Assembly: GCF_036699995.1 (NCBI RefSeq)
Contig: NZ_CP144906.1
Coordinates: forward strand, 142,501 to 206,500
Direction: 5' to 3'
DNA: 64,000 nucleotides
From: Clostridium beijerinckii
Lineage (GTDB): Bacteria > Bacillota > Clostridia > Clostridiales > Clostridiaceae
Shown: positions 1-64,000 of the stretch, piece by piece
Layout: every line of letters starts with the position of its first letter
Numbering within the stretch: position 1 is the stretch's first letter
Notes under the pieces: generated by a model
What the model was told of the DNA's origin: nothing
Seen by the model: the letters and a program-made list of their open reading frames with translations, nothing else
Databases searched by the model: none
Translations under genes and position numbers: made by a program

Positions 1-2550
<2,550 letters not shown>

Positions 2551-2621
2551 TATAATCAAGTTGTAATATACATTAAAATTATATGCAATTTTGAAAGAAT
2601 AGTATTTCTTTCAAAAGAAAA

Positions 2622-2738
2622 TCTCGTGATGATGGCATAGAGGTAACACTCCTTCCCATTCCGAACAGGAAAGTTAAGGTCTATTACGCTGATGGTACTG
2701 CATGGGAGACTATGTGGGAGAGTAGGAAGTCGCGAGGT
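2622..2738 (+). rRNA. rrf: 5S ribosomal RNA
   Basis: About 117 nt, 70 nt after the 23S end. It carries the conserved CCATTCCGAAC block and the late GGGAGAGTAGG segment typical of Firmicute 5S rRNA. The terminal stem pairs the 5' TCTCGTG with the 3' CGCGAGG region. Ends are set by this stem and may shift by one to three bases. It would be co-transcribed with the 23S rRNA and the tRNAs that follow. Confidence 0.95.
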
Positions 2739-2743
2739 AAGAT

Positions 2744-2819
<76 letters not shown>

Positions 2820-2823
2820 TAAT

Positions 2824-2898
<75 letters not shown>

Positions 2899-2910
2899 AT
2901 TTATTTAAGA

Positions 2911-2954
2911 TAGCTTATGTATTAACTAAATGGTTGATACATGAGCTATTTTTT
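2911..2954 (+). terminator. Intrinsic terminator of the rRNA/tRNA operon
   Basis: A 16-bp arm at 2911-2926 pairs, with a few G-U pairs, with 2933-2948, leaving a short loop. A T-run follows from 2949. It sits 12 nt after tRNA-Cys, where the rrn transcript should end. Confidence 0.85.
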
Positions 2955-2955
2955 A

Positions 2956-3206
2956 TTGTTTAGGAACCGCCCATGAAGGCAAAGCCTTCACAAAGTATAA
3001 TGAAAATTAAGTGGTTTCTGTTAACAAATGGATAACCTTGTCAATAATATAGAAAGGTGAGGAAGTAAGCCGTTGTACTTTCTGGTAGCAAGAACTCCTT
3101 TTAGGAAACTGGCTACGGTAATTTTGAGCACAAAGTATTGTGTCTAGAGCACGTGTAGGAAATTTTTTTTTGATAAGTAATTACTGTTGAACTCACTGAA
3201 TTTATT
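2956..3206 (+). ncRNA. Candidate bridge RNA region of the IS110 element
   Basis: There is no gene between the rrn terminator and the recombinase. The segment can form several small hairpins: TGAAGGC-AAA-GCCTTCA (2974-2990), GTAGC/GCTAC arms around 3082-3116 enclosing TCC-TTTT-AGGA, and CACAA-AGTA-TTGTG (3129-3142), followed by a run of nine T near 3162. Known: IS110-group elements encode a bridge RNA in this position that pairs with target and donor DNA. Inferred: this segment encodes such an RNA. I could not identify the guide loops. Confidence 0.4.
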
Positions 3207-3221
3207 ATGGAGAAGGTAGGA

Positions 3222-4166
3222 ATGGAAGCAATAATTGAAAGGTGTGCAGGTATAGATGTGCACGAAAGAACAGTAGTAGTATGTGTTTTAAAGGGTGATT
3301 TAAAGAAAAAACCGGAAAAGGAAATAGAGACATTTAATACTACGACTACAGATTTGTTAAAACTTTTAGATTGGATTGAAGAAAGAGGCTGTACGCAAGT
3401 AGCAATGGAAAGCACAGGCGTATACTGGAAGCCTGTCTGGAATGTATTAGAATCAGGTGATTTTGAAATTATACTTGCAAATGCTAGACATATAAAGAAT
3501 CTTCCAGGAAGAAAGACCGACGTGAAAGACGCAGAATGGATAGCTCAATTATTGAGAAGTGGATTAATTAATAAGAGTTTTGTACCAGATGCACATATAA
3601 GAGATCTTAGAGATATAACAAGATATAGGAAGAAAATACTATACGAACTTAATAGAGAGAAGAATAGGATTCATAAAATTCTAGAGGATTGTAATATAAA
3701 GATTTCAAGTTATATTTCAGATATATTTGGAGATACAGGACGAAAAATATTAAATAAAATCATTAATCAAGAAGAAATTAGAATGACAGACTTAATTGAG
3801 ATATCAAATGGTAGAGGTAAAGCAAGTATAAGAAAGAAACTAGGAGAAATAAAAGAGGCTGTAAACGGAAAAATAAGAAACCATCATTTGACAATGATAA
3901 AATACAGCTATGATCACATTAGGTTTTTAGAAGAACAAGTAGTCCATATAGAAAAAGAAATAGGTGAATATATAGAGCCATATTTTGAAGAAGTAGAGAT
4001 AATAGATACTATACCAGGTATAAACAAGAATGCAGCATCAGTAATAATAGCAGAGATTGGAACTGATATGAGTTATTTCCCAACAGATAAGCATCTAACA
4101 TCATGGGCAGGCCTAAGTCCTGGAAATTGTGAAAGCGCAGGTAAAAAAAAAGAAGTAAAACAATGA
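3222..4166 (+). CDS. IS110-family recombinase, N-terminal part (frame 1)
   Basis: RuvC-like DEDD recombinase domain plus the first part of the Tnp_20 domain. The acidic residues lie in AGIDVHE, MESTGVYW and TDVKDAEW, and Tnp_20 begins at IDTIPGINKNAA. The start at 3222 is preferred over 3207 because GAAGGTAGG sits just before it. The frame stops at 4166, right after ESAGKKK, where the family normally continues into its conserved C-terminal block. That block follows in the -1 frame, overlapping by ATGA. Reading -1 at the nine-A run 4143-4151 gives one protein of about 413 residues, a usual length. It is either a programmed slip or a one-base loss. Confidence 0.85.
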   Translation: MEAIIERCAGIDVHERTVVVCVLKGDLKKKPEKEIETFNTTTTDLLKLLDWIEERGCTQVAMESTGVYWKPVWNVLESGDFEIILANARHIKNLPGRKTDVKDAEWIAQLLRSGLINKSFVPDAHIRDLRDITRYRKKILYELNREKNRIHKILEDCNIKISSYISDIFGDTGRKILNKIINQEEIRMTDLIEISNGRGKASIRKKLGEIKEAVNGKIRNHHLTMIKYSYDHIRFLEEQVVHIEKEIGEYIEPYFEEVEIIDTIPGINKNAASVIIAEIGTDMSYFPTDKHLTSWAGLSPGNCESAGKKKEVKQ

Positions 4167-4462
4167 ATGGAGATAAAGCATTAAAAAGTGTAATGTGTGA
4201 ATGTGCTTGGGCAGCAAGCATGAGTAAGGATACTAGATTATCAATATGCTATAAGCGATGGGTGAAAAGAATGGGAAAGAAAAAAGCCACAATAGCATTA
4301 GCAAGTTTAATGTTAAGAATATGCTATCAATTGTTAAAGGAAAGAAAAAACTATATAGAATATGGTACTATTTATTTAGATAAACTTAGAGAAAAAAGAG
4401 AAGAAAGTATGATAAAAATTCTAAAGTCAAAAGGCTATAATATAGAAAAAATCAATAAGTAA
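4163..4462 (+). CDS. IS110-family recombinase, C-terminal part (frame 2)
   Basis: This 99-codon frame carries the rest of the Tnp_20 domain, including NGDKALKSVMCECAWAAS and RMGKKKATIALASLMLRICY, both typical of IS110 recombinases. Its ATG overlaps the stop of the preceding frame (ATGA), but the frame is open upstream into the nine-A run. It therefore looks like the natural continuation of the same protein rather than an independent gene. No strong ribosome binding site precedes the ATG. Alone it lacks the DEDD catalytic domain and should not be active. Confidence 0.8.
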   Translation: MNGDKALKSVMCECAWAASMSKDTRLSICYKRWVKRMGKKKATIALASLMLRICYQLLKERKNYIEYGTIYLDKLREKREESMIKILKSKGYNIEKINK

Positions 4463-4492
4463 AAGAAACAAATAATTTAATATAAGGCTTGG

Positions 4493-4518
4493 ACTAGCCT
4501 AAAATAGGCTAGTTTAGT
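4493..4518 (+). terminator. Hairpin after the IS110 recombinase
   Basis: Perfect 9-bp stem ACTAGCCTA/TAGGCTAGT with an AAA loop, followed by TTAGTTT. It lies 30 nt past the recombinase stop. It probably ends that transcript, or is part of the right end of the element. Confidence 0.6.
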
Positions 4519-4563
4519 TTCCTATTGTCAAATTTAGAGAAAGTGCTGTGAATTTAATTTTCG

Positions 4564-4698
4564 TAGGAAAGTATAGAATTTTTTGATTTTGAAAGTGAGT
4601 GATATCAATGGTTATAAGGATATTGGCCTGTAAAAAATGGTATCAAGAAAGAGCGTGGCGCAGCCACTTTTGTTCTTGTATAGGAAATTATAGAATTT
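4564..4698 (+). repeat. Short segment bracketed by near-identical 18-bp repeats
   Basis: TAGGAAAGTATAGAATTT at 4564-4581 and TAGGAAATTATAGAATTT at 4681-4698 match at 17 of 18 positions in the same orientation, 117 bp apart. The second copy contains the inverted repeat GAAATT-ATAG-AATTTC. The segment between holds the first copy of a 26-bp repeat found again at 6290. No gene is visible. It may be a remnant of a small mobile unit. Confidence 0.6.
4651..4676 (+). repeat. 26-bp direct repeat, copy 1
   Basis: An exact 26-bp match to 6290-6315. Its core GTGGC-GCA-GCCAC is a small hairpin followed by TTTTGTTCT. It is GC-richer than its surroundings. The two copies lie on either side of the IS91-like transposase remnant. 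Confidence 0.85.
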
Positions 4699-4741
4699 CG
4701 AAGAGTCTAAAGCTAGATGGAATCTAGCTTTAGACTCTTCG
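4699..4741. repeat. Perfect 20-bp inverted repeat with 3-nt loop
   Basis: The arms 4699-4718 and 4722-4741 are fully complementary (outer ends CGAAGAGTCT and AGACTCTTCG) with loop GGA. There is no T-run after it, so a simple terminator is unlikely. It ends 39 bp before the start of the IS91-like transposase. It may be a functional end of that rolling-circle element, but this is inference. Confidence 0.85.
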
Positions 4742-4780
4742 GTATGTTAAGATGTAACTATAAAATTAAGAGGTATACAG

Positions 4781-6011
4781 ATGAAAAAAGGGAAGATGAA
4801 TAAGATATTAGAAGACCATTGGCATAGCTTTGTAAAATTGTATGGTAAAAAAAATTAGACCTAATGTAAAGGCTGAAGTTGATAAAGTTTTAAGATGTAA
4901 GGATACTAAGTATGGTTACATTGAGTTGAAGTGTAAAAAGTGTAATTAAATCAAGAAGATAGGGTTTACTTGTAAGAGTAGATTTTGCACATCTTGCGGC
5001 AAAGTTTATGTTGATAACTGGATTGATAGTATGTTATTAAAACTAATAAACGTTAGACATAGACATATTGTATTCACTATGCCAGAAGAATTAAGGATAT
5101 ACTTCGGCAAAAACAGAAACAAATTAAAAATACTTCCGCAATGCGCAGCAAAAGCTGTTACGACTTGGATGAGAGATTTAAATAAAAGTGAGGAATTTAC
5201 TCCAGGAATAGTAACTGTGATACATACATTTGGCCGTGATTTAAAGTGGAATCCACATGTACACATGATGGTTACAGAGGGCGGAACAGGAAATAATACT
5301 GAGTGGAGACATATAAGACATATATCATATTTATCACTGGGAAAGCGATGGCAAAAATTATTGCTGGATCATTTAGAAGAATTAGTAGGAAAGAAAAGCG
5401 AAGCTAAAAAGCTGAAGAATAAATTATATAGAGATAAGGATAAAGGATTTTATGTACACGCAAAAACACAAATAAAATCAGCTAAAATAGCGGCAAAGTA
5501 TATTGGAAGATATGTTGGACGACCTGCGATAGCAGAATCTAGAATTATAAAGTATGATGGCAGAAATATCACATTTAAATATACTAGACATGAAGATAAT
5601 AAAACCATAATAGAAACTTTAAATGCGCATGAGTTTATAAAGAAAGTCATAATACATATTCCAGAAAAGCATTTTAAGATGATCAGATACTTTGGTATTT
5701 ATTCTAGGAGAAGTAAGAAGAAAGACAATTTTATAAAAATGTTGGATGATAAAATGATAAAACTACGAAAAGCAATATCTAAATGGGAATATAGAATACT
5801 GGCTTCATTTGGAATTAACCCTTGTAAGTGCCCCAGATGTGGGGAGTTAATGAAATTTAATGACATAGTTTATGGGGATAACGGTTCTATGAGGGAATAT
5901 TTTAAAAAGAAGATTATTAGTGAAGGGAAAGAAAATTTAGAAAAAACTATTGAATTATATGCAATTACAAAAGGTCTTATATATGGTAGAATAAATCCGA
6001 CAACAACGTAG
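4781..6011 (+). pseudogene. IS91-like (Y2-type, zinc-binding) transposase, broken
   Basis: Remnant of a rolling-circle transposase of the IS91/IS801 type. The N-terminus reads MNKILEDHWHSFVKLYG, then a run of eight A near 4846-4853 shifts the frame; seven A would restore it. A TAA stop at about 4944-4946 follows CKKCN, inside the zinc-binding domain, which continues with CKSRFCTSCG. From 5031 the frame is open for 326 codons: HRHIVFTMPEELR, HTFGRDLKWNPHVHMMVTEG (the HxH metal motif of HUH enzymes), YIGRYVGRPAIAESRI (catalytic tyrosine region), and a C-terminal CKCPRCGELM knuckle. Two lesions in the N-terminal part make it inactive unless supplied in trans. Confidence 0.85.
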
Positions 6012-6027
6012 TTGGAGGGCAGAAAAA

Positions 6028-6222
6028 TTGAACGAAGAGATACTATATATTTGTATGGAATGTAAAACTGAAGAAAATATACCTAAGGAGGTTGTAGAAT
6101 ACTTTGATGAAATGGATCAAAGTAACATAAATGAACCACCTTGTTTTTCATGCGAAAAATGCGGCGGAGTCATGAGACCTCAAAAATATAGTGGTATACA
6201 CGGAAAAGAATATAAATTATAG
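6028..6222 (+). CDS. Small zinc-knuckle protein downstream of the transposase remnant
   Basis: A 64-residue acidic protein with two cysteine pairs, ICMECKTE near the N-terminus and CFSCEKCGG near residues 39-45, suggesting a zinc ribbon. A TTG start at 6028 follows GGAGGG at good spacing. It begins 16 nt after the transposase frame ends and is followed by its own terminator. It lies between the 26-bp repeats, so it probably travels with the IS91-like element. I do not recognise a named family and assign no function. Confidence 0.6.
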   Translation: MNEEILYICMECKTEENIPKEVVEYFDEMDQSNINEPPCFSCEKCGGVMRPQKYSGIHGKEYKL

Positions 6223-6226
6223 AATT

Positions 6227-6262
6227 AAAACCATAGAGAAAAGTAAATCTCTATGGTTTTGA
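6227..6262 (+). terminator. Intrinsic terminator of the IS91-like unit
   Basis: Perfect 12-bp stem AAAACCATAGAG/CTCTATGGTTTT (6227-6238 and 6249-6260) with a 10-nt loop. It lies 5 nt after the small zinc-knuckle gene. Confidence 0.8.
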
Positions 6263-6289
6263 TTTATATTTTAATATATTTCTCCGAAG

Positions 6290-6315
6290 GAGCGTGGCGC
6301 AGCCACTTTTGTTCT
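6290..6315 (+). repeat. 26-bp direct repeat, copy 2
   Basis: Identical over 26 bp to 4651-4676, including the GTGGC-GCA-GCCAC hairpin core. It lies 28 bp past the terminator of the IS91-like unit. Sequence after the repeat differs from that after copy 1. Confidence 0.85.
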
Positions 6316-6423
6316 GTATATAATAAGTTTTATGGAAATCTATAACTTAAAATTAAATTAGTTATATAGAAATACTATAGTTAGTGAGCTACTAATAGAG
6401 TGAATTAATGAATCATATATCAC

Positions 6424-6720
6424 ATGGCATGTGTTGCGGTGATTGAGTTTTTATATTTAATAGGATTGTATTGGGTAAATTCATTTATTATAATCACAAA
6501 TGTCAGCCATTATTATAACCATATATTAAATAAATTTTTAAATTACTTTTTAAATTACTTTTTAAAGTTTATTGAAAAAGGTTTCAAAGAGTGTTATACT
6601 AAATTTAAGGAAAATAAATATTGGGTACCTATTTTTCTAAAAGCTAATAGACATGCATGCATCATTAGATTATTAATAGAAGGTATATTTATTGATATGA
6701 TAAATATGAATAAAAACTAG
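6424..6720 (+). CDS. Doubtful 98-codon ORF
   Basis: Open frame of 98 codons with a hydrophobic N-terminal stretch and a tandem repeat (FLNYFLNYFLKF) caused by duplicated AT-rich DNA. No ribosome binding site precedes its ATG, and I recognise no family. It lies in the degraded accessory region. It may be a fragment of an older mobile gene or a chance frame. Confidence 0.2.
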   Translation: MACVAVIEFLYLIGLYWVNSFIIITNVSHYYNHILNKFLNYFLNYFLKFIEKGFKECYTKFKENKYWVPIFLKANRHACIIRLLIEGIFIDMINMNKN

Positions 6721-6937
6721 TACAGCATTATTTAGAGAATGTAAGAGAAAATTAGCATTGCTAGTTATTCTTACCGAAATTTCATGGAAGTCAAATTATA
6801 AATATACTGGGCAATTAATGTATCTTTTGTAAACGATAAAAATAGTCTTCCGAACGAAGAAATTTTAGGAATATTATAAACGCACTAGGAATATACGAAT
6901 TTAAATCAAATGAAATAAAAAATGGGAGATGATTTTA
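6721..6937. other. Non-coding AT-rich stretch upstream of the sugar transporter
   Basis: No convincing gene is visible. An imperfect hairpin lies around 6738-6774 (GTAAGA paired with TCTTAC, inner TAGC-ATT-GCTA). The promoter of the transporter should lie here, but I see no clear -35/-10 pair. Confidence 0.5.
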
Positions 6938-8335
6938 ATGAAAATAAAAATTAGTAACTCTGTAATATATATTTTCGCTGCACTTAGTGGGCTTTTGTTT
7001 GGTTATGATACTGGAGTTATTTCAGGAGCTATTTTATTTATTCAAGAACAAATGCACCTTGATTCATGGCAGCAAGGATGGGTTGTAAGTTCTGTATTAT
7101 TAGGAGCTATTCTTGGGGCTGCGATCATTGGTCCTATGTCTGATAAATATGGCCGTATAAAGCTAATTCTTACATCGGCTGTTATCTTCTTTGTCGGCGC
7201 ACTTGGATCAGCATTTGCTCCAGAAATTTGGTCATTAATTATATTTAGAATCATTCTTGGTGTCGCAGTTGGTGCGTCTTCAGCTCTAATTCCAACTTAT
7301 TTAGCTGAATTATCACCATCTGAAAAACGTGGAACCATATCAAGTTTGTTTCAGCTAATGGTTATGAGCGGAATTCTATTGGCTTATATTACAAATTATG
7401 CATTTTCAGATTTATATACTGGTTGGCGAGTGATGTTAGGGTTCGCAGCTATTCCAGCAGCAGTTCTTTTAATAGGCGCACTTGTGTTACCAGAAAGTCC
7501 TAGATTTTTAGTAAAAGATGGACGAGTAGACGAAGCAAGAAGTATACTAGAACATATGAATAAACATGATAAAAGCGCTGTTAATTATGAATTAGCTCAA
7601 ATAAAAAAACAAGCTGAGATTAAAAGTGGTGGAGTTAAAGAACTATTTAGCGAATTTGTACGCCCTGCATTAATCATAGGCTTTGGTCTAGCTATTTTTC
7701 AACAAATTATGGGATGCAATACAGTTCTTTATTATGCACCAACTATATTTACAGATGTCGGATTTGGTGTACAAGCAGCTTTACTTGCCCATATTGGAAT
7801 TGGAGTCTTTAATATAATAATTACTGCTATAGCTGTAGCCATTATGGATAAGATTGACCGTAAAAAAATGCTTATTTATGGAGCTATTGGAATGGGAGTT
7901 TCGCTAATGATTATGAGCATCTCAATGAAATTTTCTAATGGTTCATCTGTTGCTTCGATTATATGTGTTATCGCATTAACTATCTACATTGCTTTTTTCT
8001 CAGCTACTTGGGGACCTGTAATGTGGGTTATGGTAGGAGAAGTATTTCCACTAAATATTCGTGGATTAGGTAATTCATTTAGTAGTGTAATTAATTGGAG
8101 TGCTAATATGATGGTATCATTGACATTTCCAGCATTATTGAATTACTTTGGTACAGGTAGTTTATTTATAGGTTATGGTATAATCTGTTTTGCGGCAATT
8201 TGGTTTGTTCAATTTAAAGTATTTGAAACTCGTAATCGTTCACTTGAAGATATAGAAGCTGAACTTAGATCATATAAAGGAGTAGAAAAACTCCAAAAGG
8301 ATATCTGCACACAAGATGCTACAACTAAGGCTTAG
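6938..8335 (+). CDS. Sugar porter (MFS) family transporter
   Basis: A 465-residue membrane protein of the major facilitator sugar porter family (XylE/AraE type), which imports a monosaccharide, usually with a proton. It has about 12 predicted membrane helices. Family motifs: GYDTGVISGA in helix 1, DKYGR near residue 68, PESPRFLV near 184 at the end of helix 6, QQIMGCN near 254, and GPVMWVMVGEVFP near 357. The start is ATG 6938, because GGGAG at 6924-6928 abuts an earlier ATG at 6929 and is well spaced only for 6938. It is a single gene closed by a bidirectional terminator. The sugar cannot be read from the sequence. Confidence 0.9.
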   Translation: MKIKISNSVIYIFAALSGLLFGYDTGVISGAILFIQEQMHLDSWQQGWVVSSVLLGAILGAAIIGPMSDKYGRIKLILTSAVIFFVGALGSAFAPEIWSLIIFRIILGVAVGASSALIPTYLAELSPSEKRGTISSLFQLMVMSGILLAYITNYAFSDLYTGWRVMLGFAAIPAAVLLIGALVLPESPRFLVKDGRVDEARSILEHMNKHDKSAVNYELAQIKKQAEIKSGGVKELFSEFVRPALIIGFGLAIFQQIMGCNTVLYYAPTIFTDVGFGVQAALLAHIGIGVFNIIITAIAVAIMDKIDRKKMLIYGAIGMGVSLMIMSISMKFSNGSSVASIICVIALTIYIAFFSATWGPVMWVMVGEVFPLNIRGLGNSFSSVINWSANMMVSLTFPALLNYFGTGSLFIGYGIICFAAIWFVQFKVFETRNRSLEDIEAELRSYKGVEKLQKDICTQDATTKA

Positions 8336-8362
8336 GTGATAAGAGTAGTTATAAGATGCTAT

Positions 8363-8395
8363 AAAAAAGATATGTTAATTAAACATATCTTTTTT
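8363..8395. terminator. Bidirectional terminator between the transporter and corA
   Basis: Arms AAAAAAGATATGTT (8363-8376) and AACATATCTTTTTT (8382-8395) are fully complementary, with A/T tracts on both sides so it can work on both strands. It overlaps the stop codon of the converging corA gene. Confidence 0.85.
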
Positions 8396-9322
8396 ATATA
8401 ATATAAAGGCAACAAGTCCGCAAATGCCAACAGTTACGCCCATAACGATAGAGAATGCATGTGGATTATCTGCAGATAATGGTAATGCTATATTCATACC
8501 AAATATTCCACCTATTATGGTCGGTATTGCCATAAGAATTGTAACTGATGCAAGTACTTTCATAACAATATTTAAATTATTAGATATTACAGAAGCAAAA
8601 AAATCCATTGTACTAGCTAATATATTACTATAGATTTCAGTCATTTCTATAGCTTGTTTATTTTCTATAATTACATCTTCTAAAACATCTTTATCTTCTT
8701 CATATTTTTGCATAAGCTCTAATTTCAGCATTTTCTCTAAAGTAATTTCATTAGCCTTTAGTGAAGTTGAAAAATAAACAAGTGATTTTTCCAGAGAATG
8801 TAATTGTATAAGCTCTCTATTTTTCATAGATTTATGAAGCCTTTTTTCAATCATTAAACTTTTTTTATCTATTTGACGCAAATAAAGTAAATAGTATGTT
8901 GATATTCTATTTAGTATTTGTAATGTAAATCTTGATTTTTTAAATGTATAAAAAGATTTAATTTTGTTATTAGCAAAATCCGTTAGGATTTTACTTTTTT
9001 TTAAGCATACAGTTATCAATTGTTTATTAGTATGTATTATTGATAATGGGTATGTATCATAAGTAAGAGAGTTATCTTCCATTTCGGTAAACGGTATATC
9101 CACTATTATTAATAATGAATCCTCTTCAATATCAATACGTGAGGTTTCTTCATCATCTAGGGCTGCTTTTAAGAATTCCAAAGGGACACCTGTTTTCTTT
9201 GATATTAATATTAGTTCTTCAGCAGATGGCGCAATAAGATTTATCCAAGCACCATTTTCTATCGTATCTATTAATTTTAGGGAAGGATCAAATTCACTTT
9301 CGCTTTTATAGATTTGAATCAA
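8375..9322 (-). CDS. corA: CorA family magnesium/divalent cation transporter
   Basis: A 315-residue CorA-type channel for Mg2+ or related divalent cations, working as a membrane pentamer. It has a long cytoplasmic N-terminal domain with a helical stalk and two C-terminal membrane helices. The signature GMN sits at the end of the first helix (GGIFGMN), and the second helix ends in YKKDMFN. The start is TTG 9322, preceded by AGGAGGTG at 7-8 nt spacing. The frame is open further upstream to 9391 but has no ribosome site there. It converges with the sugar transporter. Substrate is by family only. Confidence 0.88.
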   Translation of the reverse strand: MIQIYKSESEFDPSLKLIDTIENGAWINLIAPSAEELILISKKTGVPLEFLKAALDDEETSRIDIEEDSLLIIVDIPFTEMEDNSLTYDTYPLSIIHTNKQLITVCLKKSKILTDFANNKIKSFYTFKKSRFTLQILNRISTYYLLYLRQIDKKSLMIEKRLHKSMKNRELIQLHSLEKSLVYFSTSLKANEITLEKMLKLELMQKYEEDKDVLEDVIIENKQAIEMTEIYSNILASTMDFFASVISNNLNIVMKVLASVTILMAIPTIIGGIFGMNIALPLSADNPHAFSIVMGVTVGICGLVAFILYKKDMFN

Positions 9323-9495
9323 TTTATAACACCTCCTAAGCAGTACAACTAATATTATACTATTATAAGATGGTTTGTAAACACATAGCATTTCTTGTAA
9401 TATACTATTATTTTATTATTCTGTAAGTTTAATGTGAAAATACATCAAAGGATTTTACGTTTGATTTTTTATTATGCCAGAATCTATGAAGTGAA

Positions 9496-9583
9496 ATATG
9501 GTACCTTAAAATATAAATCGATATAATATATGGAGTTTATTATTATCAAAAGCATATATTATATTATTTTTAAGATACCATAT
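9496..9583 (-). terminator. Long imperfect palindrome downstream of the M20 gene
   Basis: ATATGGTA (9496-9503) pairs with TACCATAT (9576-9583), and further AT-rich pairing continues inward. It lies just after the stop of the leftward M20 gene, where a terminator is expected. It is not a compact GC-rich stem, so this call is moderate. Confidence 0.45.
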
Positions 9584-9598
9584 CTTAAATTTTTTTTA

Positions 9599-10759
9599 TT
9601 AGCAATTTCTATTATTAAAGAATTCAGATTTAACTTCAGAGAGTAAAGTTTCGTTTTGTATTAAGTCAATAGCAGTTAATGCAAGGGCTGTAGCTGCTAT
9701 ATTGCATTGTTTTAAAGCAAACTCAGATGTAGTTGCTTTTGCGAAATCTAGGCTTCCATATTTAATATTTTCATCATCTATTATAGATATATATGGATGT
9801 ATGCAAGGAACCTTATGACTTACATCTCCAATGCTTAATCCAGCATATATATCTTTTGGTGGATTAATATTTATTATTCCACTTTCTTTAAGGTTATGAC
9901 TAAATAGCCTATTTAGCGTTCTATTGGTTATTAACTCCTTATTAGGAGACTCATATAAGAAAAATTTATTAGGAATATCTATTAATGCTGTCACATTATT
10001 TGCGATTTTTCTTATTTTATCATAAGCTTCGTTAGCAGTTTTTGTGTTAGATGCACGAATGCAAAATTTAATTTCAGAATCTGCTGGTAATAGCAATGTT
10101 GTATACCCACCATTAGATATAACCGAATTTATTTCTAAATTATCTGGAAATCCTTTTTTTATAGAGTTTAAAATATTAAGAGTTAGTAAAACGGCATCTA
10201 ACGATGTATAAGAATTCTGATTTAAAAAACTCAACTTGCTTTCGCTTTCAAACTTAAGTCCTAATGGGATAATTGCTGATGAAGAGCCACTTTCACATGT
10301 ACATGTGTCAGGGTGAGCTACCATTACAACATCTATGTCATCAAATAGTCCTTGTTTTACCATTGTCCCTTTAGTCCCGCCAAAGTATTCACCGGGGCAA
10401 CCTACCAGTATTACAGAACCTCCGATGTCATCTATAACACTTCCTAAAGCTAATGTAGCGGATACTGACATTGCAGTAACCATATTATGCCCGGTAATAT
10501 GACCGTCATTTTCGATAGCGTCATATTCACATAGATAACATATTTTAGGATGACCTTGGCCTTTCTTTGCTATAAATGAATTGTTAATGTTTAAAAAATT
10601 TCTATCAACTTCAAATTTGTATTTATTTAATAAATTGCATATGCAATTAGATGCGTTAACTTCATTATAACTTTTTTCTGGATTCTCATATAAATAGGTA
10701 CAGAGATTTTTAATATCGTCAGCACAAGTAGATAGAAATGAAATAATTTTGTTTTTCAT
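9599..10759 (-). CDS. M20-family amidohydrolase (peptidase), possibly metal-site deficient
   Basis: A 386-residue protein of the M20 amidohydrolase group (AbgB/HipO/Acy1L2-like), which hydrolyse acyl-amino acids or dipeptide-like amides with a two-metal centre. Matching blocks are GHITGHNMV at 86-94, CPGEYFGGTKGTMVKQG at 121-137, VVMVAHP at 144-150, and IGDVSHKVPCIHPYI near the C-terminus. In related enzymes the first block is HACGHN and the second PAEEGGG. Here the Cys ligand is Thr89 and the second Glu is Tyr125, so metal binding may be altered. The ribosome binding site before 10759 is weak. It appears to be a single gene; the substrate is unknown. Confidence 0.8.
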   Translation of the reverse strand: MKNKIISFLSTCADDIKNLCTYLYENPEKSYNEVNASNCICNLLNKYKFEVDRNFLNINNSFIAKKGQGHPKICYLCEYDAIENDGHITGHNMVTAMSVSATLALGSVIDDIGGSVILVGCPGEYFGGTKGTMVKQGLFDDIDVVMVAHPDTCTCESGSSSAIIPLGLKFESESKLSFLNQNSYTSLDAVLLTLNILNSIKKGFPDNLEINSVISNGGYTTLLLPADSEIKFCIRASNTKTANEAYDKIRKIANNVTALIDIPNKFFLYESPNKELITNRTLNRLFSHNLKESGIININPPKDIYAGLSIGDVSHKVPCIHPYISIIDDENIKYGSLDFAKATTSEFALKQCNIAATALALTAIDLIQNETLLSEVKSEFFNNRNC

Positions 10760-11165
10760 AAGCGCAATTTCTTACTTAAAACTTGCAAAATAAATTACTA
10801 GATCTTGTATATAGTACAGGTTTTGCTTTGTTTTACAGTAAGTTCTCCTTTCATATTAATGTTTTTATTGTTAACATGATAATAGCGGTATTAAATATAA
10901 GCTTAATATAGCTATCACTTTAAATATTATGAGCAAATTATTATTTGAAAATTTAATAATATAAGCTATTTTTGCAAGCTATATTTACATTATGTAATTT
11001 GTATTAAATTCAGTAGTAATTGTGTAAATATATAATTCTCTTTATTAGTATTACCAGAAATTTAAAAAATATCTATATAGAAGTTATTAACATCCATAGG
11101 GTGTATAAAGTCTACATAATTGGTAATAATTTTATAAGAATCATAAAATTAAGGGGGAATTACTG
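10760..11165. other. Divergent intergenic region, AT-rich
   Basis: About 400 bp between the divergent M20 gene and gin with no supported gene. It should hold both promoters. A sigma-F-like promoter is visible at 11101-11131 on the plus strand. No clear sigma-A promoter was found for the M20 gene. Confidence 0.5.
11101..11131 (+). promoter_or_regulatory. Candidate sigma-F promoter of gin
   Basis: GTGTA (11101-11105), 16 nt, then GGTAATAATT (11122-11131). The -10 element fits the sigma-F consensus GGnrAnAnTw fully; the -35 differs at one position from GywTA. In Bacillus subtilis the orthologue csfB is transcribed by sigma-F. The spacing to the gin start (35 nt) is sensible. This is a consensus match by eye only. 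Confidence 0.5.
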
Positions 11166-11348
11166 ATGGAGAATACAAATAAATCATGTTTTTTATGTGG
11201 AGCAAGTGATTGCGATGGTATAATATTAAATGGAGAAAAGATTTGTAAAGCATGTGAAGAGAAAATTGTTAATACAAATGTAGAGGATCCAGATTATGAT
11301 TATTATAAGGATAATGTTAGGATAATCTTATTTAGCGAACATGCTTAG
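11166..11348 (+). CDS. gin: Anti-sigma factor Gin (CsfB), sporulation
   Basis: A 60-residue zinc-binding protein of the Gin/CsfB family, which binds sigma-G (and sigma-E in Bacillus) to block premature activity during sporulation. Cysteines are at 8, 11, 16, 27 and 30, with the CFLCG and CKACEEK pairs expected for the family's zinc knuckle. GGGGGAA precedes the ATG. The gene lies directly upstream of tmk, as csfB does in Bacillus, and a sigma-F-like promoter lies 35 nt upstream. Length and location both support the call. Confidence 0.85.
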   Translation: MENTNKSCFLCGASDCDGIILNGEKICKACEEKIVNTNVEDPDYDYYKDNVRIILFSEHA

Positions 11349-11397
11349 AAATTAAATTCTTACATTTAAACGCTAATATATAGAGGGGTACTTTAAG

Positions 11398-12039
11398 ATG
11401 GAAAAAGGTTTATTTATAGTTTTTGAAGGTGGCGAGGGAACCGGAAAAACAACGGCGATTGATGCAATATATGATTGGATTACAGAAAATAATTTTGAAT
11501 GTATAAAGACGAGAGAGCCAGGCGGAATTAAAATATCAGAGCAAATAAGACAAGTTATTTTAAGCAAAGATAACAAGGAGATGGATGCTAAAACAGAAGC
11601 ACTATTATATGCAGCTGCGAGAAGACAACACCTTGTAGAAAAAGTGATACCAGCATTGAATCAAGGTGTAATAGTTCTTTGTGATAGGTTTATAGATTCT
11701 TCTTTGGCATATCAGGGTTATGCGAGAAATTTAGGAATGGAAGAAGTTTTAAGCATAAATAAATTTGCTATTGGTGAGTACATGCCGGATATATCAGTGC
11801 TATTTGATCTTGATCCTAAAATAGGATTGGCTAGAATAGCTAATAATGATTGCAGAGAAGTAAATAGATTAGATATAGAAAAGTTAGAGTTTCATGAAAG
11901 AGTTAGAGAAGGATATGATATTGTTTATAAAAATAATAATCATAGAATTGTTAAGATAGATGCAAATAATACGAAAGAAAATGTAATTAATCAAATAAAA
12001 AATATACTAAGGCCTAAAATATGGACAAATATAAACTAA
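11398..12039 (+). CDS. tmk: Thymidylate kinase
   Basis: A 213-residue cytoplasmic kinase that phosphorylates dTMP to dTDP with ATP, an essential step in dTTP synthesis. The Walker A loop is [11 protein letters not shown] (residues 9-19). The DR(Y/F) block [12 protein letters not shown] and the TREPGG substrate motif are present. Length is typical. It heads the conserved tmk - darA - holB - ricT cluster, 49 nt after gin. Confidence 0.96.
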
Positions 12040-12112
12040 GTAATAAAAAGCCACCTATTTGTGGTAAAATAATATGTAGTAAATTATTATTAGTTTAAGG
12101 GTGGGAATTAAA

Positions 12113-12445
12113 ATGAAATTGATAATTGCAATTGTTCAGGATGAAGATTCAGCAGATGTCATAGAGGCTTTAACAGAAGAGGATTATAGAGTTACAAAAT
12201 TAGCAACTACAGGAGGATTTCTTAAATCTGGTAATACTACATTATTGGTAGGAATTGAAGAGGAAAAAGTTGAACTTGTTATTGAAGTTATTAGGAATGT
12301 ATGTAGAAAGCGGAATGAGACAGTAGTTACACCAACTACCCTTGGGGGAAGTGAAAGTGGATATATGCAACAATACCCAGTGCAAATTAGCGTGGGAGGT
12401 GCTACTGTATTCGTAATTGATGTGGATAAGTTCGTAAAAATATGA
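12113..12445 (+). CDS. darA: Cyclic-di-AMP receptor DarA (PstA, YaaQ family)
   Basis: A 110-residue PII-like protein that binds the second messenger c-di-AMP as a trimer. It starts MKLIIAIVQDEDSADVIEAL and has the loops TTGGFLKSGNTT and TPTTLGGSE, typical of this family and distinct from nitrogen PII proteins. ATG 12113 is chosen because AAGGGTGGG (12097-12104) is well placed for it; the frame opens slightly earlier. It lies between tmk and holB as in other Firmicutes. The c-di-AMP synthase gene disA is about 11 kb downstream. Confidence 0.92.
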   Translation: MKLIIAIVQDEDSADVIEALTEEDYRVTKLATTGGFLKSGNTTLLVGIEEEKVELVIEVIRNVCRKRNETVVTPTTLGGSESGYMQQYPVQISVGGATVFVIDVDKFVKI

Positions 12446-12464
12446 TATCAAGGAGAGATAAGCA

Positions 12465-13397
12465 TTGAGAAAGATAATCGGACATAAAAATATTATCGAT
12501 AATATAAATAATAGAAGACAAAAGGATTCATTTTCTCATGCAAATCTAATAATTGGTAATGATGGAATAGGAAAAAGTATAGTAGCTAAGTACCTTTCAA
12601 ATCAAATTATTAAAGAGAGAAATAGTGTGGAGAGTGTAGATATTGTAAGGTATTCTCCTAATTCCAATTCATTTGGTGTTGATGATGTGAGAAACATTAT
12701 AAGTGAAGTCAATAAAAAGCCTTATGAAGGTGATAAAAAGGTATTAATATTATATAAATGTGACAAGCTAACAGTTCAAGCTCAAAATGCATTATTAAAA
12801 ACTATTGAAGAACCGCCAAGAGGTGTACATTTAATATTGTTAAGTGATTCTTTAGAAGTAATTTTGGATACCATAAAATCGCGTTGCCAAATATATAGGT
12901 TAACACCATTAAATAAAGAAGAAATTTTGAGTTACCTTGAGGAAAAATATAATAATTTAAGTGAAGATGATAAAAAAGCAGCACTAGCTTATAGTGCTGG
13001 AATACCTGGAAATGTAGATAGATTTTTTAGCGATGATAAGTTGAGAAATTTGAGAGATATATGTATAGAATTATTTGAAGATATCGTAAGTAGACAAAAA
13101 GGTATTATATTAAAGTATGAGGAATTATTAAAAAGTGCAAAAGAAGATAAATTAGAGTTACTAAATATACTTCTATCATATATAAGAGATATCTTACTTC
13201 TTAAAGAGCTTAATGATAGTGAACTCGTTGTTAATTTTGATAAAATATATAAGATAAAAAATATATCAAGAGGAATGTCTTATAAGAAATTAAATAGTAT
13301 GTTAGAATACATAAAAGAAGCTAGAATAAATTTTAATAGTAATACGAACTATTCAATGGTCATAAGTGTTTTGCTTATGGGCTTTGCGGAGGTATAA
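12465..13397 (+). CDS. holB: DNA polymerase III subunit delta'
   Basis: A 310-residue AAA+ clamp-loader subunit that helps load the sliding clamp on DNA. It has a P-loop-like GNDGIGKS near residue 30, the sensor/arginine-finger block DTIKSRCQIY, and the EEPPRGVHLILLSD segment typical of delta'. The start is TTG 12465 with AGGAGA upstream. It lies 19 nt after darA and 3 nt before ricT, so it is in one operon with them. DnaX-type zinc cysteines are not evident. Confidence 0.92.
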   Translation: MRKIIGHKNIIDNINNRRQKDSFSHANLIIGNDGIGKSIVAKYLSNQIIKERNSVESVDIVRYSPNSNSFGVDDVRNIISEVNKKPYEGDKKVLILYKCDKLTVQAQNALLKTIEEPPRGVHLILLSDSLEVILDTIKSRCQIYRLTPLNKEEILSYLEEKYNNLSEDDKKAALAYSAGIPGNVDRFFSDDKLRNLRDICIELFEDIVSRQKGIILKYEELLKSAKEDKLELLNILLSYIRDILLLKELNDSELVVNFDKIYKIKNISRGMSYKKLNSMLEYIKEARINFNSNTNYSMVISVLLMGFAEV

Positions 13398-13400
13398 TTA

Positions 13401-14306
13401 ATGATAAAAGTTATAGGCGTAAGATTCAAGAAAGCGGGAAAGATTTACTACTTTAGTCCACTAGAATTAGATATAAAAAAGGGCAATTATGTAATAGTAG
13501 AGACAGCTAGAGGTATAGAATTTGGCGAATGCGTTATAGGAATTAAGGAGATAAAAGAGGAAGATATAGTATCACCTTTAAAGAATGTTATTAGAATTGC
13601 TGATGAGGATGATATTAGAAAACATAAAGAAAATAAAGAAAAAGAAAAAGAAGCCTTAGATATATGCTTAGCGAAAATTCAAGAACATAAATTAAATATG
13701 AAATTAATAGATGTTGAATATACATTTGATAATCATAAGGTTATATTCTACTTTACAGCAGATGGTAGAGTAGATTTCAGAGAGTTAGTTAAGGATTTAG
13801 CTACTATATTTAAAACTAGAATAGAATTAAGACAAATAGGAGTAAGAGATGAGGCTAAAATGGTTGGAGGACTTGGACCATGTGGTAGACCTATGTGCTG
13901 CTCTACATTCTTAGGAGACTTTGCATCTGTATCAATAAAAATGGCAAAGGAACAGAATCTTTCTTTGAATCCAACCAAGATATCTGGAATATGTGGAAGA
14001 TTGATGTGCTGTTTGAACTATGAACAAACTACATATGAAGGTATAAGAAAGAGATTGCCTAAGGTCGGCTCTATTGTTAAGACAGATGCTGGGAATGGAG
14101 AAGTTGTTGGTAATTCAATAGTTAAAGAGATGGTAAAGGTTAAGGTTAGAAGAGGAGACGAGGAAGTTGTTGAGGAATTCAAAATAACTGATGTAGAGCT
14201 CGTTTCAGGAAAATATGAAGATACAATTGATGAAAATAATATAAAATTGATTGTTGAGTCAGAAGAAGATAAAACATTAATAAAAAATCTTATTAATGAA
14301 AAATAG
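13401..14306 (+). CDS. ricT: PSP1-domain protein RicT (YaaT), sporulation/biofilm regulator
   Basis: A 301-residue PSP1-family protein. In Bacillus its orthologue YaaT/RicT joins RicA and RicF in an iron-sulfur complex that affects Spo0A phosphorylation and RNase Y function. The cysteine blocks GPCGRPMCCSTFLG and GICGRLMCCLNYE are conserved here, about 45 residues apart. The C-terminal part is a charged KOW-like tail. It follows holB by 3 nt, as in most Firmicutes. Whether RicA and RicF exist in this genome cannot be seen from the window. Confidence 0.93.
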   Translation: MIKVIGVRFKKAGKIYYFSPLELDIKKGNYVIVETARGIEFGECVIGIKEIKEEDIVSPLKNVIRIADEDDIRKHKENKEKEKEALDICLAKIQEHKLNMKLIDVEYTFDNHKVIFYFTADGRVDFRELVKDLATIFKTRIELRQIGVRDEAKMVGGLGPCGRPMCCSTFLGDFASVSIKMAKEQNLSLNPTKISGICGRLMCCLNYEQTTYEGIRKRLPKVGSIVKTDAGNGEVVGNSIVKEMVKVKVRRGDEEVVEEFKITDVELVSGKYEDTIDENNIKLIVESEEDKTLIKNLINEK

Positions 14307-14317
14307 GAGGAATTTCT

Positions 14318-14521
14318 ATGAAATCTGTTATTAAGATTTGTAATATGGAGTCTAATGACGATGCCAAGATAATTCAAGATACAGTTGTTAAGAATTCGGG
14401 GGTAATAGCTACTGAAATTTCGCTTGCAAAAAGGGAGATAACAGTAATATATAATGATATCTTTTTAAAACTCGAAAGGATTATAAATTCCATAGAGGAT
14501 TTAGGATATGTTGTTTTGTAA
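14318..14521 (+). CDS. Small HMA-like domain protein lacking the CxxC metal site
   Basis: A 67-residue protein with the alternating pattern of a heavy-metal-associated (HMA) fold: strand KSVIKIC, helix DAKIIQDTVVK, strands IATEISLAKREITVIY, helix LERIINSIEDLGY, strand VVL. Metal-carrying HMA proteins have MxCxxC in the first loop; here it reads ICNMESND, with a single Cys. AGGAGG lies 6 nt before the ATG and it follows ricT by 11 nt, so it is translated with that operon. Function is unknown; fold assignment is by eye. Confidence 0.65.
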   Translation: MKSVIKICNMESNDDAKIIQDTVVKNSGVIATEISLAKREITVIYNDIFLKLERIINSIEDLGYVVL

Positions 14522-14643
14522 TCGTAAATAATACAACAATATTAAAAAATAAGAAGTCTAGAATACAAAACACTTTTAAAACATACGAATACGTGTTAAA
14601 ATGTAAGAGGTTAATTACCACAATTTATTAGGAGGTGTTCTAG

Positions 14644-14814
14644 ATGGCATTTGTTATTAATGATTCATGTGTTAGCTGTGGAGCATGCGCTGGAGAATGT
14701 CCAGTTAGTGCTATAACTCAAGGAGATACTCAATTCGTTATTGATGCAGATACTTGTATCGATTGCGGAAACTGTGCTAATGTTTGCCCAGTGGGAGCTC
14801 CAAACCAAGAGTAA
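14644..14814 (+). CDS. Ferredoxin, 2[4Fe-4S] clostridial type
   Basis: A 56-residue small electron carrier. Two classic cluster motifs are complete: C9-C12-C15-C19 (CVSCGACAGECP) and C38-C41-C44-C48 (CIDCGNCANVCP). Length and the duplicated halves match clostridial 2[4Fe-4S] ferredoxins, which supply electrons to hydrogenase and other redox enzymes. GGAGGTG lies 7 nt before the ATG. A strong terminator follows at once, so it is probably its own transcript; AT-rich DNA upstream (14522-14630) may carry the promoter. Confidence 0.97.
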   Translation: MAFVINDSCVSCGACAGECPVSAITQGDTQFVIDADTCIDCGNCANVCPVGAPNQE

Positions 14815-14822
14815 TAAAAGAG

Positions 14823-14850
14823 AGATCGTCTTTAGGCGGTCTTTTTTTTT
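14823..14850 (+). terminator. Intrinsic terminator after ferredoxin
   Basis: 8-bp stem AGATCGTC/GGCGGTCT with G-U pairs and loop TTTA, followed by a T-run to 14850. It lies 8 nt after the ferredoxin stop. Confidence 0.9.
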
Positions 14851-14881
14851 ATTTAAAAAATAGTTGAAATAGTTATTTTCA

Positions 14882-15532
14882 CTATTTATATGGAGGTGTT
14901 AACAAGATACATTCAGACTTAAGGTTAGAATTTATATCCAAGTCAGAAGTATCTAATATATTAGAATTTATTTTTTTTATGCTCTTCATAGATATTATAA
15001 AATTCTTAGGGTCGTCTAAGTATAAAGATGTTGTATTAGTTTTATAATGCATAGGAACTATGTATTTTGGGGAAATAAGGTTACAAAGTTTCGCAGACTC
15101 AAAACCGTCCAGAGTGAAATGTCCACCAATAGGGATAAGTAAAATATCAATATTTTTAAGCTTTTCTAAAATCAATGAACAAGGTATATGGCCTAAATGT
15201 CCTAAATGGCATATAGAAAGTTTATCATCCTTAAATATATAAATAATATTTGAGCCTCTTTTTAGTCCATTGCACTTATCATGAAAGGAGTCAAGTCCTT
15301 CTATGTTAAGGAAGCTTAAGTTAAAGTTTCCGCTCTCATTAATAATCTTGGTTGTATTATTTATATCATTAATATATGAACTATCAAAATGGTTATGACT
15401 AATGGTAATTAAATCAGATTTAGGGAAATTATTATCATAACCTAAATTGTTGCTAAACGGATCAATTAGAATTCTTTTACCAATGGATGTTTTCATAAGG
15501 AAACAAGAATGTCCATACCAAATAATTTGCAT
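14882..15532 (-). CDS. Metallo-beta-lactamase-fold hydrolase (UlaG/YtkL-like)
   Basis: A 216-residue protein of the Lactamase_B_2 group. The metal-binding motif is SHNHFDSS (His46, His48, Asp50); the usual HxHxDH has Ser in place of the last His. Further blocks are CHLGHLGH, IPIGGHFTLDG and PMHYKT, typical of UlaG-like enzymes that keep most ligands. It begins MQIIWYGHSCFLMK, the common N-terminus of this group. It is read leftward between the ferredoxin and ctsR, preceded by GGAGG. The substrate is unknown. Confidence 0.85.
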   Translation of the reverse strand: MQIIWYGHSCFLMKTSIGKRILIDPFSNNLGYDNNFPKSDLITISHNHFDSSYINDINNTTKIINESGNFNLSFLNIEGLDSFHDKCNGLKRGSNIIYIFKDDKLSICHLGHLGHIPCSLILEKLKNIDILLIPIGGHFTLDGFESAKLCNLISPKYIVPMHYKTNTTSLYLDDPKNFIISMKSIKKINSNILDTSDLDINSNLKSECILLTPPYK

Positions 15533-15611
15533 ATAAAACCTCCATAAATTGAAATATATTAGATATTATTAACATACAGTATTATAAATAATCATAAATT
15601 TATATTGATAC

Positions 15612-15664
15612 TTCAAAAAGTAAAAGAAGTATAGTATAATATTATAAAGTCAAAGTAAGTCAAA
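15612..15664 (+). promoter_or_regulatory. ctsR promoter with CtsR operator
   Basis: The -10 TATAAT is at 15635-15640, with TTCAAA 17 nt upstream as a weak -35. Directly downstream, AGTCAAA-GTA-AGTCAAA (15648-15664) is the tandem heptad bound by CtsR. The operator covers the expected transcription start, so binding would block initiation. The operon would be autorepressed and released on heat stress. Confidence 0.85.
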
Positions 15665-15701
15665 AACAAATAATTAAATAAAGGTTTAAGCAGGTGATGT
15701 T

Positions 15702-16157
15702 ATGGCAAGACTTTCAGATATAATAGAAGAGTTTATAAAACAAATGTTTAATGAGAATAGAGATAATGTGATTTTTATACAAAGAAATGAGTTAGCAGAT
15801 CAGTTTAGATGCGCGCCGTCCCAAATAAACTATGTATTAACAACTCGATTTACCTATGAAAGAGGATATTTAATTGAGAGCAAGAGAGGCGGCGGAGGTC
15901 ATATAGCGATCAAGCAGTTGGATGAGGATAACTCCAATAGAAGGGAAGAGCTAATTAACCAAAGCATAGGAGAAACAATAACATATCATAATGCAAACGC
16001 ATTGCTTAATCACTTATTAGAATCTGGAGTTATTGAAGAAAGAGAATGTGAAATAATGAAGATAGCAATAAATGATAGAAGTTTAACTTCAGTAGATAAT
16101 AAAAATAAAGTAAGAGCTGATATTTTAAAAGCTATGATTATGATAATTTTATCTTAA
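15702..16157 (+). CDS. ctsR: CtsR, repressor of class III heat-shock genes
   Basis: A 151-residue DNA-binding repressor. The N-terminal winged helix-turn-helix reads MARLSDIIEEFIKQMF through NYVLTTRFTYERGY. The wing ESKRGGGGHIAI holds the glycine-rich loop that acts as the thermosensor in Bacillus CtsR. The C-terminal dimerisation/four-helix part follows. It heads the ctsR-mcsA-mcsB-clpC operon and has a CtsR heptad box at its promoter. Spacing to mcsA is 14 nt. Confidence 0.95.
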   Translation: MARLSDIIEEFIKQMFNENRDNVIFIQRNELADQFRCAPSQINYVLTTRFTYERGYLIESKRGGGGHIAIKQLDEDNSNRREELINQSIGETITYHNANALLNHLLESGVIEERECEIMKIAINDRSLTSVDNKNKVRADILKAMIMIILS

Positions 16158-16171
16158 AGGTGGGGATATAT

Positions 16172-16750
16172 ATGTTATGTGAAAAATGTAAAAAAAATGA
16201 AGCAAAGATAAATTTAATTACAGTGATGAATGGTCAGAAACAGGAAATTTGGTTGTGTGAAAATTGTGCAAAAGATATAGCTAATATTCCGTTCTTCAGT
16301 CCAATAATGCAAAATATAAATGTTCCATTTCAAGGCATACTTACAGAAATATTATCTAATGTAGATAATGGTAAATCAAATATAGATAGCAATAAAGTAA
16401 AAGAAATTATTTGTCCAAATTGTGGGTTAACTTATCAGGAATTTAAGAAATCAGGAAGATTGGGATGTGCTGATTGTTATAAAGAATTTAATATTGTACT
16501 TGAGCCAAGGATAAAGAGCTTACAAGTTGGAACTAAACATATTGGTAAGATTCCTAAGGTTAAGGGAAAGGAATTGGTTCAAAGAAAAAATCTTAAGGAT
16601 TTAAAAGAAGAGATGCAAAAATTGATAGTAGCCGAGGAATATGAGAGAGCAGCAATAGTAAGAGATGAAATTAAAAAACTAGAATTATATATATTAGAAA
16701 GTAACACTAAGGAGATTATAAATAGAAAGGAGGGCAATTGTGATGAATAG
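16172..16750 (+). CDS. mcsA: McsA, zinc-finger and UVR-motif activator of McsB
   Basis: A 192-residue protein that in Bacillus activates the arginine kinase McsB and links it to ClpC. Paired cysteines: CEKC (3-6), CENC (29-32), CPNC and CADC in the middle. The C-terminal UVR motif is LVVAEEYE-like (LIVAEEYERAAIVRDEIKKL). ATG 16172 is used since AAGGTGGGG precedes it; the frame opens 12 nt earlier. It overlaps mcsB by 8 nt, suggesting translational coupling. All four zinc-type pairs appear intact, in contrast to the altered McsB next door. Confidence 0.93.
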   Translation: MLCEKCKKNEAKINLITVMNGQKQEIWLCENCAKDIANIPFFSPIMQNINVPFQGILTEILSNVDNGKSNIDSNKVKEIICPNCGLTYQEFKKSGRLGCADCYKEFNIVLEPRIKSLQVGTKHIGKIPKVKGKELVQRKNLKDLKEEMQKLIVAEEYERAAIVRDEIKKLELYILESNTKEIINRKEGNCDE

Positions 16751-17756
16751 CTGGGAAGATGATAATGAAAGACTTGGAGCAGTATTAAGTAGCAAAGTGT
16801 TGTTAGCTAGAAACTTTAGTAATTTACCTTTTCCTAATAAACTAAACTATATTAAGGGTAGAGAAAATGGTAAAGAAGTATATAACGTTCTTAGGAACGA
16901 ATTAGATAATGAAGAAATTACGTTATATGAGATTTGGAATACAAAAGAGGAATTTAGTAAACAATATTTAGAAAGGGATCTAATTAGCAAAGAACTTTTG
17001 AAAAATTCTGATAAGGGCTCATTTATATTGAATAAAGAAGAAGATCTTAGCATTATGATAAATGAAAAAGATCATATAAATCTTCAATGTGTAAGTGACG
17101 GATTGAAATTAGAAGAAATTTTTGAGAGAGCAACAGTTATTGATGATAAGATAGAAGAAAATTTTGACTATGCCTTTGATGAAACATTAGGTTATTTAAC
17201 AGCATCACCAGAGAATATCGGAACAGGAATGAAGGCATCAGTAGTATTACATTTGCCAGCTCTTAGTATGAGTGAAGAAATTAGTAATATATCCAAAAAA
17301 CTTGGTAAGCTAGGGATTGCTATAAAAGGAGTCCATTTAGATGGTACAAAAGTTTTTGGAAATTTATACAGAATATTTAATAAAGTGTCATTAGGTTTGA
17401 CAGAGGAGAATATTATAAATAAATTAAAAGAAGCAGTTTGGAGCATAATAATAGAGGAAAATAAATTCCGAGAAATATTACTTAGTAAATGTAGACATGA
17501 ATTAGAGGATAAGATATATAGAGCATATGGAATACTGAAATATGCAATGATTTTGGATTTTAAAGAGTCTATTGAACTATTATCAAATGTTAGATTAGGA
17601 GCGGAATTATCAATTATAAATATTGATAAGGGTAAGTTAGATAAACTATTTATTCTAATTACTAATTCATCCCTTCAAAATTATTTAAAAAAATCACTAG
17701 ATGATAAGGAAATTAAGTATGAAAGAGCTAAATTAGTGAAAGAAATGTTAACCTAA
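16743..17756 (+). CDS. mcsB: McsB-like protein arginine kinase homologue, active site degenerate
   Basis: A 337-residue guanido-phosphotransferase-fold protein in the position of mcsB. Known McsB kinases phosphorylate arginines to mark proteins for ClpCP. Compared with remembered Bacillus McsB, the nucleotide motif SSRIRLARN is SSKVLLARN (Lys18, Leu20), NEEDHIRIQ is NEKDHINLQ (Lys109, Asn113), CPTNVGTGLR is SPENIGTGMK (Ser155, Lys164), and VRGIYGEG is IKGVHLDG (Lys195, 198-200). The C-terminal RDxxRA phosphoarginine site is also not kept. The fold blocks remain, so it is probably a structural or regulatory homologue with weak or no kinase activity. ATG 16743 follows AAAGGAGGG; GTG 16740 is an alternative. 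Confidence 0.88.
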   Translation: MNSWEDDNERLGAVLSSKVLLARNFSNLPFPNKLNYIKGRENGKEVYNVLRNELDNEEITLYEIWNTKEEFSKQYLERDLISKELLKNSDKGSFILNKEEDLSIMINEKDHINLQCVSDGLKLEEIFERATVIDDKIEENFDYAFDETLGYLTASPENIGTGMKASVVLHLPALSMSEEISNISKKLGKLGIAIKGVHLDGTKVFGNLYRIFNKVSLGLTEENIINKLKEAVWSIIIEENKFREILLSKCRHELEDKIYRAYGILKYAMILDFKESIELLSNVRLGAELSIINIDKGKLDKLFILITNSSLQNYLKKSLDDKEIKYERAKLVKEMLT

Positions 17757-17781
17757 GGAGAAGATAGGAGGTTTAAAGTAT

Positions 17782-20256
17782 ATGGAATATAATAAATTAA
17801 CAGAAAGGGCACAAGCAGTAATTTTAGAAGCTGAAAATGAATCAGAAAAATTTAAACATGGGTATGTTGGAACTGAGCATATATTACTTGGCATATTAAA
17901 AGAAGATGGATATTCTGCTAAGTTATTAAAAAAATATGGGGTTAATAGTGAGAATATTAGAAATATGATACAAAGATACTTGGGTTATGGGGATATCAAG
18001 AAAACAGACGATAATATTTTACTGACCCCTCGTACCAAAAGGTTAATAGATGAAAGTTTCGCAGCAGCAAAAAGATTAAATCATAAATATGTTAGCCCTG
18101 AACATATTTTATTAGCCTTACTTAATCAAGAAGAAGGAATGGCATACACTATATTAAAAAGCTTGAATCTTAACTTCACCATTATAAGTGAAGAATTACT
18201 TGTATTCTTATCTGGTACTTATGAAGATAAAGCTAGCGATAAAAATATAATTGATAATAAGAAAGCTAATACTCCAATGCTTGATAAGTATGGAAGGGAT
18301 TTAACAGTACTATCTAAGGAACAAGGACTAGATCCTGTAATTGGAAGGGATAATGAAACTCAAAGGTTATTAGAAATTCTTTGTAGGAGAATTAAAAATA
18401 ACCCGTGTCTGATTGGGGAACCAGGTGTTGGTAAAACTGCTGTAGTTGAAGGACTAGCACAGAGAATAGTGGAGGGAAATATTCCAGAGATACTTAGAAA
18501 TAAAAGAGTTGTTTCTTTAGATTTAACATCTATGATTGCAGGAGCTAAGTATAGAGGTGAATTTGAGGAAAGACTTAAGAAAACTATGGATGAAATAATT
18601 AAAGATAAAGATATAATTATTTTTATAGATGAGATTCATACTATTATAGGAGCAGGAGGAGCAGAAGGTGCTATCGATGCATCTAATATATTAAAGCCTG
18701 CTTTAGCAAGAGGAGAGATTCAATGTATAGGAGCCACAACTATAGATGAATATAGAAAGTATATTGAAAAGGATTCTGCATTAGAAAGAAGATTTCAACC
18801 TGTAACAGTGGGAGAGCCTTCAAAGGAAGAAACGCTAAAAATTCTTAAAGGATTAAGAGATAAATATGAAGCTCATCACAGAGTTGAAATAACAGATGAA
18901 GCTTTAGAAGCGGCCGTTAATTTGGCAGATAGGTATATAACAGATAGATTTATGCCGGACAAAGCCATTGATTTGATTGATGAAGGAGCTGCTAAAGTGA
19001 GAATCCAAAGCTTAACAGCCCCTCCGGATTTAAAAGATCTAGAAGAAAAAATTGAAAATATAGGTAAAGAAAAGGAAGAAGCTATACGAGTTCAAGACTT
19101 TGAGAGAGCTGCTAATTTAAGGGATAAAGAGAGAATTTTAAAAGAGCAGTTAGGTAATATGAAAGATAGTTGGGATACTCAGAATTCTATAAAGACACTA
19201 GTTGTAGATGCAGAAAAGATAGCGAGTGTAGTATCATCTTGGACTAAGATTCCAATTCAAAAATTAACTGAATCGGAAAGTGAAAGGTTATTAAAATTAG
19301 AGGAAATATTACACAAGAGAGTCGTTGGGCAAAATGAGGCGGTTAAATCTATAGCAAGGGCTGTGAGACGGGCAAGAGTTGGAATAAAGGATCCTAATAG
19401 ACCAATAGGAAGTTTTATATTCTTAGGACCAACTGGAGTTGGAAAGACTGAGCTTTCTAAAGCACTTGCAGAAGCTATGTTTGGTGATGAAAATAATATT
19501 ATAAGAATTGATATGTCAGAATACATGGAAAGTCATTCGGTATCTAGATTAATAGGATCGCCTCCAGGATATGTAGGACATGAAGAAGGTGGTCAACTTA
19601 CAGAAGCTGTTAGAAGAAAACCTTATTCAATAGTTCTTTTAGATGAGATAGAAAAGGCAAATCCAGAGGTATTCAATATATTGCTTCAAATTATGGAAGA
19701 TGGAAGACTTACTGATGGTAAAGGAAAAATAGTTAATTTTAAGAATACAATAATTATAATGACTTCAAATGTTGGTGCTCATCAAATTAAAAAGCAGAAA
19801 AGCATAGGATTTAGTAGCGTTACTTCTAAAAACGAAAATGAAACTGAATATGAAAAGATGAAGGAAAATATATTAGGGGAACTAAAGCAAAAATTTAGGC
19901 CAGAATTTTTAAATAGAATAGATGATACAATAGTATTCCACAAATTGAGTGATGAAGATTTAAATCAAATTATAGATTTAATGCTTGCATCAATAAGAAA
20001 AAGGCTTGAGGACAGAGATATATACTTAAACTTTGAAGATAATAGTAAAAAGTTCCTACTAAACAAAGGAATTGACCTTGATTATGGTGCAAGGCCACTT
20101 AGAAGATTGATAATAAAAGAGGTAGAAGATAAATTAAGTGAGGAAATATTACAAGGAAATATAAGAATCGGAGATAGGGTAAAGGTAAGTGAGTTAGAAA
20201 ACAAACTTATTTTCAAAAGATTGGCTGAAAGCAATTTGGAGCTCAATAAGAATTAA
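17782..20256 (+). CDS. clpC: ClpC, AAA+ unfoldase of the ClpCP protease
   Basis: An 824-residue Hsp100 ATPase that unfolds substrates and feeds them to ClpP. Domains: two Clp N repeats (about 1-145), AAA+ 1 with Walker A GEPGVGKT near 211, a middle domain with a UVR-like segment ([16 protein letters not shown]), AAA+ 2 with Walker A GPTGVGKT near 549, and a C-terminal small domain. Length is usual for ClpC. It is the last gene of the ctsR operon, 25 nt after mcsB, with GGAGG before ATG 17782. Confidence 0.96.
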
Positions 20257-20267
20257 TTTATGTTAAT

Positions 20268-20316
20268 GGGCTATTTCAACGCTATAAATTATTTATACAT
20301 TGAAATAGTCCGTTTA
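20268..20316 (+). terminator. Putative terminator after clpC
   Basis: GGGCTATTTCAA (20268-20279) pairs with TTGAAATAGTCC (20300-20311), with a 20-nt AT-rich loop. Only a short T-run follows (GTTT), so strength is uncertain. Confidence 0.55.
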
Positions 20317-20381
20317 GCTTAAAGATTAATATTTGGGTATTGAGTAGTTTAAAATGTATTAAATAGTAGGAGAAAATAGAT

Positions 20382-21317
20382 ATGAGTAAAGAAAAAAAGG
20401 AATTGGATTTAATTATAATTGGGGGTGGACCAGCAGGTCTTACAGCAGCAATGTATGCAGGAAGGGCAAAGTTGAATACTTTGTTGTTAGAAAATGAACT
20501 TGTGGGAGGTCAAGTTAGAAATAGTTATACTATAGAGAATTATCCAGGATTTAAAAGTATAGGTGGAGGAGATTTAGCTGATATATTTCAAGAGCAAGCT
20601 AGAGATCTTGGAGCAAATATTGATGAATTTGATTCAATTGAAAAAATATATATATCAGATGATGAAAAGATTATAGAAACTGAATCATATATATACCAAC
20701 CTAAAGCTGTAATAATTGCTACAGGAGCGGCACCAAGAAAACTGCCTATTCCTCAAGAAGAACAATTTTCAGGAAGAGGAATTCATTACTGTGCTATTTG
20801 TGATGGAGCACTTTATCAAGGCAAAAAAGTTGCTGTTGTAGGCGGTGGAAATTCTGCACTAGAAGAGTCTATATTTTTAACTAGATTTGCTGAAAAAGTG
20901 TACCTAATCAGAAGATATGATTATTTTAAAGGGGAACAGTCATTAATTGATGAAGTTTTCAATAACCCTAAAATAGAGGTTCTATTAAATAAGGATTTAA
21001 TTCAGGCTAATGGTAAGGAATTTTTGGAATCAGTTATCATAAAAGACACTAAGACTCAAGAAACTAGTAGCTTAGATGTTAATGCAGTTTTTGGGTATAT
21101 AGGAACAGAGCCTAGAACAAAAGAAGTAAAGGATTATATAAAATTGAATGAGCAAGGATATATAATTACTGATGAAGATTTACAGACAAATATTCAAGGA
21201 GTATATGCAGCAGGGGATGTAAGACAAAAGAAGTATAGGCAAATAACAACTGCTGTATCAGATGGCACGATTGCGCTTTTAAATGCGGAAAAGTATATAT
21301 TACGAAAAAGAAAATAG
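20382..21317 (+). CDS. trxB: Thioredoxin reductase family flavoprotein
   Basis: A 311-residue FAD disulfide reductase. The FAD-binding GGGPAGLTAAMYAGRA is near residue 14, the redox motif CAICDG near 137-142, the second Rossmann motif VVGGGNSALEE near 155, and the FAD-binding AAGDVRQKKYRQITTA near the C-terminus. It should reduce a thioredoxin or glutaredoxin-like partner. The usual NADPH-phosphate motif HRRxxxR reads IRRYDYFK, keeping the two Arg. A glutaredoxin-like gene converges on it across a shared terminator. Confidence 0.92.
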   Translation: MSKEKKELDLIIIGGGPAGLTAAMYAGRAKLNTLLLENELVGGQVRNSYTIENYPGFKSIGGGDLADIFQEQARDLGANIDEFDSIEKIYISDDEKIIETESYIYQPKAVIIATGAAPRKLPIPQEEQFSGRGIHYCAICDGALYQGKKVAVVGGGNSALEESIFLTRFAEKVYLIRRYDYFKGEQSLIDEVFNNPKIEVLLNKDLIQANGKEFLESVIIKDTKTQETSSLDVNAVFGYIGTEPRTKEVKDYIKLNEQGYIITDEDLQTNIQGVYAAGDVRQKKYRQITTAVSDGTIALLNAEKYILRKRK

Positions 21318-21362
21318 CATTAAGCATGGAAATATAAGTCAGATATTAATTGATATATGCCA

Positions 21363-21400
21363 AAATAATTAAGAGGCGCATATACGCCTCTTAATTATTT
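21363..21400. terminator. Bidirectional terminator between trxB and the glutaredoxin-like gene
   Basis: A perfect 16-bp stem (21363-21378 with 21385-21400) with GC-rich core GAGGCG/CGCCTC, flanked by A/T tracts. It overlaps the stop codon of the leftward gene and ends both converging transcripts. Confidence 0.92.
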
Positions 21401-21622
21401 ACCTAAAGCCTTTAAAATAGCAGGCTTATCAAAGCCTATAATAATATTATCATTAATATCTAATACTGGTACACCCATTTGATTAGACTTTTTTATCATT
21501 TCTTCTCTAGCTTCCATATCATCTTGAACATTTAATTCTTGAAATTCAATATTTTCTGATTTAAGAAAACTTTTTGCTTTAACGCACCAAGGACAAGTAT
21601 TGGTAGTATATACTTTTACCAT
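21395..21622 (-). CDS. Glutaredoxin-like (NrdH/Grx family) protein
   Basis: A 75-residue thioredoxin-fold protein with redox motif TCPWC near residues 9-13 and the cis-proline segment MGVPVLDIND. Length and motif fit the small clostridial glutaredoxin-like proteins. It is convergent with the thioredoxin reductase gene. Known from Clostridium pasteurianum: a similar small protein (Cp9) works with a TrxR-like flavoprotein (Cp34). Inferred: these two may be redox partners. GGAGG precedes the ATG. Confidence 0.88.
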   Translation of the reverse strand: MVKVYTTNTCPWCVKAKSFLKSENIEFQELNVQDDMEAREEMIKKSNQMGVPVLDINDNIIIGFDKPAILKALGK

Positions 21623-22105
21623 AAATGAATACGCCTCCTTAATAATTATTATTATATTGTAATTAATATTATAATATAGATTTTATAATCATTCAATATA
21701 ACTAGAAAATAATGAGTTTATTATAAATTAAATTATAATTTGGTTATATATTGTTGTCTCATTATTAGAATAATCATTATAGAGTAATTTCGTTAATACA
21801 TAACTAGTGAATTATATTTTATATTTATTTTCTAGTGTTGATATTAATATTATAATTTCTTTTTATTATATATTTGTTCTTTACTAATCTATTTTATAAT
21901 AGCTTTTGCAATAATTTATTAAATATTCTAAGAACAAAAAATAAAATAGCCATAAAGTATTATATATAATGATTGGATGGAGGTTAAAAGCTAGCTATAT
22001 TTAATTCAAAATATATGAGTAAGAAAGTAATATGCTATAATATAATTAAGATTTTTATTAAAAAAGTAAGATGTAATAAAGATCTAGAAACGAAGGGAGA
22101 GGTTT
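21623..22105. other. AT-rich intergenic region before radA
   Basis: About 480 bp with very low GC and no supported gene, RNA gene or clear hairpin. It must contain the promoters of the leftward glutaredoxin-like gene and of radA. Several TATAAT-like words occur, but none has a convincing -35 partner. Confidence 0.5.
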
Positions 22106-23482
22106 ATGAAGAAAAAAACATTATATAGATGTAATAGTTGTGGTTTTGAAAGTATAAAGTGGCTTGGTAAATGCCCCACATGCAATAGTTGGAATACATT
22201 AGAGGAAATTACTATTGAAGCAAAAAATTTAGAGACCAGATCAAGACAGATAGCAAAAAAGCCGTTAAAAAAACTTTTTGAGATAGTTTCCAATAAAAGC
22301 GATAGAATAGTAACAGGGATAAATGAATTTGATAGAGTTATGGGTGGAGGAATCGTAAAGGATTCAATTTCGATTATAACAGCAAGACCAGGAGCGGGAA
22401 AATCAACACTTCTTCTTGAAATTTCCGATGCTGTCGCCCAAAAGGGATATAAAGTAATTTATGCGTCAGGGGAGGAAAGTGATAGTCAGATAAAAAATAG
22501 AGCAGATAGAATTCTTAATAAAATCCACGAAGATATATGGGTACTACAAGAAACAAGTCTTGATAATGTTTTAGATGCGGTTGAAGAAATAGATCCAGAT
22601 ATTATAATAATAGATAGTATACAAACATTTACTATGGAATCATCTTTGCCAGCGAGAGCAGGGTCACCTACACAAACTATGGAATGTGCTAATGCATTGC
22701 TTCAAGTGGCTAAAAACGATAAAAGGCCAAGAGCGGTTATAATAGTTGGGCAGATGACTAAAAGTGATGAACTTGCAGGGTTAAGAGCCTTAGAGCATTT
22801 AGTTGATACGGTGCTTATAATAGAAGATGATAGTGATGAAGAGTTAAGAGTACTTGTAAGCTCTAAAAATAGATTTGGTGGTATTGAAAATGGCTTCTTT
22901 CAAATGGGAGAGAGGGGGATTATTTCAATAGATAATCCATCAGAATTTTTTATGACAAAGCGTGAAGAAGGAGAAATTGTATCAGGAAGTGCATTAACCG
23001 TAATTAAAGAAGGAACAAGAGCAATAATAACTGAAATAGAAAGTTTAGTATCCAAGAGTTTTACTCCATATCCTACAAGAATAGGAGAAACATTAGGAAA
23101 GGATAAATTAAACACTTTGATATCTATACTTGAACAACGTGGAGGAATTAATTTATACGATAAGAATGTAATTATTAAAACTACAGGTGGTATAAAAATA
23201 AGAGAACAGGGCATTAATTTAGCTGTAATAATGAGTATAGTATCCTCAGTAAAGCAGCAGGGGATAGAATCAAATATAGCGTTTATAGCAGATGTAGGAC
23301 TGACTGGGGAACTTAAAAAAGTACCATCATTAGAAAGTAGAATTAGGGAACTTGAGAGAATGGGATTTAAAAAGGTTTATGTTCCAAAGGATTCTATAGG
23401 AAAAAGCAGCAGCTTGAAGAAAATAGATATAATTGAATTAAAGACCTTGATGGATGTAATAAATAATGTTTATAGAAGTTAG
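22106..23482 (+). CDS. radA: DNA repair protein RadA (Sms)
   Basis: A 458-residue RecA-like ATPase that drives branch migration in homologous recombination. The N-terminal zinc finger is CNSCGFESIKWLGKCPTCNSW. Walker A is ARPGAGKST near residue 95 and the KNRFG motif sits near 254. The C-terminal Lon-like domain follows (about 280-458). Length is usual. GGGAGAGG precedes the ATG. It lies upstream of disA, as in Bacillus, where both act in DNA damage control and sporulation. Confidence 0.96.
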   Translation: MKKKTLYRCNSCGFESIKWLGKCPTCNSWNTLEEITIEAKNLETRSRQIAKKPLKKLFEIVSNKSDRIVTGINEFDRVMGGGIVKDSISIITARPGAGKSTLLLEISDAVAQKGYKVIYASGEESDSQIKNRADRILNKIHEDIWVLQETSLDNVLDAVEEIDPDIIIIDSIQTFTMESSLPARAGSPTQTMECANALLQVAKNDKRPRAVIIVGQMTKSDELAGLRALEHLVDTVLIIEDDSDEELRVLVSSKNRFGGIENGFFQMGERGIISIDNPSEFFMTKREEGEIVSGSALTVIKEGTRAIITEIESLVSKSFTPYPTRIGETLGKDKLNTLISILEQRGGINLYDKNVIIKTTGGIKIREQGINLAVIMSIVSSVKQQGIESNIAFIADVGLTGELKKVPSLESRIRELERMGFKKVYVPKDSIGKSSSLKKIDIIELKTLMDVINNVYRS

Positions 23483-23720
23483 AACACTATAGAAATGACA
23501 TATTAAATATGAAGAGAATAGAGGCATTTCTTACAAATAAATATATTATAACTTAAATTTTACAAATGTTGTTGAGGGATTATATTTATTATAGTATTAT
23601 AGTTTCTAGGGCGTAGGTTAAATTTACTCCGAAAATAATATCAGTCAAAATGTTTAATATTTGATTTTAAATAAATCTAGAAAAGTATCAAAATGATTTT
23701 TAAAGAAAATGGGTGAGTGT

Positions 23721-24785
23721 ATGAGAATAGAAAAGGGAATAGGAATAAAGAATGTCTTAAAGATAATGTGCCCAGGCACTCAACTAAGGGAAGGTCTTGA
23801 AAATATATTAAGAGCTAAAACAGGTGGCTTATTAGTGATTGGTGACGATGAAGAAGTTATGAAACTCGTTGATGGTGGTTTTTATATTAATTCAGAGTAT
23901 ACACCATCATATGCATACGAATTAGCTAAAATGGATGGAGCTATAGTCATAACTGGAGATTTAAAGAAAATCGTTTGTGCTAATGCGCAATTAATACCGG
24001 ATTCATCTATTCCAACATATGAAACAGGAACTAGGCATAGAACAGCGCATAGGGTAGCTAAGCAAACGAATAACATAGTAATTGCAATTTCTCAAAGAAG
24101 AAATATAATAACTATGTACAAGGGTGATATAAAGTATGTATTAAGAGAAAGTAGTGTAATTCTTGGAAAGGCAAATCAAGCGCTTCAAACACTAGAAAAA
24201 TATGTTGCAGTACTTGAACGTGTTATTAATAACTTGAATTTATTGGAGTTTCAAGACTTAACAACACTATTCGATGTAGTTACAGCAATTCAAAGAACTG
24301 AAATGGTAATGAGAATAGTGGAAGAAATTAATATGTATATACTAGAGTTGGGGAATGAAGGACGATTAATATCAATGCAATTAAATGAATTAGTTAAGCA
24401 TATAGAAAGAGATGGAATATTGCTAATTAGAGATTATTGTAAAGATGGACTTCAATATAACGAGGTATATGAACACATTCAAAAACTAAATTCTTCAGAA
24501 TTATTAGAATTAGACGCAGTTGCAAGAACATTAGGTCGTGGAGGAATTCCGCTTATGGATACATTAATATCTCCAAAGGGATATAGAATGTTGAGTAAGG
24601 TGCCAAGAATACCATCTAATGTTATTGATAATCTTATAAAAGAATTTGAAGAATTAAGTAATATAATTGATGCTGATATAAATGACTTAGATAATGTTGA
24701 AGGAATAGGAGAAGCGAGAGCTACTGCCATTAAAGATGGATTGAAACGTATAAAAGAGCAAGTCTCATTAAAAAAGGAAATATGA
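23721..24785 (+). CDS. disA: DisA, DNA-integrity-scanning diadenylate cyclase
   Basis: A 354-residue enzyme that makes c-di-AMP from two ATP and scans DNA for branched structures. The DAC domain has DGA (72-74) and RHR (105-107), the catalytic motifs. A helical linker and a C-terminal helix-hairpin-helix domain ([17 protein letters not shown]) follow. ATG 23721 is preferred, since GGGTGAG lies at 23710-23716; the frame opens at 23709. It follows radA by 238 nt. The c-di-AMP receptor gene darA is also in this window. Confidence 0.95.
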
Positions 24786-25027
24786 TAATTTAATTTGTGT
24801 TAAATTAAATTGAATTTAGTTTATACAGAGAAAAAGGCATTTATTTTGATTTATTGATATAAGATTTAATCTGATTTTTTAAACTTGAATGAAATTATTA
24901 GTAAACTTAATAATTTATTCATTTTAGAGGTACTTATTGTATGATATAATTAATATGATTTAGAGAAATATTGAAAATATGATTAAAATACTATCTAATT
25001 GTAAATAATTAGAAGGAGGTGAAGTAT

Positions 25028-26128
25028 GTGTTAAAAAGACTATTAAGGGGAATTTTTTCTGTAATTGGATTGATACTGGGATATTTCATATCTGAAATAT
25101 TACTTACAATCCCTCAGGTTGATAATTTAACTTACATTTCAACCACTATTACTAGAGTTTTATTTATTATTATCATATCTTTTATTTTTGGACTTATATT
25201 TTATATTATTTCTCCTATTATATACAAAGGAATTTCTAATTTAATTGAGTATATTGAAAAGAGTATGCAAAAAATGAGCATAACTGAAATCATTTATGGA
25301 ACTTTTGGAGCTGTAATTGCTTTAATTCTTATGACGTTTATTGCAAAACCGATAAATGATATAAATATAATTGGGCCAATTTTATTAATTTTATTAAATG
25401 TGTTAGCTGCTATAATAGGTGCAGAAATAATGATTAAAAAAAAGGAAGATATAACAGCTCTTCTTGTTAATATGAAAAAGCCTGTAATTAAAGAGAAAAA
25501 AGTTAAAGAGGTAATAAAAGAATCTATAAAAGGAATTCCAAAAGTATTAGATACATCAGTTATAATTGATGGGAGAATATTTGATATTTGTGAGACTGGA
25601 TTTGTTGAAGGACCACTGGTTATACCTAACTTTGTACTGGATGAATTAAGACATATATCCGATTCTTCTGATTCGCTAAAAAGAAATAGAGGAAGAAGAG
25701 GTCTAGATATATTAAATAAAATACAAAAAGAGCTAGCCATAGAAACTCAAATTGTAGAAGATGATTTTCCTAAAATCGCAGAAGTTGATGCAAAGCTGCT
25801 TAAGCTTGCACAAAAAATGGAAGGAAAGGTTATAACTAATGATTATAATCTAAATAAAGTGGCTGAGTTTCAAGGGGTACCAGTATTAAATATAAATGAA
25901 TTATCGAATGCAATAAAACCAGTAGTGTTACCTGGTGAAGAAATGACGATTGATATAGTAAAAGATGGAAAAGAATCAAGCCAAGGTGTTGCGTATTTAG
26001 AAGATGGAACTATGATTGTTGTTGAAGGTGGAAGAAAATATATAGGACAAACAACAAGTGTTATAGTTACATCAGTTCTTCAGACAGCAGCTGGACGAAT
26101 GATTTTTGCAAAACCAAAAGATAATTAA
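25028..26128 (+). CDS. yacL: PIN/TRAM domain membrane protein (YacL family)
   Basis: A 366-residue protein with about four N-terminal membrane helices, then a PIN nuclease domain beginning [18 protein letters not shown] (acidic residues at [18 protein letters not shown]) and a C-terminal TRAM RNA-binding domain. It is likely an RNA-acting nuclease at the membrane; the true substrate is not established. The GTG at 25028 is chosen: GAAGGAGGT (25012-25020) overlaps the earlier in-frame GTG at 25019, so that one cannot be used. It sits directly upstream of ispD, as in Bacillus. Confidence 0.9.
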
Positions 26129-26149
26129 AAGTTAAGGAGAGTTTTCTGT

Positions 26150-26830
26150 ATGGTTAGTGCGATAGTATTAGCTGGAGGCAGAGGTAAGAGAATGGGCTAT
26201 ATTCAAAGCAAGCAATATATTGATTTGAATGGTGCGCCCATTCTTTATTACACGTTAAAGCAGTTTATAGAAAATGATTTGATAGATAAGATCATTTTAG
26301 TAGTGCCTGAAGATGAAAAAGATTATTGTGAAAGAGAAGTATTAAATAAATATGGATTAAAAATAGATGATTTAGTATCTGGTGGGAATGAAAGACAAGA
26401 ATCAGTATATAATGCTTTGGAGAAATTAGAAAAATCTGATATAGTATTAATTCATGATGGAGCTAGGCCATTTGTATCTCAGAAAATAATAAATGATGCG
26501 GTTGAATATGCTAAGCGTTATAAAGCTGCAGCGCCTGGAGTTATGCCAAAGGATACTATAAAAATTAAAGATAGTAATAATTTTTCAGTAGATACTTTAG
26601 TTAGAAGTGAACTTGTTGCAATTCAAACGCCACAAGCTTTTGATTTCAATCTAATATATGAATGCCATAAAGAAATAAAGAAAAGATGTATATCGGTTAC
26701 TGATGATACTAGTGTAGTAGAACTTTTGGGACATAAAGTTTATATTTATGAGGGTGATTATAAAAATATAAAAATAACTACACCGGAAGATTTAATACTT
26801 GCAGAGTATTTTGTGAAAAATATAGTATAG
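26150..26830 (+). CDS. ispD: 2-C-methyl-D-erythritol 4-phosphate cytidylyltransferase
   Basis: A 226-residue enzyme of the non-mevalonate isoprenoid pathway, coupling CTP with MEP. The nucleotide-binding motif LAGGRGKRMGYIQSKQY is near residues 6-22, and VLIHDGARPFVS and TPQAFDF, typical of IspD, are present. AAGGAGAG precedes the ATG by 8-9 nt. It lies 21 nt after yacL, so both are likely in one transcript. Confidence 0.95.
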   Translation: MVSAIVLAGGRGKRMGYIQSKQYIDLNGAPILYYTLKQFIENDLIDKIILVVPEDEKDYCEREVLNKYGLKIDDLVSGGNERQESVYNALEKLEKSDIVLIHDGARPFVSQKIINDAVEYAKRYKAAAPGVMPKDTIKIKDSNNFSVDTLVRSELVAIQTPQAFDFNLIYECHKEIKKRCISVTDDTSVVELLGHKVYIYEGDYKNIKITTPEDLILAEYFVKNIV

Positions 26831-26889
26831 TGATAATGTATTGACAGGCTAAATTCAGGAAGTTATAATATATTAAAATAAAATTTAAT

Positions 26890-27101
26890 TAAGATTGTAA
26901 AACGTTGATGAAGAATAGTAGAAGTCGATTATATAAGAGAAAAAGTCCGTGGGCTGAAAGACTTTTAAACAGGCTTTGAACCAGCTTTTGAGTATAGGGA
27001 AAAACTATCGGTCTAAAACCGTTATCATTGCTAGAGAACAAATTTAGGTGGTACCGCGATATAAAGTTCGCCCTAATATATATTATTAGGCGGGCTTTTT
27101 T
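26890..27101 (+). promoter_or_regulatory. T-box riboswitch (proline), before proS
   Basis: A leader with the T-box motif AGGTGGTACCGCG at 27046-27058, followed by a terminator (27063-27101). The Stem I region holds TTTGAACCAGC, giving a specifier CCA at 26981-26983, a proline codon. This matches the downstream proS gene. Uncharged tRNA-Pro would stabilise the antiterminator and allow transcription. The 5' boundary is approximate; the promoter is not clearly visible. Confidence 0.93.
27063..27101 (+). terminator. Regulated terminator of the proS T-box
   Basis: AAAGTTCGCC (27063-27072) pairs with GGCGGGCTTT (27089-27098) with G-U pairs, extended by TAATA/TATTA inside. A T-run follows to 27101. 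It lies just after the T-box motif and is the off-state hairpin. Confidence 0.9.
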
Positions 27102-27223
27102 ATTTATCCAATTATATATTTTTAATCTATTAATTATTTATAAAATCTAATATTCAGATTTTATTACATCATATATAAAATATTATTTGCAATCTAACCA
27201 ATATTATTTAGGAGGAACACCAA

Positions 27224-28936
27224 ATGAAAATGTCTAATATGTTAATATCAACATTAAGAGAAGTACCAGCTGAAGCAGAGATTGACAGCCATAAGCTTAT
27301 GTTAAGAGCTGGAATGATAAGGAAAATGGCTGCAGGAGTATATAATTATATGCCTCTTGGATTAAAAGTTTTAAAAAAAGTTGAGGATATAATTAGGGAA
27401 GAAATGAATGCGGCAGGTGCACAGGAATTTCTAGCATCAGCTATTATTCCAGCAGAATTATGGCAGGAATCTGGTAGATGGGATGCATATGGAGCAGAAA
27501 TGTTTAGATTAAAGGATAGAGGTGATAGAGATTTCTGTTTAGGGCCAACTCATGAAGAAGTATTTACAGATATAGCGAGAAATGAAATTAAGTCTTACAA
27601 GCAATTACCTCTTAATTTATATCAGATCCAAACAAAGTATAGAGATGAGCGTAGGCCTAGGTTTGGGGTGATGAGATCTAGGGAATTTGTAATGAAAGAT
27701 GCTTATAGCTTTGATAAAGATCAAGTTGGGCTAGATTTAGCTTATGATAAAATGCATGATGCATATGTAAAAATATTTAATAGATGTGGTTTAGATGCAA
27801 AATGTGTTGCTGCTGATTCTGGTGCTATTGGTGGTTCAAATTCAGCAGAGTTTATGGTTAAATCGGAAGTTGGAGAGGATGATGTGGTATTTTGCAGTGA
27901 ATGTAACTATGCAGCAAATATCGAGAAAGCTTCATCACCAGCAGAGAAAGAGTTAAAAGAGGAATTCAAGGAAATAAATAAAGTTGAGACACCTAATACA
28001 AAAACTATAGATGAATTGGTTAAGTTTTTCGGTACTAATGAAAAAAAATTCGCAAAGACTATCTTGTTTAATGCAGATGGCAAAATAGTAGCAGTTATGG
28101 TTAGGGGTGATAGAGAAATTAATGAGGTTAAGGTTAGCAATGCAATTGGTGAAGTGATTAACCTAGATCTTGCTAGTTCAGAAGATGTAAAAAAGGCAAC
28201 GGGAGCAGAAATAGGATTTGCGGGACCAATAGGTATAAAAGTAGATATGCTATTAGTTGATGAAGAAGTAGCTAATATGTATAACTTTATTGTGGGTGCT
28301 AATGAAACAGGTTACCATATTAATAATGTAAATTATGGAAGAGACTTTGAAGGTGTAATAGGAGATTATAGAAACGTAACTGAAGGTGAGAAGTGCCCGG
28401 TTTGCGGTGGTAAGGTGACTATTGCAAGAGGAACAGAAGTGGGTCATATATTTAAACTTGGTACTAAATATTCAGAAGCCATGAATGCTAAGTTTATAGA
28501 TGAAGATGGAAAAGAAAAGCCATTTATAATGGGATGCTATGGAATTGGAGTTACAAGAACAATGGCATCTATAATTGAGCAACATCATGATGAAAATGGA
28601 ATAGTATGGCCATTGTCTGTTGCACCATACCATGTTTCTGTAATTCCTGTTAATGTAAAAGATGAGGAACAAGCTAGAATTGCAAATGAAATTTATGAAA
28701 AATTAACAAGTGCCGGAATAGAAGTTCTTTTAGATGATAGAAATGAAAGAGCAGGAGTGAAATTCAAAGATTCAGAATTAATGGGAATACCAATGAGAAT
28801 AACAGTAGGTAAAAAGATTAATGATGGAGAAATTGAATTTAAACTTAGAGATGGAGAAATGGAAGTAATCAAAATAGAAGATGTTTATAATATAATAAAA
28901 GGTGAATTTGAGAAAAACAATATAAAACTAAAATAA
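27224..28936 (+). CDS. proS: Prolyl-tRNA synthetase (bacterial type)
   Basis: A 570-residue class II synthetase that charges tRNA-Pro. It has motif 2 ([17 protein letters not shown]), the bacterial insertion domain (about 230-390) related to YbaK editing domains, motif 3 ([18 protein letters not shown]), and a C-terminal anticodon-binding domain. Length is the usual long bacterial form. AGGAGG precedes the ATG. It is controlled by the CCA-specifier T-box upstream and followed by cysS after 17 nt. Confidence 0.96.
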
Positions 28937-28953
28937 TTTTAGGAGGTAAATTA

Positions 28954-30354
28954 ATGAAGGTATTTAATACTTTAACAAGACAAAAAGAAGAGTTTATCCC
29001 TATTAGTCCAGGCGAAGTTAAAATGTATGTCTGTGGGCCGACTGTATATAATTTCTTTCACATAGGTAACGGAAGAACATTTATTGTCTTTGACACTATA
29101 AGAAGATATTTGGAGTATAGAGGATACAAGGTTAGATTTATCCAAAACTTTACTGACATAGACGATAAAATGATTAATAAAGCTAATGATGAGGGAATTA
29201 CAGTAAAAGAGCTTGGAGATAAATATATAAAAGAATACTACCAAGATGCCGATTCATTAAAGATAGAAAGAGCTACTGTAAATCCTAGAGCAACAGAATA
29301 TATTCATGATATAATCAAATTTGTTGAAGAGTTGATTGAAGCAGGATTTGCTTATGAAGTTGATGGTGATGTTTATTATAGCACAAAAAAATTTAATAAT
29401 TATGGAAGATTGGTAGGGCAGAATTTAGATGATTTGCAGGTTGGCGCAAGAATATCTGTTGATGAAAGAAAGAAAGATCCTATGGATTTTGCAGTATGGA
29501 AAGCACAAAAGCCAGGTGAACCTGCTTGGGAAAGTCCTTGGGGACCTGGAAGGCCTGGGTGGCATATAGAGTGTTCGTGCATGGCGAAGAAATTGTTGGG
29601 AGATACAATAGATATTCATGCAGGTGGCATGGATTTAAGATTCCCGCATCATGAAAATGAAATAGCTCAAAGTGAAGCTCTAACAGGAAAACCATTTGCA
29701 AATTATTGGCTTCATGCAGCATTTGTTAATGTAGATAATAAGAAAATGTCAAAATCATTAAATAACTTCTTTACAGCAAGAGAAGTTCTTGAGGAATATA
29801 GTTCCGATGCAATAAGGTTTTTGATGTTGTCTGGACACTATAGAATACAAATAAATTTTACTAAAGAACTTTTAGATTCAGCAAAATCATCAATAGAAAG
29901 ATTATATAATTGCATAAATAATCTTGAAAATTTGAAAGATGAAGTCACTAAAAAATTAATGGATGAAGAGGAAGAAAAATATCTAAAGTCTTTAGATAAA
30001 TATAGAGAAAAATTTATTGAGAAGATGGATGATGATTTTAATACAGCAGACGCTATTTCGGTATTGTTTGATTTGACTAAAGATATTAACAATAATGTGA
30101 ATATTAATTCATCCTCTGAATTATGTGAGAAAGCGGAATCAGTAGTTAGAGAACTAGGAAATCCGCTAGGTATACTTCAAGATCGTATTGAGAAGGATTT
30201 GGAAACAGAAATTCAAGAGCTTATTGAAAAGAGACAGCAAGCCAGAAAAAATAAAGATTTTGCACTTGCGGATAAAATAAGAGATGATTTAAAAAGCAGA
30301 AATATAATTTTAGAAGATACACCACAAGGTGTTAGATGGAAGAAGATTGATTAA
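28954..30354 (+). CDS. cysS: Cysteinyl-tRNA synthetase
   Basis: A 466-residue class I synthetase that charges tRNA-Cys. The HIGH-like signature is HIGNGR (36-41) and KKMSKS is present in the second half. Zinc ligands lie in CGPTVYN, CSCMAKK and PHHENE. A C-terminal helical anticodon domain follows. It shares a transcript with proS, so the proline T-box may also influence it. AGGAGG lies 7 nt before the ATG. Confidence 0.96.
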
Positions 30355-30361
30355 TTAAAGA

Positions 30362-30385
30362 AAGGGTTGCATTTTTGCAACCCTT
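30362..30385 (+). terminator. Hairpin between cysS and mrnC
   Basis: Perfect 10-bp stem AAGGGTTGCA/TGCAACCCTT with a TTTT loop, 7 nt after the cysS stop. Only TATTTA follows, so it may be a partial terminator or an mRNA-stabilising hairpin within the operon. Confidence 0.6.
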
Positions 30386-30403
30386 ATTTAAAGGAGAATT
30401 ATA

Positions 30404-30817
30404 ATGTTAGATGACTTAAGAATTAGAAAATTTTCAAAAGATGAAGCAAGAATGTTGAATTCATTACAATTGGCATTAATAGGTGATGGTGTATTTGAGG
30501 TTTTTATTAGAAATTATATTTTGACTCAAAATACAGCATTATCTGCAAATAAGATACATGTGAAGGCAATTGGATATGTAAAAGCAAAAAGTCAGGCGTG
30601 TATAATGCATGAAATTGAAAATCTCCTAAATGAGGAGGAAGAAGCAGTTTACAAAAGGGGAAGAAATGCGAAATCACCTACTGTTCCTAAGAATGCAGAG
30701 ATAAGAGATTATAGAATGGCAACTGGGTTTGAAGCGTTAATTGGTTATCTATACTTAGTAGGTGATAAGGAAAGATTAGAATTTATATTTAACAGAAGTA
30801 TTGAAATTATTAATTAG
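30404..30817 (+). CDS. mrnC: Mini-ribonuclease III
   Basis: A 137-residue nuclease consisting only of an RNase III catalytic domain, without the double-stranded RNA-binding domain. It matures the 23S rRNA ends in Bacillus. The catalytic motif appears as LALIGDGVFEVFIRN, and the second acidic block as GFEALIGYLYLVGD. It lies between cysS and rlmB, the conserved place of mrnC. AAGGAG precedes the ATG. Confidence 0.94.
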   Translation: MLDDLRIRKFSKDEARMLNSLQLALIGDGVFEVFIRNYILTQNTALSANKIHVKAIGYVKAKSQACIMHEIENLLNEEEEAVYKRGRNAKSPTVPKNAEIRDYRMATGFEALIGYLYLVGDKERLEFIFNRSIEIIN

Positions 30818-30847
30818 TTTATAAAATTAAAAAAAGGAGGGTTTATA

Positions 30848-31750
30848 ATGAATAGTAAGCCGAAAAAAAATATTTCAAATGTCAAGTTTATGGAAAGCAA
30901 AGATAAATCTGTAAATCAATCAAAAGGTAAAGTTAAAAGCTATAATGAGGCAAAAAATAAAACGAAGAAAGATAATATAGTAGGAAATGATAAATCAACG
31001 GGCGCTATTGAAGAGAGAGAAGATATAGTTATTGGAAGAAATGCCGTAATTGAAGCTCTAAAAGGAGAAAGAACGATCGAAACGCTATATATATCTAATA
31101 GTAAATTAGAAGGTTCAATAAAAACTATTGTTGGTTTGGCAAAAGAAAATAGGATATTAATAAAAGAAGTTGATAAAAGAAAACTTGATTCAATGTGTGG
31201 TGGAGAAGTACATCAAGGGGTAATAGCAAAAGTTACTCCATATAAATATTCAGAAGTATCGGATATATTGGATTTAGCAGAGAAAAGAGGGGAAGCTCCG
31301 TTCATAGTTATATTAGATGAGATTGAGGATCCGCATAATTTAGGATCAATAGTAAGGACTGCGGAATTATTTGGAGTTCATGGAATTATACTCCCAAAGA
31401 GAAGAAGTGCATCTGTAAGTACAACCGTTTATAAATCTTCGGTTGGAGCAATAGAACATGTAAAAATAGCTAAGGTAACAAATTTAAATTCGACAATAGA
31501 GGAACTAAAAGAAAAGGGGATCTGGATTTATGGGGCAGACATAAGAGCAGAAGAATATAGCTACCAAGTAGATTTTGGAGGACCTTGTGCGGTTATAATT
31601 GGAAATGAAGGGAGAGGTATTTCAAAATTAACGGTGGAAAAGTGTGATAAGCTAATAAAAATACCAATGGTCGGAAAGATTAATTCTTTAAACGCATCTG
31701 TAGCTGGTGGTATAATTATGTATGAAGTTTTAAAAGGACGATTGAAATAG
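30848..31750 (+). CDS. rlmB: 23S rRNA 2'-O-ribose methyltransferase RlmB (SpoU family)
   Basis: A 300-residue SPOUT methyltransferase, by family modifying a guanosine in the 23S peptidyl-transferase region. The substrate-binding domain begins at VIGRNAVIEALKG near residue 59. Knot motifs are ILDEIEDPHNLGSIVRTAE, VIIGNEGRGIS and IPMVGKINSLNASVA. The first 55 residues are a Lys/Asn-rich low-complexity extension not needed for the core fold. AAAGGAGGG precedes the ATG by 8 nt. It lies in the mrnC - rlmB - yacP order. Confidence 0.94.
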   Translation: MNSKPKKNISNVKFMESKDKSVNQSKGKVKSYNEAKNKTKKDNIVGNDKSTGAIEEREDIVIGRNAVIEALKGERTIETLYISNSKLEGSIKTIVGLAKENRILIKEVDKRKLDSMCGGEVHQGVIAKVTPYKYSEVSDILDLAEKRGEAPFIVILDEIEDPHNLGSIVRTAELFGVHGIILPKRRSASVSTTVYKSSVGAIEHVKIAKVTNLNSTIEELKEKGIWIYGADIRAEEYSYQVDFGGPCAVIIGNEGRGISKLTVEKCDKLIKIPMVGKINSLNASVAGGIIMYEVLKGRLK

Positions 31751-31763
31751 AGAGAGGTATATC

Positions 31764-32276
31764 GTGAAAACTATTTTTGTAGATGGATATAATGTTATAA
31801 ATAGTTGGCCTAATTTAAAACAAAAAAAAGATTCTAGCTTTGAGGGTGCAAGACAAACTCTTATAGATACTTTACATAATTATGGAGTTTTTAATGCTTG
31901 TAGAATAATATTAGTATTTGATGCTCATAAAGTTACTGGGAGCATTGAAAAGAAAGAAGAGGTAAATAGAAATATATCGGTAGTATTTACAAAGGATGGA
32001 GAAACTGCGGATAGTTATATTGAGAAACAAGTAAATGCTCTAGGAAGGAAACATGAAATAGTTGTTGTAACATCTGATAGCCTAGAGCAGCAAACAATTT
32101 TTCAAAGAGGTGCAGTTAGAATGTCATCTTTAGAATTTTATAATGAGGTTCTAAGGATAGAGAAGTCTATAAAAAATAAAGCAGATAAGAACAGAATTTC
32201 ACAAAAAAATATAATAAGTGATAATATAGATGATAGGATAGTCAAAATATTAGAAGAAATCAGAAGAAGTAAGTAA
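31764..32276 (+). CDS. rae1: NYN-domain ribonuclease YacP (Rae1)
   Basis: A 170-residue NYN/PIN-like nuclease. The Bacillus orthologue Rae1 cleaves mRNA on the ribosome. It starts KTIFVDGYNVINSWPNLK, the typical NYN opening with an acidic residue, and continues with ILVFDAHKV, FTKDGETADSYIE and VVTSDSLEQQ. The start is GTG 31764 with AGAGAGG upstream. It lies between rlmB and sigH, as in Bacillus (yacO - yacP - sigH). Confidence 0.92.
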   Translation: MKTIFVDGYNVINSWPNLKQKKDSSFEGARQTLIDTLHNYGVFNACRIILVFDAHKVTGSIEKKEEVNRNISVVFTKDGETADSYIEKQVNALGRKHEIVVVTSDSLEQQTIFQRGAVRMSSLEFYNEVLRIEKSIKNKADKNRISQKNIISDNIDDRIVKILEEIRRSK

Positions 32277-32282
32277 ATTCAG

Positions 32283-32312
32283 TTGACTAACATAATTTTA
32301 CTGGGGTATAAT
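32283..32312 (+). promoter_or_regulatory. Sigma-A-like promoter before sigH
   Basis: TTGACT (32283-32288), 18 nt, TATAAT (32307-32312). It lies 6 nt after the rae1 stop. The last base of the -10 is the first base of a possible TTG start of sigH, so a transcript from here would begin after that TTG. Confidence 0.65.
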
Positions 32313-32335
32313 TGTCTAAACGAGTGGTTAGTTTA

Positions 32336-32983
32336 ATGCAGAAGAGAGTTGAGAATAAGCAGTTGAAAGGTTTTTTAGATTTCAAAGATAAATCAGACGA
32401 AGAAATTGTTGCGAAAGCTAAGAGTGGTAATAGTAGGGCGCAAGAATATTTAATTTCAAAATATGAGAACTTTGTGAAGTCAAAGGCTAAATCATATTTT
32501 TTAATTGGAGCCGACAAGGAAGACATTTATCAAGAAGGGATGATAGGTTTATATAAGGCTATCAGAGATTTTAATGCAGAAAAATCAACATCATTTAAAG
32601 CCTTTGCAGAAATATGTGTAATCAGACAAATAATAACTGCAATAAAAACAGCTACTAGGCAGAAACATATTCCGTTAAATACTTATGTCTCTTTAAATAA
32701 GCCAATATATGAAGAGGAATCAGAGAGAACTCTGCTTGATGTTTTGGCAGGATTGAAAATTTCAGATCCTGAAGAGCTAATGATTAGTAAGGAACAAATG
32801 GATTATATCGAGAAAAAGATTTCGAAAGTGTTATCAGATTTGGAATTAGAGGTTCTTACTTCATACCTAGATGGAAAATCTTATCAGGAGATTGCAAGTG
32901 ATTTAGAACGACATTCGAAGTCCATAGATAATGCATTACAAAGAGTAAAGAGAAAATTAGAAAAATGCTTAGATTTAAAGTGA
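32336..32983 (+). CDS. sigH: RNA polymerase sigma-H factor (sporulation)
   Basis: A sigma-70-family factor of 215 residues that directs early sporulation and stationary-phase genes. Region 2 reads NFVKSKAKSYFLIGADKEDIYQEGMIGLYKAIRDF, with matching surroundings to Bacillus SigH (Spo0H), and region 4 has SYQEIASDLERHSKSIDNALQR. I use ATG 32336; the frame also starts at TTG 32312 (223 residues), but that codon overlaps the -10 of a good promoter. The ribosome site before 32336 is weak, so the choice is open. It follows rae1, as in Bacillus. Confidence 0.92.
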   Translation: MQKRVENKQLKGFLDFKDKSDEEIVAKAKSGNSRAQEYLISKYENFVKSKAKSYFLIGADKEDIYQEGMIGLYKAIRDFNAEKSTSFKAFAEICVIRQIITAIKTATRQKHIPLNTYVSLNKPIYEEESERTLLDVLAGLKISDPEELMISKEQMDYIEKKISKVLSDLELEVLTSYLDGKSYQEIASDLERHSKSIDNALQRVKRKLEKCLDLK

Positions 32984-32991
32984 TAATTTAT

Positions 32992-33021
32992 ATTGACAAA
33001 TAAAAAGAATAATAGTAAACT
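32992..33021 (+). promoter_or_regulatory. Promoter of tRNA-Thr/tuf
   Basis: TTGACA (32992-32997), 18 nt, TAAACT (33016-33021). It lies right after sigH and 38 nt before tRNA-Thr. The -35 is perfect; the -10 matches 4 of 6. A TATAAT at 33023 is 25 nt from the -35 and too far to pair with it. Confidence 0.55.
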
Positions 33022-33059
33022 TTATAATTGGTATATCAAAGAAGATAGCAATTTTGAAC

Positions 33060-33135
33060 GCTCACATAGCTCAGTCGGCAGAGCGTCACCTTGGTAAGGT
33101 GGAGGTCGTCGGTTCGATTCCGATTGTGAGCTCCA
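33060..33135 (+). tRNA. tRNA-Thr (GGT)
   Basis: 76-nt cloverleaf with acceptor GCTCACA/TGTGAGC, D-arm AGCTCAGTCGGCAGAGC, anticodon loop TTGGTAA (anticodon GGT), T-loop GGTTCGATTCC, and encoded CCA. It lies between sigH and tuf, probably co-transcribed with tuf. Confidence 0.97.
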
Positions 33136-33183
33136 AATAATAAAAAATAAAAAAACACTAGGCCAAGTTTATTAGAAGATAAT

Positions 33184-34405
33184 AAGGGAGGAAAATTATA
33201 ATGGCAAAAGCAAAGTATGAAAGAAGTAAGCCACACGTTAATATTGGAACAATAGGTCACGTAGACCATGGTAAGACAACATTAACAGCAGCAATCACAA
33301 CAGTATTAGCAAATAAAGGATTTGCAGAAGCATTTAACTATGCAGATATTGATAAGGCTCCAGAAGAAAAAGAAAGAGGAATCACAATCAATACAGCACA
33401 CGTTGAGTACCAAACAGAAAACAGACACTATGCGCACGTTGACTGTCCAGGGCATGCTGACTATGTTAAGAACATGATCACAGGAGCAGCACAAATGGAT
33501 GGAGCTATCTTAGTTGTATCAGCAGCAGATGGTCCAATGCCACAAACAAGAGAACATATACTACTAGGATCAAGAGTTGGTATCCAATATATCGTAGTAT
33601 TCTTAAATAAAGCAGATATGGTAGACGATCCAGAATTATTAGAATTAGTAGAAATGGAAGTTAGAGAATTATTAAGCGAATATGACTTCCCAGGAGATGA
33701 TATTCCAGTAATAACAGGATCAGCATTAAAAGCATTAGAAAATCCAACAGATGAAGAAGCAATTAAGCCAATCATGGATTTAATGGAAGCAGTAGATAGC
33801 TATATCCCAACTCCAGAAAGAGCAACAGATAAGCCATTCTTAATGCCAATCGAAGATGTATTCACAATTACAGGAAGAGGAACAGTTGCAACAGGAAGAG
33901 TTGAAGCTGGAGTACTTCATGTAGGAGATGAAGTAGAAATCGTTGGATTAACAGAAGAAAAGAAGAAAGTTGTAGTAACTGGAATCGAAATGTTCAGAAA
34001 GTTATTGGATGAAGCGCAAGCAGGAGATAACATTGGAGCATTATTAAGAGGAGTTCAAAGAACTGATATTGAAAGAGGTCAAGTTTTATCAAAACCAAAT
34101 TCAGTACATCCTCATACTAAATTTGTAGGTCAAGTATACGTACTTAAGAAAGAAGAAGGCGGAAGACATACTCCATTCTTCGATGGATACAGACCACAAT
34201 TCTACTTCAGAACAACAGACGTTACAGGATCAATCAAATTACCAGACGGAATGGAAATGGTAATGCCTGGAGATCACATTGATATGAATGTTGAATTAAT
34301 CACTCCAATCGCAATGGATGAAGGATTAAGATTCGCTATCAGAGAAGGCGGAAGAACTGTAGGTTCTGGAGTTGTTACTAAAATAGTAGAATAAGATACA
34401 TTTAT
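33184..34405 (+). repeat. 1.2-kb direct repeat carrying tuf, copy 1
   Basis: From the ribosome binding site AAGGGAGG to GATACATTTAT after the stop, this appears identical by eye to about 49106-50327. Sequences diverge abruptly on both sides. The proteins are identical. This pattern indicates gene conversion between the two tuf loci. Confidence 0.9.
33201..34394 (+). CDS. tuf: Elongation factor Tu, copy 1
   Basis: A 397-residue GTPase that brings aminoacyl-tRNA to the ribosome. G1 is GHVDHGKT (19-26), the switch segment has [13 protein letters not shown]3 is DCPGHADY, G4 NKADM. Domains 2 and 3 follow with the usual ends. The product is identical to that of the second copy at 49123. It follows tRNA-Thr and is closed by a terminator, so it may be expressed apart from the str operon. 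GGGAGG precedes the ATG. Confidence 0.99.
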
Positions 34406-34409
34406 TACT

Positions 34410-34443
34410 AATAGGACTAAGTTGTATAACTTAGTCCTATTTA
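34410..34443 (+). terminator. Terminator after tuf copy 1
   Basis: Perfect 14-bp stem AATAGGACTAAGTT/AACTTAGTCCTATT with a 4-nt loop GTAT, 15 nt after the stop. The T-run is short. Confidence 0.8.
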
Positions 34444-34451
34444 AAGGATGA

Positions 34452-34480
34452 TTGACAAGTCAAATATTCTATGATATTGT
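34452..34480 (+). promoter_or_regulatory. Promoter of rpmG-secE-nusG
   Basis: TTGACA (34452-34457), 17 nt, TATTGT (34475-34480). It lies just after the tuf terminator and 92 nt before rpmG. The -35 is perfect and the spacing ideal. Confidence 0.6.
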
Positions 34481-34571
34481 ATAAAAGTGACATTTTAAGC
34501 AACGTAAATTTTAGAAGTGAATAGGAACTCAAGATTCCTATTTAATATATAAGAAAACTGGAGGTGCAGTC

Positions 34572-34721
34572 ATGAGAACAAAAGTAACTTTAGCATGCAC
34601 AGAGTGTAAACAAAGAAATTATGATTCAATGAAAAACAAAAAGAATGATCCAGATAGATTAGAAATGAAAAAGTATTGTAAATTCTGTAAAAAGCACACT
34701 CTTCATAGAGAAACAAAGTAA
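34572..34721 (+). CDS. rpmG: 50S ribosomal protein L33 (zinc type)
   Basis: A 49-residue large-subunit protein. It holds two cysteine pairs, CTEC (9-12) and CKFC (36-39), marking the zinc-binding form. It ends KHTLHRETK, typical of L33. GGAGGTG lies 8 nt before the ATG. It heads rpmG-secE-nusG, the common order upstream of the L11 operon. Confidence 0.97.
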
Positions 34722-34769
34722 TTAGCCGAAGTAATGACATATAGTTATTAAATTTAAGGATGTGAAGAT

Positions 34770-35000
34770 ATGTCAGCAAAGAACAGTGTAAAAACTGAAA
34801 AAGCTATTAAAAGTAATGGTTTGTTTGGTTTTTTTCGAGAGGTTAAGGTAGAGGTTAAGAAGATAACTTGGCCTTCAAAAGATGAGACAAAGAAAGCATT
34901 TGTTGCAGTTATTGTGTTCACACTAATGTATACTATATTAGTTGGTGGATTGGATTCTATTTTCAATAACCTCTTTAAAATGATTTTAAATTTCAAGTAA
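34770..35000 (+). CDS. secE: Preprotein translocase subunit SecE
   Basis: A 76-residue membrane protein that clamps SecY in the Sec translocon. A charged N-terminus leads to the amphipathic FFREVKVEVKKITWPSKDE segment diagnostic of SecE, followed by one membrane helix. AAGGATGTG precedes the ATG. It lies between rpmG and nusG, as usual. Confidence 0.95.
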   Translation: MSAKNSVKTEKAIKSNGLFGFFREVKVEVKKITWPSKDETKKAFVAVIVFTLMYTILVGGLDSIFNNLFKMILNFK

Positions 35001-35013
35001 AAGGGAGGTTTGG

Positions 35014-35559
35014 GTGATTTTATATCGCCTGACGAATATGAGTGATAGAGCACGATGGTATGTAGTTCATACATACTCAGGATATGAAAATAAAGTAAAA
35101 GCAAACTTAGAAAAAGCAATTGAAAATAGAAATCTTGAAGCATTAATCCATGATATACAAGTACCCATGGAAGAAGTGGTTGAAGAAAAAGATGGAAAGC
35201 AAAAAGTCTCATTAAAGAAGAAATTTCCTGGATATGTGCTTGTAAAAATGTTAATGGGTGATGAAGCTTGGTACGTTGTTAGAAATACTAGAGGCGTAAC
35301 AGGATTTGTAGGCCCAGGATCTAAACCAGTTCCTCTTTCTGATGAAGAAGTGGAATCGATGGGAGTGTTAGAAGTTCCTGTTGAGATTGACTTAGAGGTA
35401 GGGGAAAGTATAAGAATTATCTCTGGGCCATTGAGAGATTCAGTAGCCACAATACAAGAGATAATTCCAGATAAACGCAAAGTGAAAGCTTTAGTGGAGA
35501 TGTTTGGCAGAGAAACACTTGCCGAATTAGACTTTAATCAAGTTGAAAAATTAGTTTAA
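35014..35559 (+). CDS. nusG: Transcription antitermination/pausing factor NusG
   Basis: A 181-residue factor that binds RNA polymerase and modulates pausing, with an NGN domain (ARWYVVHTYSGYENKVK; VRNTRGVTGFVG) and a C-terminal KOW domain (GESIRIISGPLRDSVATIQEI). The GTG at 35014 follows AAGGGAGG at good spacing. An internal ATG at 35038 (MSDRARWYV) gives the commoner 173-residue form but has no ribosome site. It ends 24 nt before the first L1-like leader hairpin. Confidence 0.95.
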   Translation: MILYRLTNMSDRARWYVVHTYSGYENKVKANLEKAIENRNLEALIHDIQVPMEEVVEEKDGKQKVSLKKKFPGYVLVKMLMGDEAWYVVRNTRGVTGFVGPGSKPVPLSDEEVESMGVLEVPVEIDLEVGESIRIISGPLRDSVATIQEIIPDKRKVKALVEMFGRETLAELDFNQVEKLV

Positions 35560-35583
35560 CTATAATGAACTAATTTTAATTAA

Positions 35584-35615
35584 GTGGGAGAACTAAAAAG
35601 AGTTCGTTATACCAC
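35584..35615 (+). promoter_or_regulatory. L1-binding-site mimic before rplK
   Basis: GTGGGAG (35584-35590) and ATACCAC (35609-35615) can pair as GTGG/CCAC, enclosing GAACT-AAAAA-GAGTTC. The same two blocks form the base of the L1-binding region of the 23S rRNA in this window (1771-1777 and 1821-1827). It sits just before the rplK ribosome site. By analogy with autogenous control of the L11-L1 operon by L1, it is likely an L1 operator. Confidence 0.7.
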
Positions 35616-35637
35616 AGTAATAGGAGGAATAACAAAA

Positions 35638-36063
35638 ATGGCTAAGAAAGTAACTGGAATGATTAAACTTCAACTTCAAGCAGGTAAGGCAACACCAGCT
35701 CCACCTGTAGGTCCAGCTTTAGGTCAACACGGTGTAAATATAATGGGATTCTGTAAGGAGTTTAATGCAAAAACTGCAAATCAAGCTGGGTATATAATAC
35801 CAGTAGTTATTACAGTTTACCAAGACAGATCTTTTAGTTTTATATTAAAGACTCCTCCAGCTGCAGTTCTAATTAAGAAAGAAATAGGATTAGAAAGTGG
35901 TTCTGGAGTACCTAATAAAACAAAGGTTGGTAAATTAACTCAAGATCAACTTAGAAAGATTGCTGAAACTAAGATGCCAGACTTAAATGCTGCAAGTGTT
36001 GAATCAGCTATGAGAATGATAGCAGGAACAGCTAGAAGTATGGGCGTAACTATTGAAGAGTAA
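35638..36063 (+). CDS. rplK: 50S ribosomal protein L11
   Basis: A 141-residue protein of the GTPase-associated centre. The N-terminal proline-rich segment [20 protein letters not shown] and the C-terminal rRNA-binding part ending [10 protein letters not shown] are typical. ATG 35638 follows AGGAGG by 7-9 nt. It precedes rplA, with an L1-like hairpin before each gene. Confidence 0.98.
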
Positions 36064-36076
36064 TTCGTAAAAATAA

Positions 36077-36103
36077 GTGGGAGGTCAAAACCGTTAATAC
36101 CAC
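36077..36103 (+). promoter_or_regulatory. L1-binding-site mimic before rplA
   Basis: A second copy of the motif: GTGGGAG (36077-36083) and ATACCAC (36097-36103), 13 nt apart, with GGT-CAAA-ACC inside. It is followed by ACAGAGGAGG, the rplA ribosome site. It shares the outer blocks with the rplK leader motif and the 23S rRNA, but not the inner sequence, which suggests selection on the outer blocks. Confidence 0.7.
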
Positions 36104-36117
36104 AGAGGAGGCAAATT

Positions 36118-36807
36118 ATGGGAAAAAAATACATTGAAAGTGCAAAGCTTATAGACAAGAGTGCATTATATAATCCAGTAGAAGCATTAGATCTTACATT
36201 AAAGACTGCAAAGGCAAACTTCGATGAAACTATTGAATTACATGTAAGACTTGGAGTAGATCCAAGACATGCAGATCAACAAGTTAGAGGTGCAGTTGTA
36301 TTACCAAACGGAACAGGTAAAACAGTTAGAGTACTTGTTTTTGCTAAAGGAGATAAGGCTGCAGAAGCACAACAAGCAGGAGCAGATTTCGTTGGAGCAG
36401 ATGAACTAGTTCAAAAAATCCAAAGCGAAAACTGGTTTGATTATGATGTAGTTGTTGCAACACCAGATATGATGGGAGTTGTAGGTAGAATTGGTAGAGT
36501 GTTAGGACCTAAAGGACTAATGCCAAATCCAAAGTCAGGAACAGTAACATTTGATGTTGCTAAGGCAATTGAAGAAATTAAAGCTGGTAAAGTTGAATAT
36601 AGAGTAGATAAAACAGCAATAGTTCACTGTCCAATTGGAAAAAAATCATTTGGAACTGAAAAATTAAAAGAAAACTTTACTGCATTAATGGAAGCTTTAG
36701 TTAAGGCTAAACCAGCAGCAGCAAAAGGGCAATACTTAAAATCAGTATCTGTTTCAAGTACAATGGGACCAAGTGCAAAAGTTAATCCTACAAGAGCTTT
36801 AGATTAG
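36118..36807 (+). CDS. rplA: 50S ribosomal protein L1
   Basis: A 229-residue two-domain protein of the L1 stalk. It has [14 protein letters not shown] and the conserved [20 protein letters not shown] block. L1 commonly represses its own operon by binding mRNA that mimics its rRNA site; such a motif lies directly upstream. GAGGAGG precedes the ATG. A promoter and L10 leader follow. Confidence 0.98.
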
Positions 36808-36809
36808 TA

Positions 36810-36838
36810 TTGACTTAAGTGAAATTATGTAGTATAAT
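36810..36838 (+). promoter_or_regulatory. Promoter of rplJ-rplL
   Basis: TTGACT (36810-36815), 17 nt, TATAAT (36833-36838), directly after rplA. The expected start is near 36845, just upstream of the L10 leader. Confidence 0.85.
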
Positions 36839-36868
36839 TTCAAATGTTGTAAAAAGAAAATATTTTTT

Positions 36869-36967
36869 CCGTAGACAGTGGGTGCGAAAGCGTAAAGATA
36901 ACTGCCCGCCTAGGTGTATATAATAGATTATATTATAGACCTTCCATGTCTGCGGAAGGTCTTTTTT
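36869..36967 (+). promoter_or_regulatory. L10 leader with attenuator, before rplJ
   Basis: A structured leader of the L10 type: GTGGGTGCGAAAGCG and ACTGCCCGCCTAGG blocks inside a long-range helix. CCGTAGACA (36869-36877) can pair with TGTCTGCGG (36947-36955). A terminator stem GACCTTCC (36938-36945)/GGAAGGTC (36954-36961) with a T-run follows. The two helices share 36954-36955 and the loop region, so they exclude each other. L10(L12) binding would be expected to shift the balance. Confidence 0.88.
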
Positions 36968-37011
36968 AATAAAAGAAGCAGTTTATAACTGTGAGGAGGT
37001 GGACTACAGTA

Positions 37012-37515
37012 ATGAATAAAAACAGACAACTTAAAGAAGCAAAAGTTGCTGAAATTAAGGAAAAATTAGAAAAATCAAAAGCTGTTGTTCTTAGTAAGTA
37101 TCAAGGTCTAAATGTTGAAGAAGATACAGCTCTTAGAAAAAGTTTAAGAGAAGCTGGAGTTGAATACAAAGTATATAAAAATACTTTAGTAGCTTTAGCA
37201 GCTAAAGAATTAGGCTTAGATGGTATAGCAGAATATTTAGAAGGACCAGTATCTGTTGCATTTAGTTATGAAGATGTAACATTAGCTGCAAGACTTTTAA
37301 ATGACTTTGCTAAAGATCATAAGAAGTTGGAATTAAAAGCTGGTATTATAGAAGGAGAAATCTATGATGAAGCTAAAATTAAACAGCTTGCAACAATACC
37401 ATCAAAAGAAGTTCTTATTGCAAAACTTCTTGGAAGTATCAAGTCTCCAATATCAAGCTTTGCACGTGTATTAAGTGCTATTGCTGATAGCAAGGGAACT
37501 GAATCTGCAGAATAA
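37012..37515 (+). CDS. rplJ: 50S ribosomal protein L10
   Basis: A 167-residue protein that anchors L7/L12 dimers in the ribosomal stalk. Its N-terminus reads [19 protein letters not shown], with YRGLNVEE-like [11 protein letters not shown] and the YKVYKNTLV block. The ATG at 37012 follows GAGGAGGTGG; the frame opens at a GTG within the ribosome site. It is preceded by the L10 leader, so autogenous control is likely. Confidence 0.97.
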
Positions 37516-37566
37516 TTTAAAGATTAATTAAAATTTTAAGAAAAAAATTCGGAGGTGCTATTAAAA

Positions 37567-37932
37567 ATGACAAGAGAAGAAATAATTCAAGCAATAAAAG
37601 AAATGAGCGTTTTAGATTTAAATGAATTAGTAAAGGCTTGTGAAGAAGAATTTGGAGTAAGTGCTGCTGCTGCTGTTGTAGCTGGTGGAGCTGTAGCTGG
37701 TGGAGCTGCTGCTGAAGAAAAAACTGAATTCGACGTAGTATTAGCAAGCGCAGGAGATAACAAGATTAAAGTTATCAAAGTAGTTAGAGAAATAACAGGA
37801 TTAGGATTAAAAGAAGCTAAGGAAATAGTTGATGGAGCTCCTAAGACATTAAAAGAAGGCGTTTCTAAAGACGAAGCTGAAGATATGAAAGCTAAATTAG
37901 CTGAAGTAGGAGCTACTGCAGAAGTTAAGTAG
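37567..37932 (+). CDS. rplL: 50S ribosomal protein L7/L12
   Basis: A 121-residue stalk protein that recruits translation GTPases. N-terminal dimerisation helices are followed by an Ala/Gly-rich hinge ([18 protein letters not shown]) and the C-terminal domain with [16 protein letters not shown] 37567 follows CGGAGGTG. A strong terminator follows. Confidence 0.98.
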
Positions 37933-37944
37933 TTTGTTTTAAAG

Positions 37945-37971
37945 AAAAAGGTGCTTTATAGCACCTTTTTT
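37945..37971 (+). terminator. Terminator after rplL
   Basis: AAAAAGGTGCT paired with AGCACCTTTTTT, loop TTAT, T-run to 37971; 13 nt after the rplL stop. It should cut the abundant rplJL transcript from rpoBC. Confidence 0.92.
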
Positions 37972-37981
37972 AAACTAAATT

Positions 37982-38036
37982 TATAAAGCTATATAAAATG
38001 CTTGTTAGGTAAATAGGTATTTTATATAGCTTTATA
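37982..38036. repeat. Perfect 18-bp AT-rich inverted repeat between rplL and rpoB
   Basis: TATAAAGCTATATAAAAT (37982-37999) is the exact complement of 38019-38036, with a 19-nt loop. It follows the rplL terminator and precedes the rpoB promoter by about 30 bp. No T-run. Its role is unknown. Confidence 0.85.
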
Positions 38037-38064
38037 ACTGAAAAGGATTCTTTAATAATATTTA

Positions 38065-38093
38065 TTGACAAGAAAAATATCCTATGATATTAT
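38065..38093 (+). promoter_or_regulatory. Promoter of rpoBC
   Basis: TTGACA (38065-38070), 17 nt, TATTAT (38088-38093). An overlapping TATAAT at 38091 would give a 20-nt spacer. The transcript would begin near 38100, leaving a leader of about 160 nt before rpoB. Confidence 0.75.
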
Positions 38094-38099
38094 AATGTA

Positions 38100-38262
38100 A
38101 TGTATTATTCTCTATGGAATACTATATATTTATAGTGGAAATAAGGAGTATAATCTGGTGAATAATGGTTATACTATAGAAAGACGCTGTCCGAAAGCAA
38201 AGTCCTTAGGGAAAGTATGCTTTTGGCTATTTTAGTTTATTTTATACAAGGGGTGAAAATTC
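38100..38262 (+). promoter_or_regulatory. Structured rpoB leader
   Basis: About 160 nt without a gene. CCGAAAGCA (38191-38199) pairs with TGCTTTTGG (38218-38226), enclosing TCC-TTA-GGGA. The distal segment ends with AAGGGGTG, the rpoB ribosome site. I recognise no known RNA family for it; a regulatory role is inference. Confidence 0.45.
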
Positions 38263-41200
38263 ATGGTACATCCTGTCCAAGTTGGAAAAAGAACAAGAAT
38301 GAGTTTCGGTAAGGTTAATGATGTTACTGAAATGCCGAATTTAATTGAAGTTCAATTAGATTCATATGAATGGTTTTTAAGAGAAGGGCTGCATGAAGTT
38401 TTTGATGATATTAATCCTATCACAAACTTCACGGGGAATTTAGTACTTGAGTTCGTAGACTATAAACTTGATATGGAAAATATCAAGTATTCTGTCGAAG
38501 AATGTAAGGAAAGAGACGCGACTTATGCTGCACCATTAAAAGTTTCAATCAGATTGCAAAATAATGAAACTGGTGAAATTAAAGAACAAGAAGTATTTAT
38601 GGGTGACTTCCCATTAATGACAGAGCAAGGTACCTTTGTAATTAATGGTGCTGAAAGAGTTATAGTTAGTCAATTAGTAAGATCACCGGGTGTATATTAT
38701 AACTACTCTATAGATAAGAGTGGTAAAAAGTTATATTCATCAACTGTTATCCCTAATAGAGGAGCATGGTTGGAATACGAAACAGATTCTAATGATGTAA
38801 TTTATGTAAGAATTGATAAAACTAGAAAATTATCAATTAGTATATTAGCAAGAGCTATGGGATTAGGCAGTGATCAGGAGTTGTTAGATTTCTTCGGCGA
38901 AGAAGAAAGATTTAGAGCTTCAATAGAAAAAGACAATACTAAAACTAAAGAGGAAGCACTACTTGAAATATATAAAAGATTGAGACCTGGTGAACCACCA
39001 ACAGTAGATAGTGCTATATCTTTAATAGATACATTATTCTTTGACGCAAAAAGATATGATTTATCTAGAGTAGGAAGATACAAATTTAATAAAAAACTTG
39101 CATTAAATCTAAGAATAGCTAACCAAGTAGCAGCCGCTGATATTGTTAATCCACAAACTGGAGAAATAATGGTGGAGAAGGGTCAAAAAATAAGTAGATT
39201 AGTAGCTGAAGAAATTCAGAATGCAGGTGTTAAATCTGTTGATGTATTAATAGAAGATAAAGTTATTAGAGTAATTAGTAATAACTTTGTAGATTTGAAG
39301 AAACAAGTTTCTTTTGATATTTCAGACCTAGGGATAAAAGAATTAGTTCATTATCCTACTTTGAAAGAAATATTAGATAATTTTTCTGATGAAGCAAGTA
39401 TTAAAGAGGAAATCAAGAAGAATATTAGTAAACTTATTCCTAAACATATTATAAGAGATGATATATTTGCAACTATAAGCTATGAGCTAGGATTAACTTA
39501 TGGAATAGGTTATGTTGATGATATAGATCATTTAGGTAATAGAAGATTGAGATCTGTAGGGGAATTATTGCAGAACCAATTTAGAATTGGTCTATCTAGA
39601 ATGGAAAGAGTAGTAAAGGAAAGAATGACTATTCAAGATCAAGAAGCTATAACTCCTCAAATGTTAATTAATATAAGACCAGTAGCAGCAGCTATTAAAG
39701 AATTCTTTGGTAGTTCGCAATTATCGCAATTCATGGATCAAACAAATCCATTATCAGAACTTACACATAAAAGAAGATTGTCAGCATTGGGACCAGGTGG
39801 TCTTTCGAGAGAAAGAGCCGGTTTCGAAGTAAGAGATGTTCACCATTCACATTATGGTAGGATGTGTCCTATTGAAACACCAGAAGGTCCAAATATAGGG
39901 CTTATAAATTCTTTGGCAACTTTCGCAAAAGTTAATGAGTATGGCTTTATTGAAACTCCGTATAGAATTGTAGACAAAGAGAACGCAAGAGCTACAGATG
40001 AAATAAGATACTTTACGGCTGATGAAGAAGATCAATGTTTAATTGCGGAAGCAAAAGAGCCTATGGATGAAGATGGAAACTTTACAAATAAAAAAGTTAG
40101 AGTAAGGCATTTAGAAGATATATTAGTTGTTCCAGCAACTGAAGTTGATTTGATAGATGTATCTGCAAGACAAATTGTTTCTGTAGCTACAGCAATGATA
40201 CCGTTCCTTGAAAATGATGATGCTTCGAGAGCACTTATGGGATCTAACATGCAACGTCAAGCAGTTCCGTTATTAAGTCCACAAGCACCAATAGTTGGAA
40301 CAGGAATAGAATATAAAGCTGCTGTTGATTCGGGAGTATTGCCTAAAGCAAAAAATGCTGGAGTAGTTTCATATGTATCAGGTAGTGAAATTAGAATTAA
40401 GAGAGATTCAGATGGCGGTACAGATATATATAAATTATTGAAGTTTAAGAGAAGTAACTCTGGAACTTGTATAAATCAAAGGCCTATAGTAGATACGGGA
40501 GAAATAGTATACAAGAATCAAGTTATTGCAGATGGTCCATCTACAGATTTAGGAGAAATAGCGTTAGGTAAGAACATCAGAATGGGATTTATAACTTGGG
40601 AAGGTTATAATTACGAAGATGCTATGCTAATTTCAGAAGAATTAGTAAGAGAAGATATATTTACATCTATGCATATAGAAGAATATGAATGTGAAGCTAG
40701 GGACACTAAGTTAGGGCCAGAAGAAATTACAAGAGACATACCAAATGTAAGTGATGATGCACTTAAAGATGTAGATGATAGAGGAATTATAAGAATTGGT
40801 GCAGAAGTAAGATCAGGAGACATATTGGTTGGAAAAGTAACTCCTAAAGGTGAAACTGAGCTTACAGCAGAAGAAAGATTGCTAAGAGCAATATTTGGTG
40901 AAAAGGCAAGAGAAGTAAGAGATACTTCATTAAGAGTGCCTCACGGAGAAGCTGGAATAATAGTTGATATAAAAGTATTTACAAGAGAAAATGGAGATGA
41001 ATTGAATCCTGGAGTAAATGAACTTGTAAGATGCTATATTGCACAAAAAAGAAAAATTTCAGTTGGAGATAAAATGGCAGGACGTCATGGTAATAAGGGG
41101 GTTATCTCTAGAATATTACCAGAAGAAGATATGCCATTCTTGCCAGACGGTAGACCTCTTCAAATATGCTTAAACCCATTAGGAGTACCTTCGCGTATGA

Positions 41201-41973
41201 ACATAGGGCAAGTACTTGAAGTTCACTTAGGATGGGCAGCTAGTCATTTAGGATGGCATATAGCTACACCTGTATTTGATGGCGCAACTCAGCCTGAAAT
41301 CACAGAGTGCATGGTAAAGGCAGGATTTAGAGAAGATGCTAAAACCATATTATATGATGGTAGAACTGGAGAGCCATTTGATAATCCGGTTACTGTTGGA
41401 ATAATGTATATTTTGAAACTTCACCATTTAGTAGATGATAAGATTCATGCTAGATCTACAGGACCATATTCATTGGTTACTCAACAACCATTGGGAGGTA
41501 AAGCTCAATTTGGTGGTCAAAGATTTGGTGAAATGGAAGTTTGGGCATTAGAAGCATATGGAGCAGCACATACACTTCAGGAAATATTAACTGTTAAGTC
41601 AGATGATGTTGTAGGTAGAGTTAAAACATATGAAGCTATAGTAAAAGGCGAAAATATACCTGAACCAGGGGTTCCAGAATCATTCAAAGTTCTTATTAAG
41701 GAACTACAAGCATTATGCTTAGATATTAAGGTATTAAATGATGCACATGAAGAAGTAACTTTAAAGGAATTTGTTGATGAAGATATGGCAAATCTAGAAG
41801 TTAATATAGAAGGCACTGAAGAGATTATGGTGCCAGAACCAGATGTATTAGATGATGACAGTTATGATCAAAATAATGATGAAGACATGGATGAAATTGA
41901 TTATGATGAAAGTGTCGATATAGCTGATCTTGAGACTGAATTAGAACTAGATGATTTTAATGATGAACACTAA
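38263..41973 (+). CDS. rpoB: RNA polymerase beta subunit
   Basis: A 1236-residue core polymerase subunit. The rifampicin-binding region is wild-type-like: [17 protein letters not shown] followed by [14 protein letters not shown], keeping the Asp, His and Ser usually changed in resistant mutants. The catalytic-site blocks [13 protein letters not shown] and [15 protein letters not shown] are present. The C-terminal 60 residues are a very acidic tail (many Asp and Glu) seen in some clostridial RpoB. GGGGTG precedes the ATG. It is followed by rpoC after 21 nt. Confidence 0.98.
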
Positions 41974-41994
41974 TTTTGAAGGGAGGATTTACCC

Positions 41995-44900
41995 TTGTTT
42001 GAATTAAATAATTTTGATGCAATACAAATTGGTTTAGCATCTCCAGAGCAAATAAGACAGTGGTCAAGAGGAGAAGTTAAAAAACCAGAAACTATTAACT
42101 ATAGGACTTTAAAACCAGAGAGAGATGGTTTATTCTGTGAAAGAATTTTTGGACCAATGAAAGATTGGGAATGTCACTGTGGAAAGTATAAGAGAGTTAG
42201 ATATAAAGGGATAGTTTGTGATAGATGTGGAGTTGAAGTCACAAAAGCTAAAGTAAGAAGAGAAAGAATGGGGCATATAGAATTAGCTGCCCCAGTATCT
42301 CATATTTGGTATTTTAAGGGGATTCCATCAAGAATGGGATTGATTTTAGATATGTCGCCAAGAGCTTTGGAAAAAGTTCTGTATTTTGCATCTTATATAG
42401 TGATAGATCCTAAGGAAACACCATTATTAAAGAAACAACTTCTTAATGAAAAGGAATATAGAGAAGCTGTAGATAAATATGGTGATGAAAGCTTTGTAGC
42501 AGGTATGGGAGCAGAGGCAATTCAAGATTTGCTAAATGAAATTGACTTAGAAACTTCTTCAAAAGAACTTAAAGAAGAATTAAAACAAAGTTCAGGACAA
42601 AAGAAAGTTAGAATAATTAGAAGACTAGAAGTTGTAGAGTCATTTAGAAAATCAGGTAATGATCCACAGTGGATGGTTATAAATGTTATACCAGTAATTC
42701 CACCGGATTTAAGACCTATGGTTCAATTAGATGGAGGAAGATTTGCAACATCTGATTTAAATGATTTATATAGAAGAGTAATAAACAGAAATAACAGATT
42801 AAAGAAGTTATTAGATTTAGGTGCTCCAGATATAATTGTAAGAAATGAAAAAAGAATGCTTCAAGAAGCAGTAGATGCTCTTATTGACAATGGTAGAAGA
42901 GGCAGACCGGTAACTGGACCAGGAAATAGACCTTTAAAATCTCTTTCGGATATGTTAAAAGGTAAACAAGGTAGATTTAGACAAAACTTACTTGGTAAGA
43001 GAGTTGACTACTCAGGTAGATCAGTTATTGTTGTTGGTCCAGAACTTAAAATGTATCAATGCGGACTTCCTAAGGAAATGGCAATAGAATTATTTAAACC
43101 ATTTGTTATGAAAAAGCTTGTACAAGATGGAATAGCTCATAATATAAAGAGTGCCAAGAGAATGGTTGAGAGAGTATTACCACAAGTATGGGATGTATTG
43201 GAAGAAGTCATTGCGGATCATCCAGTATTACTTAACCGTGCACCTACTCTACATAGACTTGGTATTCAAGCGTTCCAACCTGTATTAGTAGAAGGTAGAG
43301 CAATAAAACTTCATCCATTAGCATGTACAGCTTATAATGCTGACTTCGATGGAGACCAAATGGCTGTCCATCTTCCATTATCAGTAGAGGCTCAAGCTGA
43401 AGCTAGATTTTTAATGTTAGCTGCAACAAATATTTTAAAACCATCAGATGGTAAGCCGGTTTGTGTACCTACACAAGATATGATTCTTGGATCATACTAT
43501 TTAACAATGGATAAAAATGGAGCTAAAGGCGATGGAATGACATTCTCAAGCAAAGATGAAGCTATAATGGCATATGAAGTTAAAGAAATTGACATACATG
43601 CTCAAATAAATGTTAGAATGTTTAGAGAAGTCGATGGGGAAATAAAATCTAGGATTATTAAAACTACTGTTGGAAAGATTATATTTAATGAATCAATTCC
43701 ACAAAATCTTGGATTAGTAAATAGAGAAAATGAAGAAGAATCATTTAATCTTGAAGTTGATTTCTTAATTACTAAGAAATCGCTAGGAAAGATTATCGAT
43801 CAATGTTATATGAAACATGGTCCAGTAAAGACATCAATAATGCTTGATAATATTAAGGCATTAGGATACCATTATTCATCAATTGGAGCTGTAACAGTTG
43901 CTTCTTCAGATATAATAGTTCCTAAAGTAAAATATGATTTACTTAAGGAAGCAGATGAAACAGTAGAAAAAATTGAAAAGATGTATAAGAGAGGCTTCAT
44001 ATCCGATGAGGAAAGATATGAAAGAGTTATAGAAAAATGGACTCAGACGACTGAAGATGTAGCTAATGCATTAATGGATAGTCTTGATAAATTTAATCCG
44101 ATATACATGATGGCTGATTCAGGAGCCAGAGGATCGAAATCTCAGATCAAGCAGCTAGCTGGTATGAGAGGTCTTATGGCTAGTCCATCAGGTAAGATTA
44201 TAGAGTTACCTATAAGGGCATCATTTAAAGAAGGATTAGATGTAATAGAATATTTCTTGTCAACACATGGAGCTAGAAAGGGTAATGCGGATACAGCCTT
44301 AAAGACTGCGGATTCTGGATATTTAACTAGAAGACTTGTTGATGTTTCACAAGATGTTATCGTAAGAGAAGAAGATTGTGGTACAGATGAAGGAATATTT
44401 GTAAGTGAAATTAAAGAAGGTAACGAAGTTATCGAGGAATTAAGAGAAAGATTAATTGGTAGATATACAGCAGAAGATATTGTTGATCCAGAAACTGGGG
44501 ATGTATTACATCCAAAGAATGAATATATGGATCCATATGCCGCTGACAAGATAGTTTCTGCAGGAATTAAGAAAGTGAAGATTAGATCCGTATTCACTTG
44601 TAAGTGTAAAGTTGGTGTATGTGCTAGGTGTTATGGTATGAATATGGCGACAGCTAAAAAGATTGATATTGGAGAAGCTGTTGGAATAATAGCGGCTCAG
44701 TCAATTGGAGAACCAGGAACACAGCTTACAATGAGAACATTCCATACTGGTGGAGTTGCAGGAGCAGATATTACTCAAGGTTTACCTAGAGTTGAGGAGC
44801 TATTTGAGGCTAGAAAACCGAAGGGGCTTGCAATAGTAAGTGAAATTGCTGGTACTGCGAGAATAGAAGAAACTAAAAAGAAAAGAACAGTAATAGTTAT

Positions 44901-45531
44901 GGGTGCCGATGGAGAAGAACGTAGCTACGATATACCTTTTGGATCAAGATTGAGAGTTAATGAAAGTGATTATGTTGAAGCTGGAGATGAAATCACAGAA
45001 GGTTCAGTAAATCCTCATGATATAATGAGCATAAAAGGAATAGATGGAGCGAGAAGATACTTACTTTCAGAGGTTCAAAAAGTTTATAGACTACAAGGTG
45101 TTGATATTAATGATAAACACTTAGAAGTTGTTGTTAGACAAATGACTAGAAAGATAAAAATTGTTGATTCAGGTGACACGGATCTATTACCAGGAACTAT
45201 GATTGATATGTTTGATTTCTATGAAGAAAATGCTAGAGTAAGAGAATTTGGTGGAGAAGAAGCAAAAGGAGAACAAACTCTACTAGGTATAACTAAAGCA
45301 GCATTAGCAACTGATAGTTTCCTATCAGCAGCTTCGTTCCAAGAAACGACAAGAGTTCTAACAGAAGCAGCAATTAAAGGAAAAGTTGATCCTTTAGTTG
45401 GATTAAAAGAAAATGTAATAATTGGTAAGCTTATTCCAGCTGGTACTGGAATGATGAGATATAGATCTTTAAAGGTGGAAACAGATAGTGAATTAGTTGA
45501 AGAAACTATTGGAGAAACTGTTGAAGAATAA
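41995..45531 (+). CDS. rpoC: RNA polymerase beta' subunit
   Basis: A 1178-residue catalytic subunit. The Mg-binding motif NADFDGDQM is present. Zinc finger 1 reads [20 protein letters not shown] near residues 60-79 and zinc site 2 has [17 protein letters not shown] cysteines ([13 protein letters not shown]). The trigger-loop/bridge-helix region includes [19 protein letters not shown]. The start is TTG 41995 behind GGGAGG. It forms an operon with rpoB. Confidence 0.98.
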
Positions 45532-45541
45532 GCATGTATTA

Positions 45542-45620
45542 TATTGACATGTGCAAAATTAAATGATAAAATACAATTTGTGTGATTTTAAATGTGAAAT
45601 CACACAAATTAATGTCAATA
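45542..45620. terminator. Nested inverted repeat after rpoC
   Basis: An inner perfect 14-bp stem AATTTGTGTGATTT/AAATCACACAAATT (45575-45588 and 45597-45610) lies within an outer pair TATTGACAT/ATGTCAATA (45542-45550 and 45612-45620). It starts 10 nt after the rpoC stop and probably ends or stabilises the transcript, though no clear T-run follows. Confidence 0.6.
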
Positions 45621-45787
45621 TATCATTTTATAAAAGTAAATTTATAGCTTAATACATAGGATATTGATTTATTGTGTAAAATTTAGGTATATTTGATAAG
45701 TTGTATGATATACTAACTCATATAACTTGATAAATTAGTGTTTATCTTAATTTTAAAATAGATAAATAAATTTCAGGAGGTGAAAAA

Positions 45788-46165
45788 ATGCCAACTATTA
45801 GCCAATTAGTAAGAAAAGGCAGAAAAACAGCAGTAGTTAAATCAACTGCACCAGCACTTAAAGAGTGTCCTCAAAAAAGAGGTGTATGTACAGTAGTTAA
45901 AACAACAACTCCTAAAAAACCTAACTCAGCGTTAAGAAAAATTGCCAGAGTTAGATTAACAAATGGATTTGAAGTAACTGCATATATTGGTGGAGTAGGT
46001 CACAACTTACAAGAACATAGTGTTGTTCTTATAAGAGGTGGAAGAGTTAAAGACCTTCCTGGTGTTAGATACCATATCGTAAGAGGTGCACTAGACTGCG
46101 CTGGAGTAGCTAACAGATTACAAGGAAGATCAAAGTACGGTGCTAAGAGACCTAAGAAAAAATAG
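45788..46165 (+). CDS. rpsL: 30S ribosomal protein S12
   Basis: A 125-residue decoding-centre protein. The streptomycin-relevant blocks [17 protein letters not shown] and [14 protein letters not shown] keep the wild-type lysines. CAGGAGGTG precedes the ATG. It heads the str-type cluster rpsL-rpsG-fusA-tuf, about 256 bp after rpoC with a nested inverted repeat between. Confidence 0.98.
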
Positions 46166-46785
<620 letters not shown>

Positions 46786-46792
46786 TATCTAT

Positions 46793-46829
46793 AAAACTGT
46801 TTTGGCTTATGCTAAGGCAGTTTTGTCAA
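46793..46829 (+). terminator. Weak hairpin between rpsG and fusA
   Basis: AAAACTG near 46795 pairs with CAGTTTT near 46820 with GC/GC pairing inside, followed by GTC rather than a T-run. It may be a partial terminator or processing site, since fusA seems part of the same operon. Confidence 0.4.
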
Positions 46830-46868
46830 ATTAAATTATATTTTACTCATTGAGAGGAGGACAAATAA

Positions 46869-48935
46869 ATGGCTAGAAAATATCCTTTAGATAAATTCCG
46901 TAACTTCGGTATAATGGCTCATATAGATGCTGGTAAGACAACAACTACTGAACGTATATTGTTCTATACAGGCGTGAGTCACAAAATAGGGGAAGTTCAT
47001 GATGGTGAAGCTACAATGGACTGGATGGTTCAAGAACAAGAAAGAGGTATAACAATTACTTCTGCAGCAACTTCATGTTTCTGGAAAGAACATGAACTTA
47101 ATATTATAGATACTCCTGGTCACGTAGACTTCACAGTTGAAGTTGAAAGATCATTAAGAGTACTTGATGGAGCTGTTACAGTTCTTGATGCAAAGAGCGG
47201 TGTTGAACCACAAACTGAAACTGTTTGGAGACAGGCAGATAAGTATGGCGTGCCAAGAATGATTTATGTAAATAAAATGGATGCAACAGGTGCTGATTTC
47301 TTTAGATGTATTCAAACAGTTAAAGATAGATTAAAAGCAAATGCAGTTCCGATTCAAATTCCAATAGGTAGCGAACAAGACTTTAAAGGAATGGTTGATC
47401 TTATAAAGAATGTTGCTTTTATATTCTATGATGATCTTGGAAAAGATATGAGAGAAGAAGCTATACCAGCTGAATATGCTGATCAAGCTGAAGAATACAG
47501 AGCAGCAATGATAGAAGCTATTGCTGAAACAGATGAAGAATTAATGGAAAAATATTTAGAAGGCGAAGAGCTTACAGTTGAAGAATTAAAGACTGCCTTA
47601 AGAAAAGCTACAATTGCTAATGAAATATATCCTTGTATTTGTGGTTCTTCATACAAAAACAAAGGTGTTCAAGAAATGATTGATGGAGTTGTAGATTATT
47701 TACCATCACCATTAGATGTTCCAGCAATAAAAGGAACAACATTAGATGGAGAAGATGATCATAGAAATTCTTCAGACTCTGAACCATTATCAGCTTTAGC
47801 ATTTAAAATAGCAACTGATCCATTTGTTGGTAAGTTAGCATTTACAAGAATATATTCTGGTGTAATGCAAAGTGGTTCTTATGTTCTTAACTCAACAAAA
47901 GGTAAGAAGGAAAGAATTGGTAGACTTGTTAAGATGCATTCAAATTCAAGATCAGAAGTTGAATCGTTAGAAGCAGGAGAAATTGGTGCTGTAATTGGTT
48001 TAAAGAACACTACAACAGGTGATACTTTATGTGCAGAAAATAGTCCAATAATTCTTGAAGCAATGGAATTCCCAGAACCAGTTATAAGAGTAGCTATTGA
48101 GCCAAAGACAAAAGATGCTCAAGAAAAGATGGGATTGGCATTAGCTAAACTAGCAGAAGAAGATCCTACTTTCAAGACTTGGACTGATACAGAAACAGGT
48201 CAAACAATTATTGCAGGTATGGGAGAACTTCACTTAGAAATAATTGTTGATAGACTTCAAAGAGAATTTAAAGTTGAATGTAATGTTGGAGCACCTCAGG
48301 TTGCTTATAAGGAAACAATTAGATCAGCTGTTAAAGCAGAAGCTAAATATGCTAAACAATCAGGTGGTAAAGGACAATACGGTCATGCTGTAATTGAAAT
48401 GGAACCAACTGAAGGTGAATATGTATTTGAAAATGCTATCGTGGGAGGAGCTATTCCTAAGGAATATATTCCAGCAATCGATGCAGGTATTCAAGAGGCA
48501 TCTAAAAATGGTATAATTGCAGGTTATAATGTTATTAACTTTAAAGTTAAGTTAGTACACGGTTCATACCATGAAGTTGACTCATCTGAAATGGCATTTA
48601 AAATAGCAGGTTCTATGGCATTCAAGAATGCAATGTCTAAAGCAAGCCCTGTACTTCTTGAACCAATGATGAAAGTTGAAGTAACAGTTCCAGAAGAATA
48701 CATGGGAGATGTTATCGGAGATATCAATTCAAGAAGAGGTATAATGGAAGGTATGGAAGCTCTTAATGGAGCGCAAGTTATCAGAGCGTTTGTTCCATTA
48801 TCAGAAATGTTTGGATATGCTACTACTTTAAGATCTAGAACTCAAGGTAGAGGAGTTTACTCAATGGTATTTGATCACTATGATGAAGTTCCAAAGAATA
48901 TTCAAGAACAAATTGCAGGTAGCAGAGCTAAATAA
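46869..48935 (+). CDS. fusA: Elongation factor G
   Basis: A 688-residue translocation GTPase. G1 is AHIDAGKTT (residues 17-25), with the G2 threonine in [11 protein letters not shown]3 DTPGHVDF, and G4 NKMDA. Domains II to V follow, ending [16 protein letters not shown] precedes the ATG. It follows rpsG and precedes tuf copy 2. Confidence 0.98.
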
Positions 48936-49105
48936 AGAGTAATATAAAGTTTTTATCATATTGTATATTAAATTATTTTATGGAACATATAATGTGTTTT
49001 AATAATTTTTATATAATATGGTAAAAAACTTGAATAATAAATATAGATATTAAAATATCTATAAGTTATAATATTTACGAAAAGATTCTTTAAATTATGT
49101 CTATC

Positions 49106-50327
49106 AAGGGAGGAAAATTATAATGGCAAAAGCAAAGTATGAAAGAAGTAAGCCACACGTTAATATTGGAACAATAGGTCACGTAGACCATGGTAAGACA
49201 ACATTAACAGCAGCAATCACAACAGTATTAGCAAATAAAGGATTTGCAGAAGCATTTAACTATGCAGATATTGATAAGGCTCCAGAAGAAAAAGAAAGAG
49301 GAATCACAATCAATACAGCACACGTTGAGTACCAAACAGAAAACAGACACTATGCGCACGTTGACTGTCCAGGGCATGCTGACTATGTTAAGAACATGAT
49401 CACAGGAGCAGCACAAATGGATGGAGCTATCTTAGTTGTATCAGCAGCAGATGGTCCAATGCCACAAACAAGAGAACATATACTACTAGGATCAAGAGTT
49501 GGTATCCAATATATCGTAGTATTCTTAAATAAAGCAGATATGGTAGACGATCCAGAATTATTAGAATTAGTAGAAATGGAAGTTAGAGAATTATTAAGCG
49601 AATATGACTTCCCAGGAGATGATATTCCAGTAATAACAGGATCAGCATTAAAAGCATTAGAAAATCCAACAGATGAAGAAGCAATTAAGCCAATCATGGA
49701 TTTAATGGAAGCAGTAGATAGCTATATCCCAACTCCAGAAAGAGCAACAGATAAGCCATTCTTAATGCCAATCGAAGATGTATTCACAATTACAGGAAGA
49801 GGAACAGTTGCAACAGGAAGAGTTGAAGCTGGAGTACTTCATGTAGGAGATGAAGTAGAAATCGTTGGATTAACAGAAGAAAAGAAGAAAGTTGTAGTAA
49901 CTGGAATCGAAATGTTCAGAAAGTTATTGGATGAAGCGCAAGCAGGAGATAACATTGGAGCATTATTAAGAGGAGTTCAAAGAACTGATATTGAAAGAGG
50001 TCAAGTTTTATCAAAACCAAATTCAGTACATCCTCATACTAAATTTGTAGGTCAAGTATACGTACTTAAGAAAGAAGAAGGCGGAAGACATACTCCATTC
50101 TTCGATGGATACAGACCACAATTCTACTTCAGAACAACAGACGTTACAGGATCAATCAAATTACCAGACGGAATGGAAATGGTAATGCCTGGAGATCACA
50201 TTGATATGAATGTTGAATTAATCACTCCAATCGCAATGGATGAAGGATTAAGATTCGCTATCAGAGAAGGCGGAAGAACTGTAGGTTCTGGAGTTGTTAC
50301 TAAAATAGTAGAATAAGATACATTTAT
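49106..50327 (+). repeat. 1.2-kb direct repeat carrying tuf, copy 2
   Basis: Appears identical by eye to 33184-34405, from AAGGGAGG to GATACATTTAT. Upstream and downstream sequences are unrelated. Homologous recombination between the copies could remove or invert the 16 kb between them only in the direct-repeat sense (deletion or duplication). Confidence 0.9.
49123..50316 (+). CDS. tuf: Elongation factor Tu, copy 2
   Basis: A 397-residue GTPase identical in sequence to the product of tuf copy 1 at 33201. It has [16 protein letters not shown] and NKADM. This copy is in the str-type position after fusA, with the same GGGAGG ribosome site, and has its own terminator. Two tuf genes are common in clostridia and increase EF-Tu output. 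Confidence 0.99.
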
Positions 50328-50337
50328 ATTTGACAGT

Positions 50338-50370
50338 AAAAGCAAGGTATAATTTCCTTGCTTTTATTTT
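50338..50370 (+). terminator. Terminator after tuf copy 2
   Basis: Perfect 10-bp stem AAAAGCAAGG/CCTTGCTTTT (50338-50347 and 50356-50365) with loop TATAATTT, followed by ATTTT. It lies 21 nt after the stop and differs from the terminator of copy 1. Confidence 0.9.
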
Positions 50371-50544
50371 ATGAATTGTATAATTTAGTTAGTATTTCAT
50401 AATGAAATCAGATTGTTATCACAAATATTTATTTATTATCCGAAAATAAATTATGACAAAATGATATAAAAGTTTTAGTAAAGATAATTAAAAAATCACC
50501 AAATATCAGGAATTAAAAAAAAATAGGAAAATGTAAAAAAAAGC

Positions 50545-50573
50545 TTGAAAAGACAATATAACAATAGTATAAT
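50545..50573 (+). promoter_or_regulatory. Promoter of the S10 operon
   Basis: TTGAAA (50545-50550), 17 nt, TATAAT (50568-50573). The start would be near 50580, leaving a 190-nt leader before rpsJ. Confidence 0.85.
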
Positions 50574-50579
50574 TAAGAA

Positions 50580-50772
50580 GTTGCATAGCATACAGCGAGG
50601 ATTCAAGAGGTTGCCGGACTTCCGGGTAATTCTTGATGAGTAAGTTTGGATCTAGAATCCGACGACAGGGATTCTGTATTAAGTTTGGATATCACGAAAC
50701 ACCTGGAACAGTTTACAGAATGGCCGCTGTTGTGCGTTAGAAGTAAAACGTACATAAAAGGAGGGAAATGAA
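50580..50772 (+). promoter_or_regulatory. Structured S10-operon leader with a short basic frame
   Basis: GC-richer than its surroundings. Stems: TCAAGA/TCTTGA around a GCCGG segment; AGAATCC (50654-50660)/GGATTCT (50669-50675); AACAG/CTGTT near 50707-50733. TAAGTTTGGAT occurs twice (50641-50651 and 50680-50690). A frame 50636-50740 could encode a 34-residue Arg/Lys-rich peptide starting MSKFGSRIRRQG, without a clear ribosome site. By analogy with S10-operon control, L4 is a candidate regulator. Confidence 0.65.
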
Positions 50773-51081
50773 ATGTCAAAGCAAAAAATAAGAATTAGAT
50801 TAAAGGCTTTTGATCATACAATTTTAGATCAATCAGCTGAAAAAATTGTTGAAACTGCAAAAACATCAGGAGCTAAGGTTGTAGGGCCAGTGCCACTACC
50901 AACTGAAAAAGATGTTGTTACAATATTAAGAGCGGTTCACAAGTACAAAGATTCAAGAGAACAATTTGAGATAAGAACTCATAAGAGATTAATCGATATT
51001 GTTAATCCATCACCTAAAACTGTTGATGCATTAATGAGATTAAATCTTCCAGCTGGTGTTGATATAGAAATCAAGCTTTAG
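50773..51081 (+). CDS. rpsJ: 30S ribosomal protein S10
   Basis: A 102-residue 30S protein, also a transcription antitermination partner (NusE). It has [21 protein letters not shown] and the [13 protein letters not shown] block. AAGGAGGG precedes the ATG. It is the first gene of the S10 operon and follows a structured leader. Confidence 0.98.
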
Positions 51082-51153
51082 TACTGGAAATAATATAAAA
51101 CGGCTAGTTATGATTGTTAACAGTCCGCTAATTAGTTTGGGAGGTGTAAATAC

Positions 51154-51783
51154 ATGAAAAAAGCTATAATTGGAAGAAAAGTAGGAATGACACAAGTTTT
51201 TGATGAAAAAGGAAAAGTGATTCCTGTAACTGTAGTAGAAGCTGGCCCATGTGTTGTTGTTCAAAAGAAAACATTAGAAAATGATGGTTATGAAGCAATA
51301 CAAGTTGGTTTCGATGAAATAAGAGAAAAATTAGCTAACAAGCCAAGAAAAGGTCACTTTGCTAAGGCTGGAGCTACTTTAAGAAGAACTCTTAAAGAAT
51401 TTAGACTTGACGATATAAGTCAATACGAAGTTGGAAATGAAATAAAAGCTGATGTATTTGGAGCAGGAGATAAAGTTGATGTATCTGCAGTATCTAAGGG
51501 AAAGGGTTTCCAAGGATCAATTAAAAGATGGAATCAACAAAGAGGACCTATGACTCATGGTTCTAAGTTCCATAGAGCACCAGGTTCAATGGGAGCTTCA
51601 TCAGATCCGTCTAGAACATTCAAAAACAAGAGAATGCCAGGACATATGGGGTCTGTAAATACAACAGTACTTAATTTAGAAGTTGTTAAAGTAATAGCTG
51701 AAAAGAATTTAATACTAATTAAGGGTGGAATCCCAGGACCTAATAAAGGTACAGTAGTAATTAAAGATACAGTTAGAGCTTAA
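51154..51783 (+). CDS. rplC: 50S ribosomal protein L3
   Basis: A 209-residue primary 23S-binding protein near the peptidyl-transferase centre. It starts [19 protein letters not shown] and has the conserved loop [26 protein letters not shown] precedes the ATG. It is second in the S10 operon. Confidence 0.98.
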
Positions 51784-51809
51784 TTTCTTTGAAGAAAGGA
51801 GGAAATAAA

Positions 51810-52430
51810 ATGCCTACAGTAGGAGTATTTAATAAAGAAGGAAATAAAGTTGCAGATATGGAATTAAATGAAAATGTATTTGCAGCAGAAATTAATGAAT
51901 ATGCATTGCACCAAGTAGTAGTTGCATTATTAGCTAACAAAAGACAAGGAACTCAATCAACTAAAACTAGATCTGAAGTTAGAGGAGGCGGAATCAAGCC
52001 TTGGAGACAAAAGGGTACTGGAAGAGCAAGACAAGGTTCTATCAGATCACCACAATGGATCAAAGGTGGAATTGTATTCGCACCAAAGCCAAGAGACTAC
52101 AGAGTTTCAGTTCCAAAGAGTATGAGAAAGGTTGCTATGAAATCTGCTTTAACTAGCAAGGTTCAAGATAATCAAATGATAGTTCTTGATTCGTTAAATT
52201 TTGAAGCACCAAAAACTAAGAGCATGATAGAAATGCTAAAGGCTTTAGAAGCTAATAAAGCATTAATTATAACAGCTGAATCAAATGAAGTTGTTTATAA
52301 GTCAGCAAGAAACATTCAAGGAATAAGTGTTATTCCTGCAAACAACATCAATGTATATGATTTATTAAAATATGAAAAATTAATCATAACTAAAGATGCT
52401 GTATCAAAAATTGAGGAGGTGTACGCATAA
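51810..52430 (+). CDS. rplD: 50S ribosomal protein L4
   Basis: A 206-residue protein lining the exit tunnel, and the autogenous repressor of the S10 operon in Escherichia coli. It has the loop [18 protein letters not shown] and [18 protein letters not shown] 51810 follows AAAGGAGG; the frame opens at 51789. Its stop overlaps the start of rplW by one base. Confidence 0.97.
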
Positions 52431-52726
52431 TGAAATTAACAAGCCATGATATAATAAGAAAGCCAATCATAACTGAAAAAAGTATGGCGTCTATGGCCGA
52501 AAAAAGGTACACTTTCATAGTTCATGTTGATGCTAATAAATCTCAAATAAAGAGAGCTGTGGAAGAAGTTTTCAATGTTAAAGTTGAATCTGTTAACACT
52601 ATAAACGGCTTAGGTAAAACTAAGAGAATGGGCGTACATGTAGGTAAGAGATCAGATTACAAGAAAGCTATAGTTACATTAACTGAAGAAAGTAATGGAA
52701 TTGAATTCTTCGAGGGAATGCAATAA
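52430..52726 (+). CDS. rplW: 50S ribosomal protein L23
   Basis: A 98-residue protein at the tunnel exit, the docking site for SRP and trigger factor. It has [14 protein letters not shown] and [18 protein letters not shown]. The start overlaps the rplD stop (TAATG), and GAGGAGGTG lies inside rplD, so translation is coupled. Confidence 0.97.
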
Positions 52727-52790
52727 TAGTAGAATAAAGCCATTATTGGTGATCAACACCAGAGAAGCTTGAAGAAGGAGGGAATTTTAA

Positions 52791-53624
52791 ATGGCAGTTA
52801 AAAAGTTTAACCCTATTACACCAGCAAGAAGACAAATGACTATGCCAACTTTTGAAGAAATAACTTCACAAGAACCAGAAAAGTCACTTCTTGTTGCATT
52901 AAAGAGTAAAGCGGGTAGAAATGCTCAAGGTAAAATTACTGTTAGACATCGTGGCGGCGGTGTTAAGAGAAAATATAGAATAATAGACTTTAAAAGAAAT
53001 AAAGATGAAATCCCAGCAAAGGTTGCAACTATAGAATATGATCCAAACAGATCAGCATATATTGCTCTTGTTATATATAGCGATGGAGAAAAGAGATATA
53101 TTCTTGCGCCTGCAGGATTAAAAGTTGGAGATGTAATAGAGTCTGGAGTTAATGCTGATATCAAACCTGGTAATGCACTTCCATTAAAGAACATACCAGT
53201 AGGTACAGTTATTCACAATATAGAGTTACAAAGAGGTAAAGGTGGTCAATTAGTTAGAGCAGCAGGTGGATCAGCTCAATTAATGGCTAAAGAAGGAGAT
53301 TATGCAACTCTTAGATTACCATCAGGTGAAATGAGATATGTAAGAATCGAATGTAGAGCTACAATAGGAACACTTTCTAATGCAACAAACGATATTGTTA
53401 ATATCGGTAAAGCTGGTAGAAAGAGACATATGGGATGGAGACCAACAGTTAGAGGATCTGTAATGAACCCTAATGATCACCCTCATGGTGGTGGTGAAGG
53501 TAAGTCTCCAGTTGGTAGACCAAGTCCAGTTACTCCATGGGGTAAACCAGCACTTGGATACAAAACTAGAAAGACTAAGAAATATTCAGATAAATTTATT
53601 ATCAAAGATAGAAGAGCTAAGTAG
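52791..53624 (+). CDS. rplB: 50S ribosomal protein L2
   Basis: A 277-residue core 23S-binding protein needed for subunit association. It has [18 protein letters not shown] and the C-terminal block [18 protein letters not shown] with the conserved His. AAGGAGGG precedes the ATG. Confidence 0.98.
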
Positions 53625-53689
53625 TTTGAGGAGAATAGTAAGTTCTCTTCACAACTTAGACCTTAGTGTTTATGAAGGGAGGCATATTA

Positions 53690-53962
53690 GTGAGTAGATC
53701 AACAAAGAAAGCACCTTTTGTTCATGAGGGACTTTTTAAGAAAATAGAAGAAATGAATGGTAATGGAGAAAAAAAGGTTGTTAAGACTTGGTCAAGAAGT
53801 TCAACAATTTTTCCACAATTCATAGGTCATACAATTGCTGTTCATGATGGAAGAAAGCATGTACCAGTATATATATCAGAAGATATGGTTGGCCATAAAT
53901 TAGGTGAGTTTGTATTAACTAGAACTTATAAAGGTCATGACGATAAAACATCAAAAAGATAG
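53690..53962 (+). CDS. rpsS: 30S ribosomal protein S19
   Basis: A 90-residue head protein of the 30S subunit. It begins [18 protein letters not shown] and contains [21 protein letters not shown]. The start is GTG 53690 behind GGGAGG; the frame opens earlier, at 53666, within the upstream spacer. Confidence 0.96.
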
Positions 53963-53982
53963 CCTGGAAAGGAGGATCATAA

Positions 53983-54318
53983 ATGGAAGCTAGAGCTATA
54001 GCAAAATATATTAGAATGTCTCCAACAAAGGTAGGAGTAATTCTTGATTTAATAAGAGGAAAACAAGTTAACGAAGCTTTTGCTATTTTACAATATACTC
54101 CAAGAGAAGCAGCGGTAGTTATAAATAAAGTTTTAAAATCAGCTGTTGCTAATGCAGAAAACAATTTGGAATTGAATGCTGATAACTTATATGTTTCAGA
54201 GTGTTTCGTTGGTCAAGGATCAACATTAAAGAGATTCCAACCTCATGCTCAAGGTAGAGCATTTAAAATATTAAAGAAAACAAGCAATATAACAGTAGTT
54301 GTTAAAGAAAGAGCTTAA
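53983..54318 (+). CDS. rplV: 50S ribosomal protein L22
   Basis: A 111-residue tunnel-wall protein. It has [21 protein letters not shown] and [20 protein letters not shown], the extended loop conserved in L22. AAAGGAGG precedes the ATG by 7-8 nt. Confidence 0.98.
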
Positions 54319-54342
54319 TAAGATAAAAGGAGGGAAAAGCAA

Positions 54343-55008
54343 GTGGGTCAAAAAGTAAATCCTCATGGCCTTAGAGTAGGTGTTATCAAGGGATGGGACG
54401 CAAAATGGTATGCTAACAAGAAAAACTTTGCTGATAATCTTATAGAAGATAACAAGATCAGAAAATTTGTGAAAAAGGAACTTTTTTCTGCAGGTATTTC
54501 TAAAATTGAAATTGAAAGAGCTGCTAAAAGAGTAAAATTAAACATATATACAGCAAAGCCTGGTGTTATAATAGGTAAAGGTGGATCTGGAATTGAGGCT
54601 TTAAAAAATAAATTAACTCAATTCGTTGAAAATAAGAATGTTTTAATAAACATAGTTGAAGTTAAAAGTGCAGAAGCTGATGCACAATTAATGGCTGAAA
54701 ATATTGCTGCACAATTAGAAAAAAGAATTTCATTCAGAAGAGCTATGAAGCAAACAATGCAAAGAGCTATGAAACACGGAATAAAAGGTGTAAAAACTGC
54801 TTGTTCTGGTAGATTAGGTGGAGCAGAAATAGCAAGAACTGAACATTATCATGAAGGAACAATTCCACTACAAACATTAAGAGCTGATATCGATTATGGA
54901 TTTGCTGAAGCAGATACAACATATGGAAAAATCGGAGTTAAGGTTTGGGTTTATAATGGAGAAGTTCTTCCAACTAAGAAAGTAGAAAAGGAAGAGGCTA
55001 ACGCATAG
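54343..55008 (+). CDS. rpsC: 30S ribosomal protein S3
   Basis: A 221-residue protein at the mRNA entry site with helicase-related function. It starts [20 protein letters not shown], and its KH domain has [16 protein letters not shown]. The C-terminal domain has [20 protein letters not shown]. The start is GTG 54343 after AAAGGAGGG. Confidence 0.98.
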
Positions 55009-55025
55009 GAAAGGAGGAATAGATC

Positions 55026-55460
55026 ATGTTAATGCCTAAAAGGGTAAAACATCGTAAGGTGCAACGTGGTAGAATGAAAGGTAAAGCTACAAGAGGTAAT
55101 TTCTTAGCTTATGGTGATTACGGAATCCAAGCGCTAACTTGTGGATGGATAACAAGTAACCAAATTGAATCTGCCAGAATTGCTATCAATAGATACATTA
55201 AAAGAGGTGGAAAACTTTGGATAAAGATTTTCCCAGATAAACCAGTTACAGAAAAGCCAGCTGAAACAAGAATGGGTTCAGGTAAAGGATCACCAGAATA
55301 CTGGGTTGCAGTAGTTAAACCAGGTAGAGTACTATTTGAATTATCAGGAGTACCAGAAGAAACTGCAAGAGAAGCAATGAGACTTGCTTCACATAAACTT
55401 CCTGTAAAAACAAAATTTGTTTCAAAAAGAGATTTTGAGGAAATGGGTGGTGAAGAATAA
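55026..55460 (+). CDS. rplP: 50S ribosomal protein L16
   Basis: A 144-residue protein near the A-site tRNA elbow. It has [19 protein letters not shown] and [26 protein letters not shown] is placed for the ATG at 55026 (8 nt); the next ATG at 55032 is the alternative. Its stop overlaps the rpmC start (TAATG). Confidence 0.97.
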
Positions 55461-55672
55461 TGAAGGCTAGAGAATTAAAAGAATTGAAATCAAGCAATCC
55501 TCAAGATTTAACAGTTAAATTGGGCGATCTTAAAGCGGAGTTATTTAATTTAAGATTTCAATTAGCTACAGGACAATTAGAAAATCCAATGAGAATAAGA
55601 GAAGTTAAGAAATCTATAGCCCAAATAAAAACCATCTTAAGAGAAGAAGAATTAAAAGCATTGGAACAATAA
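55460..55672 (+). CDS. rpmC: 50S ribosomal protein L29
   Basis: A 70-residue helical protein at the tunnel exit. It begins [16 protein letters not shown] and has [20 protein letters not shown], diagnostic of L29. It starts at the overlapping TAATG with rplP. Confidence 0.97.
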
Positions 55673-55695
55673 AAGTTGGAAGGAGGTAAGCCCTA

Positions 55696-55950
55696 ATGGA
55701 AAGATCATTAAGAAAGAAAAGAATTGGTAGGGTTGTTTCTGATAAAATGGAAAAAACTATTGTAGTTGCAGTTGAAACTAAGGTTAGACACCCATTATAC
55801 GGTAAGACAGTTAATAGAACTACAAAGTTTAAAGTACATGATGAGAATAATGAAGCTAAAATTAATGATAGAGTATCAATAATGGAAACTAGACCTTTAT
55901 CTAAAGATAAGAGATGGAGACTTGTTGAAATAGTTGAAAAGGCTAAATAA
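55696..55950 (+). CDS. rpsQ: 30S ribosomal protein S17
   Basis: An 84-residue OB-fold 16S-binding protein. It has [19 protein letters not shown] and [23 protein letters not shown] lies 8-9 nt before the ATG. It follows rpmC by 23 nt. Confidence 0.97.
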
Positions 55951-55978
55951 GCTTTAAAACTGAAAGGAGGGTAATTTA

Positions 55979-56347
55979 ATGATACAACAACAAACCTTAT
56001 TAAAGGTTGCAGATAATTCAGGTGCAAAGGAAATTATGTGTATCAGAGTATTAGGTGGATCTAAAAGAAAGTTTGGTAATATCGGCGATGTTATAGTTGC
56101 TAGCGTTAAAAGTGCAACACCAGGTGGAGTTGTTAAAAAAGGTGATGTTGTAAAGGCAGTTGTAGTTAGATCAGTAAAAGGTGTAAGAAGAGCTGATGGT
56201 TCATATATTAAATTTGACGAAAACGCAGCAGTTATAATCAAAGATGATAAGCAACCAAGAGGAACTCGTATCTTTGGACCTGTTGCTAGGGAGCTAAGAG
56301 ATAAAGAATTCACTAAAATTTTATCATTAGCACCAGAAGTTCTATAA
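55979..56347 (+). CDS. rplN: 50S ribosomal protein L14
   Basis: A 122-residue protein at the subunit interface. It begins [19 protein letters not shown] and has [26 protein letters not shown] precedes the ATG. Confidence 0.98.
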
Positions 56348-56362
56348 GAGGAGGTGGCCAAC

Positions 56363-56677
56363 TTGAAGATACATGTAAGAAAGAATGATACAGTTATTGT
56401 TATATCTGGAAAAGATAAAGGCAAAACTGGTGAAGTGTTAAAAGCGTATCCAAAGACAGGAAAAGTTCTTGTTCAAGGAGTTAATATAGTTAAAAAACAT
56501 CAAAAAGCTAATAAGGGTCAAGTTGAAAGCGCTATAATTGAAAAAGAAGCAGCAATCAACAGCTCAAAAGTTATGTTATATTGTAACAAATGTAAGAATG
56601 CGACTAGAATTAGTAACAAAGTTTTAGATGATGGTACTAAGGTTAGAGTATGTAAAAAATGCGGAGAAACATTCTAG
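56363..56677 (+). CDS. rplX: 50S ribosomal protein L24
   Basis: A 104-residue KOW protein that nucleates 50S assembly. It has KNDTVIVISGKDKGKTGEV and a C-terminal zinc-like pair set CNKCKN and CKKCGE. The start is TTG 56363 after GAGGAGGTGG; an earlier in-frame GTG at 56354 is inside that ribosome site. Confidence 0.96.
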   Translation: MKIHVRKNDTVIVISGKDKGKTGEVLKAYPKTGKVLVQGVNIVKKHQKANKGQVESAIIEKEAAINSSKVMLYCNKCKNATRISNKVLDDGTKVRVCKKCGETF

Positions 56678-56699
56678 ATTTTGAAAGGAGGTAACTAAT

Positions 56700-57239
56700 A
56701 TGACAAGACTTCAAGAAAAATATCAAAAAGAAGTAGTTCCAGCTATGATTGAAAAGTTCGGATATAAAAACATAATGGAAGTACCAAAGCTAGAAAAGAT
56801 AGTAATCAACATGGGAGTTGGAGAAGCTAAGGAAAATCAAAAAGTGCTAGAATCAGCAGTTAATGATTTGACTTTAATAGCAGGTCAAAAGCCTGTATTA
56901 ACAAGAGCTAAAAAGTCTGTAGCTAACTTTAAAATTAGAGAAAATATGCCATTAGGATGTAAAGTTACTCTAAGAAAAGCTAACATGTTTGAATTTGCTG
57001 ATAAACTAATGAGCATAGCACTACCAAGAGTAAGAGATTTCAGAGGAGTTTCTAGCAAAGCTTTCGATGGTAGAGGAAATTATTCATTAGGAATTAAAGA
57101 ACAATTAATATTCCCAGAAATAGAATATGATAAGATAGATAAAGTTAGAGGAATGGATATAATCTTCGTTACTACAGCTAACACTGACGAAGAAGCTAGG
57201 GAATTATTAAGATTCCTTGGAATGCCATTCGCTCAATAA
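56700..57239 (+). CDS. rplE: 50S ribosomal protein L5
   Basis: A 179-residue 5S-rRNA-binding protein. It has [40 protein letters not shown] and the [20 protein letters not shown] block. AAAGGAGG precedes the ATG. Confidence 0.98.
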
Positions 57240-57255
57240 TAAGGAGGGAAACACA

Positions 57256-57441
57256 TTGGCACGTAAGGCTATTATTGAAAAGTGGAGCAAAACTCCTAAA
57301 TACAAGACAAGAGCTTATACAAGATGTAGAATATGTGGAAGACCACATGCTGTATTAAAAAAATATGGAGTATGCCGTATTTGTTTTAGAGAACTTGCTT
57401 ATAAGGGCGAAATTCCAGGTTGTAGAAAAGCAAGTTGGTAA
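57256..57441 (+). CDS. rpsZ: 30S ribosomal protein S14, zinc type
   Basis: A 61-residue short S14 (type Z). The zinc site has CRICGRPH and CRICFRE. It starts [20 protein letters not shown]. The start is TTG 57256 after AAGGAGGG; an upstream open stretch overlaps rplE and is not used. Confidence 0.97.
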
Positions 57442-57473
57442 GATATACGATGTAACGAAAGGAGGCACATTAA

Positions 57474-57872
57474 ATGGTTATGACAGATCCTATAGCAGAT
57501 TTATTAACTCGTGTAAGAAATGCTAATGCTGTAAGACATGAAGTGGTAGAAGTACCTTCTTCAAACGTAAAGAAGGAAATTGCAAATATATTATTACAAG
57601 AGGGTTATATAAAAGAAATAAATGAATATAACGATGGAGTTGTTCCAATGTTAAGATTATCTCTTAAGTATGGAGCTAATAAAGAAAGAGTTATAACTGG
57701 TATTAAGAGAATTTCTAAACCAGGATTAAGAGTTTATTGCAAGAAAGACGAGGTACCAAAAGTTCTTAATGGATTAGGTATCGCTGTTGTTTCGACTTCA
57801 AATGGAATAATGGTAGATAGAGAAGCTAGAAAGAACGGATTAGGTGGAGAAGTAATCTGCTACGTTTGGTAA
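57474..57872 (+). CDS. rpsH: 30S ribosomal protein S8
   Basis: A 132-residue primary 16S-binding protein, repressor of the spc operon in Escherichia coli. It has [14 protein letters not shown] and the C-terminal ISTSNG-like [28 protein letters not shown] precedes the ATG; a second ATG two codons later is possible. Confidence 0.98.
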
Positions 57873-57940
57873 TATCTCAGATAAATTAAACTAGATAAAA
57901 TTGTAAAATGCAATTTTAAAATAATACAGGAGGTGCAATT

Positions 57941-58483
57941 ATGTCAAGAGTAGGTAGATTACCAATAGCTATTCCTGCTGATGTAACTGTTACTGTAACA
58001 CCAGACAATTTAGTTACAGTTAAGGGACCAAAAGGTGAATTAGTTAAAACTATGCATAAAGATATTAGCATAGCTGTTGAAAACAATGAAGTAATTGTTA
58101 CTAGACATAGTGAACAAAAAGATCACAGAGCTCTTCACGGTTTAACAAGAGCATTAATTAATAATATGGTAATTGGAGTAAAACAAGGGTACCAAAAAAC
58201 TTTAGATTTAGTTGGTGTTGGTTATAGAGCTCAATTACAAGGCAAAAAGCTTGTAATGAACCTTGGATATTCACATCCAGTTGAAATTGAACCTATTGAC
58301 GGAATCACATTTGAAACTCCAGCTGCAACTAGAGTAATAGTAAGTGGAATCGACAAAGAAAAAGTTGGATTTGCTGCAGCGGATATAAGAAAATGGAGAG
58401 TACCAGAACCATATAAGGGTAAAGGTATTAAGTATGAAAATGAAGTGATCAGACGTAAAGAAGGTAAGACTGGTAAGAAATAA
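57941..58483 (+). CDS. rplF: 50S ribosomal protein L6
   Basis: A 180-residue two-domain protein near the factor-binding site. It starts [17 protein letters not shown] and has [19 protein letters not shown] and the C-terminal [29 protein letters not shown] precedes the ATG. Confidence 0.98.
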
Positions 58484-58501
58484 TAGAAAGGAGTGAGTTT
58501 T

Positions 58502-58861
58502 ATGTTCAAAAAGGTAGACAAAAAGGCGAGCAGAGAAAAACGTCACCTTAGAGTTCGTAAAAAAGTTTTTGGAACTGCGGAAAGACCAAGACTTTCAGTA
58601 TTTAAGAGTGAAAAGAATATATATGCACAAGTTATTGATGATATAAATGGTGTTACATTAGTAGCTGCTTCAAGTTTAGAAAAAGATTTTGCTGCAAAAG
58701 GCGGAAACAAAGAAGGTGCTAAACTTGTAGGTGAATTAGTAGCTAAAAAAGCTATAGAAAAAGGAATTGACGTAGTGGTATTTGATAGAGGCGGATACAT
58801 ATATCACGGAAGAATTCAAGAATTAGCACAAGCAGCTAGAGAAGCTGGCTTGAAATTCTAA
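58502..58861 (+). CDS. rplR: 50S ribosomal protein L18
   Basis: A 119-residue 5S-rRNA-binding protein. It has [20 protein letters not shown] and the C-terminal [23 protein letters not shown] 58502 follows AAAGGAGTG; the frame opens at 58493 inside that site. Confidence 0.97.
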
Positions 58862-58881
58862 TTAAACAAGGAGGGAAATAA

Positions 58882-59379
58882 ATGAGAATCGATCCTAGTA
58901 CACTAGACCTTAAAGAAAAGGTTGTTTTCATAAACAGAGTTACTAAGGTTGTTAAGGGTGGTAGAAACTTCAGATTCAGCGCTCTAGTTGTTGTCGGAGA
59001 CGAGAACGGACACGTTGGCGTTGGAATGGGTAAGTCAATCGAAATCCCAGAAGCAATAAAAAAAGGAATAGAAGATGCTAAGAAGAACTTAGTAAGCGTT
59101 GCAATGGTAGGAACAACAATTCCTCACCAAGTTAATGGTAAGTTCGGAACTGCAAATGTTCTAATTATGCCAGCTAAAGAAGGTACAGGAGTTATTGCTG
59201 GAGGTCCAGCAAGAGCAGTACTTGAATTAGCAGGATTAAAGGATGTTAGAGCTAAATCATTAGGTTCAAATAATCCTAATAACATGGTAAATGCAACAAT
59301 AAACGGATTAGCTAGCTTAAGAACAGTAGAAGATATAGCTAAATTAAGAGGCAAATCTGTTGAAGAAATATTAGGTTAA
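58882..59379 (+). CDS. rpsE: 30S ribosomal protein S5
   Basis: A 165-residue fidelity protein at the mRNA entry. It has the loop [20 protein letters not shown] and [20 protein letters not shown]. The C-terminus has [25 protein letters not shown] precedes the ATG. Confidence 0.98.
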
Positions 59380-59391
59380 GGAGATATTGCA

Positions 59392-59571
59392 ATGGCTAAA
59401 TTAAGAATTACATTAGTTAAGAGCTTAATAGGTAGAAAAAAAGACCATATCGCTACTGCAAATGCTCTTGGACTAACAAAGATAAGAAAAACAGTAGAAC
59501 CTGAGGCAACACCTCAAGTTCAAGGTATGATAAAAAAGATTGAATATCTATTAAAAGTAGAAGAAGTATAA
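59392..59571 (+). CDS. rpmD: 50S ribosomal protein L30
   Basis: A 59-residue ferredoxin-fold ribosomal protein. It reads [20 protein letters not shown], with [10 protein letters not shown] next, the L30 signature. AAGGAGA precedes the ATG. It lies between rpsE and rplO, the usual place. Confidence 0.97.
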
Positions 59572-59592
59572 AAACAAGGAGGTGCACTGAAT

Positions 59593-60033
59593 ATGAAACT
59601 TCACGAATTAAAACCAGCAGCAGGTAGCAAGAAAGCACCTAAAAGAATTGGTAGAGGTACTGGTTCTGGATTAGGAAGAAATGCTGGTAAAGGTGAAAAG
59701 GGTCAAAATGCAAGATCAGGTGGTGGCGTAAGACCTGGTTTTGAAGGCGGTCAAATGCCTTTATATAGAAGACTTCCTAAGAGAGGTTTTACAAACATTT
59801 TTGCAAAGAAGATTGTTAGCATAAATCTTGACAGATTAAATATCTTTGAAAATGGTACTGAAGTTACTCCAGAATTATTACTTGAAAGAAGAGTTGTAAG
59901 TAAAGTTTTGGATGGAGTAAAGATTCTTGGAAACGGAACATTAGAAAAAAGCTTAACGGTTAAAGGATGTAAGTTCTCTAAGTCTGCTATAGAAAAGATT
60001 GAAGCAGCTGGGGGAAAAGTTGAGGTGATGTAA
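59593..60033 (+). CDS. rplO: 50S ribosomal protein L15
   Basis: A 146-residue late-assembly protein. It starts [20 protein letters not shown], with [20 protein letters not shown] following. The core domain ends with [24 protein letters not shown] precedes the ATG. secY starts 1 nt after its stop. Confidence 0.98.
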
Positions 60034-60034
60034 A

Positions 60035-61333
60035 GTGCTTCAAACTTTAAGCAATGCATTCAAAGTTCCTGAACTTAGAAAAAAGATTTTATGGACAGTA
60101 TTATTAGTTGCAGTTTTCAGGATGGGAAGTCATATTCCTCTTCCTGGAATTAACTCTGATTTTTTAAAAAATCTATCTCAGTCTGGTGGACTATTAGGAT
60201 TTTATGATATGCTTTCTGGAGGAGCTTTTAGCAGATCCAGTATATTAGCATTAGGAGTTATGCCATACATTAATGCATCAATAATAATTCAATTATTAAC
60301 TGTTGCTATCCCACAATTGGAACAACTATCAAAAGAAGGAGATACTGGCAGAAAAAAGATACAAAATGCAACACGTTATGTATCTCTTGGAATAGCTTTT
60401 ATCTTAGCTTATGGAATTTTTGCAACAATTTCAAGTAGTGGAGCTACAGTTGGATTAACTGCAATCCAAAAAACTATTGTTGTTTTTGCACTAGTGGTTG
60501 GAACAACATTTTGTATGTGGTTGGGTGATCAACTTACAGTTAAGGGCATTGGAAATGGTACTTCAATACTAATATTCGTTAATATAATTTCGAGAGTTCC
60601 AGCAACAATTGCTTCAATGATGACACTTCAGCAAGCAGGAAGTGCAAGTATTGTGGAAATTGTACTATTTGGAGTATTTACTGTATTTCTACTTGCTACT
60701 ATACTATATTTTTCTTTATCAGAAAGAAGGATACCTGTGCAGTATGCTGGTAAATTTGCATCAGGCAATAGTAATATGGTTAAATCACAATCAACACATA
60801 TACCATTAAGTATAATTGGATCGGCAGTTCTTGCTATTATATTTTCTATGTCTGTAATGGATTTTCCAAAAACTATTGCTACATTATTTGGTGGAGCAGG
60901 TGAAAGTCAAAAAGAGTGGGCAAAATGGATATTAAATAATCCTACATCTATCTTTAATCAGAAGAGTTGGATGTATATGGTACTATATGCAGTACTGACA
61001 ATATTCTTTAATTGGTTTTATACTCAGATTACATTTAAACCAGATGAAATGTCTGAGAATTTGCATAAATCGGCAGGATTTGTGCCTGGAGTAAGGCCAG
61101 GTGAAGAAACCACAACATATTTTGAAAGAGTTTTAAACAGACTATCTTTTATTGGAGGTATATTAGCAGCGGTATTAGCTGTAACTCCAGTTATGATACA
61201 AAATTATACACAATTTCAAAATATAGCTTTTTCAGGAACTGGATTATTAATTGTTATAAATGTTGCGTTAGATTTTACTAGAAAAGTAGAATCACAAATG
61301 GTAGTTAGGCACTATAAAGGATTTCTTAAATAG
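60035..61333 (+). CDS. secY: Preprotein translocase subunit SecY
   Basis: A 432-residue channel of the Sec translocon with 10 membrane helices. The plug/early region has FRMGSHIPLPGIN, and later GDQLTVKGIGNGTSILIF, RRIPVQYAG and GFVPGVRPGEET, conserved cytoplasmic loop motifs. The start is GTG 60035, with GAGGTGATG in rplO as the ribosome site. SecE is encoded at 34770. Confidence 0.98.
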   Translation: MLQTLSNAFKVPELRKKILWTVLLVAVFRMGSHIPLPGINSDFLKNLSQSGGLLGFYDMLSGGAFSRSSILALGVMPYINASIIIQLLTVAIPQLEQLSKEGDTGRKKIQNATRYVSLGIAFILAYGIFATISSSGATVGLTAIQKTIVVFALVVGTTFCMWLGDQLTVKGIGNGTSILIFVNIISRVPATIASMMTLQQAGSASIVEIVLFGVFTVFLLATILYFSLSERRIPVQYAGKFASGNSNMVKSQSTHIPLSIIGSAVLAIIFSMSVMDFPKTIATLFGGAGESQKEWAKWILNNPTSIFNQKSWMYMVLYAVLTIFFNWFYTQITFKPDEMSENLHKSAGFVPGVRPGEETTTYFERVLNRLSFIGGILAAVLAVTPVMIQNYTQFQNIAFSGTGLLIVINVALDFTRKVESQMVVRHYKGFLK

Positions 61334-61358
61334 ATTAGAATAAATGGAGATGAAGCCA

Positions 61359-62009
61359 GTGAAGATAGTATTACTAGGTCCTCCTGGAGCTGGAAAGGGA
61401 ACACAGGCTAAATCAATTAGCAATAAATATTCAATACCACATATTTCTACAGGTGATATTTTCAGAAAGAATATTTCTGAAAACACTCCCTTAGGAATAG
61501 AAGCAAAGGGTTATATTGATAACGGACAATTAGTTCCTGATGAAGTAACAATTAATATGGTTAAGGATAGACTGCAACAGGACGATTGTAAGGTCGGATA
61601 TTTATTAGATGGTTTTCCTAGAACTGTGGCTCAAGCTGATGCTCTTAACAACTTTCTTGTAGATAAGAATGAACAATTAGATACCGCATTGCTTATAAAG
61701 GTACCTAATGAATTTATTCTAGAAAGAATGACTGGTAGAAGAGTATGTCCATCATGCGGAGCAAGTTATCATGTTAAATTTAATCCTCCAACAAATGAAG
61801 GAAAATGTGATTTGTGTGGAAGTGAAGTTATACAGAGAAAAGATGATACAGTTGAGACTGTAAAGGAAAGACTTGATGTATATCAGAAGGAAACACAACC
61901 GCTAATTGAATTTTACGGTGAAAAAGGCTTGCTTTCAGAAGTAGATGGCACAAAAGCTATTAATGAAGTTTTCAGAGGAATATGTGAATTGTTGGGGAAC
62001 AACAAATAA
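61359..62009 (+). CDS. adk: Adenylate kinase
   Basis: A 216-residue enzyme that interconverts ATP, AMP and ADP. Walker A is [10 protein letters not shown] near residue 7. The lid is the zinc type with CPSCGASYH and CDLCG. The NMP-binding DGFPRT is present. The start is GTG 61359, with GGAGATGA just upstream, giving the usual N-terminus [13 protein letters not shown]; ATGs at 61344 and 61350 are alternatives. Its stop overlaps the map start (TAATG). Confidence 0.96.
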
Positions 62010-62758
62010 TGATTACTGTAAAGAATCATGATGAAATAGCCATAATGAGAAAAGCAGGTAGAATAGTAGGAGAAACATTGCTATTGCTTGAAAAAGAGGT
62101 AAAACCCGGAGTAACAACTGCAAATTTGGATAGAATAGCAGAAGAATTTATAACTAAGCATGGAGCAAAACCTTCATTTAAAGGCTTATATGGTTTTCCT
62201 TCGTCACTATGTATTTCAGTAAATGAGCAAGTAATACATGGATTCCCAGGAGAATATGTTCTTAAAGAAGGCGATATAGTTAGTATTGACTGTGGGGCGT
62301 TTTTTGATGGATTCCATGGAGATGCTGCAAGAACTTTCTCTGTAGGGGAAGTTTCAGTGGAAGCTCAAAGATTAATTGATATAACAAGAGAAAGTTTTTT
62401 CCAAGGTATAAAGTTTGCAAAACAAGGAAATAAATTAACTGATATATCACATGAGATACAAAGCTACGTAGAAGCAGCAGGTTTCTCAGTTGTAAGAGAT
62501 TTTGTAGGTCATGGGATTGGGCGAAAAGTTCACGAGGATCCTAATGTACCTAATTTCGGAAAGTCTGGTAGAGGTCCGAAATTACTGGAGGGTATGGTGT
62601 TAGCAATAGAACCTATGGTTAACGCTGGTACTTATAAGGTTAAGACATTAAAAGATGGATGGACAGTTGTAACAGCGGATTCTTCTTTATCGGCACATTA
62701 TGAAAATACAGTTGCAATTTTATCAGATGGACCTGAAATATTAACACTGATTAAGTAG
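62009..62758 (+). CDS. map: Methionine aminopeptidase
   Basis: A 249-residue type I methionine aminopeptidase that removes N-terminal Met. Metal ligands lie in SIDCGAFFDGFHGDAARTF (two Asp), GHGIGRKVHEDP (His), AIEPMVN (Glu) and HYENTVAI (Glu region). It overlaps adk by one base. This is the standard secY-adk-map order. Confidence 0.97.
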   Translation: MITVKNHDEIAIMRKAGRIVGETLLLLEKEVKPGVTTANLDRIAEEFITKHGAKPSFKGLYGFPSSLCISVNEQVIHGFPGEYVLKEGDIVSIDCGAFFDGFHGDAARTFSVGEVSVEAQRLIDITRESFFQGIKFAKQGNKLTDISHEIQSYVEAAGFSVVRDFVGHGIGRKVHEDPNVPNFGKSGRGPKLLEGMVLAIEPMVNAGTYKVKTLKDGWTVVTADSSLSAHYENTVAILSDGPEILTLIK

Positions 62759-62845
62759 AATAAAGAGTGTTGCTTAGTTATAAATTTGCATAATACCGTT
62801 GTGGTAGTGTTAATTTATACTAAGGTAATCATAGAGGTGAAAAAT

Positions 62846-63127
62846 TTGCAAAACAATGACTTGATTGGAAAAGTAGTACTTTCAAAAGCAGGAAGAGATA
62901 AAGATCACTTATATGTTGTTGTTAGGCAGATAGATGATGATTATGTATTACTAGCTAATGGAGATACAAAATTAATTGAGATGCCTAAGAAGAAAAAAAT
63001 TAAACACTTAAGTATTTTAGAAGATGTAGATGATGAATTATTATCATTAATAAACTCATGCGATAAGAGTACTAATTTAAAGATTAAGAGATTCCTAAAG
63101 CTTAGAGGCATTGTTAAGGAGGGTTGA
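62846..63127 (+). CDS. KOW-domain RNA-binding protein (L14e-like)
   Basis: A 93-residue protein with a KOW-type start, [21 protein letters not shown], then a Lys-rich centre ([10 protein letters not shown]) and a helical end. Such proteins are regular in clostridia and bacilli between map and infA. The start is TTG 62846 behind AGAGGTG; the open frame extends upstream without a ribosome site. Precise role is unknown; ribosome association is inferred from family and location. Confidence 0.88.
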
Positions 63128-63134
63128 TTACCTT

Positions 63135-63353
63135 ATGTCAAAAGATGATGTTATAGAAATGCAAGGTACGGTATTAGAATCTTTACCAAACGCTATGTTT
63201 CAAGTTGAACTTGAAAGTGGCCATAAGATTCTAGCACACATATCAGGTAAATTAAGAATGAACTTCATAAGAATTTTACCAGGAGACAAAGTTACAGTAG
63301 AACTTTCTCCTTATGATTTAACCAGAGGTAGAATTACATGGAGAGCAAAATAA
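63135..63353 (+). CDS. infA: Translation initiation factor IF-1
   Basis: A 72-residue OB-fold protein that binds the 30S A site. It reads [20 protein letters not shown] and [19 protein letters not shown], diagnostic of IF-1. ATG 63135 follows AAGGAGGG (63117-63124). It lies 7 nt after the KOW gene and before rpmJ. Confidence 0.98.
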
Positions 63354-63395
63354 AGTAGATATAACTTACATTGATCTACTACAAAAGTAATATGA

Positions 63396-63521
<126 letters not shown>

Positions 63522-63533
63522 TGATCAAGTTTA

Positions 63534-63571
63534 CAATATTATTTACATTAAAATAAATGTAAATAATATTG
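63534..63571. terminator. Inverted repeat after rpmJ
   Basis: Perfect 16-bp AT-rich stem (63534-63549 with 63556-63571), loop AAAATA, 12 nt after rpmJ. The T-run is missing. Its 3' arm overlaps the -35 of the next promoter. Confidence 0.6.
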
Positions 63572-63597
63572 ACATTTCAGCAAAAGTCAAATATGAT
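63569..63597 (+). promoter_or_regulatory. Promoter of the rpsM (alpha-type) operon
   Basis: TTGACA (63569-63574), 17 nt, TATGAT (63592-63597). The start would be near 63604, leaving a 140-nt leader before rpsM. Confidence 0.75.
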
Positions 63598-63604
63598 TAT
63601 ATAG

Positions 63605-63744
63605 TCGTTTAATTAATCAAAAATAAATTTTAGGGCGGCTGGCAATAGAATCGTCTATTGACCTAAAATTTTATTATAAATTATAAATCATAAATTATAA
63701 AATCAACTTTTATACATTTCAATTATCAGGAGGTGTAAATTTTA
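63605..63744 (+). promoter_or_regulatory. Structured rpsM leader, candidate S4 site
   Basis: AAATTTTAGG (63625-63634) pairs with CCTAAAATTT (63662-63671), enclosing GCGGCTGG and the hairpin CAATAGA-ATCG-TCTATTG (63643-63660). An AT-rich stretch follows to the ribosome site. S4 regulates the alpha operon in Escherichia coli from an RNA at the rpsM start. S4 control here is inference. Confidence 0.5.
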
Positions 63745-64000
63745 ATGGCAAGAATATCAGGTATTGATCTACCAAGAGAAAAAAGAGTTGAAATAGGTTT
63801 AACATATATATATGGAATAGGATTATCAACTTCACAAAAAATCTTAGCTGTAACAGGAATTAATCCAGATACAAGAGTTAAGGATTTATCAGAAGAAGAA
63901 GTTAATGAAATCAGAACTTATATCAACAAGAATTTAATGGTTGAAGGTGACTTAAGAAGAGATGTCGCTTTAAATATCAAGAGATTAGTAGAAATAGGAT
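63745..64000 (+). CDS. rpsM: 30S ribosomal protein S13 (cut by window end)
   Basis: The first 85 codons of S13, a head protein contacting the P-site tRNA and 50S bridges. It reads [20 protein letters not shown], with IYGIG and the helix-two-turn-helix motif following. AGGAGGTG precedes the ATG. The gene continues past 64000; it is truncated only by the window. Confidence 0.97.

What the first reader, a model, noticed from the sequence alone, without database searches (positions are those of the whole stretch)
16743..17756. McsB appears to be a pseudokinase
Seen against remembered Bacillus McsB: both nucleotide-binding Arg of SSRIRLARN lost (Lys18, Leu20); NEEDHIRIQ altered (Lys109, Asn113); active-site Cys is Ser155 with Arg-to-Lys at 164; VRGIYGEG replaced by IKGVHLDG; QISNQ by RIFNK; and the C-terminal RDxxRA site missing. 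Fold-defining blocks and McsA zinc pairs are intact. Known: these positions bind ATP or phosphoarginine or act in catalysis. Inference: this lineage keeps McsA-McsB as a non-phosphorylating ClpC adaptor or CtsR partner.
Basis: partly seen in the sequence, partly recalled or inferred. Interest (0 to 1): 0.72.

Follow-up and report, generated by a model that had tools for sequence, protein, structure and literature searches.

The report
Clostridium keeps a dead arginine kinase
In this Clostridium genome, and in every relative of its genus examined that still has the gene, the enzyme that related bacteria use to tag proteins with phosphate on arginine has lost its catalytic site but is still kept beside its partner genes, which suggests it now works as a plain adaptor and that these bacteria have given up arginine phosphorylation.

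Summary
Window McsB (16743-17756) keeps the McsB fold, but eight key positions (the five arginine-kinase phosphate-binding arginines, both catalytic glutamates, the catalytic cysteine) are replaced. Four of the changes (R29K, R176K, R207K, C167S in B. subtilis numbering) are each reported to abolish B. subtilis McsB activity. All 41 McsB proteins found in 68 genomes of the genus are changed; the other 27 genomes have no match. In a 194-genome family sample, all 106 intact-type genomes carry a YwlE-type arginine phosphatase; 6 of 88 with changed or absent McsB do. On a ClpC tree these are seven separate losses (six supported pairs, none opposite, median p 0.03). The changed gene is not decaying freely: no stops, dN/dS 0.086-0.144 in six of seven window-clade pairs, McsA kept with it in 43 of 43. 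It persists in four genomes without a CtsR match, so it is not only a CtsR partner. Best reading: a McsA-McsB pseudokinase that serves ClpC as a kinase-independent adaptor. Loss of catalysis is near certain by inference; the adaptor role is untested. The half-missing RDxxRA site is not diagnostic.

The parts
16743..17756 (+). mcsB, protein-arginine kinase homologue without a recognisable working active site (pseudokinase), 337 aa
   Evidence: ORF and translation; PF00217 6e-59; phmmer to 6fh1 4.6e-65; NCBIfam NF002194 422.4 bits over cut-off 385; AF2 model pLDDT 89, TM 0.87-0.88 to 6fh1 chains
16794..16802 (+). K18 and L20: the two N-terminal arginines (B. subtilis R29, R31) replaced
   Evidence: alignment; R29K and R31K gave no signal in B. 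subtilis McsB; that paper counts R31 as essential but outside the active site (PMC7235348)
16977..16979 (+). Asp79 in place of the near-invariant His91 (equivalent to arginine-kinase H185, a nucleotide-ring contact; the equivalence is recalled)
   Evidence: alignment; H91 99% in intact set, 10% in genus; H185 role in PMC12467219
17067..17081 (+). K109 (catalytic Glu121) to N113 (Arg125)
   Evidence: a basic residue at the Glu121 site in 120 of 120 close relatives
17205..17213 (+). S155 (catalytic Cys167) to E157 (Thr169)
   Evidence: C167S is the kinase-inactive mutant used in B. subtilis (PMC7235348); S in 119 and E in 120 of 120 close relatives
17232..17234 (+). K164 (Arg176)
   Evidence: R176K gave no signal (PMC7235348)
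17325..17342 (+). K195 (Arg207) to D200 (catalytic Glu212), the altered VRGxYGEG loop
   Evidence: R207K gave no signal (PMC7235348)
16160..16750 (+). mcsA, activator/partner with four CxxC zinc pairs; overlaps the mcsB start
   Evidence: NF053706 157.8 bits, below its cut-off of 210; zinc cysteines
15702..16157 (+). ctsR, class III heat-shock repressor
   Evidence: PF05848 9e-35 and PF17727 1.4e-18
15648..15664 (+). CtsR-type operator AGTCAAAGTAAGTCAAA, one mismatch to the consensus (consensus recalled), 37 bases before ctsR
   Evidence: the only site in the window with fewer than 3 mismatches, but genome-wide the reversed control pattern is nearly as frequent (4 against 5 at up to 1 mismatch)
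17782..20256 (+). clpC, AAA+ partner of ClpP; Glu32, Glu106 and Arg254 positions retained

Best explanation
Window McsB is a pseudokinase: it has the McsB fold and still goes with McsA, but it cannot phosphorylate arginine. Together McsA and McsB serve ClpC as a kinase-independent adaptor or activity regulator (presenting substrates or switching ClpC), with removal of CtsR from DNA as a likely second task. The lineage has given up arginine phosphorylation as a whole: catalysis was lost first, the eraser YwlE followed because it had nothing to erase, and in some branches mcsA and mcsB were then deleted together. Shown here: loss of residues, spread through the genus, co-loss of YwlE, purifying selection, co-retention with McsA. 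Inferred: absence of activity, the adaptor mechanism, the order of events.
For: All eight key positions changed in the window protein. R29K, R31K, R125K, R176K and R207K each gave no signal in B. subtilis McsB; C167S is kinase-dead, yet MgsR half-life is 12.3 min against 17.7 in the deletion and 6.4 in wild type, which the authors read as a kinase-independent adaptor function (PMC7235348). B. subtilis McsB freed from McsA also removes CtsR from DNA without acting as a kinase (review PMC5506225, passages). The McsA/McsB complex binds the ClpC N-domain (PMC12583610, passages). 41 of 41 genus McsBs are changed at 2 or more of 8 key positions, 40 at 5 or more. YwlE: 106 of 106 intact-type, 6 of 88 changed or absent. 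Eight genomes of three other genera were read because they lacked a YwlE-class hit, and all 8 had a damaged McsB; 12 of 12 read alongside that have YwlE were intact. Seven separate losses on a ClpC tree; six supported independent pairs, same way in 5.9 on average, opposite in none, median p 0.031, range 0.031-0.0625. dN/dS 0.086-0.144 in six of seven window-clade pairs, 0.209 in the seventh. McsA with changed McsB 43 of 43; with absent McsB 1 of 45, partial. Gly162 and Tyr163 of the loop that meets McsA's zinc finger in S. aureus (PMC12467219; mapping mine) are kept in at least 95%. Changed McsB and McsA persist in 4 genomes with no CtsR match.
Against: No activity was measured. In B. subtilis the ClpC adaptor role for CtsR degradation is reported to need kinase activity (PMC5506225), so a pure adaptor departs from the model. 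ClpC Glu32, Glu106 and Arg254 are invariant in all classes, so the pArg reader shows no decay; but these pockets also hold the ClpC resting state (PMC12583610), so this is weak either way. dN/dS is higher than in intact McsB (median 0.20 against 0.074; p 1.5e-5, pairs not independent), and 27 of 68 genus genomes have no McsB match (at least five of these are under 90% complete), so the function is dispensable. Six genomes keep a YwlE-type protein without intact McsB.
Confidence: 0.62

Rival explanations
1. Relic on the way out: the gene has no function of its own and is kept for now because it lies between mcsA and clpC and couples clpC translation; it is lost branch by branch.
For: 27 of 68 genus genomes have no match; in 19 of 19 fetched loci of such genomes ctsR is followed by clpC with mcsA and mcsB both gone; dN/dS raised against intact; very different residue sets across the genus.
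Against: No stop inside any of the listed reading frames of the 41 genomes; dN/dS 0.086-0.209 in the window's clade; 23 of 58 invariant columns still at least 95% retained; 120 close relatives keep S155 and E157 almost without exception; McsA kept with it 43 of 43.
Confidence: 0.18
2. CtsR partner only: pseudo-McsB with McsA is a redox switch that takes CtsR off DNA under thiol stress, without touching ClpC.
For: Kinase-independent CtsR removal is described in B. subtilis (PMC5506225); ctsR, a CtsR-type operator and McsA zinc cysteines are all kept.
Against: Changed McsB and McsA persist in 4 genomes without a CtsR match (G084, G122, G095, G130), and 19 of 21 sampled genus genomes without McsB keep CtsR.
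Confidence: 0.14
3. Rewired active kinase: lysines replace the arginines, aspartate replaces Glu212, and the enzyme phosphorylates another acceptor.
For: Three of the five arginines are lysine, R34 is kept and D200 is conservative; Lys at the R28, R176 and R207 sites is found in 117, 116 and 108 of 120 close relatives.
Against: Single R-to-K changes at the same sites gave no signal in B. subtilis McsB; Glu121 is now Lys, Cys167 Ser, His91 Asp; the Arg125 and Glu212 sites drift (57% and 77% majority).
Confidence: 0.05

Closest known systems
McsB protein-arginine kinase (B. subtilis, G. stearothermophilus 6fh1, S. aureus 8gqd)
   Same: Fold over nearly the whole length, operon ctsR-mcsA-mcsB-clpC, dimerisation-domain similarity.
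   Different: All eight key catalytic positions replaced; no YwlE found in the genome.
B. subtilis McsB C167S laboratory mutant
   Same: The same Cys-to-Ser change; kinase-dead, partial adaptor function left (PMC7235348).
   Different: Natural, nearly fixed in a clade (119 of 120), with seven further catalytic changes and no eraser.
Known pseudokinases (for example chlamydial Pkn5, PMC5177608, passages)
   Same: Kinase-type fold kept with catalytic residues lost.
   Different: Pkn5 is a Ser/Thr-kinase-type protein; this is a phosphagen (guanidino) kinase fold. No described pseudo-McsB turned up in the held library (listings, plus passages of the papers cited).

Membership tests
McsB protein-arginine kinase (as protein family) | ATP:guanido phosphotransferase domain and full-length McsB similarity | tested here: met
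   PF00217 6e-59; NF002194 422.4 over 385, but NF053707 304.7 under 500; TM 0.87-0.88 to 6fh1 chains
McsB protein-arginine kinase (as protein family) | Operon ctsR-mcsA-mcsB-clpC | tested here: met
McsB protein-arginine kinase (as enzyme) | Five phosphate-binding Arg, Glu121, Glu212, Cys167 | tested here: not met
   All eight replaced; R34, a further essential Arg, is kept
McsB protein-arginine kinase (as enzyme) | Measured arginine phosphorylation | not testable with these tools
   No assay or phosphoproteome of this organism turned up
Arginine phosphorylation system | YwlE-type phosphatase in the genome | tested here: not met
   Only LMWPc hit is ArsC-like, in an ars-type cluster by eye; YwlE profile best E 5.2e-9, far below the 80-to-125-bit gap
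Arginine phosphorylation system | pArg pockets of ClpC (Glu32, Glu106) | tested here: met
   Invariant in 84 intact, 49 changed and 19 McsB-less loci alike, so not informative
Pseudokinase | Catalytic residues lost while fold and selection are kept | tested here: met
Pseudokinase | No ATP turnover | not testable with these tools
   Inferred from B. subtilis mutants
ClpC adaptor | Binds ClpC and promotes proteolysis | not testable with these tools
   Only co-retention with McsA and ClpC is shown

The most novel reading that the evidence does not exclude
A bacterial genus dismantled a whole post-translational modification in a fixed order (writer killed, eraser lost, then writer and activator deleted together), and in the C. 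beijerinckii branch the dead writer was rebuilt: the former catalytic pocket carries a new fixed set (basic residue at the Glu121 site, Glu at Thr169, Ser at Cys167), perhaps an internal salt bridge that holds McsB in the shape ClpC recognises, making it a constitutive adaptor.
Probability: 0.3. Interest if true: 0.82.

Novelty: new variant of a known kind. Interest (0 to 1): 0.67.

Why it matters
McsB's kinase and adaptor roles have been hard to separate in Bacillus. A natural lineage that kept McsA-McsB without kinase chemistry and without YwlE separates them and makes the kinase-independent role directly testable in a solvent-producing laboratory Clostridium. It also means that 'protein arginine kinase' labels in these genomes, and any assumption that phosphoarginine marks proteins for ClpCP there, are probably wrong.

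Tried and rejected
RDxxRA loss as evidence of death: rejected, since R337 and D338 are each present in only 59 of 104 intact-type clostridial McsBs; the octamer-clamp Arg194 (PMC8370763, passages) is present in only 5 of 104. Decay of the ClpC pArg pocket: not found. The Fisher p of 4e-48 for McsB-YwlE ignores relatedness and is not used as a probability. A first tree test (182 rows, 4 changes, 2 to 4 pairs, not significant) left out 15 McsB-less genomes outside the genus and counted six genus genomes whose YwlE status was never measured (G030, G037, G056, G058, G061, G064) as lacking it; mend both (190 rows with both traits). That second tree is FastTree, whose branch support the tool says to trust less, and it leaves out G105, G111 and G205 (short or missing ClpC) and G035 (no convincing ClpC). 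Turned round (pairs that differ in YwlE) it gives 8 pairs: 6 same way, 2 without difference, none opposite. CtsR regulon by pattern: operator before ctsR and exact sites near a small heat-shock gene and a CBS-domain gene, but at up to 3 mismatches the window has fewer sites than shuffles (9 against 13.8) and the genome-wide control is nearly as frequent, so this says little. Whether K109 and E157 touch could not be tested, as no coordinates are returned. Rfam on 14000-22000: nothing. The named control genomes did not ring for McsB (0 of 14) and only Lactococcus did for CtsR, so I used intact relatives and a Bacillus-labelled locus (L104, NF053707 544.5 over 500) as positive controls. Rows: G080 (T169S only) and G102 (N-terminus cut off) were counted as intact-type; G060 lies on two contigs and lacks the first two key positions. 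YwlE loops were read in 26 of 112 genomes; the other 86 rest on score. Of the 27 McsB-less genus genomes 19 were read at the locus. The dN/dS pairs (15 and 21) were chosen by me for moderate divergence, are not independent, and include a few codons before the start. The expectation tested was formed in my working after and not written in the notebook first; its eight genomes are five of g18, two of g29 and one of g43.

Full report
What is there. The window lies at C1:142501-206500 of a 5.55 Mb single-contig genome whose McsB is 98-99% identical to proteins labelled Clostridium beijerinckii. The genes are ctsR (15702-16157), mcsA (16160-16750), mcsB (16743-17756) and clpC (17782-20256), all on the plus strand, with a CtsR-type operator 37 bases before ctsR. 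McsB is a nearly full-length relative of solved McsB structures (6fh1, E 4.6e-65); an AlphaFold2 model from 12 genus sequences has mean pLDDT 89 and TM 0.87-0.88 to 6fh1 chains.

The active site. Aligned to G. stearothermophilus and B. subtilis McsB, the window protein has K18 for R28/29, L20 for R30/31, K109 for E121, N113 for R125, S155 for C167, E157 for T169, K164 for R176, K195 for R207 and D200 for E212; H123 and N170 are kept, and so is R34 (R23). Lilge et al. 2020 (PMC7235348; section 6 and passages) changed conserved McsB arginines to lysine one at a time: R29K, R31K, R34K, R125K, R176K, R207K and R337K gave no phosphoprotein signal (they place R31 and R337 outside the active site), and C167S is their kinase-inactive mutant. 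The window protein carries R29K, R176K, R207K and C167S together and has other residues at R31 and R125. Nothing measured is known to me for this protein, so 'dead' is an inference, but a strong one.

How far it spreads. In the genus (68 genomes) 41 have a McsB match and 27 none. Of 80 named loci from the genome collection, 69 have the intact set and 11 do not; the 11 are named Clostridium, Clostridium sp. or unnamed MAGs, among them C. chromiireducens, C. puniceum, C. uliginosum, C. paraputrificum and C. vincentii, plus Inconstantimicrobium porci. NCBI's equivalog model NF002194 still names the window protein 'protein arginine kinase' (422 over 385 bits), while two more diverged genus members fall under that cut-off.

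The eraser. The only low-molecular-weight phosphatase domain found in the genome is ArsC-like, between ArsA-like and ACR3-like genes by eye. A profile of 17 YwlE-type proteins (CTGNTCRS-type loop) gives a gap between 125 and 80 bits over 194 family genomes. With McsB read in each of the 149 genomes of that sample that have one: intact set 104, all with YwlE; G080 (T169S) and G102 (N-terminus cut off), both with YwlE; changed McsB 43, YwlE in 4; absent McsB 45, YwlE in 2. Eight genomes outside the genus were read because they lacked a YwlE-class hit; all eight had a damaged McsB, and 12 of 12 read alongside that have YwlE were intact. The six exceptions are five related genomes with a CTANTCRS variant (two of them without McsB) and C. 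paraputrificum (G019), whose YwlE has lost the Asp that 16 of 17 have in the DP motif. On a ClpC tree of 196 genomes, 190 of them with both traits, the genomes without intact McsB form seven groups: the window genus with g18 (68, none intact), three of g15, G134, 16 of g24, two of g29, G109 and G078. Six supported independent pairs go the same way in 5.9 on average and the opposite way in none; median p 0.031, range 0.031-0.0625. 'Intact McsB without YwlE' occurs in 0 of 106, 'YwlE without intact McsB' in 6 of 88, which fits catalysis going first and the eraser after; hyperactive McsB is reported to harm B. subtilis growth, and ywlE deletion the germination of its spores (PMC5506225, PMC11841064, passages).

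Still under selection. No stop lies inside any listed frame. dN/dS for changed McsB pairs is 0.086-0.342 (median 0.20, 15 pairs), against 0.016-0.175 (median 0.074, 21 pairs) for intact ones; in the window's clade six of seven pairs lie at 0.086-0.144 and one at 0.209. So constraint is relaxed but clearly present. Of 58 columns invariant in intact McsB the 11 active-site ones are kept at 0.28 in the genus, the others at 0.78. Among 120 close relatives (69-99% identity) S155 is kept in 119, E157 in 120, a basic residue at K109 in 120, K18 in 117, K164 in 116, while N113 (57%) and D200 (77%) drift; taken together the old catalytic columns are about as conserved as an average column of this clade, with S155, E157 and H111 well above the middle.

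With whom it stays. McsA is found with every changed McsB in the family sample (43 of 43) and, where McsB is absent, in 1 of 45 and only in part; weak UVR-range hits (E about 1e-4) were not counted. In 19 of 19 fetched genus loci without McsB, ctsR is followed by clpC with neither gene between. ClpC's N-domain query matches in all 194 (one, G035, only at 8e-5). CtsR has no match in four genomes that keep changed McsB and McsA (G084, G122, G095, G130) and is present in 19 of 21 sampled genus genomes without McsB. So the constant partners are McsA and ClpC. ClpC Glu32, Glu106 and Arg254 are invariant in all three classes; Glu32 and Glu106 also stabilise ClpC's resting state (PMC12583610, passages), so their retention says little about pArg.

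How it most likely works. McsA-McsB probably acts on ClpC, whose N-domain binds the complex in other species (PMC12583610), as a kinase-independent adaptor or regulator. The precedent is B. subtilis C167S, with an MgsR half-life of 12.3 min against 17.7 in the deletion and 6.4 in wild type, and the removal of CtsR by McsB when McsA is oxidised and the kinase is off. Against this stands the report that McsB needs kinase activity to act as ClpC adaptor for CtsR in B. subtilis. The rival of a relic kept by its operon place is not excluded for the more diverged genus members, but fits the window's clade poorly.

Known or new. Pseudokinases are a known kind, and kinase-dead McsB is a known laboratory tool. 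A natural, lineage-wide McsB pseudokinase with co-loss of YwlE was not found in the held library (searches: listings, and passages of the papers named here). Papers on clostridial stress that name McsB (C. difficile, PMC6387971; C. cellulovorans under butanol, PMC8336468; passages) treat it as a kinase; I did not check those species' sequences. Most subscription papers, including the McsB structure paper, are not held, so it may be in print elsewhere. I rate it a new variant of a known kind.

Noticed in passing
L164-L168 (genomes G015, G016, G023, G055, G029): Five related genus genomes keep a YwlE-type phosphatase with a CTANTCRSP loop (Ala for Gly) although McsB is changed or absent; two of them have no McsB match at all. 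It may have another substrate.
   Followed up: partly
L169:1055-1486: C. paraputrificum (G019) YwlE-type protein has APYGG where the other 16 of 17 aligned have D-P, so the eraser itself may be dead there beside a dead writer.
   Followed up: partly
L093 / L191 (G109): Inconstantimicrobium porci McsB has C167N, T169R and R207K with the other key residues kept: apparently an early, independent inactivation, while the same-genus genome G136 is intact.
   Followed up: yes
genus g24 (for example L307-L313, L322-L326): ClpC is kept, but no match for CtsR, McsB or YwlE and no more than weak UVR-range hits for McsA were found in the 17 sampled genomes of this genus.
   Followed up: partly
tool control sets: The named control genomes, Bacillus subtilis among them, gave no McsB match and B. 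subtilis no CtsR match, although the species is known to have both; the control seems unusable for this stretch.
   Followed up: no
intact clostridial McsB, Gst/Bsu positions 194, 337, 338: Arg194 (octamer clamp) is present in only 5 of 104, and Arg337 and Asp338 each in 59 of 104, intact-type clostridial McsBs, so the pArg-gated octamer described for B. subtilis is probably not general in clostridia.
   Followed up: partly
L318:1501-1517: Exact match to the CtsR operator consensus 57 bases before a small heat-shock protein gene (Hsp18-like, by eye).
   Followed up: partly
window 14882-15532 (-): Gene on the opposite strand just before the mcs operon, apparently a metallo-beta-lactamase-fold hydrolase (by eye).
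   Followed up: no
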